Shown one piece after another: positions 1-64,000 of a DNA stretch of 64,000 bases. The stretch lies in assembly GCF_000820005.1 (NCBI RefSeq), contig NZ_CDBL01000073.1, forward strand, positions 142,152-206,151, in the 5' to 3' direction. The notes beneath the pieces were generated by a model that was given only the letters and a program-made list of their open reading frames with translations, searched no databases and had not been told where the DNA came from. Position 1 is the stretch's first letter; each line of letters opens with the position of its first letter. Source of the stretch: Aeromonas piscicola (GTDB lineage Bacteria; Pseudomonadota; Gammaproteobacteria; Enterobacterales; Aeromonadaceae). Both the position numbers and the translations under genes were made by a program.

Positions 1-266
1 GCGCGGATCAGGCGAGCCTCGACGATCCCCGCCTCGCTCTTGAGCTTGGTCTGCACGATTTGTCGGTTGGCGATGGCTCCCGTCATCATCATGACGTTGA
101 GCTGATCCATGTAGGTGTTGGCGGCGCTCTCGACCTTTTCACCGGCCAGCCGGATGGCGAGATCCCGTTGCAGCCAGGCGGAGAGTTCGAAACTGAGGGC
201 GAAGGTACAACCTATCACCAGGGTAAGGGGAAGGAAGATTTTCCAGTTCAGTGACAGATTTTGCAT
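1..266 (-). CDS. N-terminus of a probable methyl-accepting chemotaxis protein (cut by window edge)
   Basis: Only the first 88 codons are present, reading leftwards off the window. The protein starts MQNLSLNWKIFLPLTLVIG, a short cytoplasmic segment followed by one hydrophobic helix (about residues 9-25), then a predicted periplasmic part containing MMMTGAIANRQIVQTKLKSE. This pattern (membrane anchor, then a helical sensor with an MMxTG...NR stretch) is what I know from a class of bacterial chemoreceptors, which would carry HAMP and signalling domains further on. Those domains lie outside the window, so the call rests on the N-terminus alone. It is divergent from hutW; any link to heme sensing would be speculation. 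Confidence 0.5.
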   Translation of the reverse strand, partial: MQNLSLNWKIFLPLTLVIGCTFALSFELSAWLQRDLAIRLAGEKVESAANTYMDQLNVMMMTGAIANRQIVQTKLKSEAGIVEARLIR

Positions 267-454
267 CGTTTGCAGGGTCCATGCGCAAGTGGGCGAGCGT
301 CAATGCCGGGCGACTCTCCCCGCGCTCGCTCGTCAGGGCGGGGGAGATGGTTCTCTATCGGCTCACCCTACCCCATCTTGAGTAAATTATCTGTTAACTG
401 GATCCATGATGGAGGTTAAGGATGGGTAGCAAAGCTGGGTTGTCTGAGCCTGGT

Positions 455-501
455 TTGATCCAGCACAAACCTGGCATAAATTGATAGTGGTTATCATTTG
501 C
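455..501 (+). promoter_or_regulatory. hutW promoter with Fur box
   Basis: A -35-like TTGATC (455-460) and a -10-like TAAATT (477-482) are 16 bp apart. Directly after, GATAGTGGTTATCATTTGC (483-501) matches the 19-bp Fur consensus at 14 positions by eye. The box overlaps the expected transcription start, the classic position for iron-dependent repression, and the gene behind it is a heme-utilisation gene, so the assignment is coherent. Confidence 0.65.
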
Positions 502-529
502 ATTATTTCCATGCGGTAACCAGCCAGCG

Positions 530-1897
530 ATGACATTACACCTGACCCCGACCATGACCGGACTCGACACGCCGGATCCCCTCAAATTTGCCTTCGTCGC
601 CAAAACCTCGGCCCATGCCAGCCGGGGTGGCATTCGCCCTTTCACCCTTGACCACGGGGGCTGGCAAGCCTGGTGGCAGCAAGGGAGCGAGGCCGGGGAG
701 CGGGCGCTCTATATCCATATTCCGTTTTGCCGCAAGCGCTGCAGCTTCTGCAATTTCTTCGAAAATGGCGCCAATCCGGCGCGCATGAGCCGTTACATGG
801 CGGCCCTGTGCGACAGTCTGAAGCAAGCGGCGGATACCCCCTTTGGGCAGAGCAAGCCCTGCTCGGCCGTCTATGTGGGGGGCGGCACACCGACCGACAT
901 GGCGGTTGAGGATCTGGCGCAATTGGCCAGGGCTATCCAGGCTTTTCCGCTGACCGCAGATGCCGAGGTGACCCTGGAGGGGCGCCTCAACGGCTTCGAT
1001 GATGCCAAGTGGCAGACAGCGCTGGCGGGGGGCTTCAACCGCTTCTCGTTCGGGGTGCAGAGTTTTGACACCCGGGTACGCCAGCAGGCGGCCCGCTTCG
1101 ATGACAGGCAAACCCTGCTGGCCCGGCTGGCCGAGCTGACCCGGGATGATGCCGCCGTGATAGTGGCGGATCTCATCTTCGGTCTGCCGGGGCAGGATGA
1201 TGCCGTGTGGCGCCAGGATATCGCGGACGTGATGGCCAGCGGGGTGCACGGCGTGGATCTCTATCAGCTGATCGCCATGGCGGGCACCAACCTGGAACGG
1301 GCCGAGGCGAGCGGCAAGCCGGGCTGGGCGGCCGATGGTCAGCAGCGGGCCGGCATGTATGCCTATGGCGCCCAGACGCTGGAGCAAGGCGACTGGCAGC
1401 GGCTCTCCTGCAGTCACTGGCGGCGCGGCGATGCCGAGCAGAGCCGCTACAACCAGATGGCCAAGCGCGGCGCCGAGATCCTCCCCTTCGGGGCGGGAGC
1501 CGGAGGCAGCGTGCACGGCCATGGCCTCATGTATGGCCGGGATCTGGCCCTCTGGCACGAGGCGCTGGCAGGCGGTGTGCGGGCGCCCGGCATGGTGATG
1601 GGGAAGAACCCCAATGCCCTCATGGACGGTCTGCTGCGCGGCGCCCTCGACAGCGGCTGGTTGACGCTGGCTCGTCTACCCGCATCGTTGCGGGCCCACC
1701 TGCTGCCGCTGTTTGAGGCCTGGCAGCGGCACGGATTGGCGACGCTCACGCAAGCGCGGCTTGAACTGACCCTGGCGGGGCGTTTCTGGAACGTCAATCT
1801 GCAGGCAGGCTTGTTCGAGTACTTGCAACTCAATCCGCTGGCGGGATCTGATGCGGTGCCGGCTCCGGCCGACATGGTGCGCCACTCACTGGTGTGA
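530..1897 (+). CDS. hutW: HutW/ChuW-type radical SAM heme-degrading enzyme
   Basis: A 455-residue radical SAM protein of the HemN-like group. The iron-sulfur motif is C67-x3-C71-x2-C74, preceded by the family signature YIHIPF, and GGGTPT lies at 117-122. Known relatives (E. coli ChuW, Vibrio HutW) use SAM chemistry to open the porphyrin ring and release iron from heme without oxygen. Length and the start ATG at 530 fit the family, although the ribosome binding site is weak. The gene lies behind a Fur-box promoter, so low iron should induce it. The usual partners hutX and hutZ are not in the window; the next gene is xseA in opposite orientation, so this copy is monocistronic. The tonB-exbBD genes that power outer-membrane heme uptake are about 3 kb away. 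Confidence 0.88.
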   Translation: MTLHLTPTMTGLDTPDPLKFAFVAKTSAHASRGGIRPFTLDHGGWQAWWQQGSEAGERALYIHIPFCRKRCSFCNFFENGANPARMSRYMAALCDSLKQAADTPFGQSKPCSAVYVGGGTPTDMAVEDLAQLARAIQAFPLTADAEVTLEGRLNGFDDAKWQTALAGGFNRFSFGVQSFDTRVRQQAARFDDRQTLLARLAELTRDDAAVIVADLIFGLPGQDDAVWRQDIADVMASGVHGVDLYQLIAMAGTNLERAEASGKPGWAADGQQRAGMYAYGAQTLEQGDWQRLSCSHWRRGDAEQSRYNQMAKRGAEILPFGAGAGGSVHGHGLMYGRDLALWHEALAGGVRAPGMVMGKNPNALMDGLLRGALDSGWLTLARLPASLRAHLLPLFEAWQRHGLATLTQARLELTLAGRFWNVNLQAGLFEYLQLNPLAGSDAVPAPADMVRHSLV

Positions 1898-1932
1898 CGG
1901 ACAGGCGTCAACGAAAGGGAAGGGGATGAAAC

Positions 1933-1954
1933 GGGGGCGCTGCAAAGCGCCCCC
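1933..1954. terminator. Hairpin between convergent hutW and xseA
   Basis: A 9-bp perfect stem (GGGGGCGCT / AGCGCCCCC) closed by a GCAA tetraloop lies in the 65-bp gap between the two convergent stop codons. No strong T-tract follows on either strand, so it may be a weak bidirectional terminator. Confidence 0.55.
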
Positions 1955-1962
1955 GGGTTCAG

Positions 1963-3333
1963 TTATCGGTTGTGCACCTCTTCCACCCGCACCTGCAGAT
2001 GCCCCTCTGCGAGCGTGGTGACCAGGGTTTGCCCGGCATTCACCTGGGCGGCGCGGCTGATCACCTCACCGCTCTGGGTACGGGTGATGGAGTAACCCCG
2101 CCCCAGGGTGGCGAGCGGGCTCACACCGTCGAGGCGGGCGGTGAGCATGGCGAGGCGGTGGCTGGCCAGATCCTGGCGTTTGGTGATCAATGCGTAGAGT
2201 CGCTCCTCGGCCAGCTGGTGGCGGCGCTTGCCAGCGGCCAGCAACCGCTCCGGGCTCTTGCCTTGCAGGCGCAGTTCCAGGTTGGCGAGGCGCCGCTCCC
2301 CCTGATGCAACCGTTGATTCATCAGCTGTTGCAAGCGGGCGGAGAGTTCGTCGAGGCGCTGGGATTGCTGCTCCAGCCGCCGTTTCGGATCCTGATGGTC
2401 GAGCCGTTTTTGCAGCAGCGCGAAGCCGTGGCGGGCGGCGATCTGGTGGCGGCCAATGCCCTGTGCCAGCCGTTGCCACAGATGGGCGAGGCGCTGGATG
2501 CGGGCCTGGTTGTCCGGTGCCACCAGTTCAGCTGCGGCCGATGGGGTGGGGGCGCGAAGGTCGGCGGCAAAGTCGCTGATGGTCACGTCCACCTCGTGGC
2601 CCACCGCGCTGATAATGGGGATGGCGGAGTTGGCAATGGCGCGCGCCACCGCCTCTTCGTTGAAGCACCAGAGATCTTCCAATGAGCCGCCGCCGCGACC
2701 GACGATCAGCACGTCCACCTCGGCGCGGCGGTTGGCCAGGGCAATGGCCGCGACGATCTGGCCGATGGCGGCGCTGCCTTGCACCTGGGTCGGGTAGATA
2801 AAGACGGGCAGATCCGGCGCGCGCCGTTTGAGCACGGTCAGCATGTCGTGCAGGGCGGCACCGGTGGCGGAGGTGACCAGTCCCACCGCTCGCGGCTCGC
2901 GGGGCAGCGGCCGCTTGCGACTCTCGTCAAACAGCCCTTCGGCCCCGAGGCGGCGCTTGAGCTCTTCGAAGCGCATGGCCAGCACGCCATCGCCTGCGGG
3001 CTGCATCGACTCGATGATGAGTTGATAGTCGCCGCGCGGCTCGTAGAGGGAGACCCGCGCCTGCACCAGCACCTGCATGCCATCCTGCGGGCGAAACGCC
3101 ACCCGCCGGTTGTTGCCCTTGAACATGGCGCAGCGCACCTGCGCCCCCAGATCTTTGAGCGAAAAGTACCAGTGACCGGAGCTTGGTATCGCCAGATTGG
3201 AGAGCTCGCCGGTCAGCCACACCAGTCCCAGATCCTGCTCCAGGATCATGCGCACGGCGCTGTTGAGGCGGGTGACTGTAAAGACCTGCTGCTCGCGGCC
3301 GTTCGCCGCACTGGATGAGGTAAATCGGTTCAA
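1963..3333 (-). CDS. xseA: Exodeoxyribonuclease VII large subunit
   Basis: A 456-residue protein matching XseA: N-terminal OB-fold region (VFTVTRLN then SSGHWYFSLKD and RCAMFKGN, residues 17-75), the catalytic core with DVLIVGRGGGS and AVGHEVDVTISDFAADLRAPTPSAAAE, then a long helical, coiled-coil-rich C-terminal part. With XseB it degrades single-stranded DNA into oligonucleotides in the cytoplasm during mismatch repair and recombination. The reading frame opens at TTG (3333), preceded by AGGTG at ribosome-binding distance; no in-frame ATG lies upstream, and alignment with known XseA supports this start. In enterics and vibrios xseA is directly divergent from guaB; here about 5 kb separates them. 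The first codons and upstream DNA are repeated in decayed form at 4304-4412. Confidence 0.93.
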   Translation of the reverse strand: MNRFTSSSAANGREQQVFTVTRLNSAVRMILEQDLGLVWLTGELSNLAIPSSGHWYFSLKDLGAQVRCAMFKGNNRRVAFRPQDGMQVLVQARVSLYEPRGDYQLIIESMQPAGDGVLAMRFEELKRRLGAEGLFDESRKRPLPREPRAVGLVTSATGAALHDMLTVLKRRAPDLPVFIYPTQVQGSAAIGQIVAAIALANRRAEVDVLIVGRGGGSLEDLWCFNEEAVARAIANSAIPIISAVGHEVDVTISDFAADLRAPTPSAAAELVAPDNQARIQRLAHLWQRLAQGIGRHQIAARHGFALLQKRLDHQDPKRRLEQQSQRLDELSARLQQLMNQRLHQGERRLANLELRLQGKSPERLLAAGKRRHQLAEERLYALITKRQDLASHRLAMLTARLDGVSPLATLGRGYSITRTQSGEVISRAAQVNAGQTLVTTLAEGHLQVRVEEVHNR

Positions 3334-3391
3334 AGGCGCACCTGTGGTCTGCTCCGGCTGCGCCGGGATAAAACGATGGCCGCTATCTTAA
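3278..3391. repeat. xseA 5'-end, copy A of a direct repeat pair
   Basis: This stretch covers the first 19 codons of xseA and 58 bp upstream. It recurs in the same orientation at 4304-4412, about 83% identical by eye with one 5-bp gap. The two copies flank the cytochrome b561 gene. Copy A is the functional one, since it is joined to intact xseA. Confidence 0.85.
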
Positions 3392-3641
3392 CCCGAAACT
3401 GGGGGAGGGCGCTAAACAGGAGGTGCCTGCAGATCCCGGCACGCTCGCACAAAGGGATGAGTGGCCGGCCAGGGCCAGCAGCAGAAAAGCAAGATTGGAA
3501 ACGCAGCCATTTATCCGGACAGGCAGTATGGCTCCCGACAAAAGCGTTCGCGATTGCCCGCAGCGGGTCACTTTTTGCCGTTGATATTCAGGGTTCCACG
3601 ACCTTGACCACCTTTACCCACCCCCCTGTTTGGAGTAGCTC
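3334..3641. other. Gap between divergent xseA and cytochrome b561 gene
   Basis: Divergent intergenic DNA of 308 bp. The first 58 bp belong to the duplicated xseA segment. The rest must hold both promoters, but I find no convincing -35/-10 pair. GGAG lies 7 bases before the ATG at 3642 and serves as ribosome binding site for the cytochrome gene. No open reading frame here looks real. Confidence 0.5.
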
Positions 3642-4193
3642 ATGAATTCCTCGATCCCGTTAAGTTTGACGACCCGCTTGCTGCACTGGTCGGTTGCCTT
3701 GCTGATGATTGGCTTGACCCTGCTGGGTTATCTGATGGTGAAATTTGAAATATGGGATCTCTACGCCCTGCATAAATCCCTGGGAGTCATTGCACTGGTC
3801 TTGATCCTGCCACGCGCCATTATCCGCCTTGGCAAAGGGTGGCCGACGCCAGTTCGCCAATATCCCGCTTACGAGGCATTGGCAGCCAAGGCGATCCATT
3901 GGGGATTGCTTGTTTCAACCCTGCTTATTCCGGTTTCAGGTCTCTGCTATTCCGGCGCGGCCGGGCGTGGCGTTGCCCTGTTTGGCTGGTTTATTATCCC
4001 GATGAATCCAGATATCAATGATCCTGCCAATGTCATTCCATACAGTGAATCCATTCGGGATATTGCCCATGCCGTCCATGTTTACTTGCCCTATATCATG
4101 CTGGCCCTGTTGCTGGTGCATATTGTCGGGGCGTTAAAACATCACCTGCTGGATAAAGACCTTACCTTGCTGCGAATGCTTGGCCGGAAATAA
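3642..4193 (+). CDS. Cytochrome b561 family protein
   Basis: A 183-residue inner-membrane protein with four predicted helices (about 10-33, 45-62, 85-105, 148-166). Histidines that fit the family heme ligands lie at H15, H44, H143 or H146, and H160; LLHWSVAL in helix 1 and AHAVHVYLPYIMLALLLVH near the end are typical of E. coli CybB relatives. Such proteins are di-heme b-type cytochromes moving electrons between quinol and periplasmic or superoxide acceptors. The ATG has a good GGAG. It is a single-gene unit between xseA and exbD, flanked by direct repeats of the xseA 5' end, so it may have arrived or been moved with that rearrangement. Which electron partner it uses cannot be told. Confidence 0.85.
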   Translation: MNSSIPLSLTTRLLHWSVALLMIGLTLLGYLMVKFEIWDLYALHKSLGVIALVLILPRAIIRLGKGWPTPVRQYPAYEALAAKAIHWGLLVSTLLIPVSGLCYSGAAGRGVALFGWFIIPMNPDINDPANVIPYSESIRDIAHAVHVYLPYIMLALLLVHIVGALKHHLLDKDLTLLRMLGRK

Positions 4194-4303
4194 CCGGTTC
4201 GATGGGGGTTGGGTCGCTGGAAATATCAGGTGATCGGGTGTGCAGCGGTAAGGGGGGGCAAGGGTTGTTGTTACTGGCTTGGTGTTGTTGAGATGGGGGG
4301 ATG

Positions 4304-4412
4304 GTAAAGACCCGCGACTCACAGCCCGTCGCCGTACTGGATGGGGTATATAGGTTCAATGGCATACCTGTTGTCTGCCCTGGCTGCGCCGGGATGATGG
4401 CCGCTGTCTTAA
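4304..4412 (-). pseudogene. Decayed duplicate of the xseA 5' end
   Basis: Reading leftwards from a TTG, this fragment encodes LNLYTPSSTATGCESRVFTI, clearly related to the XseA N-terminus NRFTSSSAANGREQQVFTV, and then loses all resemblance. Upstream non-coding sequence is copied too, including a shared GGCTGCGCCGGGAT. It is 80-85% identical to copy A by eye and has no following xseA body, so it is a relic and not a gene. It occupies most of the 281-bp space between the cytochrome gene and exbD. Because it is in direct orientation with copy A, recombination between the two would delete the cytochrome gene. Confidence 0.8.
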
Positions 4413-4474
4413 TCCGGCGCGCGGCAGGAGCCGCTATCTGGCCCCTGCTTCTGACATGGCCCTCCTCTGTCCCC

Positions 4475-4897
4475 TTACTTGCCGTCAGGCTGACTGACAA
4501 AGGCAATCTTGTGCAATCCATGCTGGGACGCCTGCGCCATCACCTTGGCTATGATGCCGTACTCGACCCGCTTGTCGATGCGCAGCTGGATCTCGGACAG
4601 CTCCCCCTCGGCCTTGCCGGCAGTCTCCATCTGGGCGAGCAGGGCGGCCTCATCGACCTCCTTGTCGTTCCAGTAGATCTTGCCGGTGCCATCGATGGCG
4701 AGGGTGATGTCCTCCTTCTCCGGCTGATTGAGCAGGCTGCTGGCCTCCGGCAGCTCGAGTTTGACCGCATTGGTGAGCAGGGGGGCCGTGATCATGAAGA
4801 CGATGAGCAGCACCAGCATGACGTCGATCATGGGGATCATGTTGATCTCGGAGAGGGGCTGATCGTCTCCGTCGTCCGACAATTTGCCAAATGCCAT
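4475..4897 (-). CDS. exbD: TonB energy-transducing subunit ExbD
   Basis: A 140-residue single-pass inner-membrane protein: cytoplasmic N-terminus, one helix at about 22-42, then a periplasmic domain. The conserved protonatable aspartate of the ExbD/TolR/MotB family is D25 in the stretch EINMIPMIDVMLVLL. With ExbB it forms the proton channel that energises TonB. It is the third gene of tonB-exbB-exbD; its ATG overlaps the exbB stop by one base (TAATG), indicating coupled translation. Its closeness to a Fur-controlled heme gene suggests a role in iron and heme uptake rather than a Tol function. Confidence 0.92.
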   Translation of the reverse strand: MAFGKLSDDGDDQPLSEINMIPMIDVMLVLLIVFMITAPLLTNAVKLELPEASSLLNQPEKEDITLAIDGTGKIYWNDKEVDEAALLAQMETAGKAEGELSEIQLRIDKRVEYGIIAKVMAQASQHGLHKIAFVSQPDGK

Positions 4898-5649
4898 TAG
4901 CCGTGCCCCTTCTTGGCTTCCCGCTCGGTCAGCTGGGTCACGTTGGAGGGGGCCTGCTCAAAGCCCGTCACCAGCAGGGCAAACAGGTCGTAGGCAAAGG
5001 CCTCGAGCGCGGCCAGCTTGAGGCGATTGCGCCGTACAAAGAAGTTGTAGACAAGCACAGCCGGCAGGGCGACGGCGAGGCCAAAGCCGGTCATGATCAG
5101 CGCCTCGCCCACGGGGCCTGCCACCTTGTCCAGACTGCTCTGGCCGGCGGCACCTATGGCCAGCAACGCATGATAGATGCCCCAGACGGTACCAAACAGC
5201 CCGATGAAGGGGGCCGCCGAGCCCACGGAGGCGAGGAAGGCCAGGCCGTGTTCCAGCCTTACCCGCTCGTGGGTAATGGCTTGGCGCAGTGCCCGCAACA
5301 GATACTCGTCCGGTGAACCCAGCTTGAGCGACACTGTCCGCTCCCCGGCCCGGTTCAGTTGCGCCACCGTCGCCAGCGCCGTGCTGGTCACACGCCCATA
5401 GGCCTCCTGCGGCGGGAGATGGGCCAGCTGGCGCTCCATATCCTGCACGCTTTCGTGCTGCCAGAAGCGGGTCACGAATTGTGCGTTGAGGCGCCGCTCG
5501 CGCTGACCCAGCACTATTTTCAGCAGGGTGTAATAGCAGGTGCCGAGGGACATCAATACCAGCAAAATGAATGGCAGCAGCCCCACACCGGTATTTTGAC
5601 TGAGCAGATGGGCGACGCCCATCCCGTTGTTTGCGATTTCCGGATCCAT
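4897..5649 (-). CDS. exbB: TonB energy-transducing subunit ExbB
   Basis: A 250-residue MotA/TolQ/ExbB family protein. Hydrophobic helices lie near the N-terminus (GLLPFILLVLMSLGTCYYTLL), in the middle (FLASVGSAAPFIGLFGTVWGIYHAL, the family signature) and after it (VGEALIMTGFGLAVALPAVLVYNFFV). It forms a pentameric channel around ExbD that feeds proton-motive force to TonB. I place the start at the ATG at 5649, because AAGG lies eight bases before it; a TTG two codons upstream (5655) would overlap the tonB stop and is the alternative. The gap to tonB is then two bases. It belongs to one operon with tonB and exbD. Confidence 0.92.
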   Translation of the reverse strand: MDPEIANNGMGVAHLLSQNTGVGLLPFILLVLMSLGTCYYTLLKIVLGQRERRLNAQFVTRFWQHESVQDMERQLAHLPPQEAYGRVTSTALATVAQLNRAGERTVSLKLGSPDEYLLRALRQAITHERVRLEHGLAFLASVGSAAPFIGLFGTVWGIYHALLAIGAAGQSSLDKVAGPVGEALIMTGFGLAVALPAVLVYNFFVRRNRLKLAALEAFAYDLFALLVTGFEQAPSNVTQLTEREAKKGHG

Positions 5650-5651
5650 AT

Positions 5652-6407
5652 TCAAGCCCTTAATTTAAAAATGATGGTGACCTTTGCCCAGGCCTCGACG
5701 GCCGCATTGTTCTGTTTGGCGGGAATAAAGCGCCAGCGACTGACCGTCTTGCGCGCCGTCATGTCCAGCCGCCGATAACCGCTGCCCTTGTCTACCTCCA
5801 CCGAGGAGGCGGTGCCATCGGCCGCCACCAGCACATTCAGGATGACGCGCCCCTCCTCACCCCGTCTTCTTGATTCATAGGGGTAGGGTGGCTCAGGGTT
5901 GTTCAGCCGTGCATCGCGGGCGATGGGGGCGCTGCTGCCAGCCCCGCTGCCGCTCTGCTGAGACTTGACCGGCGCACTGCCACTGTCGCCTTGTGGGGCA
6001 TTGGCAGCCACCGGCGTGGCGGAGGCCGGGGGCGCCGCGACCGGTTCTGCCCTGGCCACCTGAGTGGCCTTGGGTGTTGGCGGTGCCGGCACCCTGGGTG
6101 CTGGTTTGGCAATGGTTTTTTTGACCGGTTTTTTAATAGCCTTCTTTTGAACCGGCACCGGCTTTTTGACCAGGGGCTGCGCCTGGGTGGCCGCTGGCGC
6201 TTTGGCCGGCGCGTCGTTGGTGCTGGCCTCGCCGACCCAGCGGGCCGACAGGGTCAGCGGCAGGGGCGGAGTGATGGGCGCAGGCTGGTGTTCATAGAGC
6301 CACCAGAAGGCGGCAAGATGCAGGATGACCGCGATGGCAAGGCAAGCGAGGCGGACGGCATCGGGATCGTTGGCGGGCAGTGTTGGCCTCGGGTTGCAGG
6401 CATCCAT
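5652..6407 (-). CDS. tonB: TonB energy transducer
   Basis: A 251-residue protein with the TonB plan: short cytoplasmic N-terminus, one membrane helix (about 19-36, ACLAIAVILHLAAFWWLY), a long periplasmic linker rich in Pro, Lys and Ala (about 65-150, with KKPVPVQKKAIKKPVKK), and a C-terminal domain (about 165-251, EPPYPYESRRRGEEGRV...SGYRRLDMTARKTVSRWRF) that contacts TonB boxes of outer-membrane receptors. The frame is open to a TTG at 6425, but a strong GGAGG sits six bases before the ATG at 6407, which decides the start. First gene of tonB-exbB-exbD. A possible Fur box lies upstream. Confidence 0.92.
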   Translation of the reverse strand: MDACNPRPTLPANDPDAVRLACLAIAVILHLAAFWWLYEHQPAPITPPLPLTLSARWVGEASTNDAPAKAPAATQAQPLVKKPVPVQKKAIKKPVKKTIAKPAPRVPAPPTPKATQVARAEPVAAPPASATPVAANAPQGDSGSAPVKSQQSGSGAGSSAPIARDARLNNPEPPYPYESRRRGEEGRVILNVLVAADGTASSVEVDKGSGYRRLDMTARKTVSRWRFIPAKQNNAAVEAWAKVTIIFKLRA

Positions 6408-6500
6408 CACTGTCCTCCATTCCAAATCGACATGTTCATACTCAAACGGCTAGTGTGCTAGAGCCAGGACAGGGTGCTAGCATGCCTGATGACACCAATC

Positions 6501-6519
6501 ACAAACAACAACCATTATC
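6501..6519 (-). promoter_or_regulatory. Possible Fur box upstream of tonB
   Basis: ACAAACAACAACCATTATC matches the 19-bp Fur consensus at 12 positions, mostly in its right half (CCATTATC). The position, about 95 bp before the tonB ATG, and the gene's function make Fur control likely, but the match alone is weak. Confidence 0.3.
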
Positions 6520-6674
6520 AATCGTATTTTAATCGAATGATACAACCGCCAGACACTGGCCGAGCCGCTACCCGTCATGCGGGATCCGGCATGCGCTAGC
6601 CAGCCGCATCCTGCTAGCCGGGTGAACGGGGTGGAGTGCCATCCGGAGGTTTGCATCGGGCGCCGGGCTACCAG

Positions 6675-8546
6675 TCACAGCTCCAGCAAAACCCCCAGCT
6701 CCACCACCCGGTTGGCCGGAATATGGAAGAAGTCGGTCGCCTTGAGGGAGTTGCGATTCATCCAGACGAACAAGCCTTCCCGCCAGCGTGCCATGCCGGG
6801 CAGGTCGGTACTGACCAGATTTTCGTGAGAGAGAAAGAAGGAGGCATTGCTCATGGAGACCTTCAGATCTTGCTGGGCACACGCTTGGAAGATCTCCTCT
6901 ATGGAAGGGACCTCCTTGTAACCAAAGTGCGCCACGACTTGCCAGAACCCCTCTCCGAGGTGGGTGAGAACGATGCGCTCCTTGAAAGACAACCAGGGCT
7001 CATCCTTTATCTGGATGGTCAGAAAAATGACCCGCTCGTGCATGATTTTGTTGTGTTTCAGGTTGTGTAACATGGCATGAGGAACCACCTGCACCGACTT
7101 GGAGAGGAACACGGCCGTACCCGGCACCTGCAGTGGTGGATGAGCCAGCATGTTGTTGACAAACCCTTTCAGCACCAGTGACTTGTGCTCAAGCTTCTCG
7201 AGAACCAGCTCTCGACCGCGCTTCCAGGTTGTCATCACCACTATGGTCAGCAGCGCGAACAGGATGGGCAACCAGCCTCCGGCCAGGAACTTGGTGGTAT
7301 TGGCGGCAAAGAAGGTGACATCGACCAGCAGGAGAGGGGTCCCCGCGATCACGATCAGCCAGGTTGGCCATTTCCAGCGATGGGCTGCGACCACCATCAG
7401 CAACAGGGTGGTGATCGCCATGGTGCCTGTCACCGCTATGCCATAGGCAGCGGCCAGATTGCTGGAGCTTCTGAACCAGAATATCACCAGCACTATGCCG
7501 GCCAGCAGCAGCCAGTTCACCACTGGCAGGTAGATCTGGCCAATCTCATGCTCGGAGGTATGGCGGATCTCCTGGCGTGGCAGATACCCGAGCAGGATAG
7601 CCTGGCGTACGACTGAGTAAGTGCCGGATATGACGGCCTGGGATGCGATGACAGTCGCTATGGTCGCCAGGACCAATAACGGTATGGCCATCCAGGTGGG
7701 GGCGAGTAAATAGAATGGGTTTTCAATGGCCTCAGGACGGCGCAGTAGCAGCGCCCCCTGGCCGAAATAGTTGAGCAGCAGGGCCGGCATCACCAGAGAG
7801 CCCCATGCCAGCCGGATCGCGCCTCGGCCAAAATGGCCCATGTCGGCGTAAAGCGCCTCTGTGCCGGTGACGCAGAGCACGACCGCGCCCAGGGTGATGA
7901 AGGCCACACCTGGCCGGGTGAGCAGAAAATCAAGGGCATAGAGGGGATTGGTGGCCTGCAGGATAACAGGGTTTTGCACGATTTCACTTGCCCCGAGTCC
8001 TGCCAGCACGCCAAACCAGAGCAACATGATGGGGCCGAAGAGTCGGCCTATTCCTGCCGTGCCGTAATGCTGAATGCCAAACAGTATCACCAGCACTATG
8101 AGGGTTATGGGCAAGACGAAAGAGGCCAGTTCAGGGGCGACCACCTGCAGGCCCTCGACGGCAGACAGCACCGAAATCGCGGGGGTGATCACCGCATCCC
8201 CGATGAACAAGCCGACCCCGACCAGCCCCAGCAACATGACCAGGGAGCGGGCCTTGGGCGACAGGCGGCGTGAGGCCAGGGAAGCCAGGGTCAAGATGCC
8301 CCCTTCACCCTTGTCATCAGCCCTTAATACCAGCAAGACATATTTAAATGAGACCACGATCATGATGGTCCAAAAAAAGAGAGAGATGATCGACAGGATC
8401 TCGGCAGGGGCCGGCTGCAGGCCAATATGCCCGGCAAAGGACTCCTTCAAAGCGTAGAGCGGGCTGGTGCCAAGGTCACCGTAGACAACGCCCAAGGCGG
8501 CCAGGGTAATCGCCATGCGCCCTTGATGATGTTCATTGCTCATCAT
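6675..8546 (-). CDS. kup: Low-affinity potassium transporter Kup
   Basis: A 623-residue inner-membrane protein of the KUP/HAK/KT family. The signature GVVYGDLGTSPLYALKESF lies near the start, followed by about twelve helices and a hydrophilic cytoplasmic C-terminal domain of about 170 residues. It takes up potassium together with protons. The frame extends upstream to a TTG (8561), but ATG-ATG at 8546/8543 fits the length of E. coli Kup (622 residues); neither has a clear ribosome binding site. Divergent from guaB and convergent with nothing: tonB upstream-left reads the same way but is separated by 270 bp, so kup is probably its own unit. Confidence 0.9.
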   Translation of the reverse strand: MMSNEHHQGRMAITLAALGVVYGDLGTSPLYALKESFAGHIGLQPAPAEILSIISLFFWTIMIVVSFKYVLLVLRADDKGEGGILTLASLASRRLSPKARSLVMLLGLVGVGLFIGDAVITPAISVLSAVEGLQVVAPELASFVLPITLIVLVILFGIQHYGTAGIGRLFGPIMLLWFGVLAGLGASEIVQNPVILQATNPLYALDFLLTRPGVAFITLGAVVLCVTGTEALYADMGHFGRGAIRLAWGSLVMPALLLNYFGQGALLLRRPEAIENPFYLLAPTWMAIPLLVLATIATVIASQAVISGTYSVVRQAILLGYLPRQEIRHTSEHEIGQIYLPVVNWLLLAGIVLVIFWFRSSSNLAAAYGIAVTGTMAITTLLLMVVAAHRWKWPTWLIVIAGTPLLLVDVTFFAANTTKFLAGGWLPILFALLTIVVMTTWKRGRELVLEKLEHKSLVLKGFVNNMLAHPPLQVPGTAVFLSKSVQVVPHAMLHNLKHNKIMHERVIFLTIQIKDEPWLSFKERIVLTHLGEGFWQVVAHFGYKEVPSIEEIFQACAQQDLKVSMSNASFFLSHENLVSTDLPGMARWREGLFVWMNRNSLKATDFFHIPANRVVELGVLLEL

Positions 8547-8962
8547 GAAATTCCATTTCAATTCAGAATGTTAATTATGATACGCGAGGTTTGGTCAAAG
8601 TGAACACAGCGATATTCCCCACGGCCCCGGCTGATCTGCATGCCGCCATCCGTTGCCCCGGCCATGTCAGCGCAGCCTGAGTTGCGTCATATGGGAGTGT
8701 CTTGGCAAGCGAGTGTGTGACCTTGGGATCCGGGTTGGCGACTGGGCAGAGGGCCACTTTGCATAAAACAGCAGTCTGGCAACTCTTCTGCCCCCAAAGT
8801 GCCCTTTTAGGACTGATAATCTTGTTTTTTTGGCCTCTTGGCACGTCAAACACGGGCTACGCCATAAAAAATTCAAAAAACTTCTTTACCAGTGACCAAT
8901 CGGTGAGTAAACTTTGTCGGCAATATTTTACACCCCCACTTCCTCAACGGTGAGATATTGCC
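8547..8962. other. Divergent kup / guaB control region
   Basis: This 416-bp gap holds the promoters of both genes. The best guaB candidate is TTTACC (8885-8890), 17 bp, TAAACT (8908-8913), which would start transcription about 40 bp before the ATG. I do not find a clear PurR operator near guaB. The kup promoter is not apparent. Open frames in the gap lack ribosome binding sites and look accidental. Confidence 0.4.
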
Positions 8963-10426
8963 ATGCTCAGGATTGCCAAAGAAGCGTTAACCTTCGATGA
9001 TGTACTGTTGGTTCCCGCCCACTCCGATGTTCTTCCCAATACTGCCGATCTGCGTACCCAGCTGACATCCTCTATCAGCTTGAATATCCCCATGATTTCC
9101 GCTGCCATGGACACAGTGACCGAAGCCCGTCTGGCTATCGCACTGGCCCAGGAAGGGGGTATCGGCTTTATCCACAAGAACATGTCCATCGAGCAGCAAG
9201 CTGCAGAAGTGCGCAAGGTCAAGAAGTACGAGAGCGGCGTGGTCACTGACCCCGTCACAGTACGCCCTGACATGACCATCGCCCAGGTCAAGGAGCTGAG
9301 CCACAAGAACGGCTTCGCCGGCTACCCGGTCGTGACCGAGGGCAACCTGCTGGTCGGTATCATCACCGGCCGCGACGTGCGCTTCGTGATCGATCTCTCC
9401 CAGACAGTCGAACAGATCATGACCCAGAAAGATCGTCTGGTGACCGTGCGTGAAGGGGCCCCTCGTGAAGAGGTGGTTGCCCTGATGCAAAAGCACCGTA
9501 TCGAGAAGGTGCTGGTGGTCAACGCCGATTTCAAACTCAAGGGCATGATCACCGTCAAAGACTTCCAGAAAGCCGAACGCAAGCCGAACGCCTGTAAAGA
9601 CGAGCGCGGCCGCCTGCGCGTTGGCGCCGCCGTCGGTGCCGGTGCCGGCAACGAAGAGCGTGTCGCCGCCCTGGTGGAAGCCGGTGTGGACGTGCTGCTG
9701 ATTGACTCCTCCCATGGCCACTCCCAGGGCGTGCTGGATCGCATCAAGGCGACCCGCGATGCCTATCCTGAGCTGCAAATCATCGGTGGCAACGTGGCCA
9801 CTGCCGCTGGCGCCCTGGCGCTGGTCGCTGCCGGCGTCAATGCCGTCAAGGTGGGTATCGGCCCGGGTTCCATCTGTACTACCCGCATCGTGACCGGTGT
9901 CGGCGTGCCCCAGATCACTGCCATCTCCGACGCCGTTGACGCGCTGGAAGGCACGGGCGTGCCCGTGATTGCCGATGGCGGCATCCGCTTCTCCGGTGAC
10001 GTGGCCAAGGCCATCGCCGCTGGCGCCAGCTGCGTCATGGTGGGCTCCATGTTCGCCGGTACCGAAGAGGCGCCGGGCGAAATCGAGCTCTATCAGGGCC
10101 GCTCCTTCAAGTCCTACCGTGGCATGGGATCTCTGGGCGCAATGTCCAAGGGCTCCAGCGACCGTTACTTCCAGACCGACAACGCCGCTGACAAGCTGGT
10201 GCCGGAAGGGATCGAAGGGCGCGTACCGTACAAGGGCCGCCTCAAAGAGATCATTCACCAGCAGATGGGCGGCCTGCGCTCCTCCATGGGCTTGACCGGC
10301 TGCGCTACCATAGACGACATGCGCACCAAGGCCGAGTTCGTGCGCATCTCCGGCGCCGGGATGAAAGAGTCCCACGTCCACGATGTGACCATTACCAAAG
10401 AAGCCCCCAACTATCGGATGGGCTGA
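8963..10426 (+). CDS. guaB: IMP dehydrogenase
   Basis: A 487-residue enzyme, one residue shorter than E. coli GuaB. The catalytic loop is GPGSICTTR with the nucleophile C305. Two CBS domains (about 93-205) are inserted in the barrel, and the C-terminal part carries the flap and [10 protein letters not shown]. It oxidises IMP to XMP with NAD in the cytoplasm, the committed step of GMP synthesis. GGTGAG precedes the ATG. It is followed after 83 bp, with an intervening hairpin, by guaA, which performs the next reaction, so both are probably co-transcribed with partial termination between them. Confidence 0.97.
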
Positions 10427-10428
10427 TA

Positions 10429-10450
10429 AAACGGGGCTGCGGCCCCGTTT
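10429..10450 (+). terminator. Hairpin between guaB and guaA
   Basis: Perfect stem AAACGGGGC / GCCCCGTTT with a TGCG loop, followed by only a short T run. It lies inside an otherwise continuous operon, so it may reduce guaA transcription relative to guaB rather than end it. Confidence 0.6.
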
Positions 10451-10509
10451 CTCCACCAGTTTTTATCCCCGAGCCTTTTGTTACAACATCAGCCTGATGC
10501 AGGAATAAA

Positions 10510-12090
10510 ATGACTAAAGACATTCACCAGCACCGTATCCTGATCCTGGATTTCGGTTCCCAGTACACCCAGCTTATCGCCCGCCGTGTCCGTGAAATCG
10601 GCGTCTACTGCGAACTGTGGGCCTGGGATGTGACCGAAGCACAGATCCGCGAATTCAATCCCAGCGGCATCATCCTCTCCGGCGGCCCCGAATCCGTGAC
10701 AGAGGCTGGCAGCCCCCGTGCCCCCGAGTATGTGTTCAACGCCGGTGTGCCTGTGTTCGGCATCTGCTACGGCATGCAGACCATGGCCGAGCAGCTGGGT
10801 GGCAAGGTGCAATCCTCCACCGAACGTGAATTCGGTTATGCCCAGGTGGAAGTGCTGGGCCAGACCAATGCCCTGCTGCGCAGCATCGAAGATGCCATCG
10901 CCCCCAACGGCAATGCGCTGCTGGACGTCTGGATGAGCCACGGCGACAAGGTCACCGCCATCCCGGCCGACTTCACCACCATAGCCCAGACTGCCACCTG
11001 TCCCCATGCCGCCATGGCGTGCGAGGCCAAGGGCTTCTACGGCGTGCAGTTCCACCCGGAAGTGACCCACACCCGTCAGGGTGCCCGCATGCTGGAGCAC
11101 TTCGTCAAGGACATCTGCGGTTGCGAATGCCTGTGGACCCCGGCCACCATCATCGACGACGCCGTTGCCCGCATTCGCGAGCAGGTGGGTGACGACGAGG
11201 TGATCCTGGGCCTATCCGGCGGTGTCGACTCCTCCGTGGTCGCCATGCTGGTACACCGCGCCATCGGCGAGCGCCTGACTTGCGTCTTCGTTGACAACGG
11301 TCTGCTGCGCCTGAACGAGGGTGAGCAGGTGATGGAGATGTTTGGTGATCATTTCGGTCTCAACATCATCAAGGTCGAAGCCGAAGAGCGCTTCCTCTCG
11401 GCCCTGGCCGGTGAAGATGAGCCGGAAGCCAAGCGCAAGATCATCGGCCGCGTCTTCGTTGAAGTGTTCGACGACGAAGCCAAGAAGCTGAAAAATGCTC
11501 GCTGGCTGGCACAAGGCACCATCTATCCGGATGTGATTGAATCGGCTGCCAGCAAGACCGGCAAGGCTCACGTCATCAAGTCCCACCACAACGTTGGCGG
11601 CCTGCCGGCCGAGATGAAGATGGGTCTGGTCGAGCCGCTGCGTGAGTTGTTCAAGGACGAAGTGCGCCGCGTCGGTCTGGAGCTGGGTCTGCCCTACGAC
11701 ATGCTCTACCGTCACCCCTTCCCGGGCCCGGGTCTGGGCGTGCGCGTCCTTGGCGAAGTGAAGAAAGAGTACTGCGATATCTTGCGCCGCGCCGACGCCG
11801 TCTTTATCGAAGAGCTGCGCAAAGCCGACCTCTACAACCAGGTCAGCCAGGCGTTCGCGGTCTTCCTGCCGGTGCGCTCCGTTGGCGTCATGGGCGATGG
11901 CCGCAAGTACGACTGGGTGATTGCCCTGCGCGCCGTCGAAACCATCGACTTCATGACCGCCCACTGGGCCCATCTGCCGTACGACTTCCTCGGCCACGTG
12001 TCGAATCGCATCATCAACGAGATCAATGGCATCTCCCGCGTGGTGTACGATGTCTCCGGCAAGCCGCCCGCCACTATCGAATGGGAATAA
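10510..12090 (+). CDS. guaA: GMP synthase (glutamine-hydrolysing)
   Basis: A 526-residue two-domain enzyme. The class I glutaminase domain (1-205) has the triad C86 (GICYGMQ), H182 and E184 (FHPEVTHT). The ATP pyrophosphatase domain carries the P-loop [11 protein letters not shown], and the C-terminal dimerisation domain has [12 protein letters not shown] and ends in PPATIEWE. It aminates XMP to GMP using glutamine and ATP. Second gene of guaB-guaA, closed by a strong terminator 40 bp downstream. Confidence 0.97.
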
Positions 12091-12472
12091 GCGGCTCACA
12101 CCCTTCTGCCCTTCGAGCATAAAAATGCAAAAAAGACGCCCTTGCGGCGTCTTTTCTTTTTCCAATCGTTTGCGCCTCAATTTTCTGCTCATTAGCCGCT
12201 TTTTGGCCTCATCGCCCCTGTCAGATGTGACAGGGGCGCTTTGCGGATCCGGTACTAGGCTCTGCCATGCCAATTGAGACCGGTGCTGTGAGGCGGCGAT
12301 CGTGGCAAAGGGGAGGGCCAGCAGGCGCGTTAACCAGCGCAAGATGGCCCATCGTCATACCATTGAACTTTCTCGGTATGTCACCCCAGTGGAGACCAGC
12401 AACCACTTGAATCAACGGGGCGGAACCCGAACAGCCAAACGAGTAGGGACAAGAGATCACGGAGGGTTTGTT
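12091..12472. other. Gap between guaA and the stefin-like gene
   Basis: After the guaA terminator this 382-bp gap holds a second perfect hairpin at 12213-12238: CGCCCCTGTCA / TGACAGGGGCG, 11 bp with a GATG loop and no T-tract. Its role is unknown; it could be a backup terminator or a structured RNA. The remaining 230 bp must contain the promoter for the next gene, but no clear pair is visible. Open frames crossing it lack ribosome binding sites. Confidence 0.45.
12131..12160 (+). terminator. guaA terminator
   Basis: Stem AAAAGACGCC / GGCGTCTTTT, loop CTTGC, then CTTTT. A near-identical hairpin ends the next gene (12815-12840). Confidence 0.88.
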
Positions 12473-12745
12473 ATGTCAGAACAAGCAGTGTTGGTGGGTG
12501 GATGGACCGCATATCACAAGCTGACCGCCGAGGATCAGGCGGTATTTGACCAGGCGCTGAAAGGATTTGTCGGGGTGCAGTACGTACCCTTTGAAGTCTG
12601 CACCCAGGTGGTGGCCGGCACCAACTACCGCTTCAAGTGCAAGAGCACAGTGCCGCTTGCCAAACCGATCCATGGCGAAGCCGTGGTGCAGATCTTCAAA
12701 TCACTGGACGGGGATGCCCATATCACCTCCATCACCCCGATCTGA
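12473..12745 (+). CDS. Cystatin (stefin)-like small protein
   Basis: A 90-residue cytoplasmic protein with no signal peptide. It contains the hallmark of cystatin protease inhibitors, QVVAGTNYRFK, at about residues 44-54, preceded by a long helix-forming segment (EDQAVFDQALKGFVG) and followed by VVQIFKSLDGD, which lines up with VFKSLPG of human stefin A. A glycine pair near the N-terminus (VGGW) sits where the cystatin N-terminal trunk enters the protease cleft. Stefins are tight inhibitors of papain-like cysteine proteases; bacterial homologues are known, but their targets are not. The start ATG has GGAGG seven bases upstream, so I chose it over upstream codons. Monocistronic with its own terminator. 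Confidence 0.8.
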   Translation: MSEQAVLVGGWTAYHKLTAEDQAVFDQALKGFVGVQYVPFEVCTQVVAGTNYRFKCKSTVPLAKPIHGEAVVQIFKSLDGDAHITSITPI

Positions 12746-12814
12746 TTTGGGGGCGGGGCAAGGCGGGGAGGCGGAATAACCTCCAACCTGTTTGCTCCAA
12801 ATCCTGAAAATAAG

Positions 12815-12840
12815 AAAGACGCCTTAGGGCGTCTTTTCTT
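12815..12840 (+). terminator. Terminator of the stefin-like gene
   Basis: Stem AAAGACGCC / GGCGTCTTT, loop TTAG, then TCTTT. Nearly the same sequence as the guaA terminator. Confidence 0.85.
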
Positions 12841-13315
12841 TATCTACGATCCGGCACCGTTGATATGTGGCCAGCATTGGTACTTATTATTTAATTTTTT
12901 GATCTTGCTCAGGAAACTATCATCATCCTCTTTTTCTTATCTTCCTTGCTCACTAGGATAGTCGTATGGAGTGGTCTCTTTGGTGTCATCTATGAGCCAA
13001 GCTAAGTACATTGCGTGGGTTAAAAGCAGCCAAACTAGGGGTTGTCGTGCGGTAGTGTGGCTGTTATTGGGGTACGCCGCGAGTATGTTGAACGCCAGTG
13101 GGGACCGCAGTGGATGGAAGCGAATGCGGCCAGATGCCAGTGACAGTTTGGTAATATTATGATTTAAAATGAGTTTTTGAGGTGGTTATGAAGATGAAGC
13201 GGAGTTATACGGAAGGTACTGCTATTGAATTAGTACCGCCTTCCATCTAATCACTGTTATACGCTCTTTCAATGTTACTAATATCAATTTGCAATATAGG
13301 GACTTTTGAAACCTA
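12841..13315. other. A+T-rich leader of the STAND gene island
   Basis: From about 12850 the base composition drops sharply relative to the flanks. An open frame of 63 codons at 12971-13162 has no family resemblance and a poor ribosome binding site; I do not call it. GTTATACGC (13256-13264) is repeated inverted at 17162-17170 beyond the STAND gene. A GGAAGGTACT...AGTACCGCCTTCC imperfect hairpin lies at 13211-13244. No integrase or transposase is present. Confidence 0.4.
13256..13264 (+). repeat. Left copy of 9-bp inverted repeat flanking the STAND gene
   Basis: GTTATACGC here and GCGTATAAC at 17162-17170 are exact inverted copies, 52 bp before and 22 bp after the large open frame. They coincide with the A+T-rich segment and could mark the ends of a mobile unit or a cassette, but nine bases may also match by chance. 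Confidence 0.35.
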
Positions 13316-16300
13316 ATGATATTTTTTGAACTTGAACCTTCTGATATCTCAAATCTCAACGATGCTGATCTAAGAGAAATGGTCGCTAGGTTGTGTGAAG
13401 TGGAATTGATTCGCCAAGATATTCAGACATCTTGTGTTCTGTGGGGGGGAGCGCAGGAAGCTGCTGATGGTGGTCTTGATGTTCGAGTTGTCGATGCTAT
13501 CCCTTTATTAAAACCTGGCTTTGTAAGTCGTGAAAATACTGGTTTTCAAGTAAAGAAAAACAATATGAGTAAAGCAGCTTGCAGAAATGAGATGCTTGAT
13601 AAGGGAACGCTAAAAACTGTTATATTAGATATCTTAGGAAAAAAAGGCGCTTATATAATTGTTAGTGGCAAAGATGATTGTTCTGATAAAATGCTATCAG
13701 AACGTCTTCTGGGAATGAAATCTGCGCTCGAAGGCTTGCCAGATAGCGAAGATCTTCTGATTGACTTTTATGGTCGGGATCGACTCAGCGCATGGTTGAG
13801 ACAATTTCCTGGGGTTGCCCTGTGGGTTCGCTCTAGGCTAGGCAAGCCATTATCTGGATGGCGACCGTTTGGGAGATGGACTTCCACCCCAGTCGATAAA
13901 GATGATGAGTTCTTGCTTGACGAACACCCTTGCGTCATCGATATGAATTCACATCACAAAGAGCCTATAGCGATTTCGGATGGAATCAGGCTTGTGCGTG
14001 AAAGATTACAAAGATCTGGCTCGGTGGTACGAATAACAGGCCTGTCAGGAGTAGGAAAAACACGCTTTGCTCAGGCACTTTTTGAAAATGATGTATGCGA
14101 TAACTCTCTGCCGAGAGCGAATGTAATATATGCAGATCTTGGTGATGACTTAACTCCAACAGCATCTGAGCTTGTCTCGTACTTGATAGCTAATGATTTT
14201 TCAAGCTATTTGGTATTGGATAATTGCCCACCAGATGTTCATAGAAAACTGCAAAAGCAGGTTTCGGCAAATCAAGCAAAGTTGAGTCTTCTTTCTATCG
14301 AGTACGATATTTCAGATGACCGCCCAGAAGAAACAGAAGTAATACACATCGAACCATCAAGCGAGGAGACCGTATCTAAACTTATTCAAAAGAGGTTTCC
14401 GTCTCTAGGGCGTGTTAATGCCGATAAAGTTGCAGAGTTTTCCGGAGGGAATGCACGTGTTGCGATCGCATTGGCAAGTAGGGTGGGCACAGATGAGACC
14501 TTGGCTAATTTTTCTGATGAAGACTTGTTTCAGAGGCTCTTCAATCAAAGAAAAGGGACAACCGAAAGTTTGCTTGAAAGCGCAGAGGTTCTATCCCTAG
14601 TTTATTCGTTCAATGTTTCCCCGAAAGAGCTTAATGATGAATTGAGCACTCTTTCTAGAATTGGCGGATTTGAACGTGACAGGTTGAATCGCAGTCATGC
14701 AGAGCTATTGCGGAGGCAGTTATCGCAAAAGCGGGGAAACTGGCGAGCAGTACTCCCGCATGCAGTAGCTAACCGTCTCGCACGGCGAGCTCTTCAGAAC
14801 ATCGATCCTGATAAAATTAATGCTGAGTTGTTAAAGGCTGATAATTTTCGTTTATTCAAGTCATGCGCTCATCGACTAGGATATCTGCATGACTTTGAAC
14901 CTGCTAGATATCTCGCCAATACATGGATGAAGATTGATGGGCCATTTCATAACATTGCACGGTGCAATGCTGAGTTGCTTATGGCACTAACTCACATTGC
15001 ACCAGTGTTTCCAGATGTAGTGTTAATCGCTATAGAGAATGCTTCGGAATCTCCAGATTTCTGTTCACGAGATAATCAAAATTTCTCTACGTTCGTTCGA
15101 TTACTTAGAAAAATAGCATATGAAGATAAGTACTTTGACCGTGCTGCCGGGCTAATTCTTCGTTTTGCGGAAACAGAAAATGTTGGCGAGAACAACAATA
15201 GTATCGCTAGTCAATTGGCGAGCCTTTTTTCATTATACCTCTCTGGGACACAGGCTACGCCAACGCGAAGACATTCTTTTGTGAAAAGAATGTTAGGTGT
15301 TGACAACTTGAGACAGCTTGAGATTGCGCAGGATATTCTTAAGTCTGCGTTTGAGGCTTCTCATTGGAGCTCATTTGGAGAATTTGATTTTGGCGCTCGT
15401 AGCAGGGACTTTGGATGGGAGCCGACAACGAATAAAGAGATATTAGACTGGTACGTAGGTTATATTGAGCTATTAGTGCCATTTTTAGATTCGAACAATG
15501 AACCCCTTTGCAATTGGGCAAAGATGATACTAGCAAACCACTTTGTAGGACTATGGAGCTATGCTGGCTGCTTTGACATTCTCGAAAACATAGTGCGTAA
15601 ATATGGCACTGGCGGTAAATGGCCAGATATGTGGATGGCCATTAAACGGACAATCCATTACAACGGGAAGAACCACACACCTGAGTTATTTAAAAGAATT
15701 GAAGCACTTGAGCATTTTTCCGCACCGGCGGATCCCTATTTCGAAATCGAGGCATATGCTCTGACTAACACATGGGATCACGTAGAATTTAGGGGGGAGA
15801 GTAACACAGAAGATTCTGAAAAAATTCATCAGAAGATAGAAAAGCTAGGTGAGCTTGCGTCATCTGAACCAGATTACCTTGAAAGATTGGCGCCAAGGTT
15901 ATGGGAAAAAAATATTGATGCGCTTTGGTCATTCGGCAAAGGGTTGGCTAAAGGTTCATCAGACCAAGCTTTAACCTTTGATACGCTTGTCCGCCTGATG
16001 AAAAAGCAAGAGCTAGAAGTAGTAGAGCCTATCCTCTTTCGCGGTTTTATTGCTGGTGTTCATTCCTGCGACCCTAGCTTGTCTCGGAGACTTCAAGAGT
16101 CTGTATTAGGTGTGCCAGAGCTTAAAAAGTATTTTGTTAATATTTTGACTGCAACGCCGATAGCCCCTTGGGGGACAAAAAAACTTATTGAGCTGGCGAA
16201 GGCTGGTGAACTGGAAGCATGGAGATTTCAACAGATAAGTTACGGTCGAGTTCATGAATCCATTCCTGATGATGATTTAACAGAATTACTTGCCGCGCTT

Positions 16301-17140
16301 AATGGTTTAACCGATGGGATTTTTTCAACCATTGAAATTTTGAGTATGCGATTCTTTAATAAAAAGGGTAGCAACTACAGTCCTAACTATGACCTGCGGT
16401 CTGTCGGAAGACAGGCCATTTTGAAGCTTTTATCAATGCATAGGGACGAAATTAGCAGGCGGCAGTTCCATGGAATAGACCGTGTTATTGCAGAGTGTTT
16501 ATCAGAGCCAGCACCGGAGAATGAAATTCGCAATATTATTAACTTGCTCTGCAATGGCATTGAGACGTATCGATTATATGGCTTCGAATTAGAAACTATC
16601 ATAGCTTATCTAGTGGAAAGCTATCCTGAATTTGTACTGGATCGAGTGTTAATAGATAGTAATAATAGCGAACAACTTATATATTTACTTTTCAAAGACA
16701 GGGGCCTCCGTAGTATCTCACCATTGAACTTAGTGCCTATCGAGCGCGTGCTACATTGGTGTAATGGAAATCAAGATAGGATTCATAAAGTAGCAGGTGC
16801 CGTTTCGGCATACACGTCCTTAGACAAGGAATTACAGCCACTAGACAACCCAAAGAAAGTAATTCTCAGTCATCACATTAGCTCCCTTTTAGATGCTGCA
16901 GAAAACAAAGTAGAGATAGTTGAAGCTATTTTCTCTAGGTCTTATCCTAGTGGATGGTCAGGATCACTTGCCGATATTCTTGAAGTTCGTTCGGAGGCAT
17001 TCGCAGAGCTATTAACTCATGTGTCACCTGAGGTGCGAGAGGTGGCTAAGACCAAGCTTTCTCTTCTAAATAGGGCTATTAGAGAGAATAGGGAGAGTGA
17101 GGTCGAGGAGTACAACCGGCGGGAGCAAAGATTTGAGTAG
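13316..17140 (+). CDS. STAND-type NTPase with N-terminal nuclease-like domain, candidate anti-phage protein
   Basis: A 1274-residue protein without close relatives that I can name. Residues 1-170 resemble a restriction-endonuclease fold: GGLDVRV with D55 and, 23 residues on, FQVK with Q78-x-K80, the D...(E/Q)xK spacing of Mrr-like nucleases. The NTPase follows: P-loop GLSGVGKT (242-249), Walker B YLVLDN (D302) and a SGGNARVA segment near 377, as in STAND/AP-ATPases. Residues 450-1274 are largely helical and repetitive, probably a sensor of TPR or similar type. Nuclease, STAND ATPase and helical sensor in one chain is the plan of Avs and NLR-like defence proteins, which cut nucleic acid on recognising a phage protein. 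The gene stands alone, is much more A+T-rich than its neighbours and uses rarer codons, so it was probably acquired. Its ATG has only a distant AGGGA. Confidence 0.7.
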   Translation: MIFFELEPSDISNLNDADLREMVARLCEVELIRQDIQTSCVLWGGAQEAADGGLDVRVVDAIPLLKPGFVSRENTGFQVKKNNMSKAACRNEMLDKGTLKTVILDILGKKGAYIIVSGKDDCSDKMLSERLLGMKSALEGLPDSEDLLIDFYGRDRLSAWLRQFPGVALWVRSRLGKPLSGWRPFGRWTSTPVDKDDEFLLDEHPCVIDMNSHHKEPIAISDGIRLVRERLQRSGSVVRITGLSGVGKTRFAQALFENDVCDNSLPRANVIYADLGDDLTPTASELVSYLIANDFSSYLVLDNCPPDVHRKLQKQVSANQAKLSLLSIEYDISDDRPEETEVIHIEPSSEETVSKLIQKRFPSLGRVNADKVAEFSGGNARVAIALASRVGTDETLANFSDEDLFQRLFNQRKGTTESLLESAEVLSLVYSFNVSPKELNDELSTLSRIGGFERDRLNRSHAELLRRQLSQKRGNWRAVLPHAVANRLARRALQNIDPDKINAELLKADNFRLFKSCAHRLGYLHDFEPARYLANTWMKIDGPFHNIARCNAELLMALTHIAPVFPDVVLIAIENASESPDFCSRDNQNFSTFVRLLRKIAYEDKYFDRAAGLILRFAETENVGENNNSIASQLASLFSLYLSGTQATPTRRHSFVKRMLGVDNLRQLEIAQDILKSAFEASHWSSFGEFDFGARSRDFGWEPTTNKEILDWYVGYIELLVPFLDSNNEPLCNWAKMILANHFVGLWSYAGCFDILENIVRKYGTGGKWPDMWMAIKRTIHYNGKNHTPELFKRIEALEHFSAPADPYFEIEAYALTNTWDHVEFRGESNTEDSEKIHQKIEKLGELASSEPDYLERLAPRLWEKNIDALWSFGKGLAKGSSDQALTFDTLVRLMKKQELEVVEPILFRGFIAGVHSCDPSLSRRLQESVLGVPELKKYFVNILTATPIAPWGTKKLIELAKAGELEAWRFQQISYGRVHESIPDDDLTELLAALNGLTDGIFSTIEILSMRFFNKKGSNYSPNYDLRSVGRQAILKLLSMHRDEISRRQFHGIDRVIAECLSEPAPENEIRNIINLLCNGIETYRLYGFELETIIAYLVESYPEFVLDRVLIDSNNSEQLIYLLFKDRGLRSISPLNLVPIERVLHWCNGNQDRIHKVAGAVSAYTSLDKELQPLDNPKKVILSHHISSLLDAAENKVEIVEAIFSRSYPSGWSGSLADILEVRSEAFAELLTHVSPEVREVAKTKLSLLNRAIRENRESEVEEYNRREQRFE

Positions 17141-17472
17141 CTATTTTGCCTCTTGTCGGGGGCGTATAACAAAGCTCTGCTGTCGGAGAATTTTTACGCA
17201 GTGCTCCAAAATTACCGCAGAGCGCGGCGTGAGAGGCACATGTGATGGACTGTACCGTAGGGTGCAATGCGCTGCGCTTATTGCACCCTACGTTTTTCGT
17301 TAATCCGCTGGGGTGGTGTGGCGGAGTGCTGAGCCTTGCCAAAGCAACAAAAGGGGCGATCTGCGCCCCGAATTCTTTATAATGCCCCCCTTTAAAACCG
17401 TCGGACGCAGGTTCGGCGCGAGCTGATGGCTGGCTACGCCATCAGGCAGATGATCAGGATTGAGAAACGGTT
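17141..17472. other. Gap after the STAND gene, with REP-like palindrome and LRR-kinase promoter region
   Basis: The first 30 bp carry the right copy of the inverted GTTATACGC repeat (17162-17170). A REP-like palindrome lies at 17256-17292. Further on, GGGGCG / CGCCCC (17353-17369) forms a small hairpin, followed by a perfect TATAAT (17378-17383) without a good -35, the likely -10 of the LRR-kinase gene about 90 bp downstream. Confidence 0.45.
17256..17292. repeat. REP-like palindrome
   Basis: Thirteen-base perfect arms CGTAGGGTGCAAT / ATTGCACCCTACG around GCGCTGCGCTT. Hairpins with a GTAGGGTGCAAT core are scattered through many proteobacterial genomes and resemble REP sequences moved by TnpA-REP (RAYT) transposases. 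T5 follows directly, so it may also terminate transcription. Confidence 0.7.
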
Positions 17473-18846
17473 ATGCATACTCTGGAACAGCTGCGTGCGG
17501 GTGAACTGTGCGGCGCCCGCCATCTGAAGCTCTCGGAAAATCTCGTGGAGTTCCCACCCGAGATCCTCAGCCTTAAAGAGACGCTTGAGGTGCTGGATCT
17601 GACCGGCAACCAGCTAAGCTCGCTCCCTGACGAGCTGGCCGGTTTCAGCAAACTGCGCATCATTTTCTGCTCCGAGAATCGCTTTACCGTGCTGCCCGAG
17701 GTGCTGGGGCGCTGCCCGGCACTCACCATGGTGGGCTTCAAGGCCAACCAGATTTCCACAGTCCCCGCCGCGTCGCTGCCAGTGGGCTTGCGTTGGCTGA
17801 TCCTGACTGACAACGCCATCGAACAGTTGCCCGATGAGTTGGGTCAGTGCGCCGCCCTGCAAAAGCTGATGCTGGCGGGTAATCGCCTGCGCGAGCTGCC
17901 TGCCAGCCTTGCCAACTGCAGTAATCTGGAGCTGCTGCGGATCGCCGCCAACCGCATTGAGCGCTTCCCCGACTGGCTGCTGGCGCTGCCGCGCCTCGCC
18001 TGGCTCGCCTATTCCGGCAACCCTTTTAGCGAGAGGGAGGAGGCGCGGGCCATCGATGTGGATCATGTGGCTCATATCGCCCCAGTGCCGTGGCGGGCGC
18101 TTGAGTTGGGTGAGCTGCTGGGGCAGGGGGCCTCTGGGGTGATCCACAGTGCCACCCGCATCACTTGCGACGGATTGCAGGGTAACGGGCCGCGCTCGGT
18201 GGCGGTCAAGCTGTTCAAGGGGACTGTGACCAGCGATGGCTTGCCCCATTGCGAGATGGCGGCGTCGCTGGCGGCCGGCACTCATCCCAACCTGATCAGG
18301 GTGTTGGGGAAGGTGGCGGATCACCCCTCCGGCATGCCGGCGCTGGTGATGGAACTGATAGACCCAACGTTTGCCAATCTGGCGGGCCCGCCGAGTCTGG
18401 ACTCCTGCACTCGCGACGTCTATCCCGCAGGGTTGTCGTTCCCCCCGGCTGCCGTGCTCGCCATGGCGCAGGGCATAGCGGCTGCCGCGGGGCATCTGCA
18501 TGAGCGAGGCATCATGCACGGCGATCTCTATGGCCATAACATACTGCACTCCTTGCAAGGGAAGGGTCAGGTGCTGCTCGGCGATTTTGGCGCTGCCTCT
18601 TGCTACGACCGCACGGAATGCGTGCTGGCCGAGGGGCTGGAGCGGATAGAGGTGAGGGCCTTTGGCTGCCTGCTGGACGAGTTGCTGGCACGCTGCCAGC
18701 CACAGAGCGAGGCACTGCAGGATCTTGCCCTGCTGGCTCGGGCATGCCTCTGCGAGCAGGTGTTGCAGCGACCCTCGTTCGCGCAGATCTCGGCCAGGAT
18801 AACGGCAGTGGCGGCCATGATGGAGGCCGAGCCCGTCTGTGCCTGA
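17473..18846 (+). CDS. Leucine-rich-repeat protein with C-terminal protein kinase domain
   Basis: A 457-residue soluble protein. Residues 14-185 hold about seven leucine-rich repeats of the LxxLxLxxNxLxxLP type (for example LEVLDLTGNQLSSLPDEL). Residues 208-450 form a Ser/Thr kinase-like domain: glycine loop GQGASG (217-222), lysine K246 in VAVKLF, catalytic HGDLYGHN (349-356) and DFG (371-373). All main catalytic residues are present, though the usual HRD is HGD, so activity is plausible. LRR plus kinase is a eukaryote-like combination found in scattered proteobacteria; substrates are unknown to me. G+C matches the chromosome, so it is not part of the A+T-rich island before it. ATG at 17473 follows GAGAAACGG. 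Not in an operon. Confidence 0.8.
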   Translation: MHTLEQLRAGELCGARHLKLSENLVEFPPEILSLKETLEVLDLTGNQLSSLPDELAGFSKLRIIFCSENRFTVLPEVLGRCPALTMVGFKANQISTVPAASLPVGLRWLILTDNAIEQLPDELGQCAALQKLMLAGNRLRELPASLANCSNLELLRIAANRIERFPDWLLALPRLAWLAYSGNPFSEREEARAIDVDHVAHIAPVPWRALELGELLGQGASGVIHSATRITCDGLQGNGPRSVAVKLFKGTVTSDGLPHCEMAASLAAGTHPNLIRVLGKVADHPSGMPALVMELIDPTFANLAGPPSLDSCTRDVYPAGLSFPPAAVLAMAQGIAAAAGHLHERGIMHGDLYGHNILHSLQGKGQVLLGDFGAASCYDRTECVLAEGLERIEVRAFGCLLDELLARCQPQSEALQDLALLARACLCEQVLQRPSFAQISARITAVAAMMEAEPVCA

Positions 18847-18988
18847 GCCTGCGCGATGAGCGGGCATCTGACTGCGAGCAGGGGCTGCACAGCAGGCAGC
18901 AGACTCCCATGACACAAAGATGTCAAAAAGACGCCTTGGAGCGTCGTTTCATGTTGCAATCGTTTTTCTGGCAAAAATCACCCATCGG

Positions 18989-19015
18989 CCCGGCGCAAGG
19001 CTTGCGTGCGCCGGG
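18989..19015 (+). terminator. Hairpin between LRR-kinase and tpm
   Basis: Stem CCCGGCGCA / TGCGCCGGG of 9 bp with an alternative inner stem CGCAAG / CTTGCG. T-tract absent. An additional imperfect hairpin GACGCC...GCGTC lies at 18932-18950, similar to the guaA terminator, and is the better candidate for ending the LRR-kinase transcript. Confidence 0.45.
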
Positions 19016-19060
19016 TTAAGTTGTGATATTGAGGCATCTTCAGGTAACAGGGGTATTAGG

Positions 19061-19708
19061 ATGGAAGCTGCGTTTTGGCATCAGCGTTGGAAAGAGAACC
19101 GGATTGGCTTTCATCAGGCAGACTTCAATCGCTGGCTGCAATCCTGGTGGTCTGCCCAGCAACAGGATGAACCCGTGCTGGTGCCCCTGTGTGGCAAATC
19201 CCGCGACATGCTCTGGCTCAATGGCCTGGGCCACCCCATCGATGGCTTCGAGCTCTCGGCGCTCGCCATCGAGCAGTTTTTCAGTGAAAACCAGCTCACC
19301 GATACCCTCAGCGAGCTGGGCCCCTATCAGTGTCATCAGCACGGTTCCCTGCGCATCCATCAGGGGGATTTTTTTGCCGCCCCCGAGCTGGGGCGTCGCT
19401 ACCGGCTGGCTTATGACAGGGCGGCGCTGATCGCTTTGCCAACGGAGATGTGCCGCCAGTATGCGGAGCTGATGAGCCGCCTGATGGAAACCGGTGGTCA
19501 GATCCTGCTGGTGACCCTGGAGTATCAGCCGGAGCAGCAGAAACAGCCGCCCTTCTCGGTGGGGGAGATGGAAGTGCGCACCCTGTTCGAGCGCGATTTT
19601 CGGGTGGAGGTGCTGGGCAGGGCGGCAGAGGTGGATCACCCCAGAGTGCTCTCCGGCCAGCTCTCCTATTTCGATGAAGTGGCCTATCGCCTGATCCGCC
19701 GGGGCTGA
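19061..19708 (+). CDS. tpm: Thiopurine S-methyltransferase
   Basis: A 215-residue SAM-dependent methyltransferase matching bacterial TPMT: start MEAAFWHQRWKENRIGFHQ, SAM-binding region VPLCGKSRDMLWL (about 42-54), DRAALIALP and a C-terminal PRVLSGQLSYFDEVAYRLI. It methylates thiopurines and, in bacteria, inorganic selenium and tellurium oxyanions, giving volatile or less toxic products. The frame is open further upstream, but the ATG at 19061 is the family start and has AGGGG in front. Typical length is 217-218. Single-gene unit. Confidence 0.9.
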   Translation: MEAAFWHQRWKENRIGFHQADFNRWLQSWWSAQQQDEPVLVPLCGKSRDMLWLNGLGHPIDGFELSALAIEQFFSENQLTDTLSELGPYQCHQHGSLRIHQGDFFAAPELGRRYRLAYDRAALIALPTEMCRQYAELMSRLMETGGQILLVTLEYQPEQQKQPPFSVGEMEVRTLFERDFRVEVLGRAAEVDHPRVLSGQLSYFDEVAYRLIRRG

Positions 19709-19772
19709 GGCGCAGTTGAAAGTGTGATCCCGCGCGACAAAGCCGCAGGTCACGGACTCTTTGCTACCTCCT

Positions 19773-19786
19773 TTGACATAGATCAA
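19773..19786 (+). promoter_or_regulatory. FNR-type box driving the candidate small RNA
   Basis: TTGACATAGATCAA differs at one base from the FNR consensus TTGATnnnnATCAA. A -10-like TAAGAT follows at 19809-19814. A start at about 19821 places the box centre at exactly -41.5, the class II activation position. Confidence 0.65.
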
Positions 19787-19820
19787 CGTGGCAAGGGAGG
19801 GGAGTGCCTAAGATGAGCCT

Positions 19821-19980
19821 GTTTCTCAATCACTGTTGGCATCGGCAGATGAGCTCTGGTTTGAACCATATGGCCGATCATCAACTCAGTGTCTGATTTT
19901 CACGCTCATGTTCACTTTTGGCGGCTTAGGTCGCAATTGATTATGGTTTTTCCAGCCGACCCCCAGGGGTCGGCTTTTTA
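19821..19980 (+). ncRNA. Candidate FNR-activated small RNA, FnrS-like
   Basis: The predicted transcript of about 160 nt starts 41.5 bp after the FNR box centre and ends in a strong terminator. Its 5' part folds into a long hairpin: CACTG, TTG and ATCGGC (19831-19846) pair in order with GCCGAT, CAA and CAGTG (19873-19891). A U-rich unpaired stretch follows, then CAATTGATT (19935-19943) and the terminator with GTCGGCTTTTT. From memory, E. coli FnrS has CAATTGATT at a similar distance from a terminator ending in GTCGGCTTTT. A 27-codon frame at 19813-19896 begins inside the -10 box, so it would not be translated from this promoter. Expected role: repression of aerobic-metabolism mRNAs without oxygen. 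This is inference; no expression evidence exists here. Confidence 0.55.
19954..19980 (+). terminator. Rho-independent terminator of the candidate small RNA
   Basis: AGCCGACCC / GGGTCGGCT, 9-bp stem with CCAG loop, followed by TTTTTATT. It is the only strong terminator between tpm and the convergent peptidase gene. Confidence 0.85.
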
Positions 19981-20015
19981 TTGGGCGGGAATTGCTGATG
20001 GACAAGTATGCCTGC

Positions 20016-22805
20016 TCAGGCCTCGAAGGTGCTGGCGTTGAGTCGAAACGCCTTGGGGTCGTCGATAAACTGGCCCGTGATGCGCTCGTCGTGTTCGTGA
20101 CCCTGGCCATAGCTGCAGAGGATCAGCCTGTCCGAGGTGCGTGAGCGCAGCTGTATGATGAAGCGCACCAGATCGGCGCGGCTCAGTATGCCCACCTCCT
20201 CGCACACCCTTTCCCGCTGATCGAAGCCCAGATCCTTGTTGCCTATGCTGACCCAGAGCCGCTGGCCGCGACTGCGCAGGTTGGCATCCCGTTCGCTCAG
20301 CTGGGCCTGCAGGCCCACCTTGCTGTCTTGCCACTGTTGCTCGGTCAGCTCCAGCATGGCCAGCGGGAAGAGGTCGATGAACTCTTCCACCGCATCCAGC
20401 AAGTGCTGGGGCCCTGCCACTGGCGACTGGATATAGAAGATGAGGCCGGGGTGACGGTTGAGGGGCAGGTTGCCGGCACCTACCACGTACCCCAGCTGCT
20501 GGCGGGTACGCAGCTCATGGAAGAAGGTGGACGACATTATGTGGTTGGCCAGGGTGAAGCAGGCGAGATCCCGCGCCCGGGTGGTGCGGGACTGGTAGTA
20601 GACCAGCAGCGCCGAATCTTCATGCTCGCACCCCTGCTCGCGAATGAGGGTGCCCCTGTTTTGAATGGAGATGAGCGGGCGGCGGGTCTCGGCACTGGGC
20701 TGGCTGTGGGTGCCAAGGTGGCGCTCCAGCAGGGCGGCCAGTTCGAGCGCCTCGGCGGCATTCCAGTCACCGTGAACCAGCGCCTCTATGTGTACCTCCC
20801 CGAACAGCTTGGCGACAAACGCCGGCATCTCACCGAGTTCCACGGTGCGCAGATGGCGCAGCAACTGCTCGAACGGCGGGTTGTTTGGTTGCAGCAAACT
20901 GGTGAGCTGGTTGAACAGCTGGGAGATGGGCCGCGCCTTGGACTGGTTGTCCCAGTTGCGGATGAGCTGCTCTTTTATCTCGGAGAAGCGGCCCGGATCC
21001 GGATAGCCCAGGGTGCGGTTGCCGAGGATCATGTCGAGCAGCAGGGGTTGCTTGTCGGCAAAGCCGCTCAGGTTGATGGTAAAGCCGCCCTGATGGGCAT
21101 AGATCTGGTAGCCCAGCCCCGCCAGCTCCGCCGGATAGGTGAGGGCGTTGAGGTGATCGGTGAGCAGCTCTACCGCAAGCCGTGCCATGGCGATGTGGCG
21201 CGGGCTTTTGACCGCGTGCTCGCTGTCGATGGAGATGTAGAGATTGCCCTTGGGCACGCTGAACTGATGCTCGTGCAGATGCCAGAGCCGAAACCCGGGC
21301 CTGTCGATGATGCAGGCGGGCATGTCGGCCTGCAGCGCTGGCTGGCGCGGATCGAGCCGGTTGCTGATAAAAGGGTTCGGCAAGGGCAGGGTGAGGGCCG
21401 GATCAGGTTCGCTCTGCTGCCAGTGGATCTTTTCCGCCTCCGTGATGATGTCGACGCCATAGGGGGTCTGATACCAGCGGGCCAGGCGATCCGTGGCCAG
21501 CTCCGGCGCCGTGATGGTCATGCGCAGATTGTGTGGCGTGAGCTTGGCGAGCAGGCGGTGGATCAGCGCCTCGTCGTATTCGCGCATCATGTAATCGCCG
21601 TAGAGCAGATCCTCGGGCGTGTAGCTGAACAGGTTCAACACCAGCCCGGAGACGGTGTCGAGGGCCCGGCCCCGCTCCTGAAAGCGGAACGCCGACTCGA
21701 GCACGGTGCGCTTCTCTTCGTAGCGCCAGCTCTCCACCCCGCCGCGCTCGATGAGCTTCAGGTAGCCGAACAGGGCGGCCACTATCTCGTTGACGTGTTC
21801 GAGCCCAAGCGGCGTGAGGCCGAAACTCACCCCGAAATCCTTGAAGTTGGCGCCGCTGATGCCGCCCCCGGCGGAGAGCTGGTTGACCCAGCCTTTTGCT
21901 TTCAGCAGGGAGAGCAGACTGCCATCCCCTTCATAGCCGATGAGGTGGCTCAGGAAGGTGAGGGGTTTTTTGTCATAAAACTCATCCACATTGGGCAGCG
22001 GAAAGGTCAGCGCCAGCTTGCGGGTTTCCTTGACCGGATTGATGCGGATGCGGATGCCGAGATCGTCGAGGCGATAGAGGGGGGGCGTCAGTGCCGGTAT
22101 TCCCAAATTGCGATTCAAAATGGGAGCGAAAAAGCGATCGCACCAAGCCATCTGGGTCTTTATGGATTCAGGCGAGATCATCACCAGCGCCATGCGATCC
22201 GCGCTGTAGTGAGATTCGTAGAACCGGATGAGATCGGCGCGCAGATCCCGACCGGGCAGATCCGCCAGGGTATCCAGGTTGCCGACCGAGAACTTGGAGA
22301 AAGGGTGGGCCGGGTTGACCGTCTCTTTATGTACCTGGTAGCTGCGGCGCACATCGTCCTGCAGCTTGAGGCGGTACTCGGAGTCGACCGCGTTGCGCTC
22401 CTTGTCCACCCACTCGGGGGTGAAGGTGGGGCAGATGAAGAACTGGGAAAAACGGTCGAGACCGGCCTCGAAGAAGCCGGTGTCTATCTCGAAAAAGAAG
22501 TTGGTGAACTCGGTGCCGGTCCAGGCATTGTTGCTACCGCCATGACGGCTCATAAATTGCTGGTACTCACCAGGCTTGGGATAAGTGCGGGTACCAAGGA
22601 ACAGCATATGCTCAAGGAAATGAGCCATCCCCTGCCGATCGGCCGGATCGTCGAAATGACCGGTGTTGACGGCCAAGGAAGCGGCAGACTTGTCGGTATC
22701 GGGATCGCAGATCAACAAGACCCTGAGCCGGTTTGCCAGCTCCAGATAGTGATATTGCCGATGGTCATTAGGGCTGGCATATGGGCTCATTGGCGCGTGA
22801 CTCAT
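20016..22805 (-). CDS. Pitrilysin/insulinase family (M16) zinc peptidase
   Basis: A 929-residue M16A peptidase. The inverted zinc motif HFLEH is at 62-66 (H62, E65 catalytic, H66), the third ligand is the glutamate in RNAVDSEYRLKLQDD some 75 residues on. Three further M16 domains follow; the final one has SRTTRARDLACFTLANHI and QLGYVVGAG. Homologous to E. coli PtrA (962 residues), but the N-terminus MSHAPMSPYASPNDHRQYHYL has no signal peptide, so this enzyme is predicted to be cytoplasmic while PtrA is periplasmic. M16A enzymes degrade peptides and small proteins of a few kilodaltons inside a closed chamber. Divergent from sixA. The start ATG at 22805 is supported by family alignment; it has no upstream in-frame extension that would encode a signal sequence. 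Confidence 0.9.
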   Translation of the reverse strand: MSHAPMSPYASPNDHRQYHYLELANRLRVLLICDPDTDKSAASLAVNTGHFDDPADRQGMAHFLEHMLFLGTRTYPKPGEYQQFMSRHGGSNNAWTGTEFTNFFFEIDTGFFEAGLDRFSQFFICPTFTPEWVDKERNAVDSEYRLKLQDDVRRSYQVHKETVNPAHPFSKFSVGNLDTLADLPGRDLRADLIRFYESHYSADRMALVMISPESIKTQMAWCDRFFAPILNRNLGIPALTPPLYRLDDLGIRIRINPVKETRKLALTFPLPNVDEFYDKKPLTFLSHLIGYEGDGSLLSLLKAKGWVNQLSAGGGISGANFKDFGVSFGLTPLGLEHVNEIVAALFGYLKLIERGGVESWRYEEKRTVLESAFRFQERGRALDTVSGLVLNLFSYTPEDLLYGDYMMREYDEALIHRLLAKLTPHNLRMTITAPELATDRLARWYQTPYGVDIITEAEKIHWQQSEPDPALTLPLPNPFISNRLDPRQPALQADMPACIIDRPGFRLWHLHEHQFSVPKGNLYISIDSEHAVKSPRHIAMARLAVELLTDHLNALTYPAELAGLGYQIYAHQGGFTINLSGFADKQPLLLDMILGNRTLGYPDPGRFSEIKEQLIRNWDNQSKARPISQLFNQLTSLLQPNNPPFEQLLRHLRTVELGEMPAFVAKLFGEVHIEALVHGDWNAAEALELAALLERHLGTHSQPSAETRRPLISIQNRGTLIREQGCEHEDSALLVYYQSRTTRARDLACFTLANHIMSSTFFHELRTRQQLGYVVGAGNLPLNRHPGLIFYIQSPVAGPQHLLDAVEEFIDLFPLAMLELTEQQWQDSKVGLQAQLSERDANLRSRGQRLWVSIGNKDLGFDQRERVCEEVGILSRADLVRFIIQLRSRTSDRLILCSYGQGHEHDERITGQFIDDPKAFRLNASTFEA

Positions 22806-22952
22806 GTTGGATTTATTTGAATTTAAACATGATTATCGACCCCGCTATCCAGTGAGGCAAACCCTTTTCTGAGAGGTAGCGCAATTGTTTCCCCCGGCAT
22901 GGCGGGGTAAGATCCCCCCGCTATCAAAACAGGCCCCTTGGGCGAGGTTGTA

Positions 22953-23420
22953 ATGAAAATCTACATCATGCGTCATGGCCAGGCTGGCATGAATGCGAAA
23001 ACAGATGAACAGCGTCCACTGACCGAGCAGGGCATTGAAGAGTCCATCCACATGGCCAGTTGGCTGGCGCCCCAGCTGGACGGGGTACTGGATTTGGTGG
23101 TTCACAGCAATTATCTGCGCGCCAGACAAACCTGGCAGAGCATATGCAGTGAATTGCCCAAGGCCACCAAGGTCGAAGAGAGCAAGGAGATCACTCCCTA
23201 TGGGGATCCTGCTTTTGTCGCAAGCTATCTCACTGCGTTGGCGGCAACACATGACCATATTTTGATGGTCAGCCACCTGCCACTGGTGGGCTATCTGGTG
23301 CAGAGCCTCTGCCCGGCGGCAGGTGCCCCCATGTTTGCCACGTCAGGCATGGCCTGTATCGAATGGCAAGATGGCAAGGGGGTATTGCTCTGGCTGGAAG
23401 GACCACATACAATACGCTAA
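22953..23420 (+). CDS. sixA: Phosphohistidine phosphatase SixA
   Basis: A 155-residue histidine phosphatase of the phosphoglycerate-mutase fold. The catalytic RHG triplet is R7-H8-G9 in MKIYIMRHGQAG; second conserved arginine in NYLRARQTW and a second histidine in MVSHLPLVGYL. E. coli SixA (161 residues) removes phosphate from histidine in phosphorelay proteins, notably the nitrogen phosphotransferase NPr. GGGCGAGG precedes the ATG at 22953, deciding this start over an upstream frame extension. Confidence 0.9.
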   Translation: MKIYIMRHGQAGMNAKTDEQRPLTEQGIEESIHMASWLAPQLDGVLDLVVHSNYLRARQTWQSICSELPKATKVEESKEITPYGDPAFVASYLTALAATHDHILMVSHLPLVGYLVQSLCPAAGAPMFATSGMACIEWQDGKGVLLWLEGPHTIR

Positions 23421-23553
23421 AAGTTAATAAAAAGTTATAAATTGGTTTTTTGGGGAAGAGAGTCGCGATTTTTCCGGATTTTTATAAAGAATTTACGGAA
23501 TTATTTCGCAGAAGCTGCTGTCATACGGATACAACTGCAAGAGGTTGCAAACG

Positions 23554-23760
23554 ATGAGAGTGTTCAAGAAGTACCTGCCACTGATGGTGGCAAAACATGT
23601 CAAAACCTTCTTCAAGGGACGGATCTATATCCACGGCAGGGGGCGTTTTGATTTCCAGTCAGGCTTGCTGATGATGCCAACGCCAGCTGACATTCCCCAC
23701 CGCCAGACCGTGGTCGAGGTCAACGCCATGATCTCCAGACTGCACATGGATGCGGCGTGA
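23554..23760 (+). CDS. Small conserved protein of unknown function
   Basis: A 68-residue basic protein (MRVFKKYLPLMVAKHVKTFF at the start) with many Lys and Arg residues and no signal peptide or clear helix. Its second part, GRIYIHGRGRFDFQSGLLMMP, looks like a beta-rich fold. AGAGG lies eight bases before the ATG. It follows sixA by 133 bp of A+T-rich DNA and ends before a strong terminator, so it is probably a real, separately transcribed gene. I recognise no named family. Confidence 0.65.
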   Translation: MRVFKKYLPLMVAKHVKTFFKGRIYIHGRGRFDFQSGLLMMPTPADIPHRQTVVEVNAMISRLHMDAA

Positions 23761-23787
23761 TTATTTCACTATCCCATCCAGACGCTT

Positions 23788-23820
23788 CATGCCCGCCACC
23801 GTGCGGGCATGATTGTTTTT
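23788..23820 (+). terminator. Terminator after the small conserved gene
   Basis: Stem CATGCCCGC / GCGGGCATG, 6-nt loop, then ATTGTTTTT. Confidence 0.85.
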
Positions 23821-23961
23821 GGCCCTGATCTGCTCGAGTTGGCTCTGTTCGATTCCGTTTCAAACCTGCCTGCATTGGCAAGGCCGGCAAGCACTTGCTA
23901 ATCCTGTTTGCCTCTCTATACTCCCGCCGGAAATACCCGCTCGTTTTTTCTGGATATAGTG

Positions 23962-24882
23962 ATGCCCCTTGCCTTCTTGTTTCCCTTCTCCTGCATGGCC
24001 ATCTGGGCTGGCAACGCCATTGTCAGCAAGCTGGCGGTTGGGGTGCTCTCACCCGCGGCGCTGGCCTGGTCGCGCTGGATGGTGGCCGCCATCATCTTGA
24101 CGCCTTTCCTCGCGCACCGCGCCTGGCAGGATCGCGCCAAGCTGCGGGCCGGCTTCTATCAGCTGGCGGCGTTGGCCCTGCTCGGCATGGTGTTGAACCA
24201 GACCTTCGGCTACTACGCGGCGCAGACCCTGGGGGCGACCGAGATAGGTCTGATGATGGGGCTGACCCCGCTGATGACGGTGCTGCTCAGTATCTGGCTG
24301 CTGCGTGAGCGCCCCACCTGGGGCGCCCTGCTCGGCGGCGTCATCTCCATTCTGGGGCTGGCCATCTTGCTGGGGCAGGGGGATCCCTCCCGCTTGATCA
24401 CCCAGGGCATTCACATCGGCTCCGTCTATATGCTGCTGTCGGCGGCGACCTATGCGCTCTACAGCGTGCTGCTCAAGAAGTGGGATCTGGGGCTGGACAA
24501 CTGGTCCATGCTCTATGGCCAGGTGCTGTGCAGCCTGCTGTTTCTCACCCCATTTTACCTGCTGGTGGACGGGCAGTGGCCAGATGGCCGCGCGCTCTGG
24601 CTCATCCTCTACGCCGGTATCCCTACCTCGGCCTTGTCACCCTGGCTCTGGATGCAGGGCATAGCTCTGCTGGGGGCGAGCCGTACCGCCATCTTCATGA
24701 ACCTGTTGCCGGTGATGACGGCGGCGCTGGCCATCTGCTGGCTCGGGGAAAAGCTGACCAGTTATCACCTGATAGGGGGCGGCATGACGCTGCTCGGGGT
24801 CTTGCTGGCACAGCTGCTGGTGCAGCCTGTGGCGCTGCGTCGCCGAGCCAGGGTAGTGCTGGCGAGCTGTCGGGAAGATTGA
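23962..24882 (+). CDS. EamA-family (DMT) transporter
   Basis: A 306-residue inner-membrane protein with ten predicted helices in two EamA repeats, beginning MPLAFLFPFSCMAIWAGNAI. The internal repeat is visible: WSRWMVAAIILTPFL in the first half and LGASRTAIFMNLLPVMTAAL with AICWLGEKL in the second, the typical EamA end. Family members export amino acids, metabolites or drugs; the substrate cannot be told. I start it at the ATG 23962 with GGATAT upstream; an open frame from a TTG at 23908 would add 18 residues of unhelpful sequence. Single gene, convergent with the peptide-binding protein. Confidence 0.85.
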   Translation: MPLAFLFPFSCMAIWAGNAIVSKLAVGVLSPAALAWSRWMVAAIILTPFLAHRAWQDRAKLRAGFYQLAALALLGMVLNQTFGYYAAQTLGATEIGLMMGLTPLMTVLLSIWLLRERPTWGALLGGVISILGLAILLGQGDPSRLITQGIHIGSVYMLLSAATYALYSVLLKKWDLGLDNWSMLYGQVLCSLLFLTPFYLLVDGQWPDGRALWLILYAGIPTSALSPWLWMQGIALLGASRTAIFMNLLPVMTAALAICWLGEKLTSYHLIGGGMTLLGVLLAQLLVQPVALRRRARVVLASCRED

Positions 24883-24884
24883 AA

Positions 24885-24909
24885 AAAGACCGCCTTCGAG
24901 GCGGTCTTT
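24885..24909. terminator. Bidirectional terminator between EamA gene and oppA-like gene
   Basis: Stem AAAGACCGCC / GGCGGTCTTT with TTCGA loop; T runs on both strands. It lies between two convergent genes. Confidence 0.9.
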
Positions 24910-24929
24910 CTGTCTAGGGGGTCAGGGCG

Positions 24930-26546
24930 TTACTGCGCGGTGAGATAGAGGTCTTTCGAATAAACCACGTCTTGCGGGTTCTGATAGGGATAGCCCTTGA
25001 TATTGGGCTTGAGCAGCCTCGACTTGACGTAGAAGTAGACGGGAGCGATGGGAGCCTCGTCATCGATCAGTGCCTCGGCCTGCTGATAGAGCTGGTTGCG
25101 CTCGGCCGGATCCTTGGAGTCATGGGCCTTCGCCAGCAGGGCATCATACTGCTTGTTGAACCACTTGCCGCTGTTGGCGCTGCTGCTGGAGGTCATGATG
25201 TCGAGGAAGGTAGAGGCATCGTTGTAATCCCCGTTCCACGAGTAGCGACTGACGCCGAAATCCCCTTCATTGAGTGCGGACACCATGGTCTTCCACTCCA
25301 TGTTGTTGAGCTTGGCGGTAACCCCTAGGTTGCGCTTCCACATGGAGGAGATGGCCAGGGCTATCTTCTTGTGGCTCTCGTTGGTGTTGTAGAGGATGTC
25401 CACATCCAGCGGCTTGTCCGGGCCGTAGCCTGCCGCGCTCAGCAATGCTTTCGCCTGCTTGACTCGCTCCTCTTTGCTCAGCAACTGGCTGGCAGGGCGC
25501 TTGAGCTCGAAGCCGTCCACGCTCGGTGGGGTCAGGCTGAAGGCGGAGAGCTGACCTTGTCCCAGGATCTTCTCGGTGATGGTGTCTCTGTCGATGGCCA
25601 GTGACAGCGCCTTGCGCACCTTGGGATTGTCGAACGGTTTGCGCTGAGTGTTGAACACATAGTAATAGGTGGCGAGCATGGGGGCGTTGACAAGCTCCTC
25701 CGGGCTTTGGCTCTTGAGCTGCTTGTACTGCTCCAGCGGATAGGTCGTGTAGTGCAGTTCCCCTGCACGATAGCGGTTGTAGGCGGCGGTTTCCGAGACT
25801 ATCTCCAGATAGAGCACCTTGTTCAGCACAGTATGCTGGTTGTCCCAGTAATGGGGGTTGCGCTCGGAGATGAGCCGCTCGTTGGGGGTCCATTCCTTGA
25901 GCATAAAAGCGCCGTTGGAGACTATGTTGCCCGGCTTGACCCACTCATGACCGAACTTCTCTATGGTTGCCTTCGGCGCCGGGAAGGTGGTGTAGTGAGA
26001 GAGGGTTTTGAGGAAGAAGGGCACAGGGTTTTTTAAGGTGATCTGCAGGGTATGCGCATCCAGGGCCTTGATGCCGAGGGCATCCGGGCTCTTCTTGCCC
26101 TGCACCACGTCACTGGCGTTGGTGACGCCGGTCAACTCGATGAACCAGGCATAGTTGGAGGCGTTTCTGGGATCCGCCGCCCGCTGCCAGCCATAGACAT
26201 AATCCGCCGCCGTGACCGGCTCGCCGTTGGACCATTTGGCCTCGGGTCTCAATTTGAAGGTGTAGACGGTGCCCGTGCTGTCGAGCTCATAGTCAAGGGC
26301 GCCGGCGGCTTGCAGCTTGCCGTCGCCATCCAGAGTGTAGAGCCCCTCAAACAGATCGTTGACTATGTCGCTGCCCGCGCTCTCTTCCACCATCTGGGGG
26401 TCGATGGAGGCGGGTTCAGTACCTATATTGCGCACGAAGGTTTGTTGATCGCCGGGCAGCAGCTTGGTGCCGGTCGGTACCTGGGCAGCCAGGGCGGGTA
26501 ACGCGAACAGGGCGGCAACCGTGCCAGCAATGAGTGTCCTTTTCAT
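24930..26546 (-). CDS. oppA: Oligopeptide ABC transporter substrate-binding protein
   Basis: A 538-residue periplasmic binding protein of the SBP class 5 (OppA/MppA). Signal peptide 1-21 (MKRTLIAGTVAALFALPALAA), then mature sequence with NIGTEPASIDPQMVEESAGS, the family signature WSNGEPVTAADYVYGWQRAADP, and a C-terminal PVYFYVKSRLLKPNIKGYPYQNPQD. It captures peptides and hands them to an OppBCDF permease. No permease gene is adjacent, so this is an orphan binding protein that must share a permease encoded elsewhere, as E. coli MppA does. The gene symbol is a best guess for the family. Upstream of it is a 383-bp region with strong dyads. Confidence 0.85.
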   Translation of the reverse strand: MKRTLIAGTVAALFALPALAAQVPTGTKLLPGDQQTFVRNIGTEPASIDPQMVEESAGSDIVNDLFEGLYTLDGDGKLQAAGALDYELDSTGTVYTFKLRPEAKWSNGEPVTAADYVYGWQRAADPRNASNYAWFIELTGVTNASDVVQGKKSPDALGIKALDAHTLQITLKNPVPFFLKTLSHYTTFPAPKATIEKFGHEWVKPGNIVSNGAFMLKEWTPNERLISERNPHYWDNQHTVLNKVLYLEIVSETAAYNRYRAGELHYTTYPLEQYKQLKSQSPEELVNAPMLATYYYVFNTQRKPFDNPKVRKALSLAIDRDTITEKILGQGQLSAFSLTPPSVDGFELKRPASQLLSKEERVKQAKALLSAAGYGPDKPLDVDILYNTNESHKKIALAISSMWKRNLGVTAKLNNMEWKTMVSALNEGDFGVSRYSWNGDYNDASTFLDIMTSSSSANSGKWFNKQYDALLAKAHDSKDPAERNQLYQQAEALIDDEAPIAPVYFYVKSRLLKPNIKGYPYQNPQDVVYSKDLYLTAQ

Positions 26547-26692
26547 TGAATATCCTTATGTTTTTTTGCTTCCAAAGCCTGACCAGTGTGCTGGATTGAT
26601 CTGGAGATCTCAAGCGGTGGGCACGGGTCTTGCCGCCAGCTACCCAGATAGGGGGCCAAGTGCGCCGTTGCACTCACCATGGCGGCCTGTTC

Positions 26693-26729
26693 GTGACTTT
26701 TCACCACGAATTAACATGGTAAAAGTCAC
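26693..26729. promoter_or_regulatory. Long interrupted palindrome between oppA-like gene and fbp
   Basis: GTGACTTTT-C-ACCA pairs with TGGT-AAAAGTCAC, 13 pairs with one bulged C and a 10-nt centre. No T-tract follows. It could be an operator for a dimeric repressor of the divergent genes; the regulator is not identifiable. Confidence 0.4.
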
Positions 26730-26851
26730 CGATTGGCACCGATTAAAGGGGGTTTTGATAGGGTCTTGACGGCCATGATGCGCATTTATCCAGCGGCTTA
26801 ATTCGCTGCAAAAACAAAAAACAGGCGTTACATTAGGTTACAAAACAAGGC

Positions 26852-26874
26852 TGCCGAGGATCGGCACTTTTTTT
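26852..26874 (+). terminator. Terminator-like hairpin in the fbp upstream region
   Basis: Stem TGCCGA / TCGGCA, GGA loop, followed by C and seven T. It lies 55 bp before the fbp ATG, so it either attenuates fbp or ends a short RNA encoded just upstream. Confidence 0.6.
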
Positions 26875-26882
26875 GTCGATGC

Positions 26883-26898
26883 GTGCAAACGTTTTCAA
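26883..26898 (+). promoter_or_regulatory. LacI-family operator (PurR or Cra type) before fbp
   Basis: GTGCAAACGTTTTCAA matches the PurR operator form ACGCAAACGTTTTCGT at 12 of 16 positions and the Cra core at 8 of 12. The central ACGT with flanking A/T runs is typical of LacI-family sites. Control of fbp by Cra would make metabolic sense; the sequence fits PurR better. Confidence 0.4.
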
Positions 26899-26929
26899 GG
26901 CCAACGGAAACGATCTTAAAGGAACAATA

Positions 26930-27964
26930 ATGCGAAACATGATCACCATGGGCGAGTTCATCGTCAAAAAGCAGGCGGATTATCCCACCGCGACCGGGGA
27001 GCTGACCTCGTTGCTCAGTTCCATCCGCCTGGCCGCCAAGGTGGTGAACCGGGAGATCAACAAGGCGGGGCTGGCAGACATCATCGGCTCCATGGGCGCT
27101 GAAAACGTGCAGGGCGAGGTGCAGCAGAAGCTGGATGTGTACGCCAACGAGCGCTTCAAGGCGGCGCTGGAGGCGCGCGGCGAAGTGTGCGGCATGGCGT
27201 CTGAAGAGGAGGAGGATTTCGTTTCCTTCGATTCCGAACTCTCCCGTCACTCCAAATACGTGGTGCTGATCGATCCCCTCGACGGCTCCTCCAACATAGA
27301 TGTCAACGTCTCGGTCGGTACCATCTTCTCCATCTACCGCCGCGTCAGCATGCCCGGTGCCGGAGTCACCCTGGAAGACTTCCTGCAGCCGGGCAACCGC
27401 CAGGTCGCCGCCGGTTACGTGGTCTACGGCTCTTCCACCATGCTGGTCTACACCACCGGCTTTGGCGTCAACGGCTTCACCTACGATCCTTCCATCGGCT
27501 GCTTCTGCCTCTCCCACGAGAACATCCGCATCCCGGAGGAGGGCAAGATCTACTCCATCAACGAGGGCAACTACATCAAGTTCCCGGATGGGGTGAAGAA
27601 GTACCTCAAATATTGCCAGGAGCGGGACGAGGCGACCCACAGGCCCTACACCTCCCGTTACATCGGCTCCCTGGTATCGGACTTCCATCGCAACCTGCTC
27701 AAGGGCGGCATCTATATCTATCCGTCCGGCACCAACTCCCCGAACGGCAAGCTGCGCCTGCTCTACGAGTGCAATCCCATGGCGTTTCTGGTGGAGCAGG
27801 CCGGTGGCAAGGCATCCGACGGCTTTGGCAGGATCATGGATATCCAGCCCACCGCACTGCACCAGCGCACCCCTTACTTCGTCGGTTCCACCAAGATGGT
27901 AGAGCGGGCCGAGGCCTTTATGCGGGAGTTTTCCGCCCATGAGGATCCTGCCAATCAGGGTTGA
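26930..27964 (+). CDS. fbp: Fructose-1,6-bisphosphatase class I
   Basis: A 344-residue class 1 FBPase. The metal- and phosphate-binding signature [10 protein letters not shown] is at 115-124, with EEE at 92-94 as further metal ligands and [22 protein letters not shown] in the C-terminal half. It hydrolyses fructose 1,6-bisphosphate to fructose 6-phosphate, the control step of gluconeogenesis. AAAGGAAC lies before the ATG at 26930, deciding this start over an in-frame upstream extension. Convergent with mfd; closed by a strong terminator. Confidence 0.95.
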
Positions 27965-27997
27965 TGCCCGGATGTCGTGCCTGCGATGAGCAGATAA

Positions 27998-28026
27998 AAA
28001 ACGGGAGCCATGATGGCTCCCGTTTT
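27998..28026. terminator. Bidirectional terminator between fbp and mfd
   Basis: Thirteen-bp perfect stem AAAACGGGAGCCA / TGGCTCCCGTTTT with a TGA loop; flanking A and T runs serve both strands. Confidence 0.92.
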
Positions 28027-28047
28027 GTTTGGGTGAGGTTGCTTGCC

Positions 28048-31000
28048 TCAGTGACTGGTATGGCTGGCAAGATCTGCCAGCAAGCCATCCACCAGTTTCA
28101 GGCGCATGGCGCGGTCCGGGGTCGGCACCTGGAAGCGCAAGCGGGTCGGCCCATCCATTTTGTAGATGCGCGGCTGCTCGGAGAGCAGCTTGACCAGATA
28201 GCCTGGATTGACCCGGGTCTCCTGGGTGAAGTCCAGGTAACCGCCGCGCTCGCTCATCTCCACCCGGCGAATACCGAGGGCGGTGGCGCGCTGGCGGAAG
28301 GCGGCCAGCTCCATCAGGGTTTTGGTTGCCTCCGGCAGCAGGCCGAAGCGATCTATCAGCTCTACCTTCAACTCACGCAGCTCCTGCTCGTCCGCCGCGC
28401 TGGCGATGCGCTTGTACATGGACAGACGCATGTTGACGTCCGGTATGTACTCCTCCGGCAACAGGGCGGGCAGGCGCAGCTCCACCTCTGTGTGCTGGCT
28501 CATCAGCTGCTCCAGCGATGGCTCCTTGCCGTTTTTCAGCGCCTCGACCGCCTGCTCCAGCATCTCCATGTAAAGGGTGAAGCCGACCGATTCTATCTGG
28601 CCGCTCTGATCGTCGCCCAGCAGCTCGCCGGCACCGCGGATCTCCAGATCGTGGGTCGCCAGCGCAAAGCCGGCGCCGAGATCTTCGAGCGAGGCGATGG
28701 CTTCGAGCCGCTTGACCGCATCTTTGCTCATCAGCTTGGGATGGGGAGTGAGCAGGTAGGCATAGGCCTGGTGGTGGGAGCGGCCAACCCGGCCCCGCAG
28801 CTGGTGCAGCTGGGCCAGCCCCAGATGGTCGGCGCGGTCCATGATGATGGTGTTGGCACTTGGCACGTCTATGCCGGTCTCTATGATGGTGGTGCAGACC
28901 AGCAGGCTGAAGCGCTGGTGGTAGAAGTCCGACATGACTCGCTCGAGATCGCGCTCACGCATCTGGCCGTGGGCGATGCCGATACGCGCTTCGGGCACCA
29001 GCTCGGCGAGATCGCTGGCGCATTTTTCGATGCTCTCCACGTCGTTGTGCAGGTAGTAGACCTGGCCGCCGCGCTTGAGTTCACGCAGCACGGCCTCGCG
29101 GGTGACGGCGGGCTCCTGCTGGCGCACGAAGGTCTTGATGGCGAGCCGCTTGGCGGGCGGGGTGGCTATGATGGAGAGATCCCGCATGCCGGCCATCGCC
29201 ATGTTGAGGGTGCGCGGGATCGGCGTCGCCGTGAGGGTGAGGATATCCACGTCGGCGCGCAGCGCCTTGATCTTCTCCTTCTGGCGTACCCCGAATCTGT
29301 GCTCCTCATCGACGACCAGCAGCCCCAGATCCTTGAAGGTGAGCTCTGAACCCAAGAGTTTGTGGGTGCCTATGATGATGTCGACCTTACCCTCGCGCAG
29401 CTCTTTCATGACGGCATTCTGCTCCTTGGCGGAGCGGAAGCGGCTCAACACCTCGACCCGCACCGGCCAGTTGGCGAAGCGATCGCGGAAGTTGTCGTAG
29501 TGCTGCTGGGCCAGCAGGGTGGTCGGCACCAGCACTGCCACCTGCTTGCCGCCATGGACCGCCACGAAGGCAGCCCGCATCGCCACTTCGGTCTTGCCAA
29601 AGCCCACGTCGCCGCATACCAGCCGGTCCATGCTCTTGGCCTGACACATGTCCCCCAGCACAGCGTTGATAGCGTTGAGCTGATCTTCTGTCTCCTCGAA
29701 CGGGAAACCGGCGGCAAACTGGCGGTAGGCCTCCCTGTCGTGCTGGAAGGCAAAACCGTGACGGGCCGCCCGCAGGGCGTACACATCCAGCAGCTCGGCC
29801 GCCACGTCGCGCACTTTCTCCGCCGCCTTGCGCCGCGCCTTGACCCAGGCCTCGCCGCCGAGCTTGTGGCTGGGCGGGTTATCCGAACCGGTATAACGGC
29901 TGATAAGATGCAGGCTGGTCACCGGCACGAACAGCTTGTCGCCCCCGGCATATTCCAGGGTCAGGAACTCGGTGGGCAGACCGCCGGCATCTATGGTCTC
30001 GAGGCCGAGATAGCGGCCGACCCCGTGATCCAGGTGCACCACCGGCTGGCCCTGGGTCAGTTCGCCGAGGTTGCGGATCACGGCGTCCGAGCTCAGGTTC
30101 TTGCTCTTCTCCCGCGCGCGTTTGCTGCGGACCTTGCCCCCCAGCAGCTCGGTCTCGGTGATGAGGGCGAGCGCGTCCTTGCCGCTCTCCTGCAGCAGGA
30201 AGCCTCGCTCCAGTGGCGCCACCAGCAGGCCGTGGCGCGCCTTGCTCGCCATGAAGGACTCGAGGGAGGCGAACTCCTTGGGTTGCAAGGATATTCGTGC
30301 CAGCAGATCGCCGAGCACTTCCCGGCGCCCTTCGGATTCCACCGCAAACAGGGTGCGACCCGTGAAGCTGTCCAGGAACTGGCCCAGCGCCAGCATGGGC
30401 TGCTCCTTGCTGTGATCGAGCTGCAGGTCGGGCAGGGGGGCTATGGGGAGATCCCGCTGGCCGGCCCCGCCGTCGGTGGCGGCCTCCTGCAACCGCACGG
30501 CGCCATAGTGGCCCAGCGCCGCAAACAGCTGCTCCACCGGCAGGTAGATCTGTTGAGGGGGCAGCAGCGGGCGGGTGTTGTCCCAGCGTCTGTCCTCATA
30601 ACGCTGGCCTATGTCGTTCCAGAACCGCTGGGCCGCGGGATAGATATCCCCCACGGTGAGCAGCAGGGTGTTGTCCGGCAGATAATCGAACAGGCTGGCG
30701 GTCTGGCTGAAGAAGAGCGGCAGATAGTATTCGATGCCGGCGGGCCAGCGCCCCTTGCTGACCTCCTGATAGACGGAGCCCTCGGCGCGCGACAGCTCGA
30801 ACTGTTCGCGAAATTGGCCACGAAACAGCTCAATGGCGGCCTCGTCGGTGGGAAACTCCCGGGCCGGCAGCAGGCTGACCGTCTTGACCGGTTCGCTGGA
30901 GCGCTGGGTCTCGGGATCGAACGGGCGTATGGAGTCCACCTCGTCATCGAAAAAGTCGATGCGATAGGGGCTGTTGCTGCCCATGGGGAAGAGATCGAGC

Positions 31001-31512
31001 AGTGAGCCACGGGCGGCGAATTCCCCGTGCTCCAGCACCTGCTCCACCGCCACGTAGCCGGCTTCGGCCAGGCGCCCGCGCAACTGTTGCAGGTTGAGAC
31101 GCTGGCCGGCCTTCACCATCAGGCTGTACTTGTCGAGATAGACCCGGGGGGCGCAGCGTAGCATCAGGGTGGATATGGGCACGATCAGCACGCCGGCGCT
31201 CATCTGCGGCAGCTTGTAGAGGGTCTCGAGGCGCTGGGAGATGATGTCCTGATGGGGAGAGAAGGTGTCGTAGGGCAGGGTTTCCCAGTCCGGGAACATC
31301 AGCACAGGCAAGCCCTGATCTGCCAGCAGGAACTGCAGTTCCTGCTCGAGGCGCAGGGCACTCGGGGTATCGGCGGTCACCAGCAGGACGGGGCGGTCGG
31401 CCTCCTGGGTGAGGCGGGCGGCAACCAGCGAGAGGCTGCTGCCTGTCAACTGGCCGAGCGTTAACTTTTGGCCCGCCTTGGCGGGCAAGGCGGGAAGCTT
31501 CATTGGCATCAT
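28048..31512 (-). CDS. mfd: Transcription-repair coupling factor
   Basis: A 1154-residue protein, close to E. coli Mfd (1148). The N-terminal UvrB-like part (1-350, with MFPDWETLPYDTFSPH) recruits UvrA; the RNA polymerase-interacting domain follows (about 480-550, KLFVPVTSLHLISRY); the translocase has Walker A GDVGFGKTE, DEEHRFG as DExH box and TATPIPRTL; the TRG/D7 region closes the protein. It removes RNA polymerase stalled at lesions and recruits excision repair. Start ATG-ATG-CCA-ATG at 31512; the third ATG (31503) is also possible, since no strong ribosome binding site separates them. Only nine bases separate it from the upstream PilZ gene, so both are likely co-transcribed. Confidence 0.96.
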   Translation of the reverse strand: MMPMKLPALPAKAGQKLTLGQLTGSSLSLVAARLTQEADRPVLLVTADTPSALRLEQELQFLLADQGLPVLMFPDWETLPYDTFSPHQDIISQRLETLYKLPQMSAGVLIVPISTLMLRCAPRVYLDKYSLMVKAGQRLNLQQLRGRLAEAGYVAVEQVLEHGEFAARGSLLDLFPMGSNSPYRIDFFDDEVDSIRPFDPETQRSSEPVKTVSLLPAREFPTDEAAIELFRGQFREQFELSRAEGSVYQEVSKGRWPAGIEYYLPLFFSQTASLFDYLPDNTLLLTVGDIYPAAQRFWNDIGQRYEDRRWDNTRPLLPPQQIYLPVEQLFAALGHYGAVRLQEAATDGGAGQRDLPIAPLPDLQLDHSKEQPMLALGQFLDSFTGRTLFAVESEGRREVLGDLLARISLQPKEFASLESFMASKARHGLLVAPLERGFLLQESGKDALALITETELLGGKVRSKRAREKSKNLSSDAVIRNLGELTQGQPVVHLDHGVGRYLGLETIDAGGLPTEFLTLEYAGGDKLFVPVTSLHLISRYTGSDNPPSHKLGGEAWVKARRKAAEKVRDVAAELLDVYALRAARHGFAFQHDREAYRQFAAGFPFEETEDQLNAINAVLGDMCQAKSMDRLVCGDVGFGKTEVAMRAAFVAVHGGKQVAVLVPTTLLAQQHYDNFRDRFANWPVRVEVLSRFRSAKEQNAVMKELREGKVDIIIGTHKLLGSELTFKDLGLLVVDEEHRFGVRQKEKIKALRADVDILTLTATPIPRTLNMAMAGMRDLSIIATPPAKRLAIKTFVRQQEPAVTREAVLRELKRGGQVYYLHNDVESIEKCASDLAELVPEARIGIAHGQMRERDLERVMSDFYHQRFSLLVCTTIIETGIDVPSANTIIMDRADHLGLAQLHQLRGRVGRSHHQAYAYLLTPHPKLMSKDAVKRLEAIASLEDLGAGFALATHDLEIRGAGELLGDDQSGQIESVGFTLYMEMLEQAVEALKNGKEPSLEQLMSQHTEVELRLPALLPEEYIPDVNMRLSMYKRIASAADEQELRELKVELIDRFGLLPEATKTLMELAAFRQRATALGIRRVEMSERGGYLDFTQETRVNPGYLVKLLSEQPRIYKMDGPTRLRFQVPTPDRAMRLKLVDGLLADLASHTSH

Positions 31513-31521
31513 TCGATTCTT

Positions 31522-32097
31522 TTAACGTTGGCGGTCTTGCGCACGAAGTTTGAGTTGCTTGGATTGCACATGCAGGCTGGCACGCACCAGCAGTTCGCGG
31601 TCATCCTCGCGGATCCGCACATAGTCGAGCACCACGTGCATGCCGTGCTCGCTCGGTTCCAGCTGCTTGACCTGGCCGTAGCAGTAGATGGCGGAAGCCT
31701 CTTCCCGCAGGAAGATCTTGAGCCGAACTATCTGGTGCAGGTGCGGCGGCTCGCCATGACCCTGGCGTGGATGCAGGTAAGTGAGCTGGCCGGCGCCAAA
31801 GCGCAGGGTGTGGAAGCGATGCTCGGGGTGATCCTGCACCGACAGCACATAGCCCATGATCATGTCGATCTTGCGGGACTGCTGATTGACTATCTCCACC
31901 AGGTCGTGCATCGACTCGTTCTGATTGCGCATCAGGCGACTGGTCACCATGTCGATGGAGGTGATGGAGGAGGCGATGCGAAAGGGTTCGGGCAGTTCGG
32001 CTTCCAGTGCCTCCAGCGTCGGCAGATGAAAGTCACCGGGCATGGGGATCACATTGACCGGGGTGGCATGGGTGACGCTGAAGAACTGTTCCTGCAT
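31522..32097 (-). CDS. PilZ-domain-like protein (PlzB-type) upstream of mfd
   Basis: A 191-residue soluble protein. Location just upstream of mfd and divergent from lolC, plus length, match the V. cholerae gene plzB (VC1885), one of the PilZ-family proteins described in that species. PilZ proteins bind cyclic di-GMP through an RxxxR and a D/NxSxxG motif; I see neither motif clearly, only arginine-rich pieces (VRIREDDRELLVRASLHV) near the C-terminus. So this member may not bind the nucleotide, or may use a variant mode. The gene ends nine bases before mfd, suggesting an operon. The function in relation to mfd is unknown. Confidence 0.6.
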   Translation of the reverse strand: MQEQFFSVTHATPVNVIPMPGDFHLPTLEALEAELPEPFRIASSITSIDMVTSRLMRNQNESMHDLVEIVNQQSRKIDMIMGYVLSVQDHPEHRFHTLRFGAGQLTYLHPRQGHGEPPHLHQIVRLKIFLREEASAIYCYGQVKQLEPSEHGMHVVLDYVRIREDDRELLVRASLHVQSKQLKLRAQDRQR

Positions 32098-32173
32098 GGA
32101 GGCTATCCCTTGTTGTCATGGACGGTTTCCCTTTATTATCCGGTATCTTATTTTGTTGGCAACGTAGATATCC

Positions 32174-33409
32174 TTGAAGACTGGACTTTTTCAGCCGCTG
32201 TCGCTGGCCATAGGCCTTCGCTACGCAGGCTCACGACGCAGTAACCGCTTCGTTTCATTTATCTCCCTGTTCTCCACCTTTGGTATCGCCATCGGGGTCG
32301 CGGCCCTGATGGTGGTCATCTCTGTGATGAACGGCTTCGAGGGGCAGCTCAAGGGGCGCATCCTGGGAGTGATCCCCCATGTGGTGGTGACCAATCAGGC
32401 TGGCCGCATCGACGCCCAGCCCGCAGGTTTGCCCGATCTGGCCAAGTTGCCCCATGTGATCGCCAGCGCCCCCATGCTCGACAGCGAAGGCATGCTGCAG
32501 AGCCCGGGTCAGCTCACCGGCGTCAGCGTGCAGGGCATAGATCCGGCCCGCTGGCCAAAGGATGACATACTGCACGCCCAGATGCAGATGGGACGCCTCG
32601 ACAGTCTGCAGCGCGGTGAATACCACATAGTGCTGGGGCAGGGGGTGGCCAATCGCCTCAAGGTTTCCATGGGCGATCAGGTTCGTCTGCTTCTGACCGA
32701 AGGCACCCGTTTCACCCCCTTTGGCCGGGTGCCGGCCCAGCGGCTGTTTACTGTCTCCGGGATCTTCGGGGTCGGTGCCGACGTGGACAGCCAGGTCGCG
32801 CTGATCGCGCTGGGAGATGCCCAGCGTCTGCTGCGCCTGCCGACAGAAACCGTCGGTGGTATTCGGCTCTGGCTGGACGATCCCTTCGCCGCCGATCAGG
32901 TGATAAAGACGGCGTTGCCGGACGGACTGGAGTGGCAGGACTGGCGCCGCGAGCGCGGCGAGCTGTTTCAGGCGGTCGCCATGGAGAAGCGCATGATGGG
33001 GCTGATGCTGGTGCTGATCATCGCGGTCGCCACCTTCAACATCCTCTCCGCTCTGGTGATGGTGGTTACCGACAAGGAAGGGGAGGTGGCCATTTTGCGC
33101 ACCATGGGCATGAGCGAGACAGGGATAGTCAAGATCTTCATGGTGCTCGGCGCCTCCAGCGGTGTGATTGGTGCCCTGCTCGGCGGCCTGACCGGGCTCG
33201 CACTCTCGCTCGGACTCAACCCACTGCTCGATGCGGTGGGGCTCAACCTCTATATGACGGCGGGCGGCAGCGGCCTGCCGGTGATAGTGGAGCCAACCCA
33301 GGTCATTACCATCTTGCTGGGCGCCGTGCTGCTCAGCTTCAGTGCCACCCTCTACCCTGCGGCCCGTGCGGCCCGGGTGAAACCGGCCGAGGCGCTGCGT
33401 TATGAATAA
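32174..33409 (+). CDS. lolC: Lipoprotein-releasing system membrane subunit LolC
   Basis: A 411-residue inner-membrane protein of the LolC/E family: helix 1 near 25-50 ([24 protein letters not shown]), a large periplasmic domain, then three C-terminal helices including [25 protein letters not shown]. With LolE and the ATPase LolD it extracts outer-membrane lipoproteins from the inner membrane and passes them to LolA. The frame opens at TTG 32174; [12 protein letters not shown] aligns with the N-terminus of E. coli LolC, supporting this start despite a poor ribosome binding site. First gene of lolC-lolD-lolE; the next start lies 55 bp downstream or overlaps by 8 bp depending on the lolD start. 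Confidence 0.92.
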
Positions 33410-33464
33410 TTCATCTTCTGTTGTTACCTCCGGTGAGATTACCGGTGTAAGTGGAGCTCCCTTT

Positions 33465-34163
33465 ATGAATGAACCCTTGTCCAGTGAACCTCTGCTGCGT
33501 TGTCAGGCACTGAATCATGTTTATCAAGAGGGCGAGCTGGAGACCCAGGTGCTCAAGGGGATCGACTTGTCCGTCGCCCCCGGCGAAATGCTGGCGGTGG
33601 TGGGCAGCTCGGGTTCGGGCAAGACCACCTTGCTGCATCTGATGGGGGCCCTCGACAATCCGTCAAGCGGTGCCGTGCTGTTCAAGGGGCAGGATATCCA
33701 TCACTGGGACAGTCGCACCCAGGCCAGATTCCGCAATCAGGAGCTGGGCTTCGTCTACCAGTTCCACCACCTGCTCGCCGAGTTTACCGCGCTGGAGAAC
33801 ACCGCCATGCCGCTGCTCATCGCCGGTGAGTCGGTGGCCGTCGCCACCGACAAGGCGACGCGCATGCTGGGTCGGGTGGGGCTTTCTCATCGCCTCAACC
33901 ACAGGCCATCCGAGCTTTCCGGTGGCGAACGCCAGCGGGTGGCCATCGCCCGCGCCCTGGTCAACGAGCCTAGCCTGGTGCTGGCGGACGAGCCCACCGG
34001 CAACCTGGATCACGCCAGTGCCACCGCCGTCTACGAGCTCTTGTGCGAGCTCAACCGCGAGCTGGGCACTGCCTTTGTGGTGGTCACCCATGACCTGAGT
34101 CTGGCTGCCAAGCTTCATCGGCGGGTGACCCTGGTGAGCGGCATCATGGCGGAGGTCGCCTGA
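33465..34163 (+). CDS. lolD: Lipoprotein-releasing system ATPase LolD
   Basis: A 232-residue ABC ATPase (E. coli LolD 233): Walker [25 protein letters not shown] typical of LolD, signature [15 protein letters not shown], Walker [11 protein letters not shown] and switch histidine in VVTHD. It powers lipoprotein release by LolC/E. The frame extends to an ATG at 33402, overlapping lolC by eight bases and adding 21 residues without family match; GGAG seven bases before the ATG at 33465 and length favour the inner start. The stop overlaps the lolE start by one base (TGATG). Confidence 0.92.
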
Positions 34164-35404
34164 TGTTCAAACCGCTGCCCCTGTTTCTGGGCCTGCGTTA
34201 CAGCCGCTCCCGTCGTCGCAACGGCTTCATCGCCTTTATTTCCGCCTCTTCCCTCATCGGCATCGCCCTGGGGGTGATGGCGCTCATTCTGGGCTTGTCT
34301 GCCATGAACGGGTTCGAGCGGGAGCTGAAAGACAGGGTGCTATCCGTGGTGCCTCACGGCGAGCTGATGGGTATGGAGGCACCGCTGCCCGACTGGCCCA
34401 AGTTGCGGGACTACCTGCTGGCCCAGCCCGGCGTGGAAGCCGCCGCACCTGTCATCCGGCTCGATGGGCTGCTGGAGCACGGCAATGCCCTCAAGGGATT
34501 GCAGGTGCGCGCCGTGCTGCCCGAGCTCGAAGCCAATCTGTCCGATGCGGGCAAGTACATGACGGGTCGCGGTCTGCGCGAGCTGCAGGCCGGCGAGCAC
34601 GGGCTTATTCTCGGCAAAACCATAGCCGACAAGCTGGGGGTCACCATCGGGGATACGGTTGCCCTCTTGCTGCCCCAGGCGGGGGATGCGTCCGCCATCA
34701 AGAACCCGAAACGGGAATCCCTCAAGGTAGTGGGACTGCTGGAGATCGGCGGCCAGCTCGACGGCGTGCTCGGCTTCATGCACCTGGCCGATGCTCAGGC
34801 CATCACCGGCATGGGCAGTGCGGTGGAGGGCTTCAGCCTTAAAGTGAACGACGTGCTCAAGGCGCAATCCATCACGGTGGCCGCTGCCCAGAAATTCCCG
34901 CACTACGTCTACATCAGCAGCTGGATGAGCCGCCAGGGCTACCTCTATCAGGACATCCAGATGGTGCGTACCGTCATGTACGTGGTGATGCTGATGGTGG
35001 TGGCAGTGGCCTGCTTCAACATCGTCTCCACCCTGGTGATGGCGGTGAACGAGAAGCGCAGCGAAATCGCCATCTTGAAGACCATGGGGGCGAGCCCGGG
35101 CCAGATCCGGCTTACCTTCGTCATTCAGGGCATGGTAAACGGGGTGGCGGGGGCGCTGCTAGGTGCCCTGTTCGGTGGTCTGCTCTCCAGCAAGCTGACC
35201 CAGATCCTGAGCTTCATCGAGGGGCTGATAGGCCACAGGTTCCTCAACCCCGACATCTACTTCATCGACTTCCTGCCCACCGAATTGCACATGCAGGATC
35301 TGCTGATCGTGACCGGGGCGGCCATGCTGATGAGCCTGCTGGCGACGCTTTACCCCGCTTGGCGGGCGAGCGGACTGGTGCCATCGCGTGAGTTGGGGCA
35401 CTGA
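34163..35404 (+). CDS. lolE: Lipoprotein-releasing system membrane subunit LolE
   Basis: A 413-residue paralogue of LolC with the same plan: helix 1 (ASSLIGIALGVMALILGLSAMNGFE), periplasmic domain, three C-terminal helices (VMYVVMLMVVAVACFNIVSTL, FVIQGMVNGVAGALLGALFGG and LIVTGAAMLMSLLATLYPAW). Forms the membrane heterodimer of the lipoprotein exporter. Last gene of lolCDE; its start overlaps the lolD stop, and a strong terminator follows 33 bp downstream. Confidence 0.93.
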   Translation: MFKPLPLFLGLRYSRSRRRNGFIAFISASSLIGIALGVMALILGLSAMNGFERELKDRVLSVVPHGELMGMEAPLPDWPKLRDYLLAQPGVEAAAPVIRLDGLLEHGNALKGLQVRAVLPELEANLSDAGKYMTGRGLRELQAGEHGLILGKTIADKLGVTIGDTVALLLPQAGDASAIKNPKRESLKVVGLLEIGGQLDGVLGFMHLADAQAITGMGSAVEGFSLKVNDVLKAQSITVAAAQKFPHYVYISSWMSRQGYLYQDIQMVRTVMYVVMLMVVAVACFNIVSTLVMAVNEKRSEIAILKTMGASPGQIRLTFVIQGMVNGVAGALLGALFGGLLSSKLTQILSFIEGLIGHRFLNPDIYFIDFLPTELHMQDLLIVTGAAMLMSLLATLYPAWRASGLVPSRELGH

Positions 35405-35436
35405 TGTGCGGCATCTGATCTGCCGATAAATAACGA

Positions 35437-35466
35437 AGGGCCCGCCGGTGCAAACCGGCGGGCCCT
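35437..35466. terminator. Terminator between lolE and yfbR
   Basis: Thirteen-bp stem AGGGCCCGCCGGT / ACCGGCGGGCCCT with a GCAA tetraloop, followed by GCTGTTTT. Serves the convergent genes lolE and yfbR. Confidence 0.85.
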
Positions 35467-35492
35467 GCTGTTTTCAGGTGATTTGGGCTGGC

Positions 35493-36083
35493 TTAGTGGG
35501 CGTTGAGCTCATCCAGCGGCAACGAGAAGCTGGCCACGAAGACGTCGATGAAGTAGCGCATCTGCGGGCTCATTCTTGCCTCCAGCATGGCTTCGAGGCG
35601 TTTCCTGGCTGGCTCGAACTCCCGGTTGCCGGCGTTGATCTCCTCCAGACACTTGGTGTAGGCGCAGAGGGTATCGGCATCCTTCACCAGCCGGGTCAGC
35701 TCGGCGTCCTGTGCGCCCGAGTCCAGCAGGGGGCGAAAATCCTCCACCAGCTCCGGCGGCAGCATGGCGAGCAGGCGCTGCTCGGCGGCCAGCTCTATCT
35801 TCTTGTACTCCCGGGCAATTTCGGGATTGAAGTACTTGACCGGGGTGGGCAGATCGCCGGTCAGCACCTCGCTGCTGTCGTGATAGAGCGCCATTACGGC
35901 GGCGCGATCCGCATCGACCTTGCCCCCAAACAGCCGATTGTGGATGAGCCCGAGGGCGTGGGCCACCATGGCCACCTGCAGGCTGTGCTCGGCGATGTTT
36001 TCGGGTTGTATGTTGCGCATCAGCGGCCAGCGATAGATGAGTTTCATGCGGGCGAGATTGGCGAAAAAGTGGCTGGAAAGCAT
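35493..36083 (-). CDS. yfbR: 5'-deoxynucleotidase YfbR
   Basis: A 196-residue HD-domain phosphohydrolase closely matching E. coli YfbR (199 residues). Metal ligands are H33 (ENIAEHSLQ), H68-D69 ([17 protein letters not shown]) and D137 ([10 protein letters not shown]). It dephosphorylates deoxynucleoside 5'-monophosphates and takes part in thymidylate supply and nucleotide recycling. The start [15 protein letters not shown] aligns with the E. coli N-terminus. Followed upstream by a terminator from yccF, so transcribed separately. Confidence 0.93.
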
Positions 36084-36108
36084 GGCAGGCCTCGGATGGT
36101 GGCAATGA

Positions 36109-36136
36109 AAAAGGGCAGACCCTAGTCTGCCCTTTT
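36109..36136 (-). terminator. yccF terminator
   Basis: Twelve-bp stem AAAAGGGCAGAC / GTCTGCCCTTTT with a CCTA loop and T runs on both strands; on the minus strand it follows the yccF stop by about 40 bp. Confidence 0.88.
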
Positions 36137-36177
36137 TTTACGGCACAGACAGCTTGCCTGTGCGATTTTCGTGGTGC

Positions 36178-36612
36178 TCAGCGAATGTAGCGACCGGATT
36201 CGGCTTCGTGGTTGGTCACCACCATCTGCCCTATGGGGGCAAGGGCAATCAGCGCCAGCTTGAGGTGCTGGATGCCGAACGGGATGCCTATGATGGTCAC
36301 GAAGCAAGCCAGCGCCGAGGCGATGTGGCCGATGGCCAGCCAGATCCCGATCACCAGAAACCAGAGAATATTGCCAATCAGCCCCAGGGTACCTGTGCCT
36401 ATGTCACTCTGCCCCGTCATGCTCTTGCGGCTCACCGCCTGCTTTCCAAACGGGAAGAAGGTGAAGGTGCCGATGACGAAGCAGGCGCGACCCCAGGGGA
36501 TCCCGATCAGCGAGACAAAGCAGAGCAGCCCGGCCAGCCACCAGGCCAGCCCCATGAAGACGCCCCCCAGTACAAACCAGAGCAGGTTAAACAAGAAGCG
36601 GAAAAAGGCCAT
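36178..36612 (-). CDS. yccF: YccF family inner-membrane protein
   Basis: A 144-residue membrane protein made of two similar halves, each with the pattern NxLWFVLxGxxMxLxW followed by LIGIPWGRACFVIG or IIGIPFGIQHLKLA, the DUF307/YccF duplication. Three to four helices are predicted. Function is unknown in any species; it is widely conserved in enterics. GGAGTG lies seven bases before the ATG at 36612, which decides this start over a longer open frame. The N-terminus MAFFRFLFNLLWF matches relatives. Confidence 0.85.
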   Translation of the reverse strand: MAFFRFLFNLLWFVLGGVFMGLAWWLAGLLCFVSLIGIPWGRACFVIGTFTFFPFGKQAVSRKSMTGQSDIGTGTLGLIGNILWFLVIGIWLAIGHIASALACFVTIIGIPFGIQHLKLALIALAPIGQMVVTNHEAESGRYIR

Positions 36613-37040
36613 GTTGGTCACTCCAGACTCATAAATTTGGCTGTCACCATAGCGAGCAGCAGCCATGGACGCAATGGTTGATGTGATGGGGTGGACAATT
36701 TGGGTCGCAGCCTGCGAACCGGGCGGCTTTTTAGCGGGAAATGAGGTGAAAAAGTAGGCCTTTGCGCGAAAAAAGGTGAGCAAGTGCAAATTCTTGTGCA
36801 TTGCGCGCTTGAAGTCGGGCCTGTGCTTCCCCATATAAGAGTCAGATTTGCGCGAATTGTGCCATCGGCACCCCCGTTGGGGGATGTGTGGCTCGACTCG
36901 ACCAAAGTGCGCCGCTATAATGTCGCGTCATATTTTCTCATCACAAAGACAGTCGTTGTCTTTATAAACAGGAAGACTCCGGGCTTTGCCCAGGGGCAAT
37001 AAGGGTCAGCACACAGTGCTGAGTTGAACGAGGTAAAAGA
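36613..37040. other. Divergent yccF / tig control region
   Basis: A 428-bp gap. The tig promoter is probably TCGACT (36893-36898), 17 bp, TATAAT (36916-36921). The leader then carries two small hairpins: AAAGACA / TGTCTTT (36945-36963) and TCAGCAC / GTGCTGA (37006-37022), the second just before the ribosome binding site GAGG. Their effect on translation is unknown. Nothing else was recognised. Confidence 0.55.
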
Positions 37041-38351
37041 ATGCAAGTTTCTGTAGAGACAACCCAGGGTCTGGAACGCCGTCTTACCATCACTGTACCG
37101 GCTGCTACCGTTGACGCTGCCGTGCGTAAAGAATTGAATGGCCTGGCCAAAACCCGTCGCATCGACGGTTTCCGTCCTGGCAAGGCTCCGGTGACCATCA
37201 TCAAGAAGATGTTCGGTGCCATGGCTCACGCTCGCGTTGCTGATGAAATGATGCAGAGCAACTTCATCAAGGCCATCATCGAAAACAAACTGAGCCCGGC
37301 CGGTGCCCCGACCATGGATCCGAAAGAGATCCAGGAAGGTCAGGACTTCGTATTCAGCGCCACTTTCGAAGTGTACCCCGAGTTTGAAGTGGCTGGCCTC
37401 GAGACCATCAAGGTCGAGAAGCCGGTTGCGACCGTCAAGGATGAAGATCTGGCCAACATGATCGACACCCTGCGCAAGCAGCACGCCACCTGGGCTGATG
37501 TTGATGCCGCCGCTGCCGATGGCATGCGTGTGACCATGGACTTCATCGGTTCCATCGACGGTGAAGAGTTCGACGGCGGCAAAGCCGAAGGCTTCAACCT
37601 GGTACTGGGTGCCGGTCGCATGATCCCGGGCTTCGAAGACGCCATCATGGGCAAGAAAGCAGGCGACGAGTTCACCATCGACGTGACCTTCCCGGCTGAC
37701 TACCACGCTGAAAACTTGAAAGGCAAAGCGGCCAAGTTCGCTTCCAAGCTTAACAAGGTTGAAGAGCAGATCCTGCCTGAGCTGACTGAAGAGTTCGTCA
37801 AGCGTTTCGGTATCGAGAGCGGCAACGTTGAAGAGCTGAAAGCCGAAGTGCGCAAGAACATGGAGCGCGAACTGGCTCAAGCCCTGAAAAACAGCGTGAA
37901 AGAGCAAGTGCTGAACGGTCTGGTTGAAGCCAACCAGATTGATCTGCCGAAGGCTGCCGTTGCTCAGGAAATCGACACCCTGCGTCAACAGGCCCTGCAG
38001 CGTTTCGGTGGTTTCCAGGGCGGCAACGCACCTGAGCTGCCAGCCGAGCTGTTCCAGGCCCAGGCCGAGCGTCGTGTTCGCGTAGGTCTGCTGCTGGGTG
38101 ACGTTATTCGTACCAACGAGATCAAGGCTGACGATGCTCGCGTGACCAGCATCATCGAGTCCATGGCCACTGCCTACGAAGATCCGAAGGAAGTGATCGA
38201 GTACTACCAGAAGAATGAGCAAATGCTGAATGGCGTGCGCAATCTGGCGGTTGAAGATCAAGCCATCGACCTGATCCTGTCCAAGGCGCAAGTGACCGAG
38301 AAAGAAGTTGCCTTTGACGAAGTGATCAACAAGTCCGGTGCCGCTGCCTAA
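37041..38351 (+). CDS. tig: Trigger factor chaperone
   Basis: A 436-residue protein (E. coli 432). The N-terminal ribosome-binding domain (1-115) holds the L23-contact signature [10 protein letters not shown] at about 46-55. The FKBP-type prolyl isomerase domain spans about 155-245 ([17 protein letters not shown]... GFEDAIMG). The C-terminal helical domain forms the chaperone cradle. It meets nascent chains at the ribosome exit. First gene of the conserved order tig-clpP-clpX-lon-hupB-ppiD. GAGG lies before the ATG. Confidence 0.96.
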
Positions 38352-38357
38352 GAACAT

Positions 38358-38388
38358 TTGACTTAAGGTCAAGACTGTTAAGTATAAT
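38358..38388 (+). promoter_or_regulatory. Promoter upstream of clpP
   Basis: TTGACT (38358-38363) and a perfect TATAAT (38383-38388) with a 19-bp spacer, about 50 bp before the clpP ATG. The spacer is long, but both hexamers are good. Confidence 0.5.
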
Positions 38389-38437
38389 GGCTCGTGTGAT
38401 CTCCACTCGGGCCATTTTATTTTAGGGACAATGCCTT

Positions 38438-39061
38438 ATGTACAAGAACTATAACGATGTGACTGAATCCCCACGCAATGCGCTCATCCCCATGGTGGTA
38501 GAGCAGACTGCAAAAGGGGAGCGTTCCTACGACATCTATTCTCGTCTGCTGAAGGAGCGGGTGATCTTCCTGACCGGTCAGGTCGAAGATCATATGGCGA
38601 ATCTGGTGGTAGCTCAGCTGCTGTTCCTGGAGTCAGAGAATCCTGATCAGGACATCAGCATCTACATCAACTCTCCGGGTGGTGCCGTCACGGCCGGCAT
38701 GTCCATTTATGACACCATGCAGTTCATCAAGCCGGATGTCAGCACAGTTTGCATGGGGCAGGCCTGCTCCATGGGTGCCTTCCTGCTGGCCGGTGGTGCC
38801 AAGGGCAAGCGCTTCTGCCTGCCCAATGCCCGCGTGATGATCCATCAGCCGTTGGGCGGTTTCCAGGGCCAGGCATCTGACATCCAGATCCATGCCCAGG
38901 AAATCCTGAAGATCAAGAATACCCTGAACGATCGTCTGGCCTTCCACACCGGACAGGACATGGCCACCATAGAGCGTGATACCGACCGTGACAATTTCAT
39001 GTCGGCCGATCAAGCCGTGGCCTATGGCCTGGTAGACGGTATCCTGAGCCAGCGCGGCTGA
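38438..39061 (+). CDS. clpP: ATP-dependent Clp protease proteolytic subunit
   Basis: A 207-residue serine protease, same length as E. coli ClpP. Catalytic S111 ([12 protein letters not shown]) and H136 (VMIHQPLGG), with the aspartate in [10 protein letters not shown] short N-terminal propeptide is expected to be cleaved (cut around residue 14 in E. coli). It forms a double heptameric barrel that degrades proteins delivered by ClpX or ClpA. Clp substrates in this group include SsrA-tagged proteins. clpX follows after 70 bp, so both are likely co-transcribed. Confidence 0.97.
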
Positions 39062-39131
39062 GCAGGGTGTCCCGGACTGTTGTAAACTCAACAGGACGAT
39101 CCATCCTCTATTGATAAAACGAGGTTGCTGA

Positions 39132-40406
39132 ATGACAGAAAAACGCAAGGGTGAGGGTGATAAGCTGCTCTACTGCTCTTTTTGCGGCAAAAGCCAGCAT
39201 GAAGTGCGCAAGCTGATCGCTGGCCCTTCCGTCTACATATGTGATGAGTGTGTCGAGCTGTGCAACGACATCATCCGCGAAGAGATCCGTGAGATCTCTC
39301 CCAAGCGTGATGGTAGCGAGCTGCCGACCCCTCATGAAATCCGTGCTCACCTGGATGACTATGTGATCGGGCAGGAATATGCCAAGAAGGTGTTGGCCGT
39401 GGCCGTCTACAACCACTACAAGCGTCTGCGCAACAGCAGCGAAGCCGGTGGTGTGGAGCTGGGCAAGTCCAACATTCTGCTGATTGGCCCGACCGGTAGC
39501 GGCAAGACCCTGCTGGCCGAAACACTCGCTCGTCTGCTGGATGTGCCCTTTACCATGGCCGACGCCACCACCCTGACCGAAGCCGGTTATGTGGGCGAAG
39601 ACGTGGAGAACATCATCCAGAAGCTGCTGCAAAAGTGTGACTACGACGTAGAGAAGGCCCAGCGTGGCATCGTCTACATCGACGAGATCGACAAGATCTC
39701 CCGCAAGTCAGACAACCCCTCCATTACCCGCGACGTGTCCGGGGAAGGGGTGCAGCAGGCCCTGCTCAAGCTGATCGAAGGCACTATTGCTTCCGTCCCG
39801 CCGCAAGGTGGACGCAAGCACCCGCAGCAGGAGTTCTTGCAGGTTGATACCTCCAAGATCCTCTTTATCTGTGGCGGCGCCTTTGCCGGTCTGGACAAGG
39901 TCATTGAGCAGCGCTCCGTCAAGGGCACCGGCATAGGGTTTGGCGCTGACGTCAAATCCAAGAATGCCAGAGCGACCCTGAGCGAGAACTTCGCCAAGGT
40001 GGAGCCGGAAGATCTGATCAAATACGGTCTGATCCCCGAGTTCATCGGGCGTCTGCCGGTGGTCGCGACTTTGACCGAGCTGGACGAGGCTGCTCTCATC
40101 CAGATCCTGAAAGAGCCGAAAAACGCGCTGACCAAGCAATATGCCGCGTTGTTCGATCTGGAAGGGGTGGAGCTGGAGTTCCGTGATGATGCTCTGAACG
40201 CCATTGCGCGCAAGGCGATGGAGCGGAAAACCGGTGCCCGTGGTCTGAGATCTATCGTGGAAGCCGTGTTGCTCGATACCATGTATGACCTGCCGTCTCT
40301 GGACGGTGTCAGCAAGGTGGTTATCGATGAGACGGTGATCAAAGGGGACTCCGCGCCCTTGATGATCTACGAAAATCCTGAGACCCAGGCCGCTGCATCA
40401 GAGTAA
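39132..40406 (+). CDS. clpX: Clp protease ATP-binding subunit ClpX
   Basis: A 424-residue AAA+ unfoldase (E. coli 424). The N-terminal zinc-binding domain has C15, C18, C37 and C40. The ATPase has Walker A GPTGSGKT near 114-121, Walker [10 protein letters not shown], and pore-loop and sensor motifs; the IGF-type loop binding ClpP is TGIGFGADV. It unfolds tagged substrates and feeds them to ClpP. Second gene of the clpP-clpX pair, with a strong terminator downstream. Confidence 0.97.
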
Positions 40407-40427
40407 CAGTCTGATTTTTAATCAAAT

Positions 40428-40450
40428 GAAAGGGGCTTTTTGCCCCTTTC
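40428..40450 (+). terminator. clpX terminator
   Basis: Stem GAAAGGGGC / GCCCCTTTC with a T5 loop, followed by ATGCTTTTTA. Separates clpPX from lon. Confidence 0.8.
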
Positions 40451-40472
40451 ATGCTTTTTACGGTTTCGGCGA

Positions 40473-40500
40473 TTGAATCTCATCTCTGCGCCCCCATATA
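40473..40500 (+). promoter_or_regulatory. Heat-shock (sigma-32) promoter of lon
   Basis: TTGAA (40473-40477) and CCCCATAT within 40492-40499, separated by 14 bp, match the sigma-32 consensus closely. It lies about 50 bp before the lon ATG, and lon belongs to the heat-shock regulon in E. coli. Confidence 0.7.
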
Positions 40501-40547
40501 CTCAGCCAAGCGCTTTGCCAACGGTATAACAAGCCGAGAGGACATAT

Positions 40548-42902
40548 ATGAACCTAGAGCGTTCAGAACGCATCGAGATTCCCGTCCTGCCTCTTCGTGA
40601 CGTGGTGGTTTACCCCCACATGGTCATTCCACTCTTTGTGGGGCGGGAAAAATCCATTCGCTGTCTGGAAGCGGCCATGGAGCAGGACAAGAAAGTTCTG
40701 CTGGTGGCCCAGAAGGATGCGTCAACCGATGAGCCAACGGTGGAGGAGATCTTCTCCGTCGGGACAGTGGCCAATATTCTACAGATGCTCAAGCTGCCGG
40801 ATGGCACCGTCAAGGTGTTGGTGGAGGGTGGCCAGCGTGCCCGTCTTGAGCGGATGATCGATGACAAGGATTTCTTCGTCGGTGAGGCGCAGTACATCGC
40901 CTCCACCGCCATCGAGGAGAAGGACCAGGATGTGCTGGTACGCTCCGCCATCGGTCAGTTTGAAGGCTATATCAAGCTCAACAAGAAGATCCCGCCCGAG
41001 GTGCTGACCTCGATTTCGGCGATCGACGACGCTGCTCGTCTGGCCGATACTATGGCCGCGCACATGCCGCTCAAGCTCGAAGACAAGCAGAAGGTGCTGG
41101 AAATCGCCTCTGTGTCCGAGCGCATCGAGTTTCTGATGGCGATGATGGAGTCGGAGATTGACCTGCTGCAGGTCGAGAAACGCATCCGCACTCGCGTCAA
41201 GAAGCAGATGGAGAAGAGCCAGCGCGAGTACTACCTCAACGAGCAGATGAAGGCCATCCAGAAAGAGCTGGGTGAGCTGGAAGACAGCCCGGATGAATTC
41301 GAAGCCCTCAATCGCAAGATTGAAGAGGCGGGGATGCCGGAGGAGGCCCGTGACAAGGCCCAGGCCGAGCTCTCCAAGCTGAAGATGATGTCCCCCATGT
41401 CTGCCGAAGCCACCGTCGTGCGCAGCTACGTGGACTGGATGGTGCAGGTGCCGTGGAAGGCGCGCTCCAAGGTCAAGAAAGACCTTGGCAAGGCGCAGGA
41501 GGTGCTGGACGCGGATCACTTTGGCCTGGAGAAGGTCAAGGATCGCATCCTCGAGTATCTGGCGGTGCAGGCGCGGGTGAACAAGCTCAAGGGCCCCATC
41601 CTCTGTCTGGTCGGGCCTCCCGGTGTGGGCAAGACCTCGCTGGGCCAGTCCATCGCCAAGGCGACCGGTCGCAAGTACGTGCGCATGGCGCTCGGCGGTG
41701 TGCGTGACGAGGCGGAGATCCGTGGTCACCGTCGTACCTACATAGGTTCCATGCCAGGCAAGCTTATCCAGAAGATGGCGAAGGTTGGCGTGAAGAACCC
41801 GCTGTTCCTGCTCGATGAAATCGACAAGATGAGCTCGGACATGCGCGGCGATCCCGCTTCCGCCTTGCTGGAAGTGCTGGATCCGGAACAGAACAACAGC
41901 TTCAACGATCACTACCTGGAAGTGGATTATGACCTGTCGGACGTGATGTTCGTGGCCACCTCCAACTCCATGAACATTCCGGGTCCGCTGCTGGACCGGA
42001 TGGAAGTGATCCGTCTCTCCGGTTACACCGAAGATGAGAAGCTCAACATTGCCAAGCAGCATCTGGTTGCCAAGCAGATCCAGCGCAACGGCCTGAAAGA
42101 GTCCGAGATCACCATCGAAGATTCAGCTCTGGTTGGGGTGATCCGCTACTACACCCGCGAGGCGGGGGTGCGGAATCTGGAGCGCGAGATCTCCAAGATT
42201 TGTCGCAAGGCGGTCAAGCGCATCCTGCTGGACAAGAGCATCAAGCATGTTCAGGTCAATCAGGCCAACCTCAAGGAGTTCCTCGGGGTACAGCGTTTCG
42301 ATTACGGCAAGGCCACCGACCAGAACCAGGTGGGTCAGGTCTGTGGCTTGGCGTGGACCGAAGTGGGCGGCGATCTGCTCACCATCGAGACCACCAATAT
42401 GCCGGGCAAGGGCAAGCTCACCTACACCGGCTCGCTCGGTGACGTGATGCAGGAGTCCATCCAGGCCGCCATGACGGTGGTGCGGGCCCGTGCCGACAAG
42501 CTGCGCATCAATGCTGACTTCTACGAGAAGCGCGATATCCACGTGCACGTGCCGGAAGGGGCGACCCCGAAAGACGGTCCGAGTGCCGGTATCGCCATGT
42601 GTACCGCTTTGGTCTCCAGCTTGACCGGCAATCCGGTCCGTGCTGATGTGGCCATGACGGGGGAAATCACCTTGCGCGGCGAAGTCTTGCCCATCGGCGG
42701 TCTTAAAGAGAAGTTGCTGGCGGCGCATCGCGGTGGTATCAAGCGTGTGCTCATCCCGAAAGAGAACGAACGCGATCTCGAAGAGATCCCGGACAACGTC
42801 AAACAAGACCTTGAAATCTATCCGGTTCGCTGGATTGACGAGGTGCTGGAACTGGCGTTGCAGGACAATCCGCAGGGGTTTGAGCGCGTTTCTGTCGTGT
42901 AA
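40548..42902 (+). CDS. lon: Lon protease
   Basis: A 784-residue AAA+ protease, exactly the length of E. coli Lon. N-terminal substrate-binding domain ([20 protein letters not shown]), coiled coil (about 190-300), Walker [10 protein letters not shown] (near 356), Walker [10 protein letters not shown], and a C-terminal Ser-Lys protease domain with the catalytic serine in [10 protein letters not shown] (near 679) and the lysine in [10 protein letters not shown] (near 722). Degrades misfolded proteins and regulators. Own heat-shock promoter. Confidence 0.97.
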
Positions 42903-42908
42903 ATGTTG

Positions 42909-42930
42909 ATGCGCCGCAAATTTGGCGCAT
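42909..42930 (+). terminator. Weak hairpin after lon
   Basis: ATGCGCC / GGCGCAT, 7-bp stem with an 8-nt loop, six bases after the lon stop, not followed by a T run. Possibly a partial terminator. Confidence 0.4.
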
Positions 42931-43047
42931 TCGGGGGGTGGTTAAGGCTTGCATGCGCCGGGTAACGGAAGTAGCCTTGACCACCGATCGGGTACTCATG
43001 ATGAGTCGCAATGCGTGATGTGGCGCGGGTTTGCGCTAGATTGTCAC

Positions 43048-43076
43048 TTGCAACTGATCAGGAGGCTTGCTATAAA
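43048..43076 (+). promoter_or_regulatory. hupB promoter
   Basis: TTGCAA (43048-43053), 17 bp, TATAAA (43071-43076), one of the best sigma-70-like pairs in the window, about 65 bp before the hupB start. Confidence 0.65.
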
Positions 43077-43142
43077 ACCTCCACTTGTTGTGGCCAGGGA
43101 AATCGGCGCCGCAGCGATGTTCGATAAAAGGGGAATATAAGA

Positions 43143-43415
43143 GTGAATAAATCTCAACTGATTGACAAGATTGCAGACGGTGCTGATATCTCCAAAGCCG
43201 CTGCTGGCCGTGCGCTGGATGCTTTCATTGACGCCGTTGGTGAAGCCCTGAAAGAGGGTGACCAGGTTGCTCTGGTGGGTTTCGGTACTTTCGCCGTGCG
43301 CGAGCGTGCTGCCCGTTCTGGCCGTAACCCGCAAACTGGCGCGACCATCGAAATCGCCGCTGGTAAAGTTCCTGCCTTCAAAGCCGGTAAGGCCCTGAAA
43401 GACGCTGTCAACTAA
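43143..43415 (+). CDS. hupB: DNA-binding protein HU-beta
   Basis: A 90-residue HU subunit: [20 protein letters not shown], the helix-turn-helix base, beta arm with [12 protein letters not shown] (Pro intercalating tip region) and C-terminal KALKDAVN. It bends DNA non-specifically and compacts the nucleoid. The start codon is GTG at 43143, with AAAGGGG upstream. Follows lon as in E. coli. Confidence 0.96.
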
Positions 43416-43498
43416 GTCCGGGCGCTGATATCACATCGGCCACCGTCCTTGGTCGCAGACCAGACAAGTGAGAGGGCTCTCCCTCATACTGATTGACC

Positions 43499-43526
43499 AA
43501 GGCGCATCGCAATCGGTGCGCCTTTT
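43499..43526 (+). terminator. hupB terminator
   Basis: AAGGCGCA / TGCGCCTT with a 10-nt loop, followed by TTCATT. About 85 bp after the hupB stop and 40 bp before ppiD. Confidence 0.75.
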
Positions 43527-43567
43527 CATTATTTACGCCCATCGAGTACGGGAGCATAAGTACAAAC

Positions 43568-45481
43568 ATGATGTTGGATAAACTACGCGAAGGGGCGCAG
43601 GGCAAGGTAGCCAAGGTTATCTTGGGCCTGATCATCCTCTCCTTTGCCTTGGCCGGTGTAGGTAGCTACCTCAATGGCCCGGCACGTACCGCCCCCGCCA
43701 CCGTCAACGGCAATGAGATCAGCTCAGCTGCGCTGGAAAATGCCTATCGCAACGAGCGGGCCCGCATGGAATCCCAAATGGGGGAGTCTTTCAGCCAGTT
43801 GGCCGCCAATCCCGATTACATGAAGCAGTTCCGCCGTGGTGTGCTGGACCGGCTGATCGATCAGGCCCTGTTTGACAGCAAGGCCCGCGAGCTGGGTCTG
43901 CGCGTCAGCGACGAGCAGATCAAGCAGGCCATCGTCGCCATGCCGGAGTTTGCCGAAGATGGCAAATTCAACAATGACCGCTACCTGCAGCTCATTCGTC
44001 GTGCCGGCATGACCCCCGAGATGTTCCGTGACTCCTTGCGCCAGGACATGGTGCGTCAGCAGCTGATGGGCGCCTTGCTGGGCTCCGAATTTGCACTCAA
44101 GGGTGAAGCCGAGCAGCTCGACCGGATCTACAACCAGACCCGGGATTTGCGCCTGGTGCGTCTGGCTGCCGCCGCCTACATGGGGGATGTTCAAGTCTCC
44201 GATGAGGAAGTGGATCAGTACTACAAGACCAACAGCGCCCGTTTCATGAACGACGAGAAGGTCAAGGTCGACTATCTGCTGCTGGATGCCGCCACCCTCG
44301 GCAAGGATATCAAGGTCACCGAGCAGGATGCCCAGGATTACTACGATCAGCACCAGGACCTGTTCCAGCGTGCCGAGCGTCGTCACGTCGCGCATATACT
44401 GATCCCGTTTGGCAAGGACGAGAAAGCGGCCGAGCAGAAGGCTGACGCCCTGCTGGCACAGGCCAAGGGGGGCGATGATTTTGCCGCTCTGGCCAAGGCC
44501 AACTCTTCCGACACCTTCTCCGCCAAGAAGGGCGGCGAGCTCGACTGGTTCGAGAAAGGGGTGATGGATCCGGCGTTCGAGAAGGCGGCCTTCGCGCTGG
44601 CCAAGGCGGGCGATCTCTCCACCGTGGTGAAGAGCCTGTTCGGCTTCCACGTCATCAAGCTGCTGGGGGTTGAAGCTGCCCAGACCAAGCCGTTTGCCGA
44701 TGTGAAAGCAGAGACCATCAGCCGTCTGCAAGCTGACAAGGCCAAGGAGCTGTTCTTTGCCGAGCAGCAGAAGATGGCTGACAGCAGCTTCGAAAACCCG
44801 GATTCGCTGGACTTGACCGCCGATGCCATGGGCCTGAAGGTCATCTCCTCTGACTACTTCAGTCAGGCCGATGCGCCGGCACCGCTCAATGATCCCAAGG
44901 CGCTGTCCACTGCCTTCTCCGAGCAGCTGCGTGATGACAACACCAACTCCGACGTGATCGAGCTGGCGGATGGCAAGGCCCTGGTCATGCACATCACCGG
45001 CCATCAACCGAAAGCGGCCAAACCGCTGGCGGAGATCAAGGAGCAGGTGATTGCTGCCATCAAACACGACAAGGCCAGTGAAGTGGCCCGTGGCAAGGCG
45101 CAGGGTCTGCTGGACAAGCTGAAAGCCGGTGAGAACATCCAGGCCGACCTGACCGCACTGGGTCTGAAGGTGGATACGCACAAGGGCGTTGCCCGCTTCA
45201 CTCAGGACATGGATCAGAACCTGCTGGCCCAGGCGTTCCGCATGCCTCATCCGCAGGATGGCAAGCCGAGCGTCGAGCTGGTGACCGAAGCCAATGGCGA
45301 TCGCGTCGTGGTGGCTCTGGACAAGGTCAACGTGACCAAGGAGCCATCCCAGATGGTCAGCCTGCTGCAAGGCCAGCTTGGCCAGGGCAAGGCCCAGGTG
45401 AGCTACAAGTCGCTGATCGACGAGCTGCGCAAAGCCGCCAAGATCGAGTACTTCACCGATGTGGAAGCCACAGTCGAATAA
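43568..45481 (+). CDS. ppiD: Periplasmic chaperone PpiD (SurA N-terminal and parvulin-like domains)
   Basis: A 637-residue protein anchored by one N-terminal helix (about 15-35, VAKVILGLIILSFALAGVGSYL) with the rest in the periplasm. A SurA-type chaperone region (about 40-190) precedes one parvulin domain (about 265-365; RAERRHVAHILIPF at its start, GGELDWFEKGVMDPAFEKAAFAL in its core). It helps fold outer-membrane and periplasmic proteins near the Sec translocon. Start ATG-ATG at 43568 fits MMDSLR of E. coli PpiD; the open frame upstream is not coding. Ends the conserved block started by tig. Confidence 0.94.
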   Translation: MMLDKLREGAQGKVAKVILGLIILSFALAGVGSYLNGPARTAPATVNGNEISSAALENAYRNERARMESQMGESFSQLAANPDYMKQFRRGVLDRLIDQALFDSKARELGLRVSDEQIKQAIVAMPEFAEDGKFNNDRYLQLIRRAGMTPEMFRDSLRQDMVRQQLMGALLGSEFALKGEAEQLDRIYNQTRDLRLVRLAAAAYMGDVQVSDEEVDQYYKTNSARFMNDEKVKVDYLLLDAATLGKDIKVTEQDAQDYYDQHQDLFQRAERRHVAHILIPFGKDEKAAEQKADALLAQAKGGDDFAALAKANSSDTFSAKKGGELDWFEKGVMDPAFEKAAFALAKAGDLSTVVKSLFGFHVIKLLGVEAAQTKPFADVKAETISRLQADKAKELFFAEQQKMADSSFENPDSLDLTADAMGLKVISSDYFSQADAPAPLNDPKALSTAFSEQLRDDNTNSDVIELADGKALVMHITGHQPKAAKPLAEIKEQVIAAIKHDKASEVARGKAQGLLDKLKAGENIQADLTALGLKVDTHKGVARFTQDMDQNLLAQAFRMPHPQDGKPSVELVTEANGDRVVVALDKVNVTKEPSQMVSLLQGQLGQGKAQVSYKSLIDELRKAAKIEYFTDVEATVE

Positions 45482-45504
45482 ACCCGACCGGTTGCAACCC
45501 ATTG

Positions 45505-45535
45505 AAAACGGCCCCGTGATGGGGCCGTTTTTTTA
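45505..45535 (+). terminator. ppiD terminator
   Basis: Eleven-bp stem AAAACGGCCCC / GGGGCCGTTTT with GTGAT loop, then TTTTA. Confidence 0.92.
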
Positions 45536-45644
45536 TCTGCAGGATTGGCACTTAAGTCGTTATGCTGGTTGCGCGGGTACATTGCACTGCGTTGCAGCGC
45601 GGACCAGGTTGATCATCAGCAGGGGACGATCGCCGGCCATAAAA

Positions 45645-45668
45645 AAACCGGCAATCGCTTGCCGGTTT
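45645..45668 (-). terminator. Terminator of the YbiT-like gene
   Basis: Ten-bp stem AAACCGGCAA / TTGCCGGTTT with a TCGC loop; seven consecutive A on the plus strand give a T7 tract on the minus strand. Confidence 0.9.
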
Positions 45669-45698
45669 CTTTTATTCAAGCGCCTTGGCTGGCGAGGC

Positions 45699-47291
45699 TT
45701 ATACCACGCCTTGAGTGCGCAGGTAATCCTCGTAGGTACCGCCGAAGTCGCGGATACCGTTTTCGGTCAGCTCCATGATGCGGGTCGCCAGGGACGACAC
45801 GAACTCACGGTCATGGGAGACGAAGATCAGGGTGCCCTGATACATCTCCAGCGCCAGGTTCAAGGATTCGATGGATTCCATGTCCAGGTGGTTGGTCGGC
45901 TCATCCATGATCAGGATGTTGGGACGCTGCATCATCAGCTTGCCGAACAGCATGCGACCCTGCTCGCCACCGGAGAGTACCTTGACCGGCTTTTTGATGT
46001 CGTCCTGGGTGAACAGCAGACGACCCAGCACGGAGCGCACCGCCTGCTCGTCTTCGTTGGCCTGTTTCCACTGGGCCATCCAGTCGAACACGTTGAGATC
46101 GGTATCGAAATCGTCGGCGTGATCCTGAGCGTAATAGCCGATCTGGGCGTTCTCTGACCACTTGATGGTGCCGCTGTCCGGTGCCAGCTCGCCCATGAGG
46201 GTCTTGATCAGGGTGGATTTACCGATACCGTTGGTACCCAGAATGGCGACCTTCTCGCCCACTTCCAGCATCATGCTCAGGCCCTTGAACAGGGGCGCCT
46301 CACCATAGCCTTTGGCAACGCCTTCCACTTCCAGGATGTTGCGGTACAGCTTCTTCTCCTGCTCGAAACGGATGAAGGGGTTCTGACGGCTGGAGACCTT
46401 CACTTCCTCAATCTTGATCTTGTCGATCTGCTTGAGACGGGAGGTAGCCTGGCTCGACTTGGAGGCGTTGGCGCTGAAACGGGAGACGAAGGACTGCAGA
46501 TCGGCGATCTGGGCCTTCTTCTTGGCGTTGTCGGAGATCAGACGCTCGCGGGCCTGGGTGGCCGCCGTCATGTAGTCGTCGTAGTTGCCCGGGTAGACGC
46601 GCAGCTCGCCGTAGTCCAGATCCGCCATGTGGGTGCAGACCGAGTTCAGGAAGTGACGGTCGTGAGAGATGATGATCATGGTACTTTCACGATCGTTGAG
46701 CACCTGCTCCAGCCAGCGAATGGTGTTGATGTCCAGGTTGTTGGTCGGTTCGTCCAGCAGCAGGATGTCGGGGTTGGAGAACAGTGCCTGTGCCAGCAGC
46801 ACCCGCAGCTTCCAGCCTGGTGCCACTTCACTCATCGGGCCATTGTGCAGCTCGATGGGAATGCCGGCACCCAGCAGCAGCTCGCCTGCGCGGGCCTCGG
46901 CGGTGTAACCGTCATACTCGGCGACCAAACCTTCCAGCTCGGCGGCCTTCATGTAGTCGTCGTCGGTGGCTTCCAGGTTGGCGTAGATGGCATCGCGCTC
47001 GGCGATGGCGGCCCATAGCTCGTTGTGGCCCATCATGACCACGTCCAGCACGCGCATCTCTTCGTAGGCGAACTGATCCTGGCGCAGCTTACCGATGCGC
47101 TCATTGACGTCCAGGCTCACATTACCGCCAGTGGGCTCAAGGTCGCCACCGAGGATCTTCATGAAGGTGGACTTGCCACAGCCGTTGGCGCCAATCAGGC
47201 CATAGCGGTTGCCGCCGCCAAACTTGACGTTGATGTTCTCGAACAGCGGCTTGGCGCCGAATTGCATGGTGATATTGTTGCTGCTTAACAA
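45699..47291 (-). CDS. ybiT: ABC-F family ATPase, YbiT type
   Basis: A 530-residue protein with two ABC ATPase domains and no membrane part, same length as E. coli YbiT. Domain 1: Walker [10 protein letters not shown], Walker [11 protein letters not shown]; linker with charged helices ([19 protein letters not shown]); domain 2: Walker [10 protein letters not shown], signature [12 protein letters not shown], Walker [14 protein letters not shown] proteins bind the ribosomal E site and relieve stalled or stressed translation. The start is TTG 47291 ([19 protein letters not shown] matches YbiT from residue 2 onward); there is no good ribosome binding site. Standing alone, convergent with ppiD. 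Confidence 0.9.
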
Positions 47292-47457
47292 AGGATGTGT
47301 CCCGGGTTGTCTGCCAAATGGCGCGCATTATGGCACAGATCCCCTAAAAGTTTTAGCAAGAACTGTGATCCGCCCCCATTGCGCACGGCTTGTCGCTCAT
47401 GATGGGCGACCATGAAAAAAGCCGGCACAGGGCCGGCTTGCAAAAAGGGATTTGCGC

Positions 47458-49113
47458 TTAGTGGGCGGTGGCGCTGGAGGCGCCCAGCCCGGTTTGTGAG
47501 CGGACGAACTGGGGCAGGAACTTGGCGTGCTCGTCGGCTGCATTCTGCGACTTGTCGGTGACCGAGAACAGCCAGATCCCGATGAAGGCCACTGCCATGG
47601 AGAAGAGGGCTGGGTACTCGTAGGGGAAGATGGCTTGGGCATGCCCCAGCACCTTCACCCACACGGTCGGGCCCAGGATCATCAGGCTGACTGCACTGAT
47701 CAGCCCGAGCCAGCCACCGTAGACGGCGCCACGGGTGGTCAGACGGGACCAGAACATGGAGAGGAACAGCACCGGGAAGTTGCAGCTGGCCGCGATGGAG
47801 AAGGCCAGACCCACCATGAAGGCGATGTTCTGTTTCTCGAACAGGATCCCCAGACCGATGGCGACTACTCCCAGCACCACAGTGGTGTACTTGGAGACGC
47901 GCAGCTCGTCGGTTTCGTTGGCCTTGCCCTTCTTGATGACGCTGGCATAGAGATCGTGGGAGACAGCCGAGGCGCCCGCCAGGGTCAGGCCGGAGACCAC
48001 TGCCAGTATGGTGGCGAACGCGACGGCCGAGATGAAGCCGAGGAACAGGCTGCCGCCGACCGCATCGGCCAGGTGGATGGCTGCCATGTTGGTGCCGCCC
48101 AGCAGGGCGCCGGTGGCATCCTTGAAGGCCGGATTGGTGCTGACCAGCAGGATGGCGCCAAAGCCGATGATGAAGGTCAGTATGTAGAAGTAACCAATGA
48201 AGCCGGTGGCGTAGAACACGCTCTTACGCGCTTCCTTGGCATCGCTCACGGTGAAGAAGCGCATCAGGATGTGGGGCAGGCCGGCGGTGCCGAACATCAG
48301 GGCCAGGCCGAGCGAGATGGCGGAGATGGGATCGGCCACCAGACCACCCGGGCTCATGATGGCGATGCCTTTCTCATGCACCTTGACCGCTTCGCTGAAC
48401 AGGGCACCTATGTCGAAGTTGACGGACTTCATTACCATGATGGCCATGAAGCTGGCACCGGAGAGCAGCATCACCGCCTTGATGATCTGAACCCAGGTGG
48501 TGGCCAGCATGCCGCCAAACAGCACGTAGAGCACCATCAGTATGCCCACCAGCACCACGGCGACGTGGTATTGCAGGCCGAACAGCAGCTCGATGAGCTT
48601 GCCGGCACCCACCATCTGGGCGATCAGGTAGAGCGCCACCACCACCAGGGAGCCGCTGGCGGAGAGGGTGCGGACTTCTGTCTGCTTGAGGCGGTAGGAG
48701 GCCACGTCGGCAAAGGTATATTTGCCGAGGTTGCGCAGCCGCTCCGCGATCAGGAACAGTATGATGGGCCAGCCCACCAGGAAGCCGATGGAGTAGATGA
48801 GGCCATCGTAGCCCGAGGTGTAGACCAGGGCCGAGATGCCGAGGAAGGAGGCGGCGGACATGTAGTCGCCGGCGATGGCCAGTCCGTTCTGGAAGCCGGT
48901 GATGCGTCCGCCAGCGGCATAGTAGTCGGAGGCGGAGCGGTTGCGCTTGGAGGCCCAGTAGGTGATGAACAGGGTGCCCGCCACGAAGATCACGAACATC
49001 ACGATGGCTGAGGTGTTGAGGGGTTGGCGATGGACTTCACCGGTCAGCGCATCGGCCGCCAGCAGGGGAAAAGAGGCCAGCGTGGCCAGCAACAGCAGAG
49101 ACTTGCCTTTCAT
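47458..49113 (-). CDS. actP: Acetate permease ActP (sodium:solute symporter)
   Basis: A 551-residue SSS-family transporter: signal-like N-terminus ([19 protein letters not shown]), then about thirteen helices; [27 protein letters not shown] is the family signature region. E. coli ActP (549 residues) takes up acetate, glycolate and tellurite. Second gene after the DUF485 protein with a 4-base overlap, the same pair (yjcH-actP) as in E. coli, where acs precedes; acs is not in this window. In this arrangement the cNMP/CBS protein and exonuclease follow upstream on the same strand. Confidence 0.93.
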
Positions 49114-49421
49114 GATTGCACTCCCTTGAGGATCTTCTGGGTCAACTCGTCAAACTCGCCGTTGGCGCGGAACACGTAGATGCCGGTCAGCACGAAGGAG
49201 GCGAGGATCAGCCCCACCCCGACCGGGATGCCACGGGTGATGGTGGAGCCTTGGCTCAAGGGGGTGCCGAGCCAGCCGGGGGCAAAGGCGATGAGCATGA
49301 TAAAGGCCAGGTAGAGCCCCAGCATCAGGATGGAAAGAGTCCAGGCGAAGCGCTGACGCTTGGCGATCAGCTCCTGGAAGTTGGGATCTTGCTGGATCCG
49401 AAGATAAGGTTGCTGTTCCAT
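49110..49421 (-). CDS. yjcH: DUF485 membrane protein partner of ActP
   Basis: A 103-residue protein with two helices (about 25-45 and 65-85) typical of DUF485/YjcH. It nearly always accompanies ActP and presumably supports the transporter; no direct function is established. I chose the ATG at 49421 because GGAG lies seven bases before it; the longer frame adds six unmatched residues. Its stop overlaps the actP start by four bases (ATGA). Confidence 0.88.
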
Positions 49422-49530
49422 TGCAGTTCTCCATGACATTGAGTGTCAGCGGTGGATGAAGGGAGGTCCCTACCGAGCAGCAGACCTGCTCATGTAATTA
49501 AAATGTGAATTAAATGTTATTTATGAGCAA

Positions 49531-50157
49531 TTAGACTTTGGGATAAGCCAATGGCCCGCCTTGAGTCAGGCGCAGGTAGATGAGGGCGGCCGTGATGGCG
49601 TCACTCAGGGCGTCGTGAGCGGGCAGGGGAGGCAATGCCAGGTGCTGGCAGATGGCCGCCAGATGCAGATCGATGGCGGCGTCGGGATAGCGCCGATAGA
49701 GGCTGTCGTGATAGAGGCGGCTCACCTCTATGCCTCGCTGGGGCAGGGTCAGCCCCCACAGTTTCTGGCAGGCCATGTTGAGGATGCGCAGGTCGTACGC
49801 GATGTGGTAACCCACCAGTTCGCGCGGGCCTATGAAAGCCAACAGCAGGCGCAGCGCGGCTTCCAGCGTCAACCCCTGTTGTAGATCCTGATGGCGCAGG
49901 CCGTGGATCACCACGGATTGCGCGCTCAGACTGGCGGGTGGCTGCACCTTGATGGTGAGCGCCTCGCCGGTCAGCAGCCGGTTGCCCTGGATGCGCACGG
50001 CGCCGATGGAGACTATCTCCGCCCGCTCGGGATCCAGGCTGGTGGTCTCGAAATCGAGGGCGATCCGCTCATCGCCCGGCGGCGGGGCGAAGAGCGGGGC
50101 GAACTCTCCCTCCAGGAAAGCGCGACCAAGCCAACGGCGTCGCCAGTGGTTCCACAT
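49531..50157 (-). CDS. DEDDh 3'-5' exonuclease (DnaQ-like)
   Basis: A 208-residue exonuclease of the DnaQ superfamily: ExoI motif IALDFETTSLDP with the D and E, ExoII in HIAYDLRILN with D, and ExoIII PAHDALSDAI with H and D, thus DEDDh. Related to the epsilon subunit of DNA polymerase III but lacking its C-terminal domain. It acts on single-stranded DNA or RNA ends; the substrate is unknown. Its ATG lies two bases after the stop of the cNMP/CBS gene, so the two are co-translated. The conserved coupling of this exonuclease with ActP and the DUF294 protein in marine gammaproteobacteria is known, but its meaning is not. Confidence 0.85.
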   Translation of the reverse strand: MWNHWRRRWLGRAFLEGEFAPLFAPPPGDERIALDFETTSLDPERAEIVSIGAVRIQGNRLLTGEALTIKVQPPASLSAQSVVIHGLRHQDLQQGLTLEAALRLLLAFIGPRELVGYHIAYDLRILNMACQKLWGLTLPQRGIEVSRLYHDSLYRRYPDAAIDLHLAAICQHLALPPLPAHDALSDAITAALIYLRLTQGGPLAYPKV

Positions 50158-50159
50158 GC

Positions 50160-51947
50160 CTATTGTCTCAGACGAAAGTGCAAGGTGAGCCATTGCTGGA
50201 ACTTCTTCACCTGATGCAGCGCCTGGCGCAGCAGATCCCGCTCGCCGTGGCTGAGCTCGCTTACCTGCACCCGGCTGTCGCCCCCCTTGAGCTGGCTGCG
50301 CAAGCGCAAGCGGATAAAGAGCCGGAACGCCTCCGCCAGGTTGGCGCCATAGCTGGCGCTGAGCCGATCGCACGCCACCAGCGCCTCGATGCGCCCCAGG
50401 GTCGAGGTCTCCAGAATGGTCGCCTCCAGCGCCAGCATGCGGATGCCATGCACCAAGGGGAAGAGGCCGCCCCGCTTGAGATCCAGCCCATCCGGCGCCC
50501 GCTCCAGCCGACCAAACAGGGTCAGCGGCGCATGAAAGGCCACCGCCGGCCGCACCATCTCCGCCAGCAGATCCTGCCGATCGGCCAGTTGTTCCCGCAG
50601 CTTGCGGGCGACGGGAGGCAGCAGGCTGCGATCCCCGGCGATGGGGTGGGCATCGGCCAGGGTGGCGAGCCAGAGCAAGTCGGCCTCGCCCGCGTTGACG
50701 CAGGCCCGCTCAATCTCCTGTTGCCACTCGTTGACCTCTTTCACCCAGCTCGGGTTGTTGACCATCACCTGGCCGGGGCAGGGCGGATAACCGAGCCGCT
50801 CCAGCAGGGCGCTGAAGGCGGCCAAGTCCGCCTGCTGATTCGGCCAGTGCAGGCCGGCGGGCAGGATCAGGGCATTGTCCTGATCGGTTTTCTGGATCTG
50901 CTCGCCGCGCCCCTCCGAGCCCAGCATCAGCAGACACACCTTGTCCTGCACCTCGGGCGGGATCACCAGGGCAAAGGCCTTGGCGATCAGCTGCTCGTTG
51001 ATGGTAGCGATGAGGCGCATCAGGAAGGCGGTGTGGATCCCCTGGCCAAACAGGGAGCGAGTCAGCTGTTGCTGCTCGCGGGCCACTGCCTCCAGTGCGG
51101 GCTGGGAGTCTGCCCGGGCGATGCGCAGGGTCAGCACGTGGGAGTGGGTGGAAAAGAGCCCCAGCACCTGGGTCAGCTGCAATATGCCCGCCACCTCGCC
51201 TTGTTGCCAGATGACCAGCCGCTTGATGCGATGACGGGTCATCAATAACAGGGCATCGAACAGGTAACTGCCCAGCGGCAGGCCAATCAGCGGTGTCGGG
51301 GTCAGCACGGCGAGTGGTGCCGTCAGCGGCAGTCCCTTCAGGGTGAGGGCGTGCAGCAGTGTCTTGCGGGTCGCCAGGGTCAGGCTGCCATCCGGCGCCG
51401 GGTAGAGCAGGCAATCCGTGCCCTTGGCCACCATGGCCTCGGTGGCTGCCAGTAGGCTGAGGCGGTTTTCGACGACGAGCGGCGCCTGCAGATGGCCGGG
51501 TTCTATCCTGGTCAGGATAAATTCCGCCAGATTCTTCTGGCCCAGCTGTTCCCGTTGCTCCTGTTGCTGTTGCCGCTCGACCAGATTGGCGGTGAAGTAG
51601 CTGGCCAGCGTCGGCGCCTGCTCGCAGAGGGCCAGAAAGGTGTGGCGGGGGATCAGCTGGCAGAGGGTATCTTCCAGTGCCGTGAAGCTGTGGCGACAGC
51701 GGCCGTCAAACTGGGCACGCACGTCGAACAGATCATCGACTCCGTAGTCACCGAAGTGGTGGTGAGGCGCGGACTCCTCCACTGTCCCCTTGATGACGAG
51801 GTAGAGGCCGGGCGGGACATCGCCAGCGTTGAGCACCACCTGGCCCTCGCGGAAATAGCAGATGGAGAGGCTCTGCGCGAGCCGCTGGCGCGCCTCGGCG
51901 CTCAGGCTGTCAAACGGCGGGCGGGCAAAGTTGAACAGGGTGGTCAT
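50160..51947 (-). CDS. cNMP-binding / CBS / DUF294 nucleotidyltransferase-like protein
   Basis: A 595-residue soluble protein: an N-terminal cyclic-nucleotide-binding-like domain (about 10-110; GDVPPGLYLVIKGTVEES), two CBS domains (about 160-275), then DUF294 with a GlnD-like nucleotidyltransferase core (LGSEGRGEQIQKTDQDNALIL around 350, with G-S and D-x-D) and a helical DUF294 C-terminal part. Such proteins resemble PII uridylyltransferase fragments and sit beside acetate permeases, so they may sense an adenine nucleotide and control acetate uptake or metabolism. AGGA lies before the ATG. First gene of a run with the exonuclease; divergent from the crotonase gene. Confidence 0.85.
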   Translation of the reverse strand: MTTLFNFARPPFDSLSAEARQRLAQSLSICYFREGQVVLNAGDVPPGLYLVIKGTVEESAPHHHFGDYGVDDLFDVRAQFDGRCRHSFTALEDTLCQLIPRHTFLALCEQAPTLASYFTANLVERQQQQEQREQLGQKNLAEFILTRIEPGHLQAPLVVENRLSLLAATEAMVAKGTDCLLYPAPDGSLTLATRKTLLHALTLKGLPLTAPLAVLTPTPLIGLPLGSYLFDALLLMTRHRIKRLVIWQQGEVAGILQLTQVLGLFSTHSHVLTLRIARADSQPALEAVAREQQQLTRSLFGQGIHTAFLMRLIATINEQLIAKAFALVIPPEVQDKVCLLMLGSEGRGEQIQKTDQDNALILPAGLHWPNQQADLAAFSALLERLGYPPCPGQVMVNNPSWVKEVNEWQQEIERACVNAGEADLLWLATLADAHPIAGDRSLLPPVARKLREQLADRQDLLAEMVRPAVAFHAPLTLFGRLERAPDGLDLKRGGLFPLVHGIRMLALEATILETSTLGRIEALVACDRLSASYGANLAEAFRLFIRLRLRSQLKGGDSRVQVSELSHGERDLLRQALHQVKKFQQWLTLHFRLRQ

Positions 51948-52124
51948 GGCAATCCTTGGCCGGTGGCGTCAGGTCAGTCTGACAAAGCGGTGGCGTCTGA
52001 GCCAGCCGACTTTAGTCGCACGCGGCATCTGCAACGGGAAACATATGCCCTCGCTGTACCTGGCGATAACACTCTGATAACGTGGTGGTATGACCAGTAC
52101 AGGCTCAGGAGAGGACAGAGGATA

Positions 52125-52931
52125 ATGGAAAAACCAAGGGTCAAGTGCGAGATCCGGGACGGTATCGCCGAAGTGATGCTGGCGCGGGGGGACAAGCTCA
52201 ATGCGCTGGATAGAAGCATGTTTGGCGCGATCGACGAGACGCTGCGCGAGTTGCAGCAGCACAAGGGGCTGCGGGCTGTGATCCTGCACGGTGAGGGGCG
52301 CGCCTTCTGTGCCGGACTGGATGTGAAATCCATGCTCAAGCAGCCGGTGGCTGCGCTCGACATCCTCAAGCGCGAGGCGGATCAGGCGACCAACCTGGCC
52401 CAGCGGGTGGCTTACGGCTGGCATCAGCTGTCCGTGCCGGTGATTGCGGTGACCCAGGGGGTCTGTTTCGGTGGCGGCCTGCAAATTGCGCTGGGGGCCG
52501 ATTTTCGGTTCAGCACCCCGGATTGCCGCTTCTCGGTGATGGAGATCAAGTGGGGCATCATTCCCGACATGAGCGGCAGCGTCACCCTGCGCAACCTGAT
52601 GGGGGTGGACACGGCCATGGAGCTGGCCATGAGCGGGCGTGAATGCGATACGCTGGAGGCAAAATCCCTCGGGCTGGTGAGCCGGGTCTGCGAGGATCCG
52701 CTGGCAGAGGCGCGGGAGTTTGCCCGCACTCTGATCACCAAGTCGCCGGACGCGCTGGCGGGGATCAAGCAGCTCTACCATCAGGCCTGGGCCCGCAGCG
52801 ATGAGGTGATGCTCAAGGAAGAGACCCGTTTGCAGAGACAGATCCTGGGGCGACCCAATCAGTGGCGCGCCACCTTCAACAGCCTGTTTCGCTGGCGTTT
52901 GCCATTCGGGCCCAGGCGCAACGCGCTCTGA
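52125..52931 (+). CDS. Crotonase / enoyl-CoA hydratase family protein
   Basis: A 268-residue crotonase-fold protein: EGRAFCAGLDVKSM and QGVCFGGGLQIALGADFRFSTP form the oxyanion hole and CoA-binding stretches; WGIIPDMSGS covers the region of the second catalytic position. The glutamate normally following FGGGL (as catalytic E in hydratases) is not obvious, so the reaction may be isomerase- or hydrolase-like. AGAGG precedes the ATG at 52125, deciding this start over a long upstream frame extension. Divergent from the cNMP/CBS gene, closed by a terminator. Confidence 0.85.
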   Translation: MEKPRVKCEIRDGIAEVMLARGDKLNALDRSMFGAIDETLRELQQHKGLRAVILHGEGRAFCAGLDVKSMLKQPVAALDILKREADQATNLAQRVAYGWHQLSVPVIAVTQGVCFGGGLQIALGADFRFSTPDCRFSVMEIKWGIIPDMSGSVTLRNLMGVDTAMELAMSGRECDTLEAKSLGLVSRVCEDPLAEAREFARTLITKSPDALAGIKQLYHQAWARSDEVMLKEETRLQRQILGRPNQWRATFNSLFRWRLPFGPRRNAL

Positions 52932-52966
52932 GCGGCCCGTACCCCAGACTGATGCAGAACAAATGA

Positions 52967-52990
52967 AAATGGCAGCCGAGGCTGCCATTT
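52967..52990 (+). terminator. Terminator after the crotonase gene
   Basis: Ten-bp stem AAATGGCAGC / GCTGCCATTT with a CGAG loop, followed by GTGTGTTTT. Confidence 0.85.
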
Positions 52991-53776
52991 GTGTGTTTTC
53001 AATCCCTTGATTTATAACGAATTTAAATTTTTCATGTCCACAATGTGTCCGCGACTCTGACATTCTGGCCACGCTTATACAGCCAACCACATCTTACAGG
53101 CTTCTGTTTTCCGTGAGGATAGGCCAACAAGTACATCAAAGTCACATACCCCCTTCAAAATTTCAGTTATCAAATCGGCCCTCATCACACCTAACCGGTT
53201 GAAACCAAACGCCTTCCAGTTGTTCCCACGCAGCAATCCGGATCCTTCCTGATTATTCAAATCCCCACGGAAAGTACGACCCTCCCAATACATTCAACAA
53301 CTTACGTTTTCGACACCGCTAGTCAGACCCCTTTCAAACTGTAAAACCCTGCAATTTTTTTCGATCCTTTCAGATCCTCACATCGACCGAGATCCTTTAT
53401 CTGGTGCGGTCTGGGCCTATGGTTTTGCGGTAATCCACTTTTGCAAAAAATTTTATCGGTGCGGCGCGCAGGCGGGAGCGGAAGAGCGCGGATTCCGTGA
53501 CGTAGACGCGGCGGCGGGCGTCGCCAGCTTGCATGGTGAGGCTGTGAGCGCGCTCAGGCTTCACGTATGATGCAACACTGCCTGATGGCTCTATGGATGC
53601 GGCGCCTTTCCCTGGCCATCTTCGGGCTGTCAGGCAGCCTTGGCCGTTCGGTCACCCCTTGTCGTATGGCTGTTCTTTTTGGGACTCGGTTCTTAACTTT
53701 CGGTTTAGAACTTTGACCAAGCTTCTAGTGACTCCTTACAGTGTTCCGTTCTTGAATCACAGAATGGGGACACGCT
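52991..53776. other. Junction between chromosome and prophage-like region
   Basis: Almost 800 bp without a confident gene. A weak minus-strand frame (53075-53293, 72 codons, ends in EACKMWLAV) has no clear ribosome binding site. In the next frame its downstream continuation SRGHIVDM resembles short C-terminal tails of tyrosine integrases, which is only suggestive. Three GGATC-like direct words lie around 53364-53398. CTGCCTGA (53578-53585) and TCAGGCAG (53630-53637) form an inverted repeat. TTGACC (53713-53718) is a possible -35 for the PAAR gene, whose -10 is poor. No tRNA was found. The attachment site of the element is probably here. Confidence 0.35.
53075..53293 (-). CDS. Doubtful small open frame at the prophage end
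   Basis: A 72-codon frame with no recognised domain, A+T-richer than both flanks and in the same direction as the tail genes. No convincing ribosome binding site. It may be a decayed phage gene or chance. Confidence 0.22.
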   Translation of the reverse strand: MYWEGRTFRGDLNNQEGSGLLRGNNWKAFGFNRLGVMRADLITEILKGVCDFDVLVGLSSRKTEACKMWLAV

Positions 53777-54820
53777 ATGGGTAATGCGGCTAAGGTCGGA
53801 GATATTGGAACCGACCATGACGGGTTTCCACCGACCAAGATTATCTCCGGCTCGTCAGATGTATTTATTGATGGTCTTCCTGCTGCTCGACTCGGTGACC
53901 CGCTTGAACCTCATGACAAACCCAATAACCCACCACATCCCAGGTTTATCGCTGCGGGCTCTTCCACCGTCTTTGTTAATGGTCAGCCACTCGCGTTCAC
54001 AGGGAAGGGGGTTTCTTGTGGTGGTGTAATCATTGGTGGGGGAACTGTCACGGTTGGCGATGGAGCTCCATCTGCCCGTGCCGCCGCGATTGCTCCAGCC
54101 ACTAGCCCTGTGGAAATTCCCGCATCATCACCCGGTTTTTGGCCTCCTTATAACCCCCTGACTGGTGAGTACCTTGATGTCGTTTATACACAGGCGGCAC
54201 AAACCGTTGCTGTGCTGACATTTGAAGAGCTCCAGGAGCTTTGGAAGGAGCTCAACGCCAAAGACAACTTGGGGGATGCAAAATCTATCAAAGACGCTGG
54301 TGAACGAATTCGGCTCGCTCAATCTACCGCTAAAGCATTAGGTGGTATGGGGGTAATTGCTTACACAAAAGTTATCAATGGCGAGCCCTATACGATCATC
54401 AAGAACTACAAGCAGGTTCACAAAACGATCCCAGGTAATATCTGGAAGGCCAGCAATCCCAAAATTCTTAGGTTGGGTATAGGTGCAAAGGCAAATGCCC
54501 ACTTGGTAAAGATGGGTTTTTTGGCTGATTTTGTCTTTTCTGTATCTATCAACGTTATTGATTACATCTTGAAAGATGAAGTCACGATGGTCGACCTCTT
54601 CAGTAATGTAGGTGTCGATCTTGTTAAAGGTACGCTTGCCAATGGTGTAGGCATCATTGCAGCAGGTGTTGTGGCTACAGTCTTTGGGCCTGGGATACTG
54701 TTAACTGGGACAGTATTTGCTTTGGCAACGATTGTTGCTGGTAAACTCATCGACTTTGCCGACGAAGAAGCAGAGCTCTCTGAGATGATGAAACAAGCGG
54801 TTAAGGCGAAATTTGAATGA
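53777..54820 (+). CDS. PAAR-domain protein with hydrophobic C-terminal domain, candidate toxin
   Basis: A 347-residue protein. Residues 1-95 are a PAAR domain: repeating GSSDVFIDGLPAARLGD and GSSTVFVNGQPLAFTG, with zinc ligands at H14, H46, H54 and C81. Such domains cap the spike of contractile machines (type VI secretion or phage tails) and carry effectors. After a Pro-rich linker (100-130) lies a region of unknown fold, and the last 72 residues contain two hydrophobic helices (about 289-328) followed by a charged tail, which suggests insertion in membranes as in colicin-like or pore-forming effectors. GGGGACA precedes the ATG at 53777. The next gene overlaps by four bases and looks like its immunity protein. 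G+C is lower than in the tail genes. Confidence 0.75.
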   Translation: MGNAAKVGDIGTDHDGFPPTKIISGSSDVFIDGLPAARLGDPLEPHDKPNNPPHPRFIAAGSSTVFVNGQPLAFTGKGVSCGGVIIGGGTVTVGDGAPSARAAAIAPATSPVEIPASSPGFWPPYNPLTGEYLDVVYTQAAQTVAVLTFEELQELWKELNAKDNLGDAKSIKDAGERIRLAQSTAKALGGMGVIAYTKVINGEPYTIIKNYKQVHKTIPGNIWKASNPKILRLGIGAKANAHLVKMGFLADFVFSVSINVIDYILKDEVTMVDLFSNVGVDLVKGTLANGVGIIAAGVVATVFGPGILLTGTVFALATIVAGKLIDFADEEAELSEMMKQAVKAKFE

Positions 54821-55353
54821 CGACTGTGCATGTCTCATGGCAGATGCGGGCTAGTGGATTGGTGGTCGCGTTACTCGGGATCGGTGGCGTTTGGATGGCC
54901 ATGGTATTTGGTTCTGAATTCTTGGATCTGCTTGCACTGACACCTGCAGATCCGTTGCGAATGAATGACTGGCGAGGTTGGTTTGCAATCTTCATTGGCT
55001 TACTTTCGACCCCCTTCATGCTGTATGCCGGTGGGAGATTGATGTTTTCTATTGCCATACCTGAGCCAGACCTTTCTTCAACGGCTGTTAAGCGACGGGG
55101 GATCGTTGTCATTTCTCTGATTATTGTTGCTGCTGTTCTGGGACTGCTGACGCAAAAAATCAGTATGTCGAGTATTGAGCGTTTGGGATGGGAGCAGTGT
55201 TACGTCAAACAGACGAGCTGGCGTTTTGGCAAGGACCTCTACTCCCAAAATTGTGGTGCACAAGGGCTAATGAAACTGGATCAGGCTTTCGACAAGCTCT
55301 CTCTGGAAGCACTGAAAGAGAAGCTTAACAAAGAGATGTTTGAGCAAAAATGA
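54817..55353 (+). CDS. Three-helix membrane protein, candidate immunity protein
   Basis: A 178-residue protein with three predicted helices (about 12-34, 54-77, 94-112) and a hydrophilic C-terminal domain with two cysteines (C128, C146) that may form a disulfide if periplasmic. The start overlaps the stop of the PAAR gene by four bases (ATGA), typical of effector-immunity pairs. Immunity proteins against membrane-active effectors are often small inner-membrane proteins. I recognise no named family. Its stop is immediately followed by a terminator. Confidence 0.6.
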   Translation: MTTVHVSWQMRASGLVVALLGIGGVWMAMVFGSEFLDLLALTPADPLRMNDWRGWFAIFIGLLSTPFMLYAGGRLMFSIAIPEPDLSSTAVKRRGIVVISLIIVAAVLGLLTQKISMSSIERLGWEQCYVKQTSWRFGKDLYSQNCGAQGLMKLDQAFDKLSLEALKEKLNKEMFEQK

Positions 55354-55355
55354 GT

Positions 55356-55378
55356 AAGGGCCTTAGAGGCCCTTCGTT
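55356..55378. terminator. Terminator between immunity gene and spike gene
   Basis: AAGGGCC / GGCCCTT with TTAGA loop then CGTTTT. Squeezed between two convergent stop codons. Confidence 0.75.
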
Positions 55379-56992
55379 TTACTCGATGATGGGGGTGAGC
55401 TGGCTGGCCAACTGCTTGGCCTGTTGGCCATGTCCCGTCATGGCCCCGCTGTTACCGGGCACTGGCCCGCTGCCATGGGTGTGGCTGGCAGTGGCAGCGG
55501 CCAGTTGCTCCACCACATTCATCAGCAGCAGCAGCAGCCGGAAGATGTTCAAGCTCTCTGTCCCCATCCACGAACGGGGCGCCTCCAGGTGTTGCAGTTC
55601 GCCGGCGACCGCACGGCGCAGCTGACCCACCACCTCGACCAGATCCCCCGCCGTGGTCTGGTTCATGTTGCCCAGACTCCCCAGGGTGAGATCATCCCCA
55701 GCCAACAGCTCGATGGCGCCCAGCGCCTCGATGAGCTTGAACCCGCCCACCTCCTCGATGCTGTGCTGTACCACCTGCAGTTGATGCTGGCCATGTTCCC
55801 CCAGGTAGTCGTCACTCTGGTGGCGCATCTGCAGGGCTTGGTCATGCAGGCACCGGTCGGTGTGGCGGCTCAGGTTGCCCACGGTATCGGTGCGGCTGAA
55901 CACCTCGGCCCGCTGCTGCTGCAGCTGCTCGCCCGGGGTGATGTCCGGCAGGGCCCAGCCACCACCGAGCACGGTGCGGATAAAGGGCCGGTCGGCCCGC
56001 CCGAAGGCGAACCCCAGTTCAACCAGCGTCCCCTCAAGGGGGAACTGCAGCAGCCCTTGCTCCTGCCCGCCGAACTGCACTGGCAGCGGCACGGCCCGAT
56101 AAAGTGGGGCGGCCTTGTCCGGCTGGCCATCCTCACCCAGCAGTTGCACGTCCACCGCATAGCGGGGGCGAAAGGGGTCATTGAGCTGGCCAGAGCTGGC
56201 CTGATCGCTGATGGCCTCGACTCGCCCGAACTTGGGCAGGTGCATCTTGTCGGCCAGCTCCGGGAACTCCCCCTCTATCTTGCGCCGCTCTGGCGACTTG
56301 CTGACCTTGCCCGGGGTGGCTGTGGTCAGGGTCATCTCATCACCCTTGAGCCGCACCCGCATAACCCGCTTGCCGTTGATGATGGTCCCGGGCCGGATGG
56401 CCGGCACCGGCGACAGGGTCAGGGTGTCGCCCGCCTGGCGGCCTGACCAGGCGGGATCAAGCGTGACCTCCTTGTCATGCCAGCGGCTGTGGGCGTGGCT
56501 GCCCACAAAGATGGCGCCATTGGGTTGCTGGTACCAGACAAAGTCGGGTACCTCGAAGGCGCGGCCTGCGTTATCGAGCAGCTGATAGCCGGTGCCTGCG
56601 CTGGTGAAGTTCGGGATCGGCCGGTCGGTGTAATCGCTGCCCTGGGGCAGCAGGAAGGTCAGACCGGTCTGGTCGGTCAGCCAGGCCAGCAGGCCGCGTA
56701 GGGTGGCGTGTTGTTGGCTGACCGGCAGCCGGGAGCCCAAGGCACCGGCCAGCTCGCGGCACAGCAGCTTGCTGGCGCCATTGGCGGCAGGCTGCACGTC
56801 GTACACGTAGCCGGTGAACCAGCGGCGCAGGTCGCCGTTGTAGCCGGTGTCCAGGGTGAAGGTCTGCCCCTTGCTGGCCGTTCCTTCAATGGTCAGGGCG
56901 GCGCGGCCGCCGGCGTTGATGTCCAGCACAAGGTCATGGTCGACCAGGTGCACCGGCTGGCCGGCGAGGGTCAGTGAAGTGGAGAGTTTCAT
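55379..56992 (-). CDS. Phage tail spike / late-control D (gpD, VgrG-like) protein
   Basis: A 537-residue protein. The N-terminal half follows the gpD/VgrG fold (RRWFTGYVYDVQPAANGASKLLCRELAGALGSRL, ATLRGLLAWLTDQTGLTF), then an OB-like gp5 domain (RYAVDVQLLGEDGQPDKAAPLYRAVPLP, GGQEQGLLQFPLEGTLVELGFAFG) and a repeated beta region; the last residues contain HTHGSGPVPGN. It would form the baseplate hub and spike piercing the target cell. Last gene of the minus-strand tail operon; its ATG overlaps the preceding gene by four bases. The PAAR gene, which could cap such a spike, converges on it. Confidence 0.75.
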   Translation of the reverse strand: MKLSTSLTLAGQPVHLVDHDLVLDINAGGRAALTIEGTASKGQTFTLDTGYNGDLRRWFTGYVYDVQPAANGASKLLCRELAGALGSRLPVSQQHATLRGLLAWLTDQTGLTFLLPQGSDYTDRPIPNFTSAGTGYQLLDNAGRAFEVPDFVWYQQPNGAIFVGSHAHSRWHDKEVTLDPAWSGRQAGDTLTLSPVPAIRPGTIINGKRVMRVRLKGDEMTLTTATPGKVSKSPERRKIEGEFPELADKMHLPKFGRVEAISDQASSGQLNDPFRPRYAVDVQLLGEDGQPDKAAPLYRAVPLPVQFGGQEQGLLQFPLEGTLVELGFAFGRADRPFIRTVLGGGWALPDITPGEQLQQQRAEVFSRTDTVGNLSRHTDRCLHDQALQMRHQSDDYLGEHGQHQLQVVQHSIEEVGGFKLIEALGAIELLAGDDLTLGSLGNMNQTTAGDLVEVVGQLRRAVAGELQHLEAPRSWMGTESLNIFRLLLLLMNVVEQLAAATASHTHGSGPVPGNSGAMTGHGQQAKQLASQLTPIIE

Positions 56993-57537
56993 GCCAGCAT
57001 GTCATCCATCGGTTTGAGTACATAGCGCTCGAAGCTGCTGAGGTCTTGCTCGTCGTCGCCAGTCCCTTTGGCGCCTGGCTTGGCGGTGCGGGTGTTGGCG
57101 GTACTCTGGCCCACGGTGGGGGCTTTCTTCGGCAAGCGTTGTTCGCGCTTCTCCGGTACCGAGTTGAACTCCTTCAAGGTGAACTGCACCTGCCAGGCCA
57201 ATAGTCCCTCCTGTTCGCTGGCGGTGATGCGGCCGGCAAACTTGGCCTGGCGCACCTTCACCGACTTGGCGAGCAGCGAGCCGACCCGGTAGACGTGGCG
57301 TTTGCCGCCATCGCCCTTGGCATCGGCCAGCTCAAACAGCCGGCTCAGCATGCGCTCATCCTTGAACGGGATGAGACCTGAGATGTCGAGCTCTTTGCCC
57401 TTGGCGCCCTGTTCGGCGCTGCTGGTCGAGCTGGTCTGGCCGCTCTGATCCTTGTCCTGAAACTGCATCGATGCGGATACCCGCATCGACTTCATGATGA
57501 TGGGCTCGCCATCGAGGGTCAGCATGGCTTGGCTCAT
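56989..57537 (-). CDS. Tail/baseplate protein of unknown family
   Basis: A 182-residue protein with an N-terminal beta-rich part (MSQAMLTLDGEPIIMKSMRVSASMQF) and a central segment about compaction or binding (ELDISGLIPFKDERMLSRLFELA), ending in a Lys/Thr-rich disordered stretch and the tail SSFERYVLKPMDDM. The position between the fibre chaperone side and the spike, with four-base overlaps at both ends, indicates a structural baseplate component. No named family recognised. Confidence 0.6.
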   Translation of the reverse strand: MSQAMLTLDGEPIIMKSMRVSASMQFQDKDQSGQTSSTSSAEQGAKGKELDISGLIPFKDERMLSRLFELADAKGDGGKRHVYRVGSLLAKSVKVRQAKFAGRITASEQEGLLAWQVQFTLKEFNSVPEKREQRLPKKAPTVGQSTANTRTAKPGAKGTGDDEQDLSSFERYVLKPMDDMLA

Positions 57538-58415
57538 GGGGTTAACTCCTGCCAGAAGGTAAGCGGGGACGGGGAGAGCAGCAGAGCGCCAACCGTCATG
57601 CTCTGGCTGTGGTCGGGAGGTGCGCTTTGGCCAAGCAGGGTGGCGAGGCTGGCCGCATCCCCCTGGCCATGCCAGTGCCAGAGCGTGCCGGAGAGCGTCT
57701 CCAAGTTGGTCAGCGCCTCGGCGAGTTGTGCCAGGCGAGCGGCGCGGCGGGTCGCCAGTCCCTGCAGCTTGGCGATCGGGGTCTGGCTATCCCGGGCCAG
57801 GCTCTCCAGCTGGGCGAGCTCTGCCCCCAACGCCATGCGGGCCGGGCGCAGCGGTGCCCAGCTCAGCGGCTCATCGGCGCGCCAGCGCGGCACCTTGGCC
57901 GCTGTGGGCTGGCTCATGGTGTCGTTGTTGGCGTGCAGGCGCCGCAGGGTGGCGCACCACTCGGGCAGTGGCAGCAGGGCGCAGAGGATAGCCAGCTGCT
58001 TTGCCAGGTCCTCGGCACTGTTACCGGTGACCAGCCAGGCGAGGGCATGCAGTTGCCCGCTGGGCAGGAGGGGGTCGGCCCCGTCCTGCAGCTTGGCGGC
58101 CAGGGTGGCCACCGCATTGGGGGCGGCCAAGCTGAACTGCTGCCCCTGCTGTTGGCCGACCCCGTGCTGGTAGGGGGTGACGGTCAGGCAACGGCCAGTG
58201 ACCAGCAACCGGTCGAGATCGCTGCGCAGGCCCGCCAGTGCGGTGGCCGCCTCGCTTAGCGGGCTGCGTGGGTATTGGGCACGCTCGGCCACGCTCTGTA
58301 GGCGCGCCATAGCACTGGTTTGGGTGGCCGGGATCTGGGCCAGCACGCCCTGGGCGTTGGCCTGCAGGCTGGCGGCACTGGCCGGCCAGCGTAGCGCCCC
58401 TTGCGTCCAACTCAT
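57534..58415 (-). CDS. Tail-operon protein of unknown function
   Basis: A 293-residue mostly helical protein, rich in Ala, Gln and Leu, with a stretch SPLSEAATALAGLRSDLDRLLVTGRCLTVTP. The frame extends to 58451, but the ATG at 58415 overlaps the stop of the chaperone gene (ATGA), so I use it. It matches no family that I can name. The gene belongs to the tail operon by overlap and orientation, so it is probably a structural or assembly protein. Confidence 0.6.
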   Translation of the reverse strand: MSWTQGALRWPASAASLQANAQGVLAQIPATQTSAMARLQSVAERAQYPRSPLSEAATALAGLRSDLDRLLVTGRCLTVTPYQHGVGQQQGQQFSLAAPNAVATLAAKLQDGADPLLPSGQLHALAWLVTGNSAEDLAKQLAILCALLPLPEWCATLRRLHANNDTMSQPTAAKVPRWRADEPLSWAPLRPARMALGAELAQLESLARDSQTPIAKLQGLATRRAARLAQLAEALTNLETLSGTLWHWHGQGDAASLATLLGQSAPPDHSQSMTVGALLLSPSPLTFWQELTP

Positions 58416-58837
58416 TGCGGCATCTCTGGCCAGTTGACCTCGGTGGGCCAACCTTCACTTTGTGGCTGGCGGTAGAGGGTGACCCGGTAGCGCTGCCAGG
58501 CGGTGAGCTGCGCGCGCTCGGCCTCGCTGATGATGCCCAACTCCTCGGCATCCTCCAGCGGCGCCATGGTGGTGGCGGCCTGTTTGAGCAGCGCCGCCAG
58601 GCGGGCCTGCTGCTGCGTCTCGGTCGGCGGCGCGGGGGTGATCACCTCGATATCGCCAAACTCGCCAAACACGGCCCGGCTGTAGAGCTCGCGGCCATGC
58701 TCCTCCGAGTCATCCTTGCGGGCGGCGAACTGCACCTGCTCGGGCAGGTGGGCAAACAGCACGTCCAGGGTGATGCTGTCGGGATCCGCTGCATAATGGC
58801 GTGGGCGCGCGGCGCTGATCACTTCAATGCGTTCCAT
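58412..58837 (-). CDS. Tail fibre assembly chaperone
   Basis: A 141-residue protein. FAARKDDSEEHGRELYSRAVFGEFGDI and the C-terminal pattern LTAWQRYRVTLYRQ...VNWPEMPQ are typical of phage tail fibre assembly (Tfa-type) proteins. It helps the C-terminal domain of the fibre trimerise. AGGAG lies before the ATG. Directly follows the fibre gene, as in P2- and Mu-like phages. Confidence 0.8.
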   Translation of the reverse strand: MERIEVISAARPRHYAADPDSITLDVLFAHLPEQVQFAARKDDSEEHGRELYSRAVFGEFGDIEVITPAPPTETQQQARLAALLKQAATTMAPLEDAEELGIISEAERAQLTAWQRYRVTLYRQPQSEGWPTEVNWPEMPQ

Positions 58838-58852
58838 GATGTTCTCCTCTCT

Positions 58853-60943
58853 TTATGCGACCCGGATCCACAAGGTGGTGCGGTCATCCCATCGGTCATC
58901 GCTGTTATCTGTGACAAACCCCAAGCACTTCCAGGTGCCCGGCAAGGCCCAATCGCGATTCTGGCCCCACTCGGAGGCGTTGGCAGGGCGCAGCGACGAG
59001 CCGGCGATGGTGGCAGATGGATTCATGGCAGCGGCATGGCCCGGGATCACTGCGGCCATCATGTAGGTACCTACCTGCCCCCAACCGCTGGCGACGATGT
59101 CCTGGTTGCCTTGCGCGGCCGTGTGGTTATGGGTGTAGTGGGGCTGGTTTCCCGGGCTGTAGCAACGGCCCGTGCCGTCATTCACCGTGCCCACAAAGGA
59201 GCCGTTCCCTGCGGCATCAATCGTCAGGCGGGTGGCGGTGGATCCCCCTTGACCGTTGGAGGAAGCAATCCGAAACGCGCCATCGGCCGCAAGGTAGGTC
59301 ATCACCGCCCATTTGCCCGGGATGTGGTATTCGGTCATTGCGTAGTTGGGATCCGAGATCCCTAAGCGCCAGCCCACCTCCCAGCCAGTTGCTGCCTGGT
59401 TGAGCCACTGACGAAACGCCGCCTGGCTACTGCAGTAGCGCAGATAGCTGTCGTTGCCGTAGTCAACGCGAAAGGCCACCGCGCCGACCATGCGCTGCTC
59501 ATCGACCAGGTTGGTGCGCAAGGTGCGGACTAGCAGGTCGCCGGAGCCGTCGCGTAGGGCATAGGTGTTGGCCGATGGATCGTAACTGGGGGCAATGTTG
59601 GCGAGCTTGCCCAGACCCACGTCATCGGCGCTCGGCTTGTTCAGGGTGTTGTAATCCCGGGCCCAGGGTGTGAAGGCCCCGGTGTTGTACTGGGCGCGGG
59701 TATAGACCCGGCTGGTGTTGTAGACGTGGTAACGCTGCTGCACCCCGGCGCCGACGGTCACTGTCAGGGAGCCGGCTTTAGGCTCGGGATAGTTGATTGA
59801 GGCCGCGGCATTGGCATCGGACTCCTGGCGAAACACGCTGGGGGTGATGAGGGTGTTCAGGTCTTCCTTGGCCAGCGGGATTGGATTGGTCAGCGTGCCC
59901 GGGTGGGTGTGGTTGGCAGCAGCCAGATCCGGTTTGTTGGTCACCTCGTTATAGCTAGGCCAGCGGCTGGCGGTGGCCGGTATCTGGTCGAGCTCATTCC
60001 ACCGGTGGCGGTGGCTGCCGTCTTTTATCTCCACCGCGATGGTGACGCCTTGGGCATCTTCCAGGATGCCCTTACCGGCCACGTCCCCGGTCAGCTCGAT
60101 GGTGCGCTTGCGGCGCACGTCGGTGACGCTGCCATTGGCATTGACGATGGCCACCTTGGTCACATGGTGCTGATGGCCGTTGGCGTCTCGGTAATCCACC
60201 AGGTCGGGCACGCTCAAGGTCAGGGTGAAGTGGTTCACCCAGGCATCGAGCAGGGAGCCGGCCCGGTAGATATCGAGCCAGAGCCCCACCGGCTTAGCGC
60301 CCGGGGTCACCTTTTTGACCTCGTTGAGTTCCGCGCGCAGGCCGCCCACGTAGGCCACCCCGGGCTGCACCTTGTAGACCCCGGATTCGTTGACCAGGTT
60401 AAAGCCATCCCCGTAGAAGGTGGCCGGCCCGAAGAACTGCAGCGCTTGCAGACGCAGGTCATCGTCCATCCCGCGCAGGCGGGCTGCATAGTCTATCTGC
60501 CAGGTGCTGGCGTCCACATGGGTGGCGGTGGCCTCAGAGGCACGGTCGTACTCCATCAGCATGGATTTCACCAGGCTGTTGCCGGTCTGGCCGGTGGCCT
60601 CATTGGTCTTGAGTTTGGTTTCCAGCCCCTTGTGCACAATCATCCCGACCACGCCGGTGGCCTTGTTGATGAGGTACATGGCGTTGAAGCTGAAATCGCC
60701 GACCGTGGTGTCCATGACGATGGTGTAAGCCACCGCATCGTTGTTGATGCGCCCGCGCTGGTCCACCGCGTGGCGGTGCACAATCTGGTTTGCCGGCGGC
60801 AAGCCGCTATCCGGGTTGATGGCGGCATCGGGATCGAGTCCCGGCACCTTGGCCAGCACGAACTCATCGAGCACCACCGGTGCCTGGGTGGCGAGGCACT
60901 CCTGCCAGTAGCGGGAGAAGGCGTTGGTAATGATTTGGCTCAT
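58853..60943 (-). CDS. Tail fibre protein
   Basis: A 696-residue protein. The N-terminus (MSQIITNAFSRYWQECLATQAP with FVLAKVPGLDP) matches P2-type fibre baseplate-attachment domains (DUF3751-like). The middle has repeated short beta elements (NKPDLAAANHTHPG) and the C-terminal region varies with host (NHTHNHTAAQGNQDIVASGWG). It binds the host surface during adsorption. Overlaps tail protein I by four bases, followed by the chaperone gene. Confidence 0.8.
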   Translation of the reverse strand: MSQIITNAFSRYWQECLATQAPVVLDEFVLAKVPGLDPDAAINPDSGLPPANQIVHRHAVDQRGRINNDAVAYTIVMDTTVGDFSFNAMYLINKATGVVGMIVHKGLETKLKTNEATGQTGNSLVKSMLMEYDRASEATATHVDASTWQIDYAARLRGMDDDLRLQALQFFGPATFYGDGFNLVNESGVYKVQPGVAYVGGLRAELNEVKKVTPGAKPVGLWLDIYRAGSLLDAWVNHFTLTLSVPDLVDYRDANGHQHHVTKVAIVNANGSVTDVRRKRTIELTGDVAGKGILEDAQGVTIAVEIKDGSHRHRWNELDQIPATASRWPSYNEVTNKPDLAAANHTHPGTLTNPIPLAKEDLNTLITPSVFRQESDANAAASINYPEPKAGSLTVTVGAGVQQRYHVYNTSRVYTRAQYNTGAFTPWARDYNTLNKPSADDVGLGKLANIAPSYDPSANTYALRDGSGDLLVRTLRTNLVDEQRMVGAVAFRVDYGNDSYLRYCSSQAAFRQWLNQAATGWEVGWRLGISDPNYAMTEYHIPGKWAVMTYLAADGAFRIASSNGQGGSTATRLTIDAAGNGSFVGTVNDGTGRCYSPGNQPHYTHNHTAAQGNQDIVASGWGQVGTYMMAAVIPGHAAAMNPSATIAGSSLRPANASEWGQNRDWALPGTWKCLGFVTDNSDDRWDDRTTLWIRVA

Positions 60944-61542
60944 GCGTTCCTCTTAAGTGTCGCGCCGAACATCTGCTGGCTCATGTCGATACGACCGAAC
61001 CGCAGGGTGCCGGTGACCGGGTAAACCACCTGAAAGCGATAGCGGCGGCAGGTGCGGCCATAGTGTTGGATCAAGGTTTCCATCAGTTTCTGGTTGGCTG
61101 CGATGGCGCCGTCGGTCACCTCGATGGTGATGACGTCCCAGGGGGCGCCGGCCTGGCGTTCGTGAATGTCACACCAGCCGATGCCAAGGCGCTCAAAGAT
61201 GCGCTTAAAGCCGGCCACCTCGCCGGCGTCCCGGGCGTTCACAAAGGCGAACTTGACCCGCTTGCGAAAGAGCGGCAGCGGCTCGCCGTTGAAGCGGCTG
61301 ATGTCCCGCTCCCAGGCGAGCAGCGCCAGCAGGGACTCCGAGCAGGTCAGCGGGTCTTGCTGGGCCAGTGGCAGCAGCAGCCAGCCTTTGACCCGTTGCC
61401 AGAAGGCGTTGATGCCCTTGGCCAGAAACCCGGGCTCGGCGTGAGCTGGGCTGATGGTGTAGCCGTCCTCCCACCAGGGGGCGCTGGCATCGGGCAGCGC
61501 CGGCGCCTGCAGGTCGTGTTCAAGCGGGGTCGGCTTACTCAT
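60940..61542 (-). CDS. Phage tail protein I (P2 gpI family)
   Basis: A 200-residue protein with the gpI pattern: N-terminal part with LACSESLLALLAWERDISRF-like sequence (CSESLLALLAWERDI at about 68-82), FRKRVKFAFVNARDAGEVAGFKRIFERLGI and a C-terminal beta region. A baseplate wedge component joining fibres to the baseplate. Overlaps baseplate J by eight bases upstream. Confidence 0.82.
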   Translation of the reverse strand: MSKPTPLEHDLQAPALPDASAPWWEDGYTISPAHAEPGFLAKGINAFWQRVKGWLLLPLAQQDPLTCSESLLALLAWERDISRFNGEPLPLFRKRVKFAFVNARDAGEVAGFKRIFERLGIGWCDIHERQAGAPWDVITIEVTDGAIAANQKLMETLIQHYGRTCRRYRFQVVYPVTGTLRFGRIDMSQQMFGATLKRNA

Positions 61543-62722
61543 GCAGGGTCACCGCCAGCTTGTCGAGGCGAGGGATGGCCAGCCCCGACACGATGTCATC
61601 CTGCGCAAACTTGAGGCTCTGCAGCTGCGGGAACTGGCTGTGCAGCTCGCGGCCGAGCTGGGAGAGCGAGAAGCGCGAGCGCGGCCAAGTGCGGGTGACG
61701 CTCGGGAAATCCGCCGACTGGCGAAACGCCGCCTTGACCAGGTTCTCGGCGCCCGCCTTGAGGGCGGCTTTCTGCTCATCGGTGAGGTTGGGCTGGGGCC
61801 AGATCGCCAGCGTCAGGCTGTGCTGGGTCTCTGGCATGGCCATCACGAACAGGTCATCCCCGTGGCCATGGTTGCCCTGGCGGCCCACGTAGTCGTTGAG
61901 CTGCTCAATCAGGCTGGCCGGGGTCGCGCCCACCTCCAACAGGATGTAGGCATTGGCGGTACCCGGACCCCGCGGGGCCTCGTGTTCAAAGAAGATGTGG
62001 TCGGCCCGAATGCCGGCGACGCTGGCCAGCATGGAGCGGTAAATGGCGTCGATGTGGTAACGCCCCACCGCCGAGAACTGGTTCTGGATGCGCAGGCCGA
62101 GTGCGTCGTTGCCCTCGGCATCGGCGCCCTGGGTGGTGATCCACTCCTTGTCATCGTTGCGGGCCGACAGGATGCCGGTCACCGGTTCACTGAGCAGGTT
62201 GTAATAGCCGGGCGCCAGATTCCAGGCCGCGCCGGCGAACTCCGCCTCGCAGACCACCTTGGCCACCGCTTCGCCGGCGGGGCTCACTACCGCCTGCAGG
62301 GGTTTGAGGCGGTAGATGGTGCCGTTGATGCGCTCGGTGGCTATCCAGATATCGGCCGGGATGGTGACCGCTTCGCTGGGGTTGGTTTTTACGAAGTTGA
62401 CCAGGCCCCGGGTGGTCTGGGCCGCCTTGCGGGTCAGGTCCACGTCCCAGGCCTTGAGGTCGAGATAGGCATCGGTGGCGGTGGCCGCGAAGGTGTTGGG
62501 CAGCACATGGCCGGCCAAGAGCGTGCGGATAAGCCAGAGCGCCGGGGTGATGATCACCCCGCGCACCAGCCGCCAGAACGGGCTCACGTCGCTGTCATTG
62601 GTGATGAGGGAGCCGGCGGCCACCACCTCCTTTTTGAGTTCGGCCTCCATGGCCTGCTCGGTGGTCGGGACGCCGGTCTCGGCCAGCAGGGCCATAAAGT
62701 CCACATTCGGGCGCAGGTTCAC
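61535..62722 (-). CDS. Baseplate J / gp47 family protein
   Basis: A 395-residue baseplate wedge protein of the P2 gpJ family, beginning with the GTG at 62722 (MNLRPNVDFMALLAETGVP). Features: GPGTANAYILLEVGATP and RDLTRKAAQTTRG-like stretch (WDVDLTRKAAQTTRGL). Its start overlaps the preceding gene's stop by four bases (GTGA). Forms part of the baseplate ring with gpI and gpW. Confidence 0.82.
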   Translation of the reverse strand: MNLRPNVDFMALLAETGVPTTEQAMEAELKKEVVAAGSLITNDSDVSPFWRLVRGVIITPALWLIRTLLAGHVLPNTFAATATDAYLDLKAWDVDLTRKAAQTTRGLVNFVKTNPSEAVTIPADIWIATERINGTIYRLKPLQAVVSPAGEAVAKVVCEAEFAGAAWNLAPGYYNLLSEPVTGILSARNDDKEWITTQGADAEGNDALGLRIQNQFSAVGRYHIDAIYRSMLASVAGIRADHIFFEHEAPRGPGTANAYILLEVGATPASLIEQLNDYVGRQGNHGHGDDLFVMAMPETQHSLTLAIWPQPNLTDEQKAALKAGAENLVKAAFRQSADFPSVTRTWPRSRFSLSQLGRELHSQFPQLQSLKFAQDDIVSGLAIPRLDKLAVTLHE

Positions 62723-63060
62723 AGGGTTACCTCCAAATCGCCGAATTCATAGGTGCGAGCGGTGACCAGCACCCGGTCGGGGGCTTCTTCACTGATGAGG
62801 ATGGTGCCGGGTACCAGCCGCTCGTCGTCTTCTACCAGCAGTTCAATCTCGGTCATCACGTCGCTGCGCAGGGTAGGGCTGCGCTCGCCGATGAGCTTGC
62901 GGGCGAGCCCCGACTCCATGATGCGGTGCTTGATGTCCTGGCCGATGCTGTGGCGGTCCTGGGTGTAGCGCGGCTGGCCGCCGGCATCGAGTTGCCAGGC
63001 ACCGTTGACGACCAGAAGATCGATGTACTTAGGTTCGTGGGTCAGGGGTTCATTCATCAT
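62719..63060 (-). CDS. DUF2590 family phage protein
   Basis: A 113-residue protein (MMNEPLTHEPKYIDLLVVNG with ITEIELLVEDDERL-like core: SDVMTEIELLVEDDERLVPGT). DUF2590 proteins occur in VHML-like and related Vibrio, Shewanella and Aeromonas prophages between tape measure and baseplate genes, as here. I start it at 63060, whose ATG overlaps the tape measure stop by four bases. Probably the counterpart of P2 gpW or a wedge protein. Confidence 0.75.
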   Translation of the reverse strand: MMNEPLTHEPKYIDLLVVNGAWQLDAGGQPRYTQDRHSIGQDIKHRIMESGLARKLIGERSPTLRSDVMTEIELLVEDDERLVPGTILISEEAPDRVLVTARTYEFGDLEVTL

Positions 63061-64000
63061 TTGGTCTCCAGCCAGACGTTCTCGGCCATCTGCTCCGGGG
63101 TCATCGGGTTCTGGTTGGTGATGTGCACCTCGCCGACGTGCAGAGATTTGGCCGGCTTCTGGTTGGCAGAGGTCGCGGCCGCGTTGGCCTGGATCAGCTG
63201 CTGGCCAATGCCACTGGATGGCACCTTGCTCTGGTCTTGCTGGCGGTAGCGGGCGAGGGGCGCGTTGACTGTCTCTTGTTGTCGCTCTTGCGCTGGCACA
63301 TTCATCACCTCGGGCATGACCGGCACATTCAGTGGCGGCATGGTCGGCATGGCGAGATCCGGCATGCTGCCGAGCTCGATGTTGACGCCCGGGATCATGT
63401 TGAGTTTGTCGATCAACCAGTCCACGGCTTTGCCCAGCAACTGGAAGGGACTGAGGTTGGCAAGCAACTGCATGAAGTTGGCCCAGCCGGCGGCTGCCCC
63501 GTCGATCATCGCCTGGATGGCGTCGAACACGCCCCAGTCTGCCAGGGTCTTTTTCAGGTCGTCCCAGTAGTAGATCGCCAACCCAATAGCTCCGACGAGC
63601 ACCCCCCCGATGAGATAGGCCAGCAGCACGGCAGGATTGGCGGCCATCATGATATTGACGGCCAGCAGGATGGCACGAAAGGCAACCAGCCCGGCTTTGA
63701 GCAGGTTGAGCGGCGCCATGATGACGGTCCAGGCGATGCCGAGCCCCAGGGTGGCCAGCTTGGCGAGCCCGGCAACCAGCATCCACACCCCGGTGACCAT
63801 ACTCAGCCCGACGATGGCGAGCAGGGTATAGCTCACCACCTTGGTCAGGTTCGGGAAGAGGTGCGTCCAGCGCAGCACATCATTGGCACCATCGGCAAAG
63901 ACGCCGACCACCGCATTGATGGCAGGCAGCACCACCCCGAAGGCGGCGGCACGGATGGCGAACCATCCCTGTGTCACCCGTTCCCACTGGTCGGTCATAG
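63057..64000 (-). CDS. Phage tail tape measure protein, C-terminal part (cut by window edge)
   Basis: About 314 residues are visible, continuing past the right edge. Several long hydrophobic helices (for example LAKLATLGLGIAWTVIMAPLNLL and ILLAVNIMMAANPAVLLAYLIGG) followed by a Pro-rich hinge (MPDLAMPTMPPLNVPVMPEVM) are typical of tape measure C-termini. The protein sets tail length and probably forms a channel in the host membrane. First tail gene visible in the window. Confidence 0.75.
   Translation of the reverse strand, partial: MTDQWERVTQGWFAIRAAAFGVVLPAINAVVGVFADGANDVLRWTHLFPNLTKVVSYTLLAIVGLSMVTGVWMLVAGLAKLATLGLGIAWTVIMAPLNLLKAGLVAFRAILLAVNIMMAANPAVLLAYLIGGVLVGAIGLAIYYWDDLKKTLADWGVFDAIQAMIDGAAAGWANFMQLLANLSPFQLLGKAVDWLIDKLNMIPGVNIELGSMPDLAMPTMPPLNVPVMPEVMNVPAQERQQETVNAPLARYRQQDQSKVPSSGIGQQLIQANAAATSANQKPAKSLHVGEVHITNQNPMTPEQMAENVWLETK

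What the first reader, a model, noticed from the sequence alone, without database searches (positions are those of the whole stretch)
13316..17140. Solo 1274-residue nuclease-STAND protein in an A+T-rich island
Seen: D55/Q78-x-K80 nuclease-like motif, P-loop 242-249, Walker B D302 and a long helical C-terminus in one chain, in a segment of much lower G+C than both flanks and without partner genes. Known: Avs and NLR-like anti-phage proteins combine nuclease, STAND ATPase and helical sensor this way. Inference: a compact single-gene defence system, shorter than typical Avs and possibly of an undescribed subfamily.
Basis: partly seen in the sequence, partly recalled or inferred. Interest (0 to 1): 0.78.

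Follow-up and report, generated by a model that had tools for sequence, protein, structure and literature searches.

The report
Phage-defence gene on an integron cassette
A single large bacterial gene that probably senses infecting viruses and cuts DNA is a divergent relative of a known defence family, and it appears to have arrived as a mobile gene cassette in one of many integrase-less docking sites scattered through this genus.

Summary
In detail: ORF 13316-17140(+), 1274 aa, 42.6% G+C in a genome near 60%, with D55, Q78/K80, P-loop 242-249 and D302 as stated. It is not an undescribed family: PADLOC PD-Lambda-4_A matches end to end (1014 bits). The window protein belongs to a divergent branch (about 32% identical to canonical members of its genus; 91% to an Alcanivorax, 75% to a Vibrio plasmid protein). 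Models support a STAND ATPase and a helical solenoid; an Mrr-like nuclease rests on invariant motifs, topology and a modest profile match. Four homologues keep ATPase and solenoid but carry a DUF676 hydrolase instead of the nuclease. The partner PD-Lambda-4_B was found in 1 of 28 records holding A. The island is an integron gene cassette (13257-17229) with an attC like that in an Alcanivorax cassette array. It sits behind an integrase-less attI-type element that is dispersed in the genus (28 of 37 genomes by my count). Of 29 readable copies 27 are followed by TT[AG]; 22 of these 27 hold downstream the exact complement of their own first bases (4.8 expected). I found no description of such dispersed sites in the open library searched. 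Defence activity is inferred, not tested.

The parts
12888..13256 (+). integrase-less attI-type element; right end is the G of G^TT; left edge approximate
   Evidence: Dispersed in the genus; different DNA to the right of the G in the copies inspected; the G007 copy lies divergently beside an integron integrase gene
13257..17229 (+). integron gene cassette, 3973 bp, with the defence gene as its only gene
   Evidence: Starts TTATACGC and ends in an attC whose R'' (GCGTATAAC, 17162-17170) is complementary to G plus the cassette start over 9 of 9 bases; same boundary and attC type in the Alcanivorax cassette array L008
13316..17140 (+). PD-Lambda-4_A-like protein, 1274 aa
   Evidence: PADLOC PDLC03991, 1014 bits, residues 1-1274 on profile 1-1283
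13316..13855 (+). N-terminal, probably Mrr-like PD-(D/E)xK nuclease domain (residues 1-180)
   Evidence: D51/D55, Q78, K80 invariant in 20 of 20; helix-strand-strand-strand-helix-strand order with D55 directly before strand 56-58 and Q78-K80 in strand 75-80; hhalign to an Mrr_cat profile score 30.1-32.4, probability 40-57%, against at most 19.2 in 60 shuffles
13856..14875 (+). STAND ATPase region with P-loop 242-249 and D302 (about residues 181-520)
   Evidence: AF2 model of residues 1-520, mean pLDDT 82.4; Foldseek matches to CED-4, NLRC4, NAIP/NLRC4, NRC2, NOD2 with low TM-scores; EfAvs5 9jap Z 10.5, rmsd 7.5, 223 residues
14876..17137 (+). all-helical solenoid, presumed sensor (about residues 521-1274)
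   Evidence: AF2 model of residues 493-1274, mean pLDDT 82.7, nearly all helix; HEAT/ARM-type matches such as transportin-3, CAND1, beta-catenin
17162..17229 (+). attC site, without its last core because the cassette is inserted
   Evidence: Bottom-strand hairpin of the circle form, -28.3 kcal/mol, R''/R' paired
12462..12745 (+). conserved small gene after guaA, left border of the hotspot
   Evidence: 28 of 37 genus genomes match 12462-12880; variable DNA follows it
17473..18846 (+). leucine-rich-repeat/kinase-like gene, right border of the hotspot
   Evidence: Matched in 20 of the 29 loci compared; the other nine are cut by contig ends, lie elsewhere or (L053, L079) show no match; also in A. 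caviae KAM479

Best explanation
A single-gene, NLR-like antiphage protein of the PD-Lambda-4_A family. Shown by computation: family membership, invariant nuclease-type motif, STAND ATPase, helical solenoid, effector swapping among relatives, cassette ends. Inferred: the solenoid binds a phage component, ATP binding drives oligomerisation, and the N-terminal Mrr-like nucleases are brought together and cut DNA, stopping the infection by loss of phage DNA or death of the cell. The gene travels as a 4-kb integron cassette and is docked at an integrase-less attI-type element in a variable site downstream of guaA, where other genomes of the genus hold canonical PD-Lambda-4_A or other cargo.
For: PD-Lambda-4_A over full length, E=0. 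Motifs invariant in 20 of 20 nuclease-type N-termini. STAND fold, solenoid. 4 of 4 homologues examined that lack the nuclease carry DUF676 on the same core. Four of the five genus genomes with the gene hold it at the guaA site (G000, G027, G033, G034). 14 viral contigs and 43 plasmid records carry relatives. Cassette ends. Cassette statistics. First cassettes at other copies of the element include an Mrr-type nuclease, a helical-REase-type protein and a type IIG restriction enzyme.
Against: No phage experiment on this protein or branch; the sections of the 2022 paper that I read do not name PD-Lambda-4, and the review table that names it gives only a P-loop NTPase. PADLOC names a second component, absent here. 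Pfam finds nothing in residues 1-180 of the window protein and the PDB profile search only an unrelated hydratase at E 1.3; the Mrr profile match has a probability of only 40-57% and, read from the display, aligns DGGxD but puts QxK two columns out of register. The top structural rows for the ATPase are general AAA proteins such as NSF (Z 11.0), and TM-scores are 0.32 or lower by query length. Solenoid Z-scores (up to 11.4) are not distinctive. No sigma-70 promoter above chance upstream (1 found, 1.4 expected).
Confidence: 0.66

Rival explanations
1. The protein needs PD-Lambda-4_B, so this solo copy is an inactive or cross-complemented remnant.
For: PADLOC has A and B models; B matches 49 bp downstream of A in one viral record, G155, and B is absent from G000.
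Against: B is absent from 27 of 28 records that hold an A-type protein, canonical A included (0 of 12 with B, 1 of 16); B rings in a control E. coli in which A does not; the window ORF is intact with conserved motifs. Some records are fragments.
Confidence: 0.15
2. An Avs receptor with the same sensing targets as Avs1-4 (terminase or portal, recalled).
For: Same domain order; EfAvs5 gives one of the longest STAND alignments (9jap, Z 10.5, 223 residues).
Against: Only PD-Lambda-4_A models matched in PADLOC at E<=1; the C-terminal profile finds nothing in the PDB by sequence at E<=0.1.
Confidence: 0.12
3. The island was put in by a transposon or MITE that targets TTA, not by integron recombination; the repeat on the left is that element.
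For: The element is dispersed, with a fairly constant left edge, and 26 of 29 copies are followed by TTA.
Against: The same cassette, cut at the same base, lies in an Alcanivorax array; own-end R'' present in 22 of 27 copies against a mean of 4.8 in 2000 swaps; one copy lies beside an integron integrase gene. The element itself may still have spread by transposition.
Confidence: 0.08
4. A housekeeping or signalling STAND protein with no defence role.
For: No phenotype is known for this branch.
Against: Patchy presence (6 of 149 genomes, own one included), plasmid and viral-contig carriers, nuclease/hydrolase swap.
Confidence: 0.07

Closest known systems
PD-Lambda-4 (attributed to Vassallo et al. 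2022, PMC9519451, by PMC10952713; sections 6, 7, 8 and 10 of the former read, one passage of the latter)
   Same: Full-length match of the A protein, same three regions and invariant motifs
   Different: About 32% identity to canonical members of the genus; no B partner; carried as an integron cassette
Avs / bacterial NLR-like receptors (e.g. EfAvs5, PDB 9jap)
   Same: Effector-STAND-helical order; STAND region aligns; effectors swapped among relatives
   Different: Not matched by an Avs profile; sensing target unknown
Integrons as stores of defence genes (2025 papers cited in PMC12409362, of which I saw passages; the papers themselves were not read)
   Same: Defence gene on a gene cassette
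   Different: Here the cassette lies behind a dispersed integrase-less attI-type element, not in a large array, and is about 4 kb long
CALINs (passages of PMC6715197 for A. veronii and of PMC12444791 for Xanthomonas)
   Same: Cassettes away from any integrase gene
   Different: PMC12444791 counts a CALIN from two attC sites up; here a single cassette sits next to a recognisable attI-type element
Class 4-like Aeromonas chromosomal integron (PMC10609294; abstract and passages)
   Same: Integron of the genus with intI, attI and cassettes
   Different: One complete integron; dispersed copies were not in the passages I saw; its attI was not compared with the element here

Membership tests
PD-Lambda-4_A protein family | Full-length match to the PADLOC A model | tested here: met
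   1014 bits, residues 1-1274 / profile 1-1283; full-length canonical genus members score 2080-2094
PD-Lambda-4 system (A+B as named by PADLOC) | Adjacent B gene | tested here: not met
   No B in G000 or 11 other records; B in 1 of 16 further records
PD-Lambda-4 system | Protection against phage | not testable with these tools
   needs plating
Avs | Match to an Avs profile in PADLOC | tested here: not met
   Only three PD-Lambda-4_A models at E<=1; that PADLOC 2.0.0 holds Avs models is recalled
Avs | Recognition of terminase or portal (recalled) | not testable with these tools
   needs experiment
STAND ATPases | P-loop, Walker B aspartate and STAND/AAA-like fold | tested here: met
   GLSGxGKT and D302 invariant in 11 of 11 sequences; model matches CED-4/NLRC4/NRC2/NOD2 and EfAvs5, with general AAA proteins ranked as high or higher
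PD-(D/E)xK (Mrr-like) nucleases | Conserved D...(D/E/Q)xK in an alpha-beta core | tested here: met
   D55, Q78, K80 invariant in 20 of 20; order of helices and strands
PD-(D/E)xK (Mrr-like) nucleases | Fold or profile match to a known member | tested here: inconclusive
   hhalign probability 40-57%, score above all 60 shuffles; no Pfam match for the window protein; residues 1-180 not fold-searched alone, and the VIA rows span 180-410
PD-(D/E)xK (Mrr-like) nucleases | DNA cleavage | not testable with these tools
   needs assay
Integron gene cassette | Gene between G^TT ends with an attC able to fold with R''/R' paired | tested here: met
   same cassette in an array with attC-type sites in L008
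Integron gene cassette | Excision or insertion by an integrase | not testable with these tools
   no IntI over the cut-off in G000
Integron attI site | Lies beside intI | tested here: not met
   No intI beside the window copy; of the copies inspected the G007 one lies beside an intI, which is itself broken
Integron attI site | Cassettes begin at its G^TT | tested here: met
   27 of 29 copies followed by TT[AG]; own R'' downstream in 22 of 27

The most novel reading that the evidence does not exclude
Aeromonas-type genomes carry many integrase-deleted 'mini-integrons': dispersed attI-type docking sites, mostly loaded with one or a few gene cassettes, which together form a scattered cassette store worked by IntI in trans, in which defence genes (among them a 4-kb PD-Lambda-4_A gene) move between chromosomal loci and species without a large array, and which searches that require two attC sites overlook.
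Probability: 0.55. Interest if true: 0.75.

Novelty: new variant of a known kind. Interest (0 to 1): 0.56.

Why it matters
It places a provisionally named defence family (PD-Lambda-4) among NLR-like proteins with a swappable effector, shows that its second named component is usually absent, and ties it to integron traffic shared by Aeromonas and Alcanivorax, perhaps Vibrio. If the dispersed attI-type sites are working docking sites, cassette traffic in this genus goes on at many loci rather than in one array, which can be tested directly and would enlarge the known reach of integrons.

Tried and rejected
Rejected: DUF4365 as the N-terminal family (one of 20 members at E 0.0029, but hhalign found nothing). 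My first attC finder missed even the Alcanivorax attC and was replaced by end complementarity and folding. GroEL matches of the N-half profile (E about 0.006-0.05) were judged chance; the same list has the plant NLR Roq1 at E 0.07. No match in phages or by blastn in E. coli. The hits cannot themselves show the right end of the element because the query stopped there; the end is shown by the different right flanks. The search for attI-like/solitary-attI terms was swamped by 'multiple attitude' papers and shows nothing either way. No Avs chain other than EfAvs5 was seen in the 50 VIA rows, which excludes nothing.

Limits: the 31 element copies come from 25 chosen regions and the window, not from all 120 matches. 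Two were skipped for Ns and two lack TT, leaving 27; related loci are not independent, and self-pairs in the swaps were scored zero, which lowers the control slightly. The Mrr profile had 24 rows, at least one of them (L154) not an Mrr sequence; the 11-row version was filtered on GGxD, so that motif is circular there. My attempt to map the register by script mis-assigned the template columns, so the register is read from the display. In one search the border of L053 and of L076 was guessed. From the structure alignments L132 (stop) and L141 (partial, 23%) were left out of both halves, L134 (stops in the range given) and L139 (partial) of the C-terminal half. No background rate of PADLOC hits for non-cassette genes was measured.
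Full report
What is there. The genus is most likely Aeromonas: the guaA end is 91.1% identical to a named A. caviae record against about 81% for the best Klebsiella record (5 of 90 records shown), and the order guaA - small gene - ... - LRR/kinase gene - the next gene recurs there (the last by eye).

What the protein is. PADLOC's PD-Lambda-4_A model matches residues 1-1274 over profile 1-1283 with 1014 bits; the only other matches at E<=1 are two further PD-Lambda-4_A models. Pfam and NCBIfam give only weak matches, mainly to P-loop families, and phmmer finds nothing in the PDB at E<=1. PMC10952713 attributes PD-Lambda-4 to Vassallo et al. 2022 and lists it under P-loop NTPases (one passage). 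That paper, PMC9519451, describes 21 systems selected from E. coli fosmids by phage challenge (abstract and four sections read); the sections that I read do not name PD-Lambda-4 itself. Only two papers in the held library contain the name, neither of them on its mechanism by title. Over the full length the window protein is 91% identical to an Alcanivorax protein, 75% to a Vibrio anguillarum and 52% to a Burkholderia plantarii plasmid protein, and 32% to the canonical type of its own genus. A viral contig holds one whose best segment is 87% identical.

Domains. AF2 models of residues 1-520 and 493-1274 have mean pLDDT 82.4 and 82.7 (alignments of 14 and 12 rows). The N-terminus has helix 16-33, strands 41-43, 56-58 and 75-80, helices 86-93 and 101-108, and strand 112-117; D55 lies directly before strand 56-58 and Q78-K80 in strand 75-80. 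D51, D55, Q78 and K80 are invariant in 20 of 20. A profile of 20 N-termini gives hhalign scores of 30.1 and 32.4 against two versions of an Mrr_cat profile, above the maximum of 19.2 in 60 column shuffles, but with probabilities of only 40% and 57%; in the first alignment DGGxD lines up and QxK is two columns out. So the nuclease is likely, not proved. The middle part matches CED-4, NLRC4, NRC2, NOD2 and clamp-loader ATPases at low TM-scores; in the VIA list NSF-type AAA chains lead at Z 11.0, and the SIR2-STAND protein EfAvs5 follows at Z 10.5 over 223 residues with rmsd 7.5. The C-terminal part is a helical solenoid of HEAT/ARM type; Z up to 11.4 is not distinctive for such folds.

Effector swap and partner. 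Four homologues whose match begins after, or well inside, the nuclease region (G146, Lelliottia, Vibrio halioticoli, Enterobacter roggenkampii) are about 1375 aa long and have a DUF676 alpha/beta-hydrolase N-terminus above the Pfam cut-off, 4 of 4 examined. This is the modular logic of NLR-like defence proteins (recalled). PD-Lambda-4_B was found in 0 of 12 records with an A-type protein, G000 included, and in 1 of 16 others (G155, 49 bp downstream of A by coordinates, with stops inside the match), while B rings in a control E. coli in which A does not. The solo state is therefore the rule in these 28 records; some viral records are fragments.

Where it sits. A was found in 6 of 149 genomes of the neighbourhood, the own one included. 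Five of these are of the genus, and 4 of the 5 (G000, G027, G033, G034) have it between the guaA-linked small gene and the LRR/kinase gene; G021 has it on another contig. In G027 the gene is split by a contig break, and the second half lies next to the kinase gene. Other genomes hold different DNA at the site. The canonical copies there show no match to the right half of the left element, so two branches of the family seem to have reached one hotspot by different routes.

The cassette. In Alcanivorax (L008) the gene lies in what reads, by eye, as a run of cassettes separated by attC-type sites; its own cassette begins G^TTATACGC and ends in an attC. That genome has an IntI over the cut-off (G149), not shown to be near the array. 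The window has the same start at 13256/13257 and the same type of attC ending at 17229; start and R'' are complementary over 9 of 9 bases, and the circle form folds as expected of an attC bottom strand (-28.3 kcal/mol). A cassette in G008 at the same guaA site has the same attC type (by eye) and encodes a protein with a helical-REase match. The viral copy and the Vibrio copy keep what look like degenerate versions of the attC (by eye).

The docking element. The 377 bp to the left of the cassette match 33 of 37 genus genomes, with 120 matches; by my count of the listing, 28 of 37 have a match to the right half, up to eight matches in one genome (G032), and G000 has three. In 31 copies taken from 25 regions and the window, the shared sequence ends at the G and the DNA to the right differs. 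Of the 29 that could be read, 27 are followed by TT[AG] and 26 by TTA; two are not (L061, L120). Of the 27, 22 contain, in the up to 6.5 kb held downstream, the exact 7-base R'' that complements their own first bases, against a mean of 4.8 and a maximum of 12 in 2000 swaps; with 9 bases 13 against 0.28. Five do not. The longest ORF that starts within 500 bases begins within 62 bases of the G in 28 of 31 copies, 29 from the genus and 2 from plasmids. In G007 the element lies divergently beside an integron integrase gene, itself with two stops. Several copies retain the start of that gene and the sequence beyond its end with the middle missing (by eye), so I read them as integrase-deleted integrons; the window copy keeps no clear part of intI. 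IntI above the cut-off is present in 4 of 37 genus genomes and not in G000. How the copies spread is unknown; a fairly constant left edge leaves transposition open. Similar elements lie on plasmids of Pseudomonas mendocina and an Enterobacter, each followed by a gene; only the first showed its closing R''. No phage record matched.

Cargo. Of 30 first-cassette proteins other than the window's (28 from the genus, 2 from plasmids), 20 were scanned singly against PADLOC and 4 had matches at E<=1e-3: Mrr-type (L110), AAA ATPase of PtuA/AriA type (L118, a broad family), type IIG restriction enzyme (L107) and helical REase (L073); 16 of the 20 had none. All 30 were tallied at 1e-5, where 25 of 113 families are shown. 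I measured no background rate.

Literature. Integrons as stores of defence genes are in print (passages of PMC12409362, which cites the 2025 papers; those were not read). CALINs are reported for A. veronii (PMC6715197, passages) and at several loci in Xanthomonas, where 20 defence-related cassette gene groups are also counted (PMC12444791, passages). A class 4-like Aeromonas integron with attI is described (PMC10609294, abstract and passages). The rows listed show no title or start of abstract on dispersed integrase-less attI sites; most subscription papers are not held.

Verdict. The given finding is a good observation of a known kind of defence protein in a divergent form. Its carriage as a cassette behind a dispersed attI-type element is the part that may be new. 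Defence activity, trigger and recombination are inferred.

Noticed in passing
G023:C26 (L110 2028-2831): An Mrr-type restriction nuclease gene (Mrr_cat 96 bits) is the first cassette gene behind another copy of the attI-type element.
   Followed up: partly
G018:C5:28354-28752(-): A DUF4365 match lies about 0.8 kb from a copy of the element at 29579-29687(-), in the cassette direction; inferred from coordinates only.
   Followed up: no
L143 (Enterobacter plasmid pJBIWA003_2), 5001-5577: The attI-type element, followed by a small gene, lies downstream of umuDC-like genes on a conjugative plasmid.
   Followed up: partly
L080, L125, L126, L127: PD-Lambda-4_A-like proteins with a DUF676 hydrolase in place of the nuclease.
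   Followed up: yes
G029:C1:349564-350507 and 4144349-4145292: Two pairs of partial integron-integrase matches with the same scores, besides a complete one in the same genome.
   Followed up: no
window 17255-17300: Hairpin-like repeat (GTAGGGTGCAAT...ATTGCACCCTAC) that recurs next to the cargo, and in part next to the kinase gene, in many genus genomes.
   Followed up: no
window 53777-55353: A second low-G+C stretch: a protein with a PAAR-like N-terminus and a following small membrane protein, beside a VgrG/baseplate-like gene on the other strand; looks like a type VI effector pair (names recalled, not searched).
   Followed up: no
NZ_AP026896.1: A 4.94-Mb record filed as plasmid pKAM479_3 of A. 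caviae carries guaA and the same gene order, so it is probably a chromosome.
   Followed up: partly
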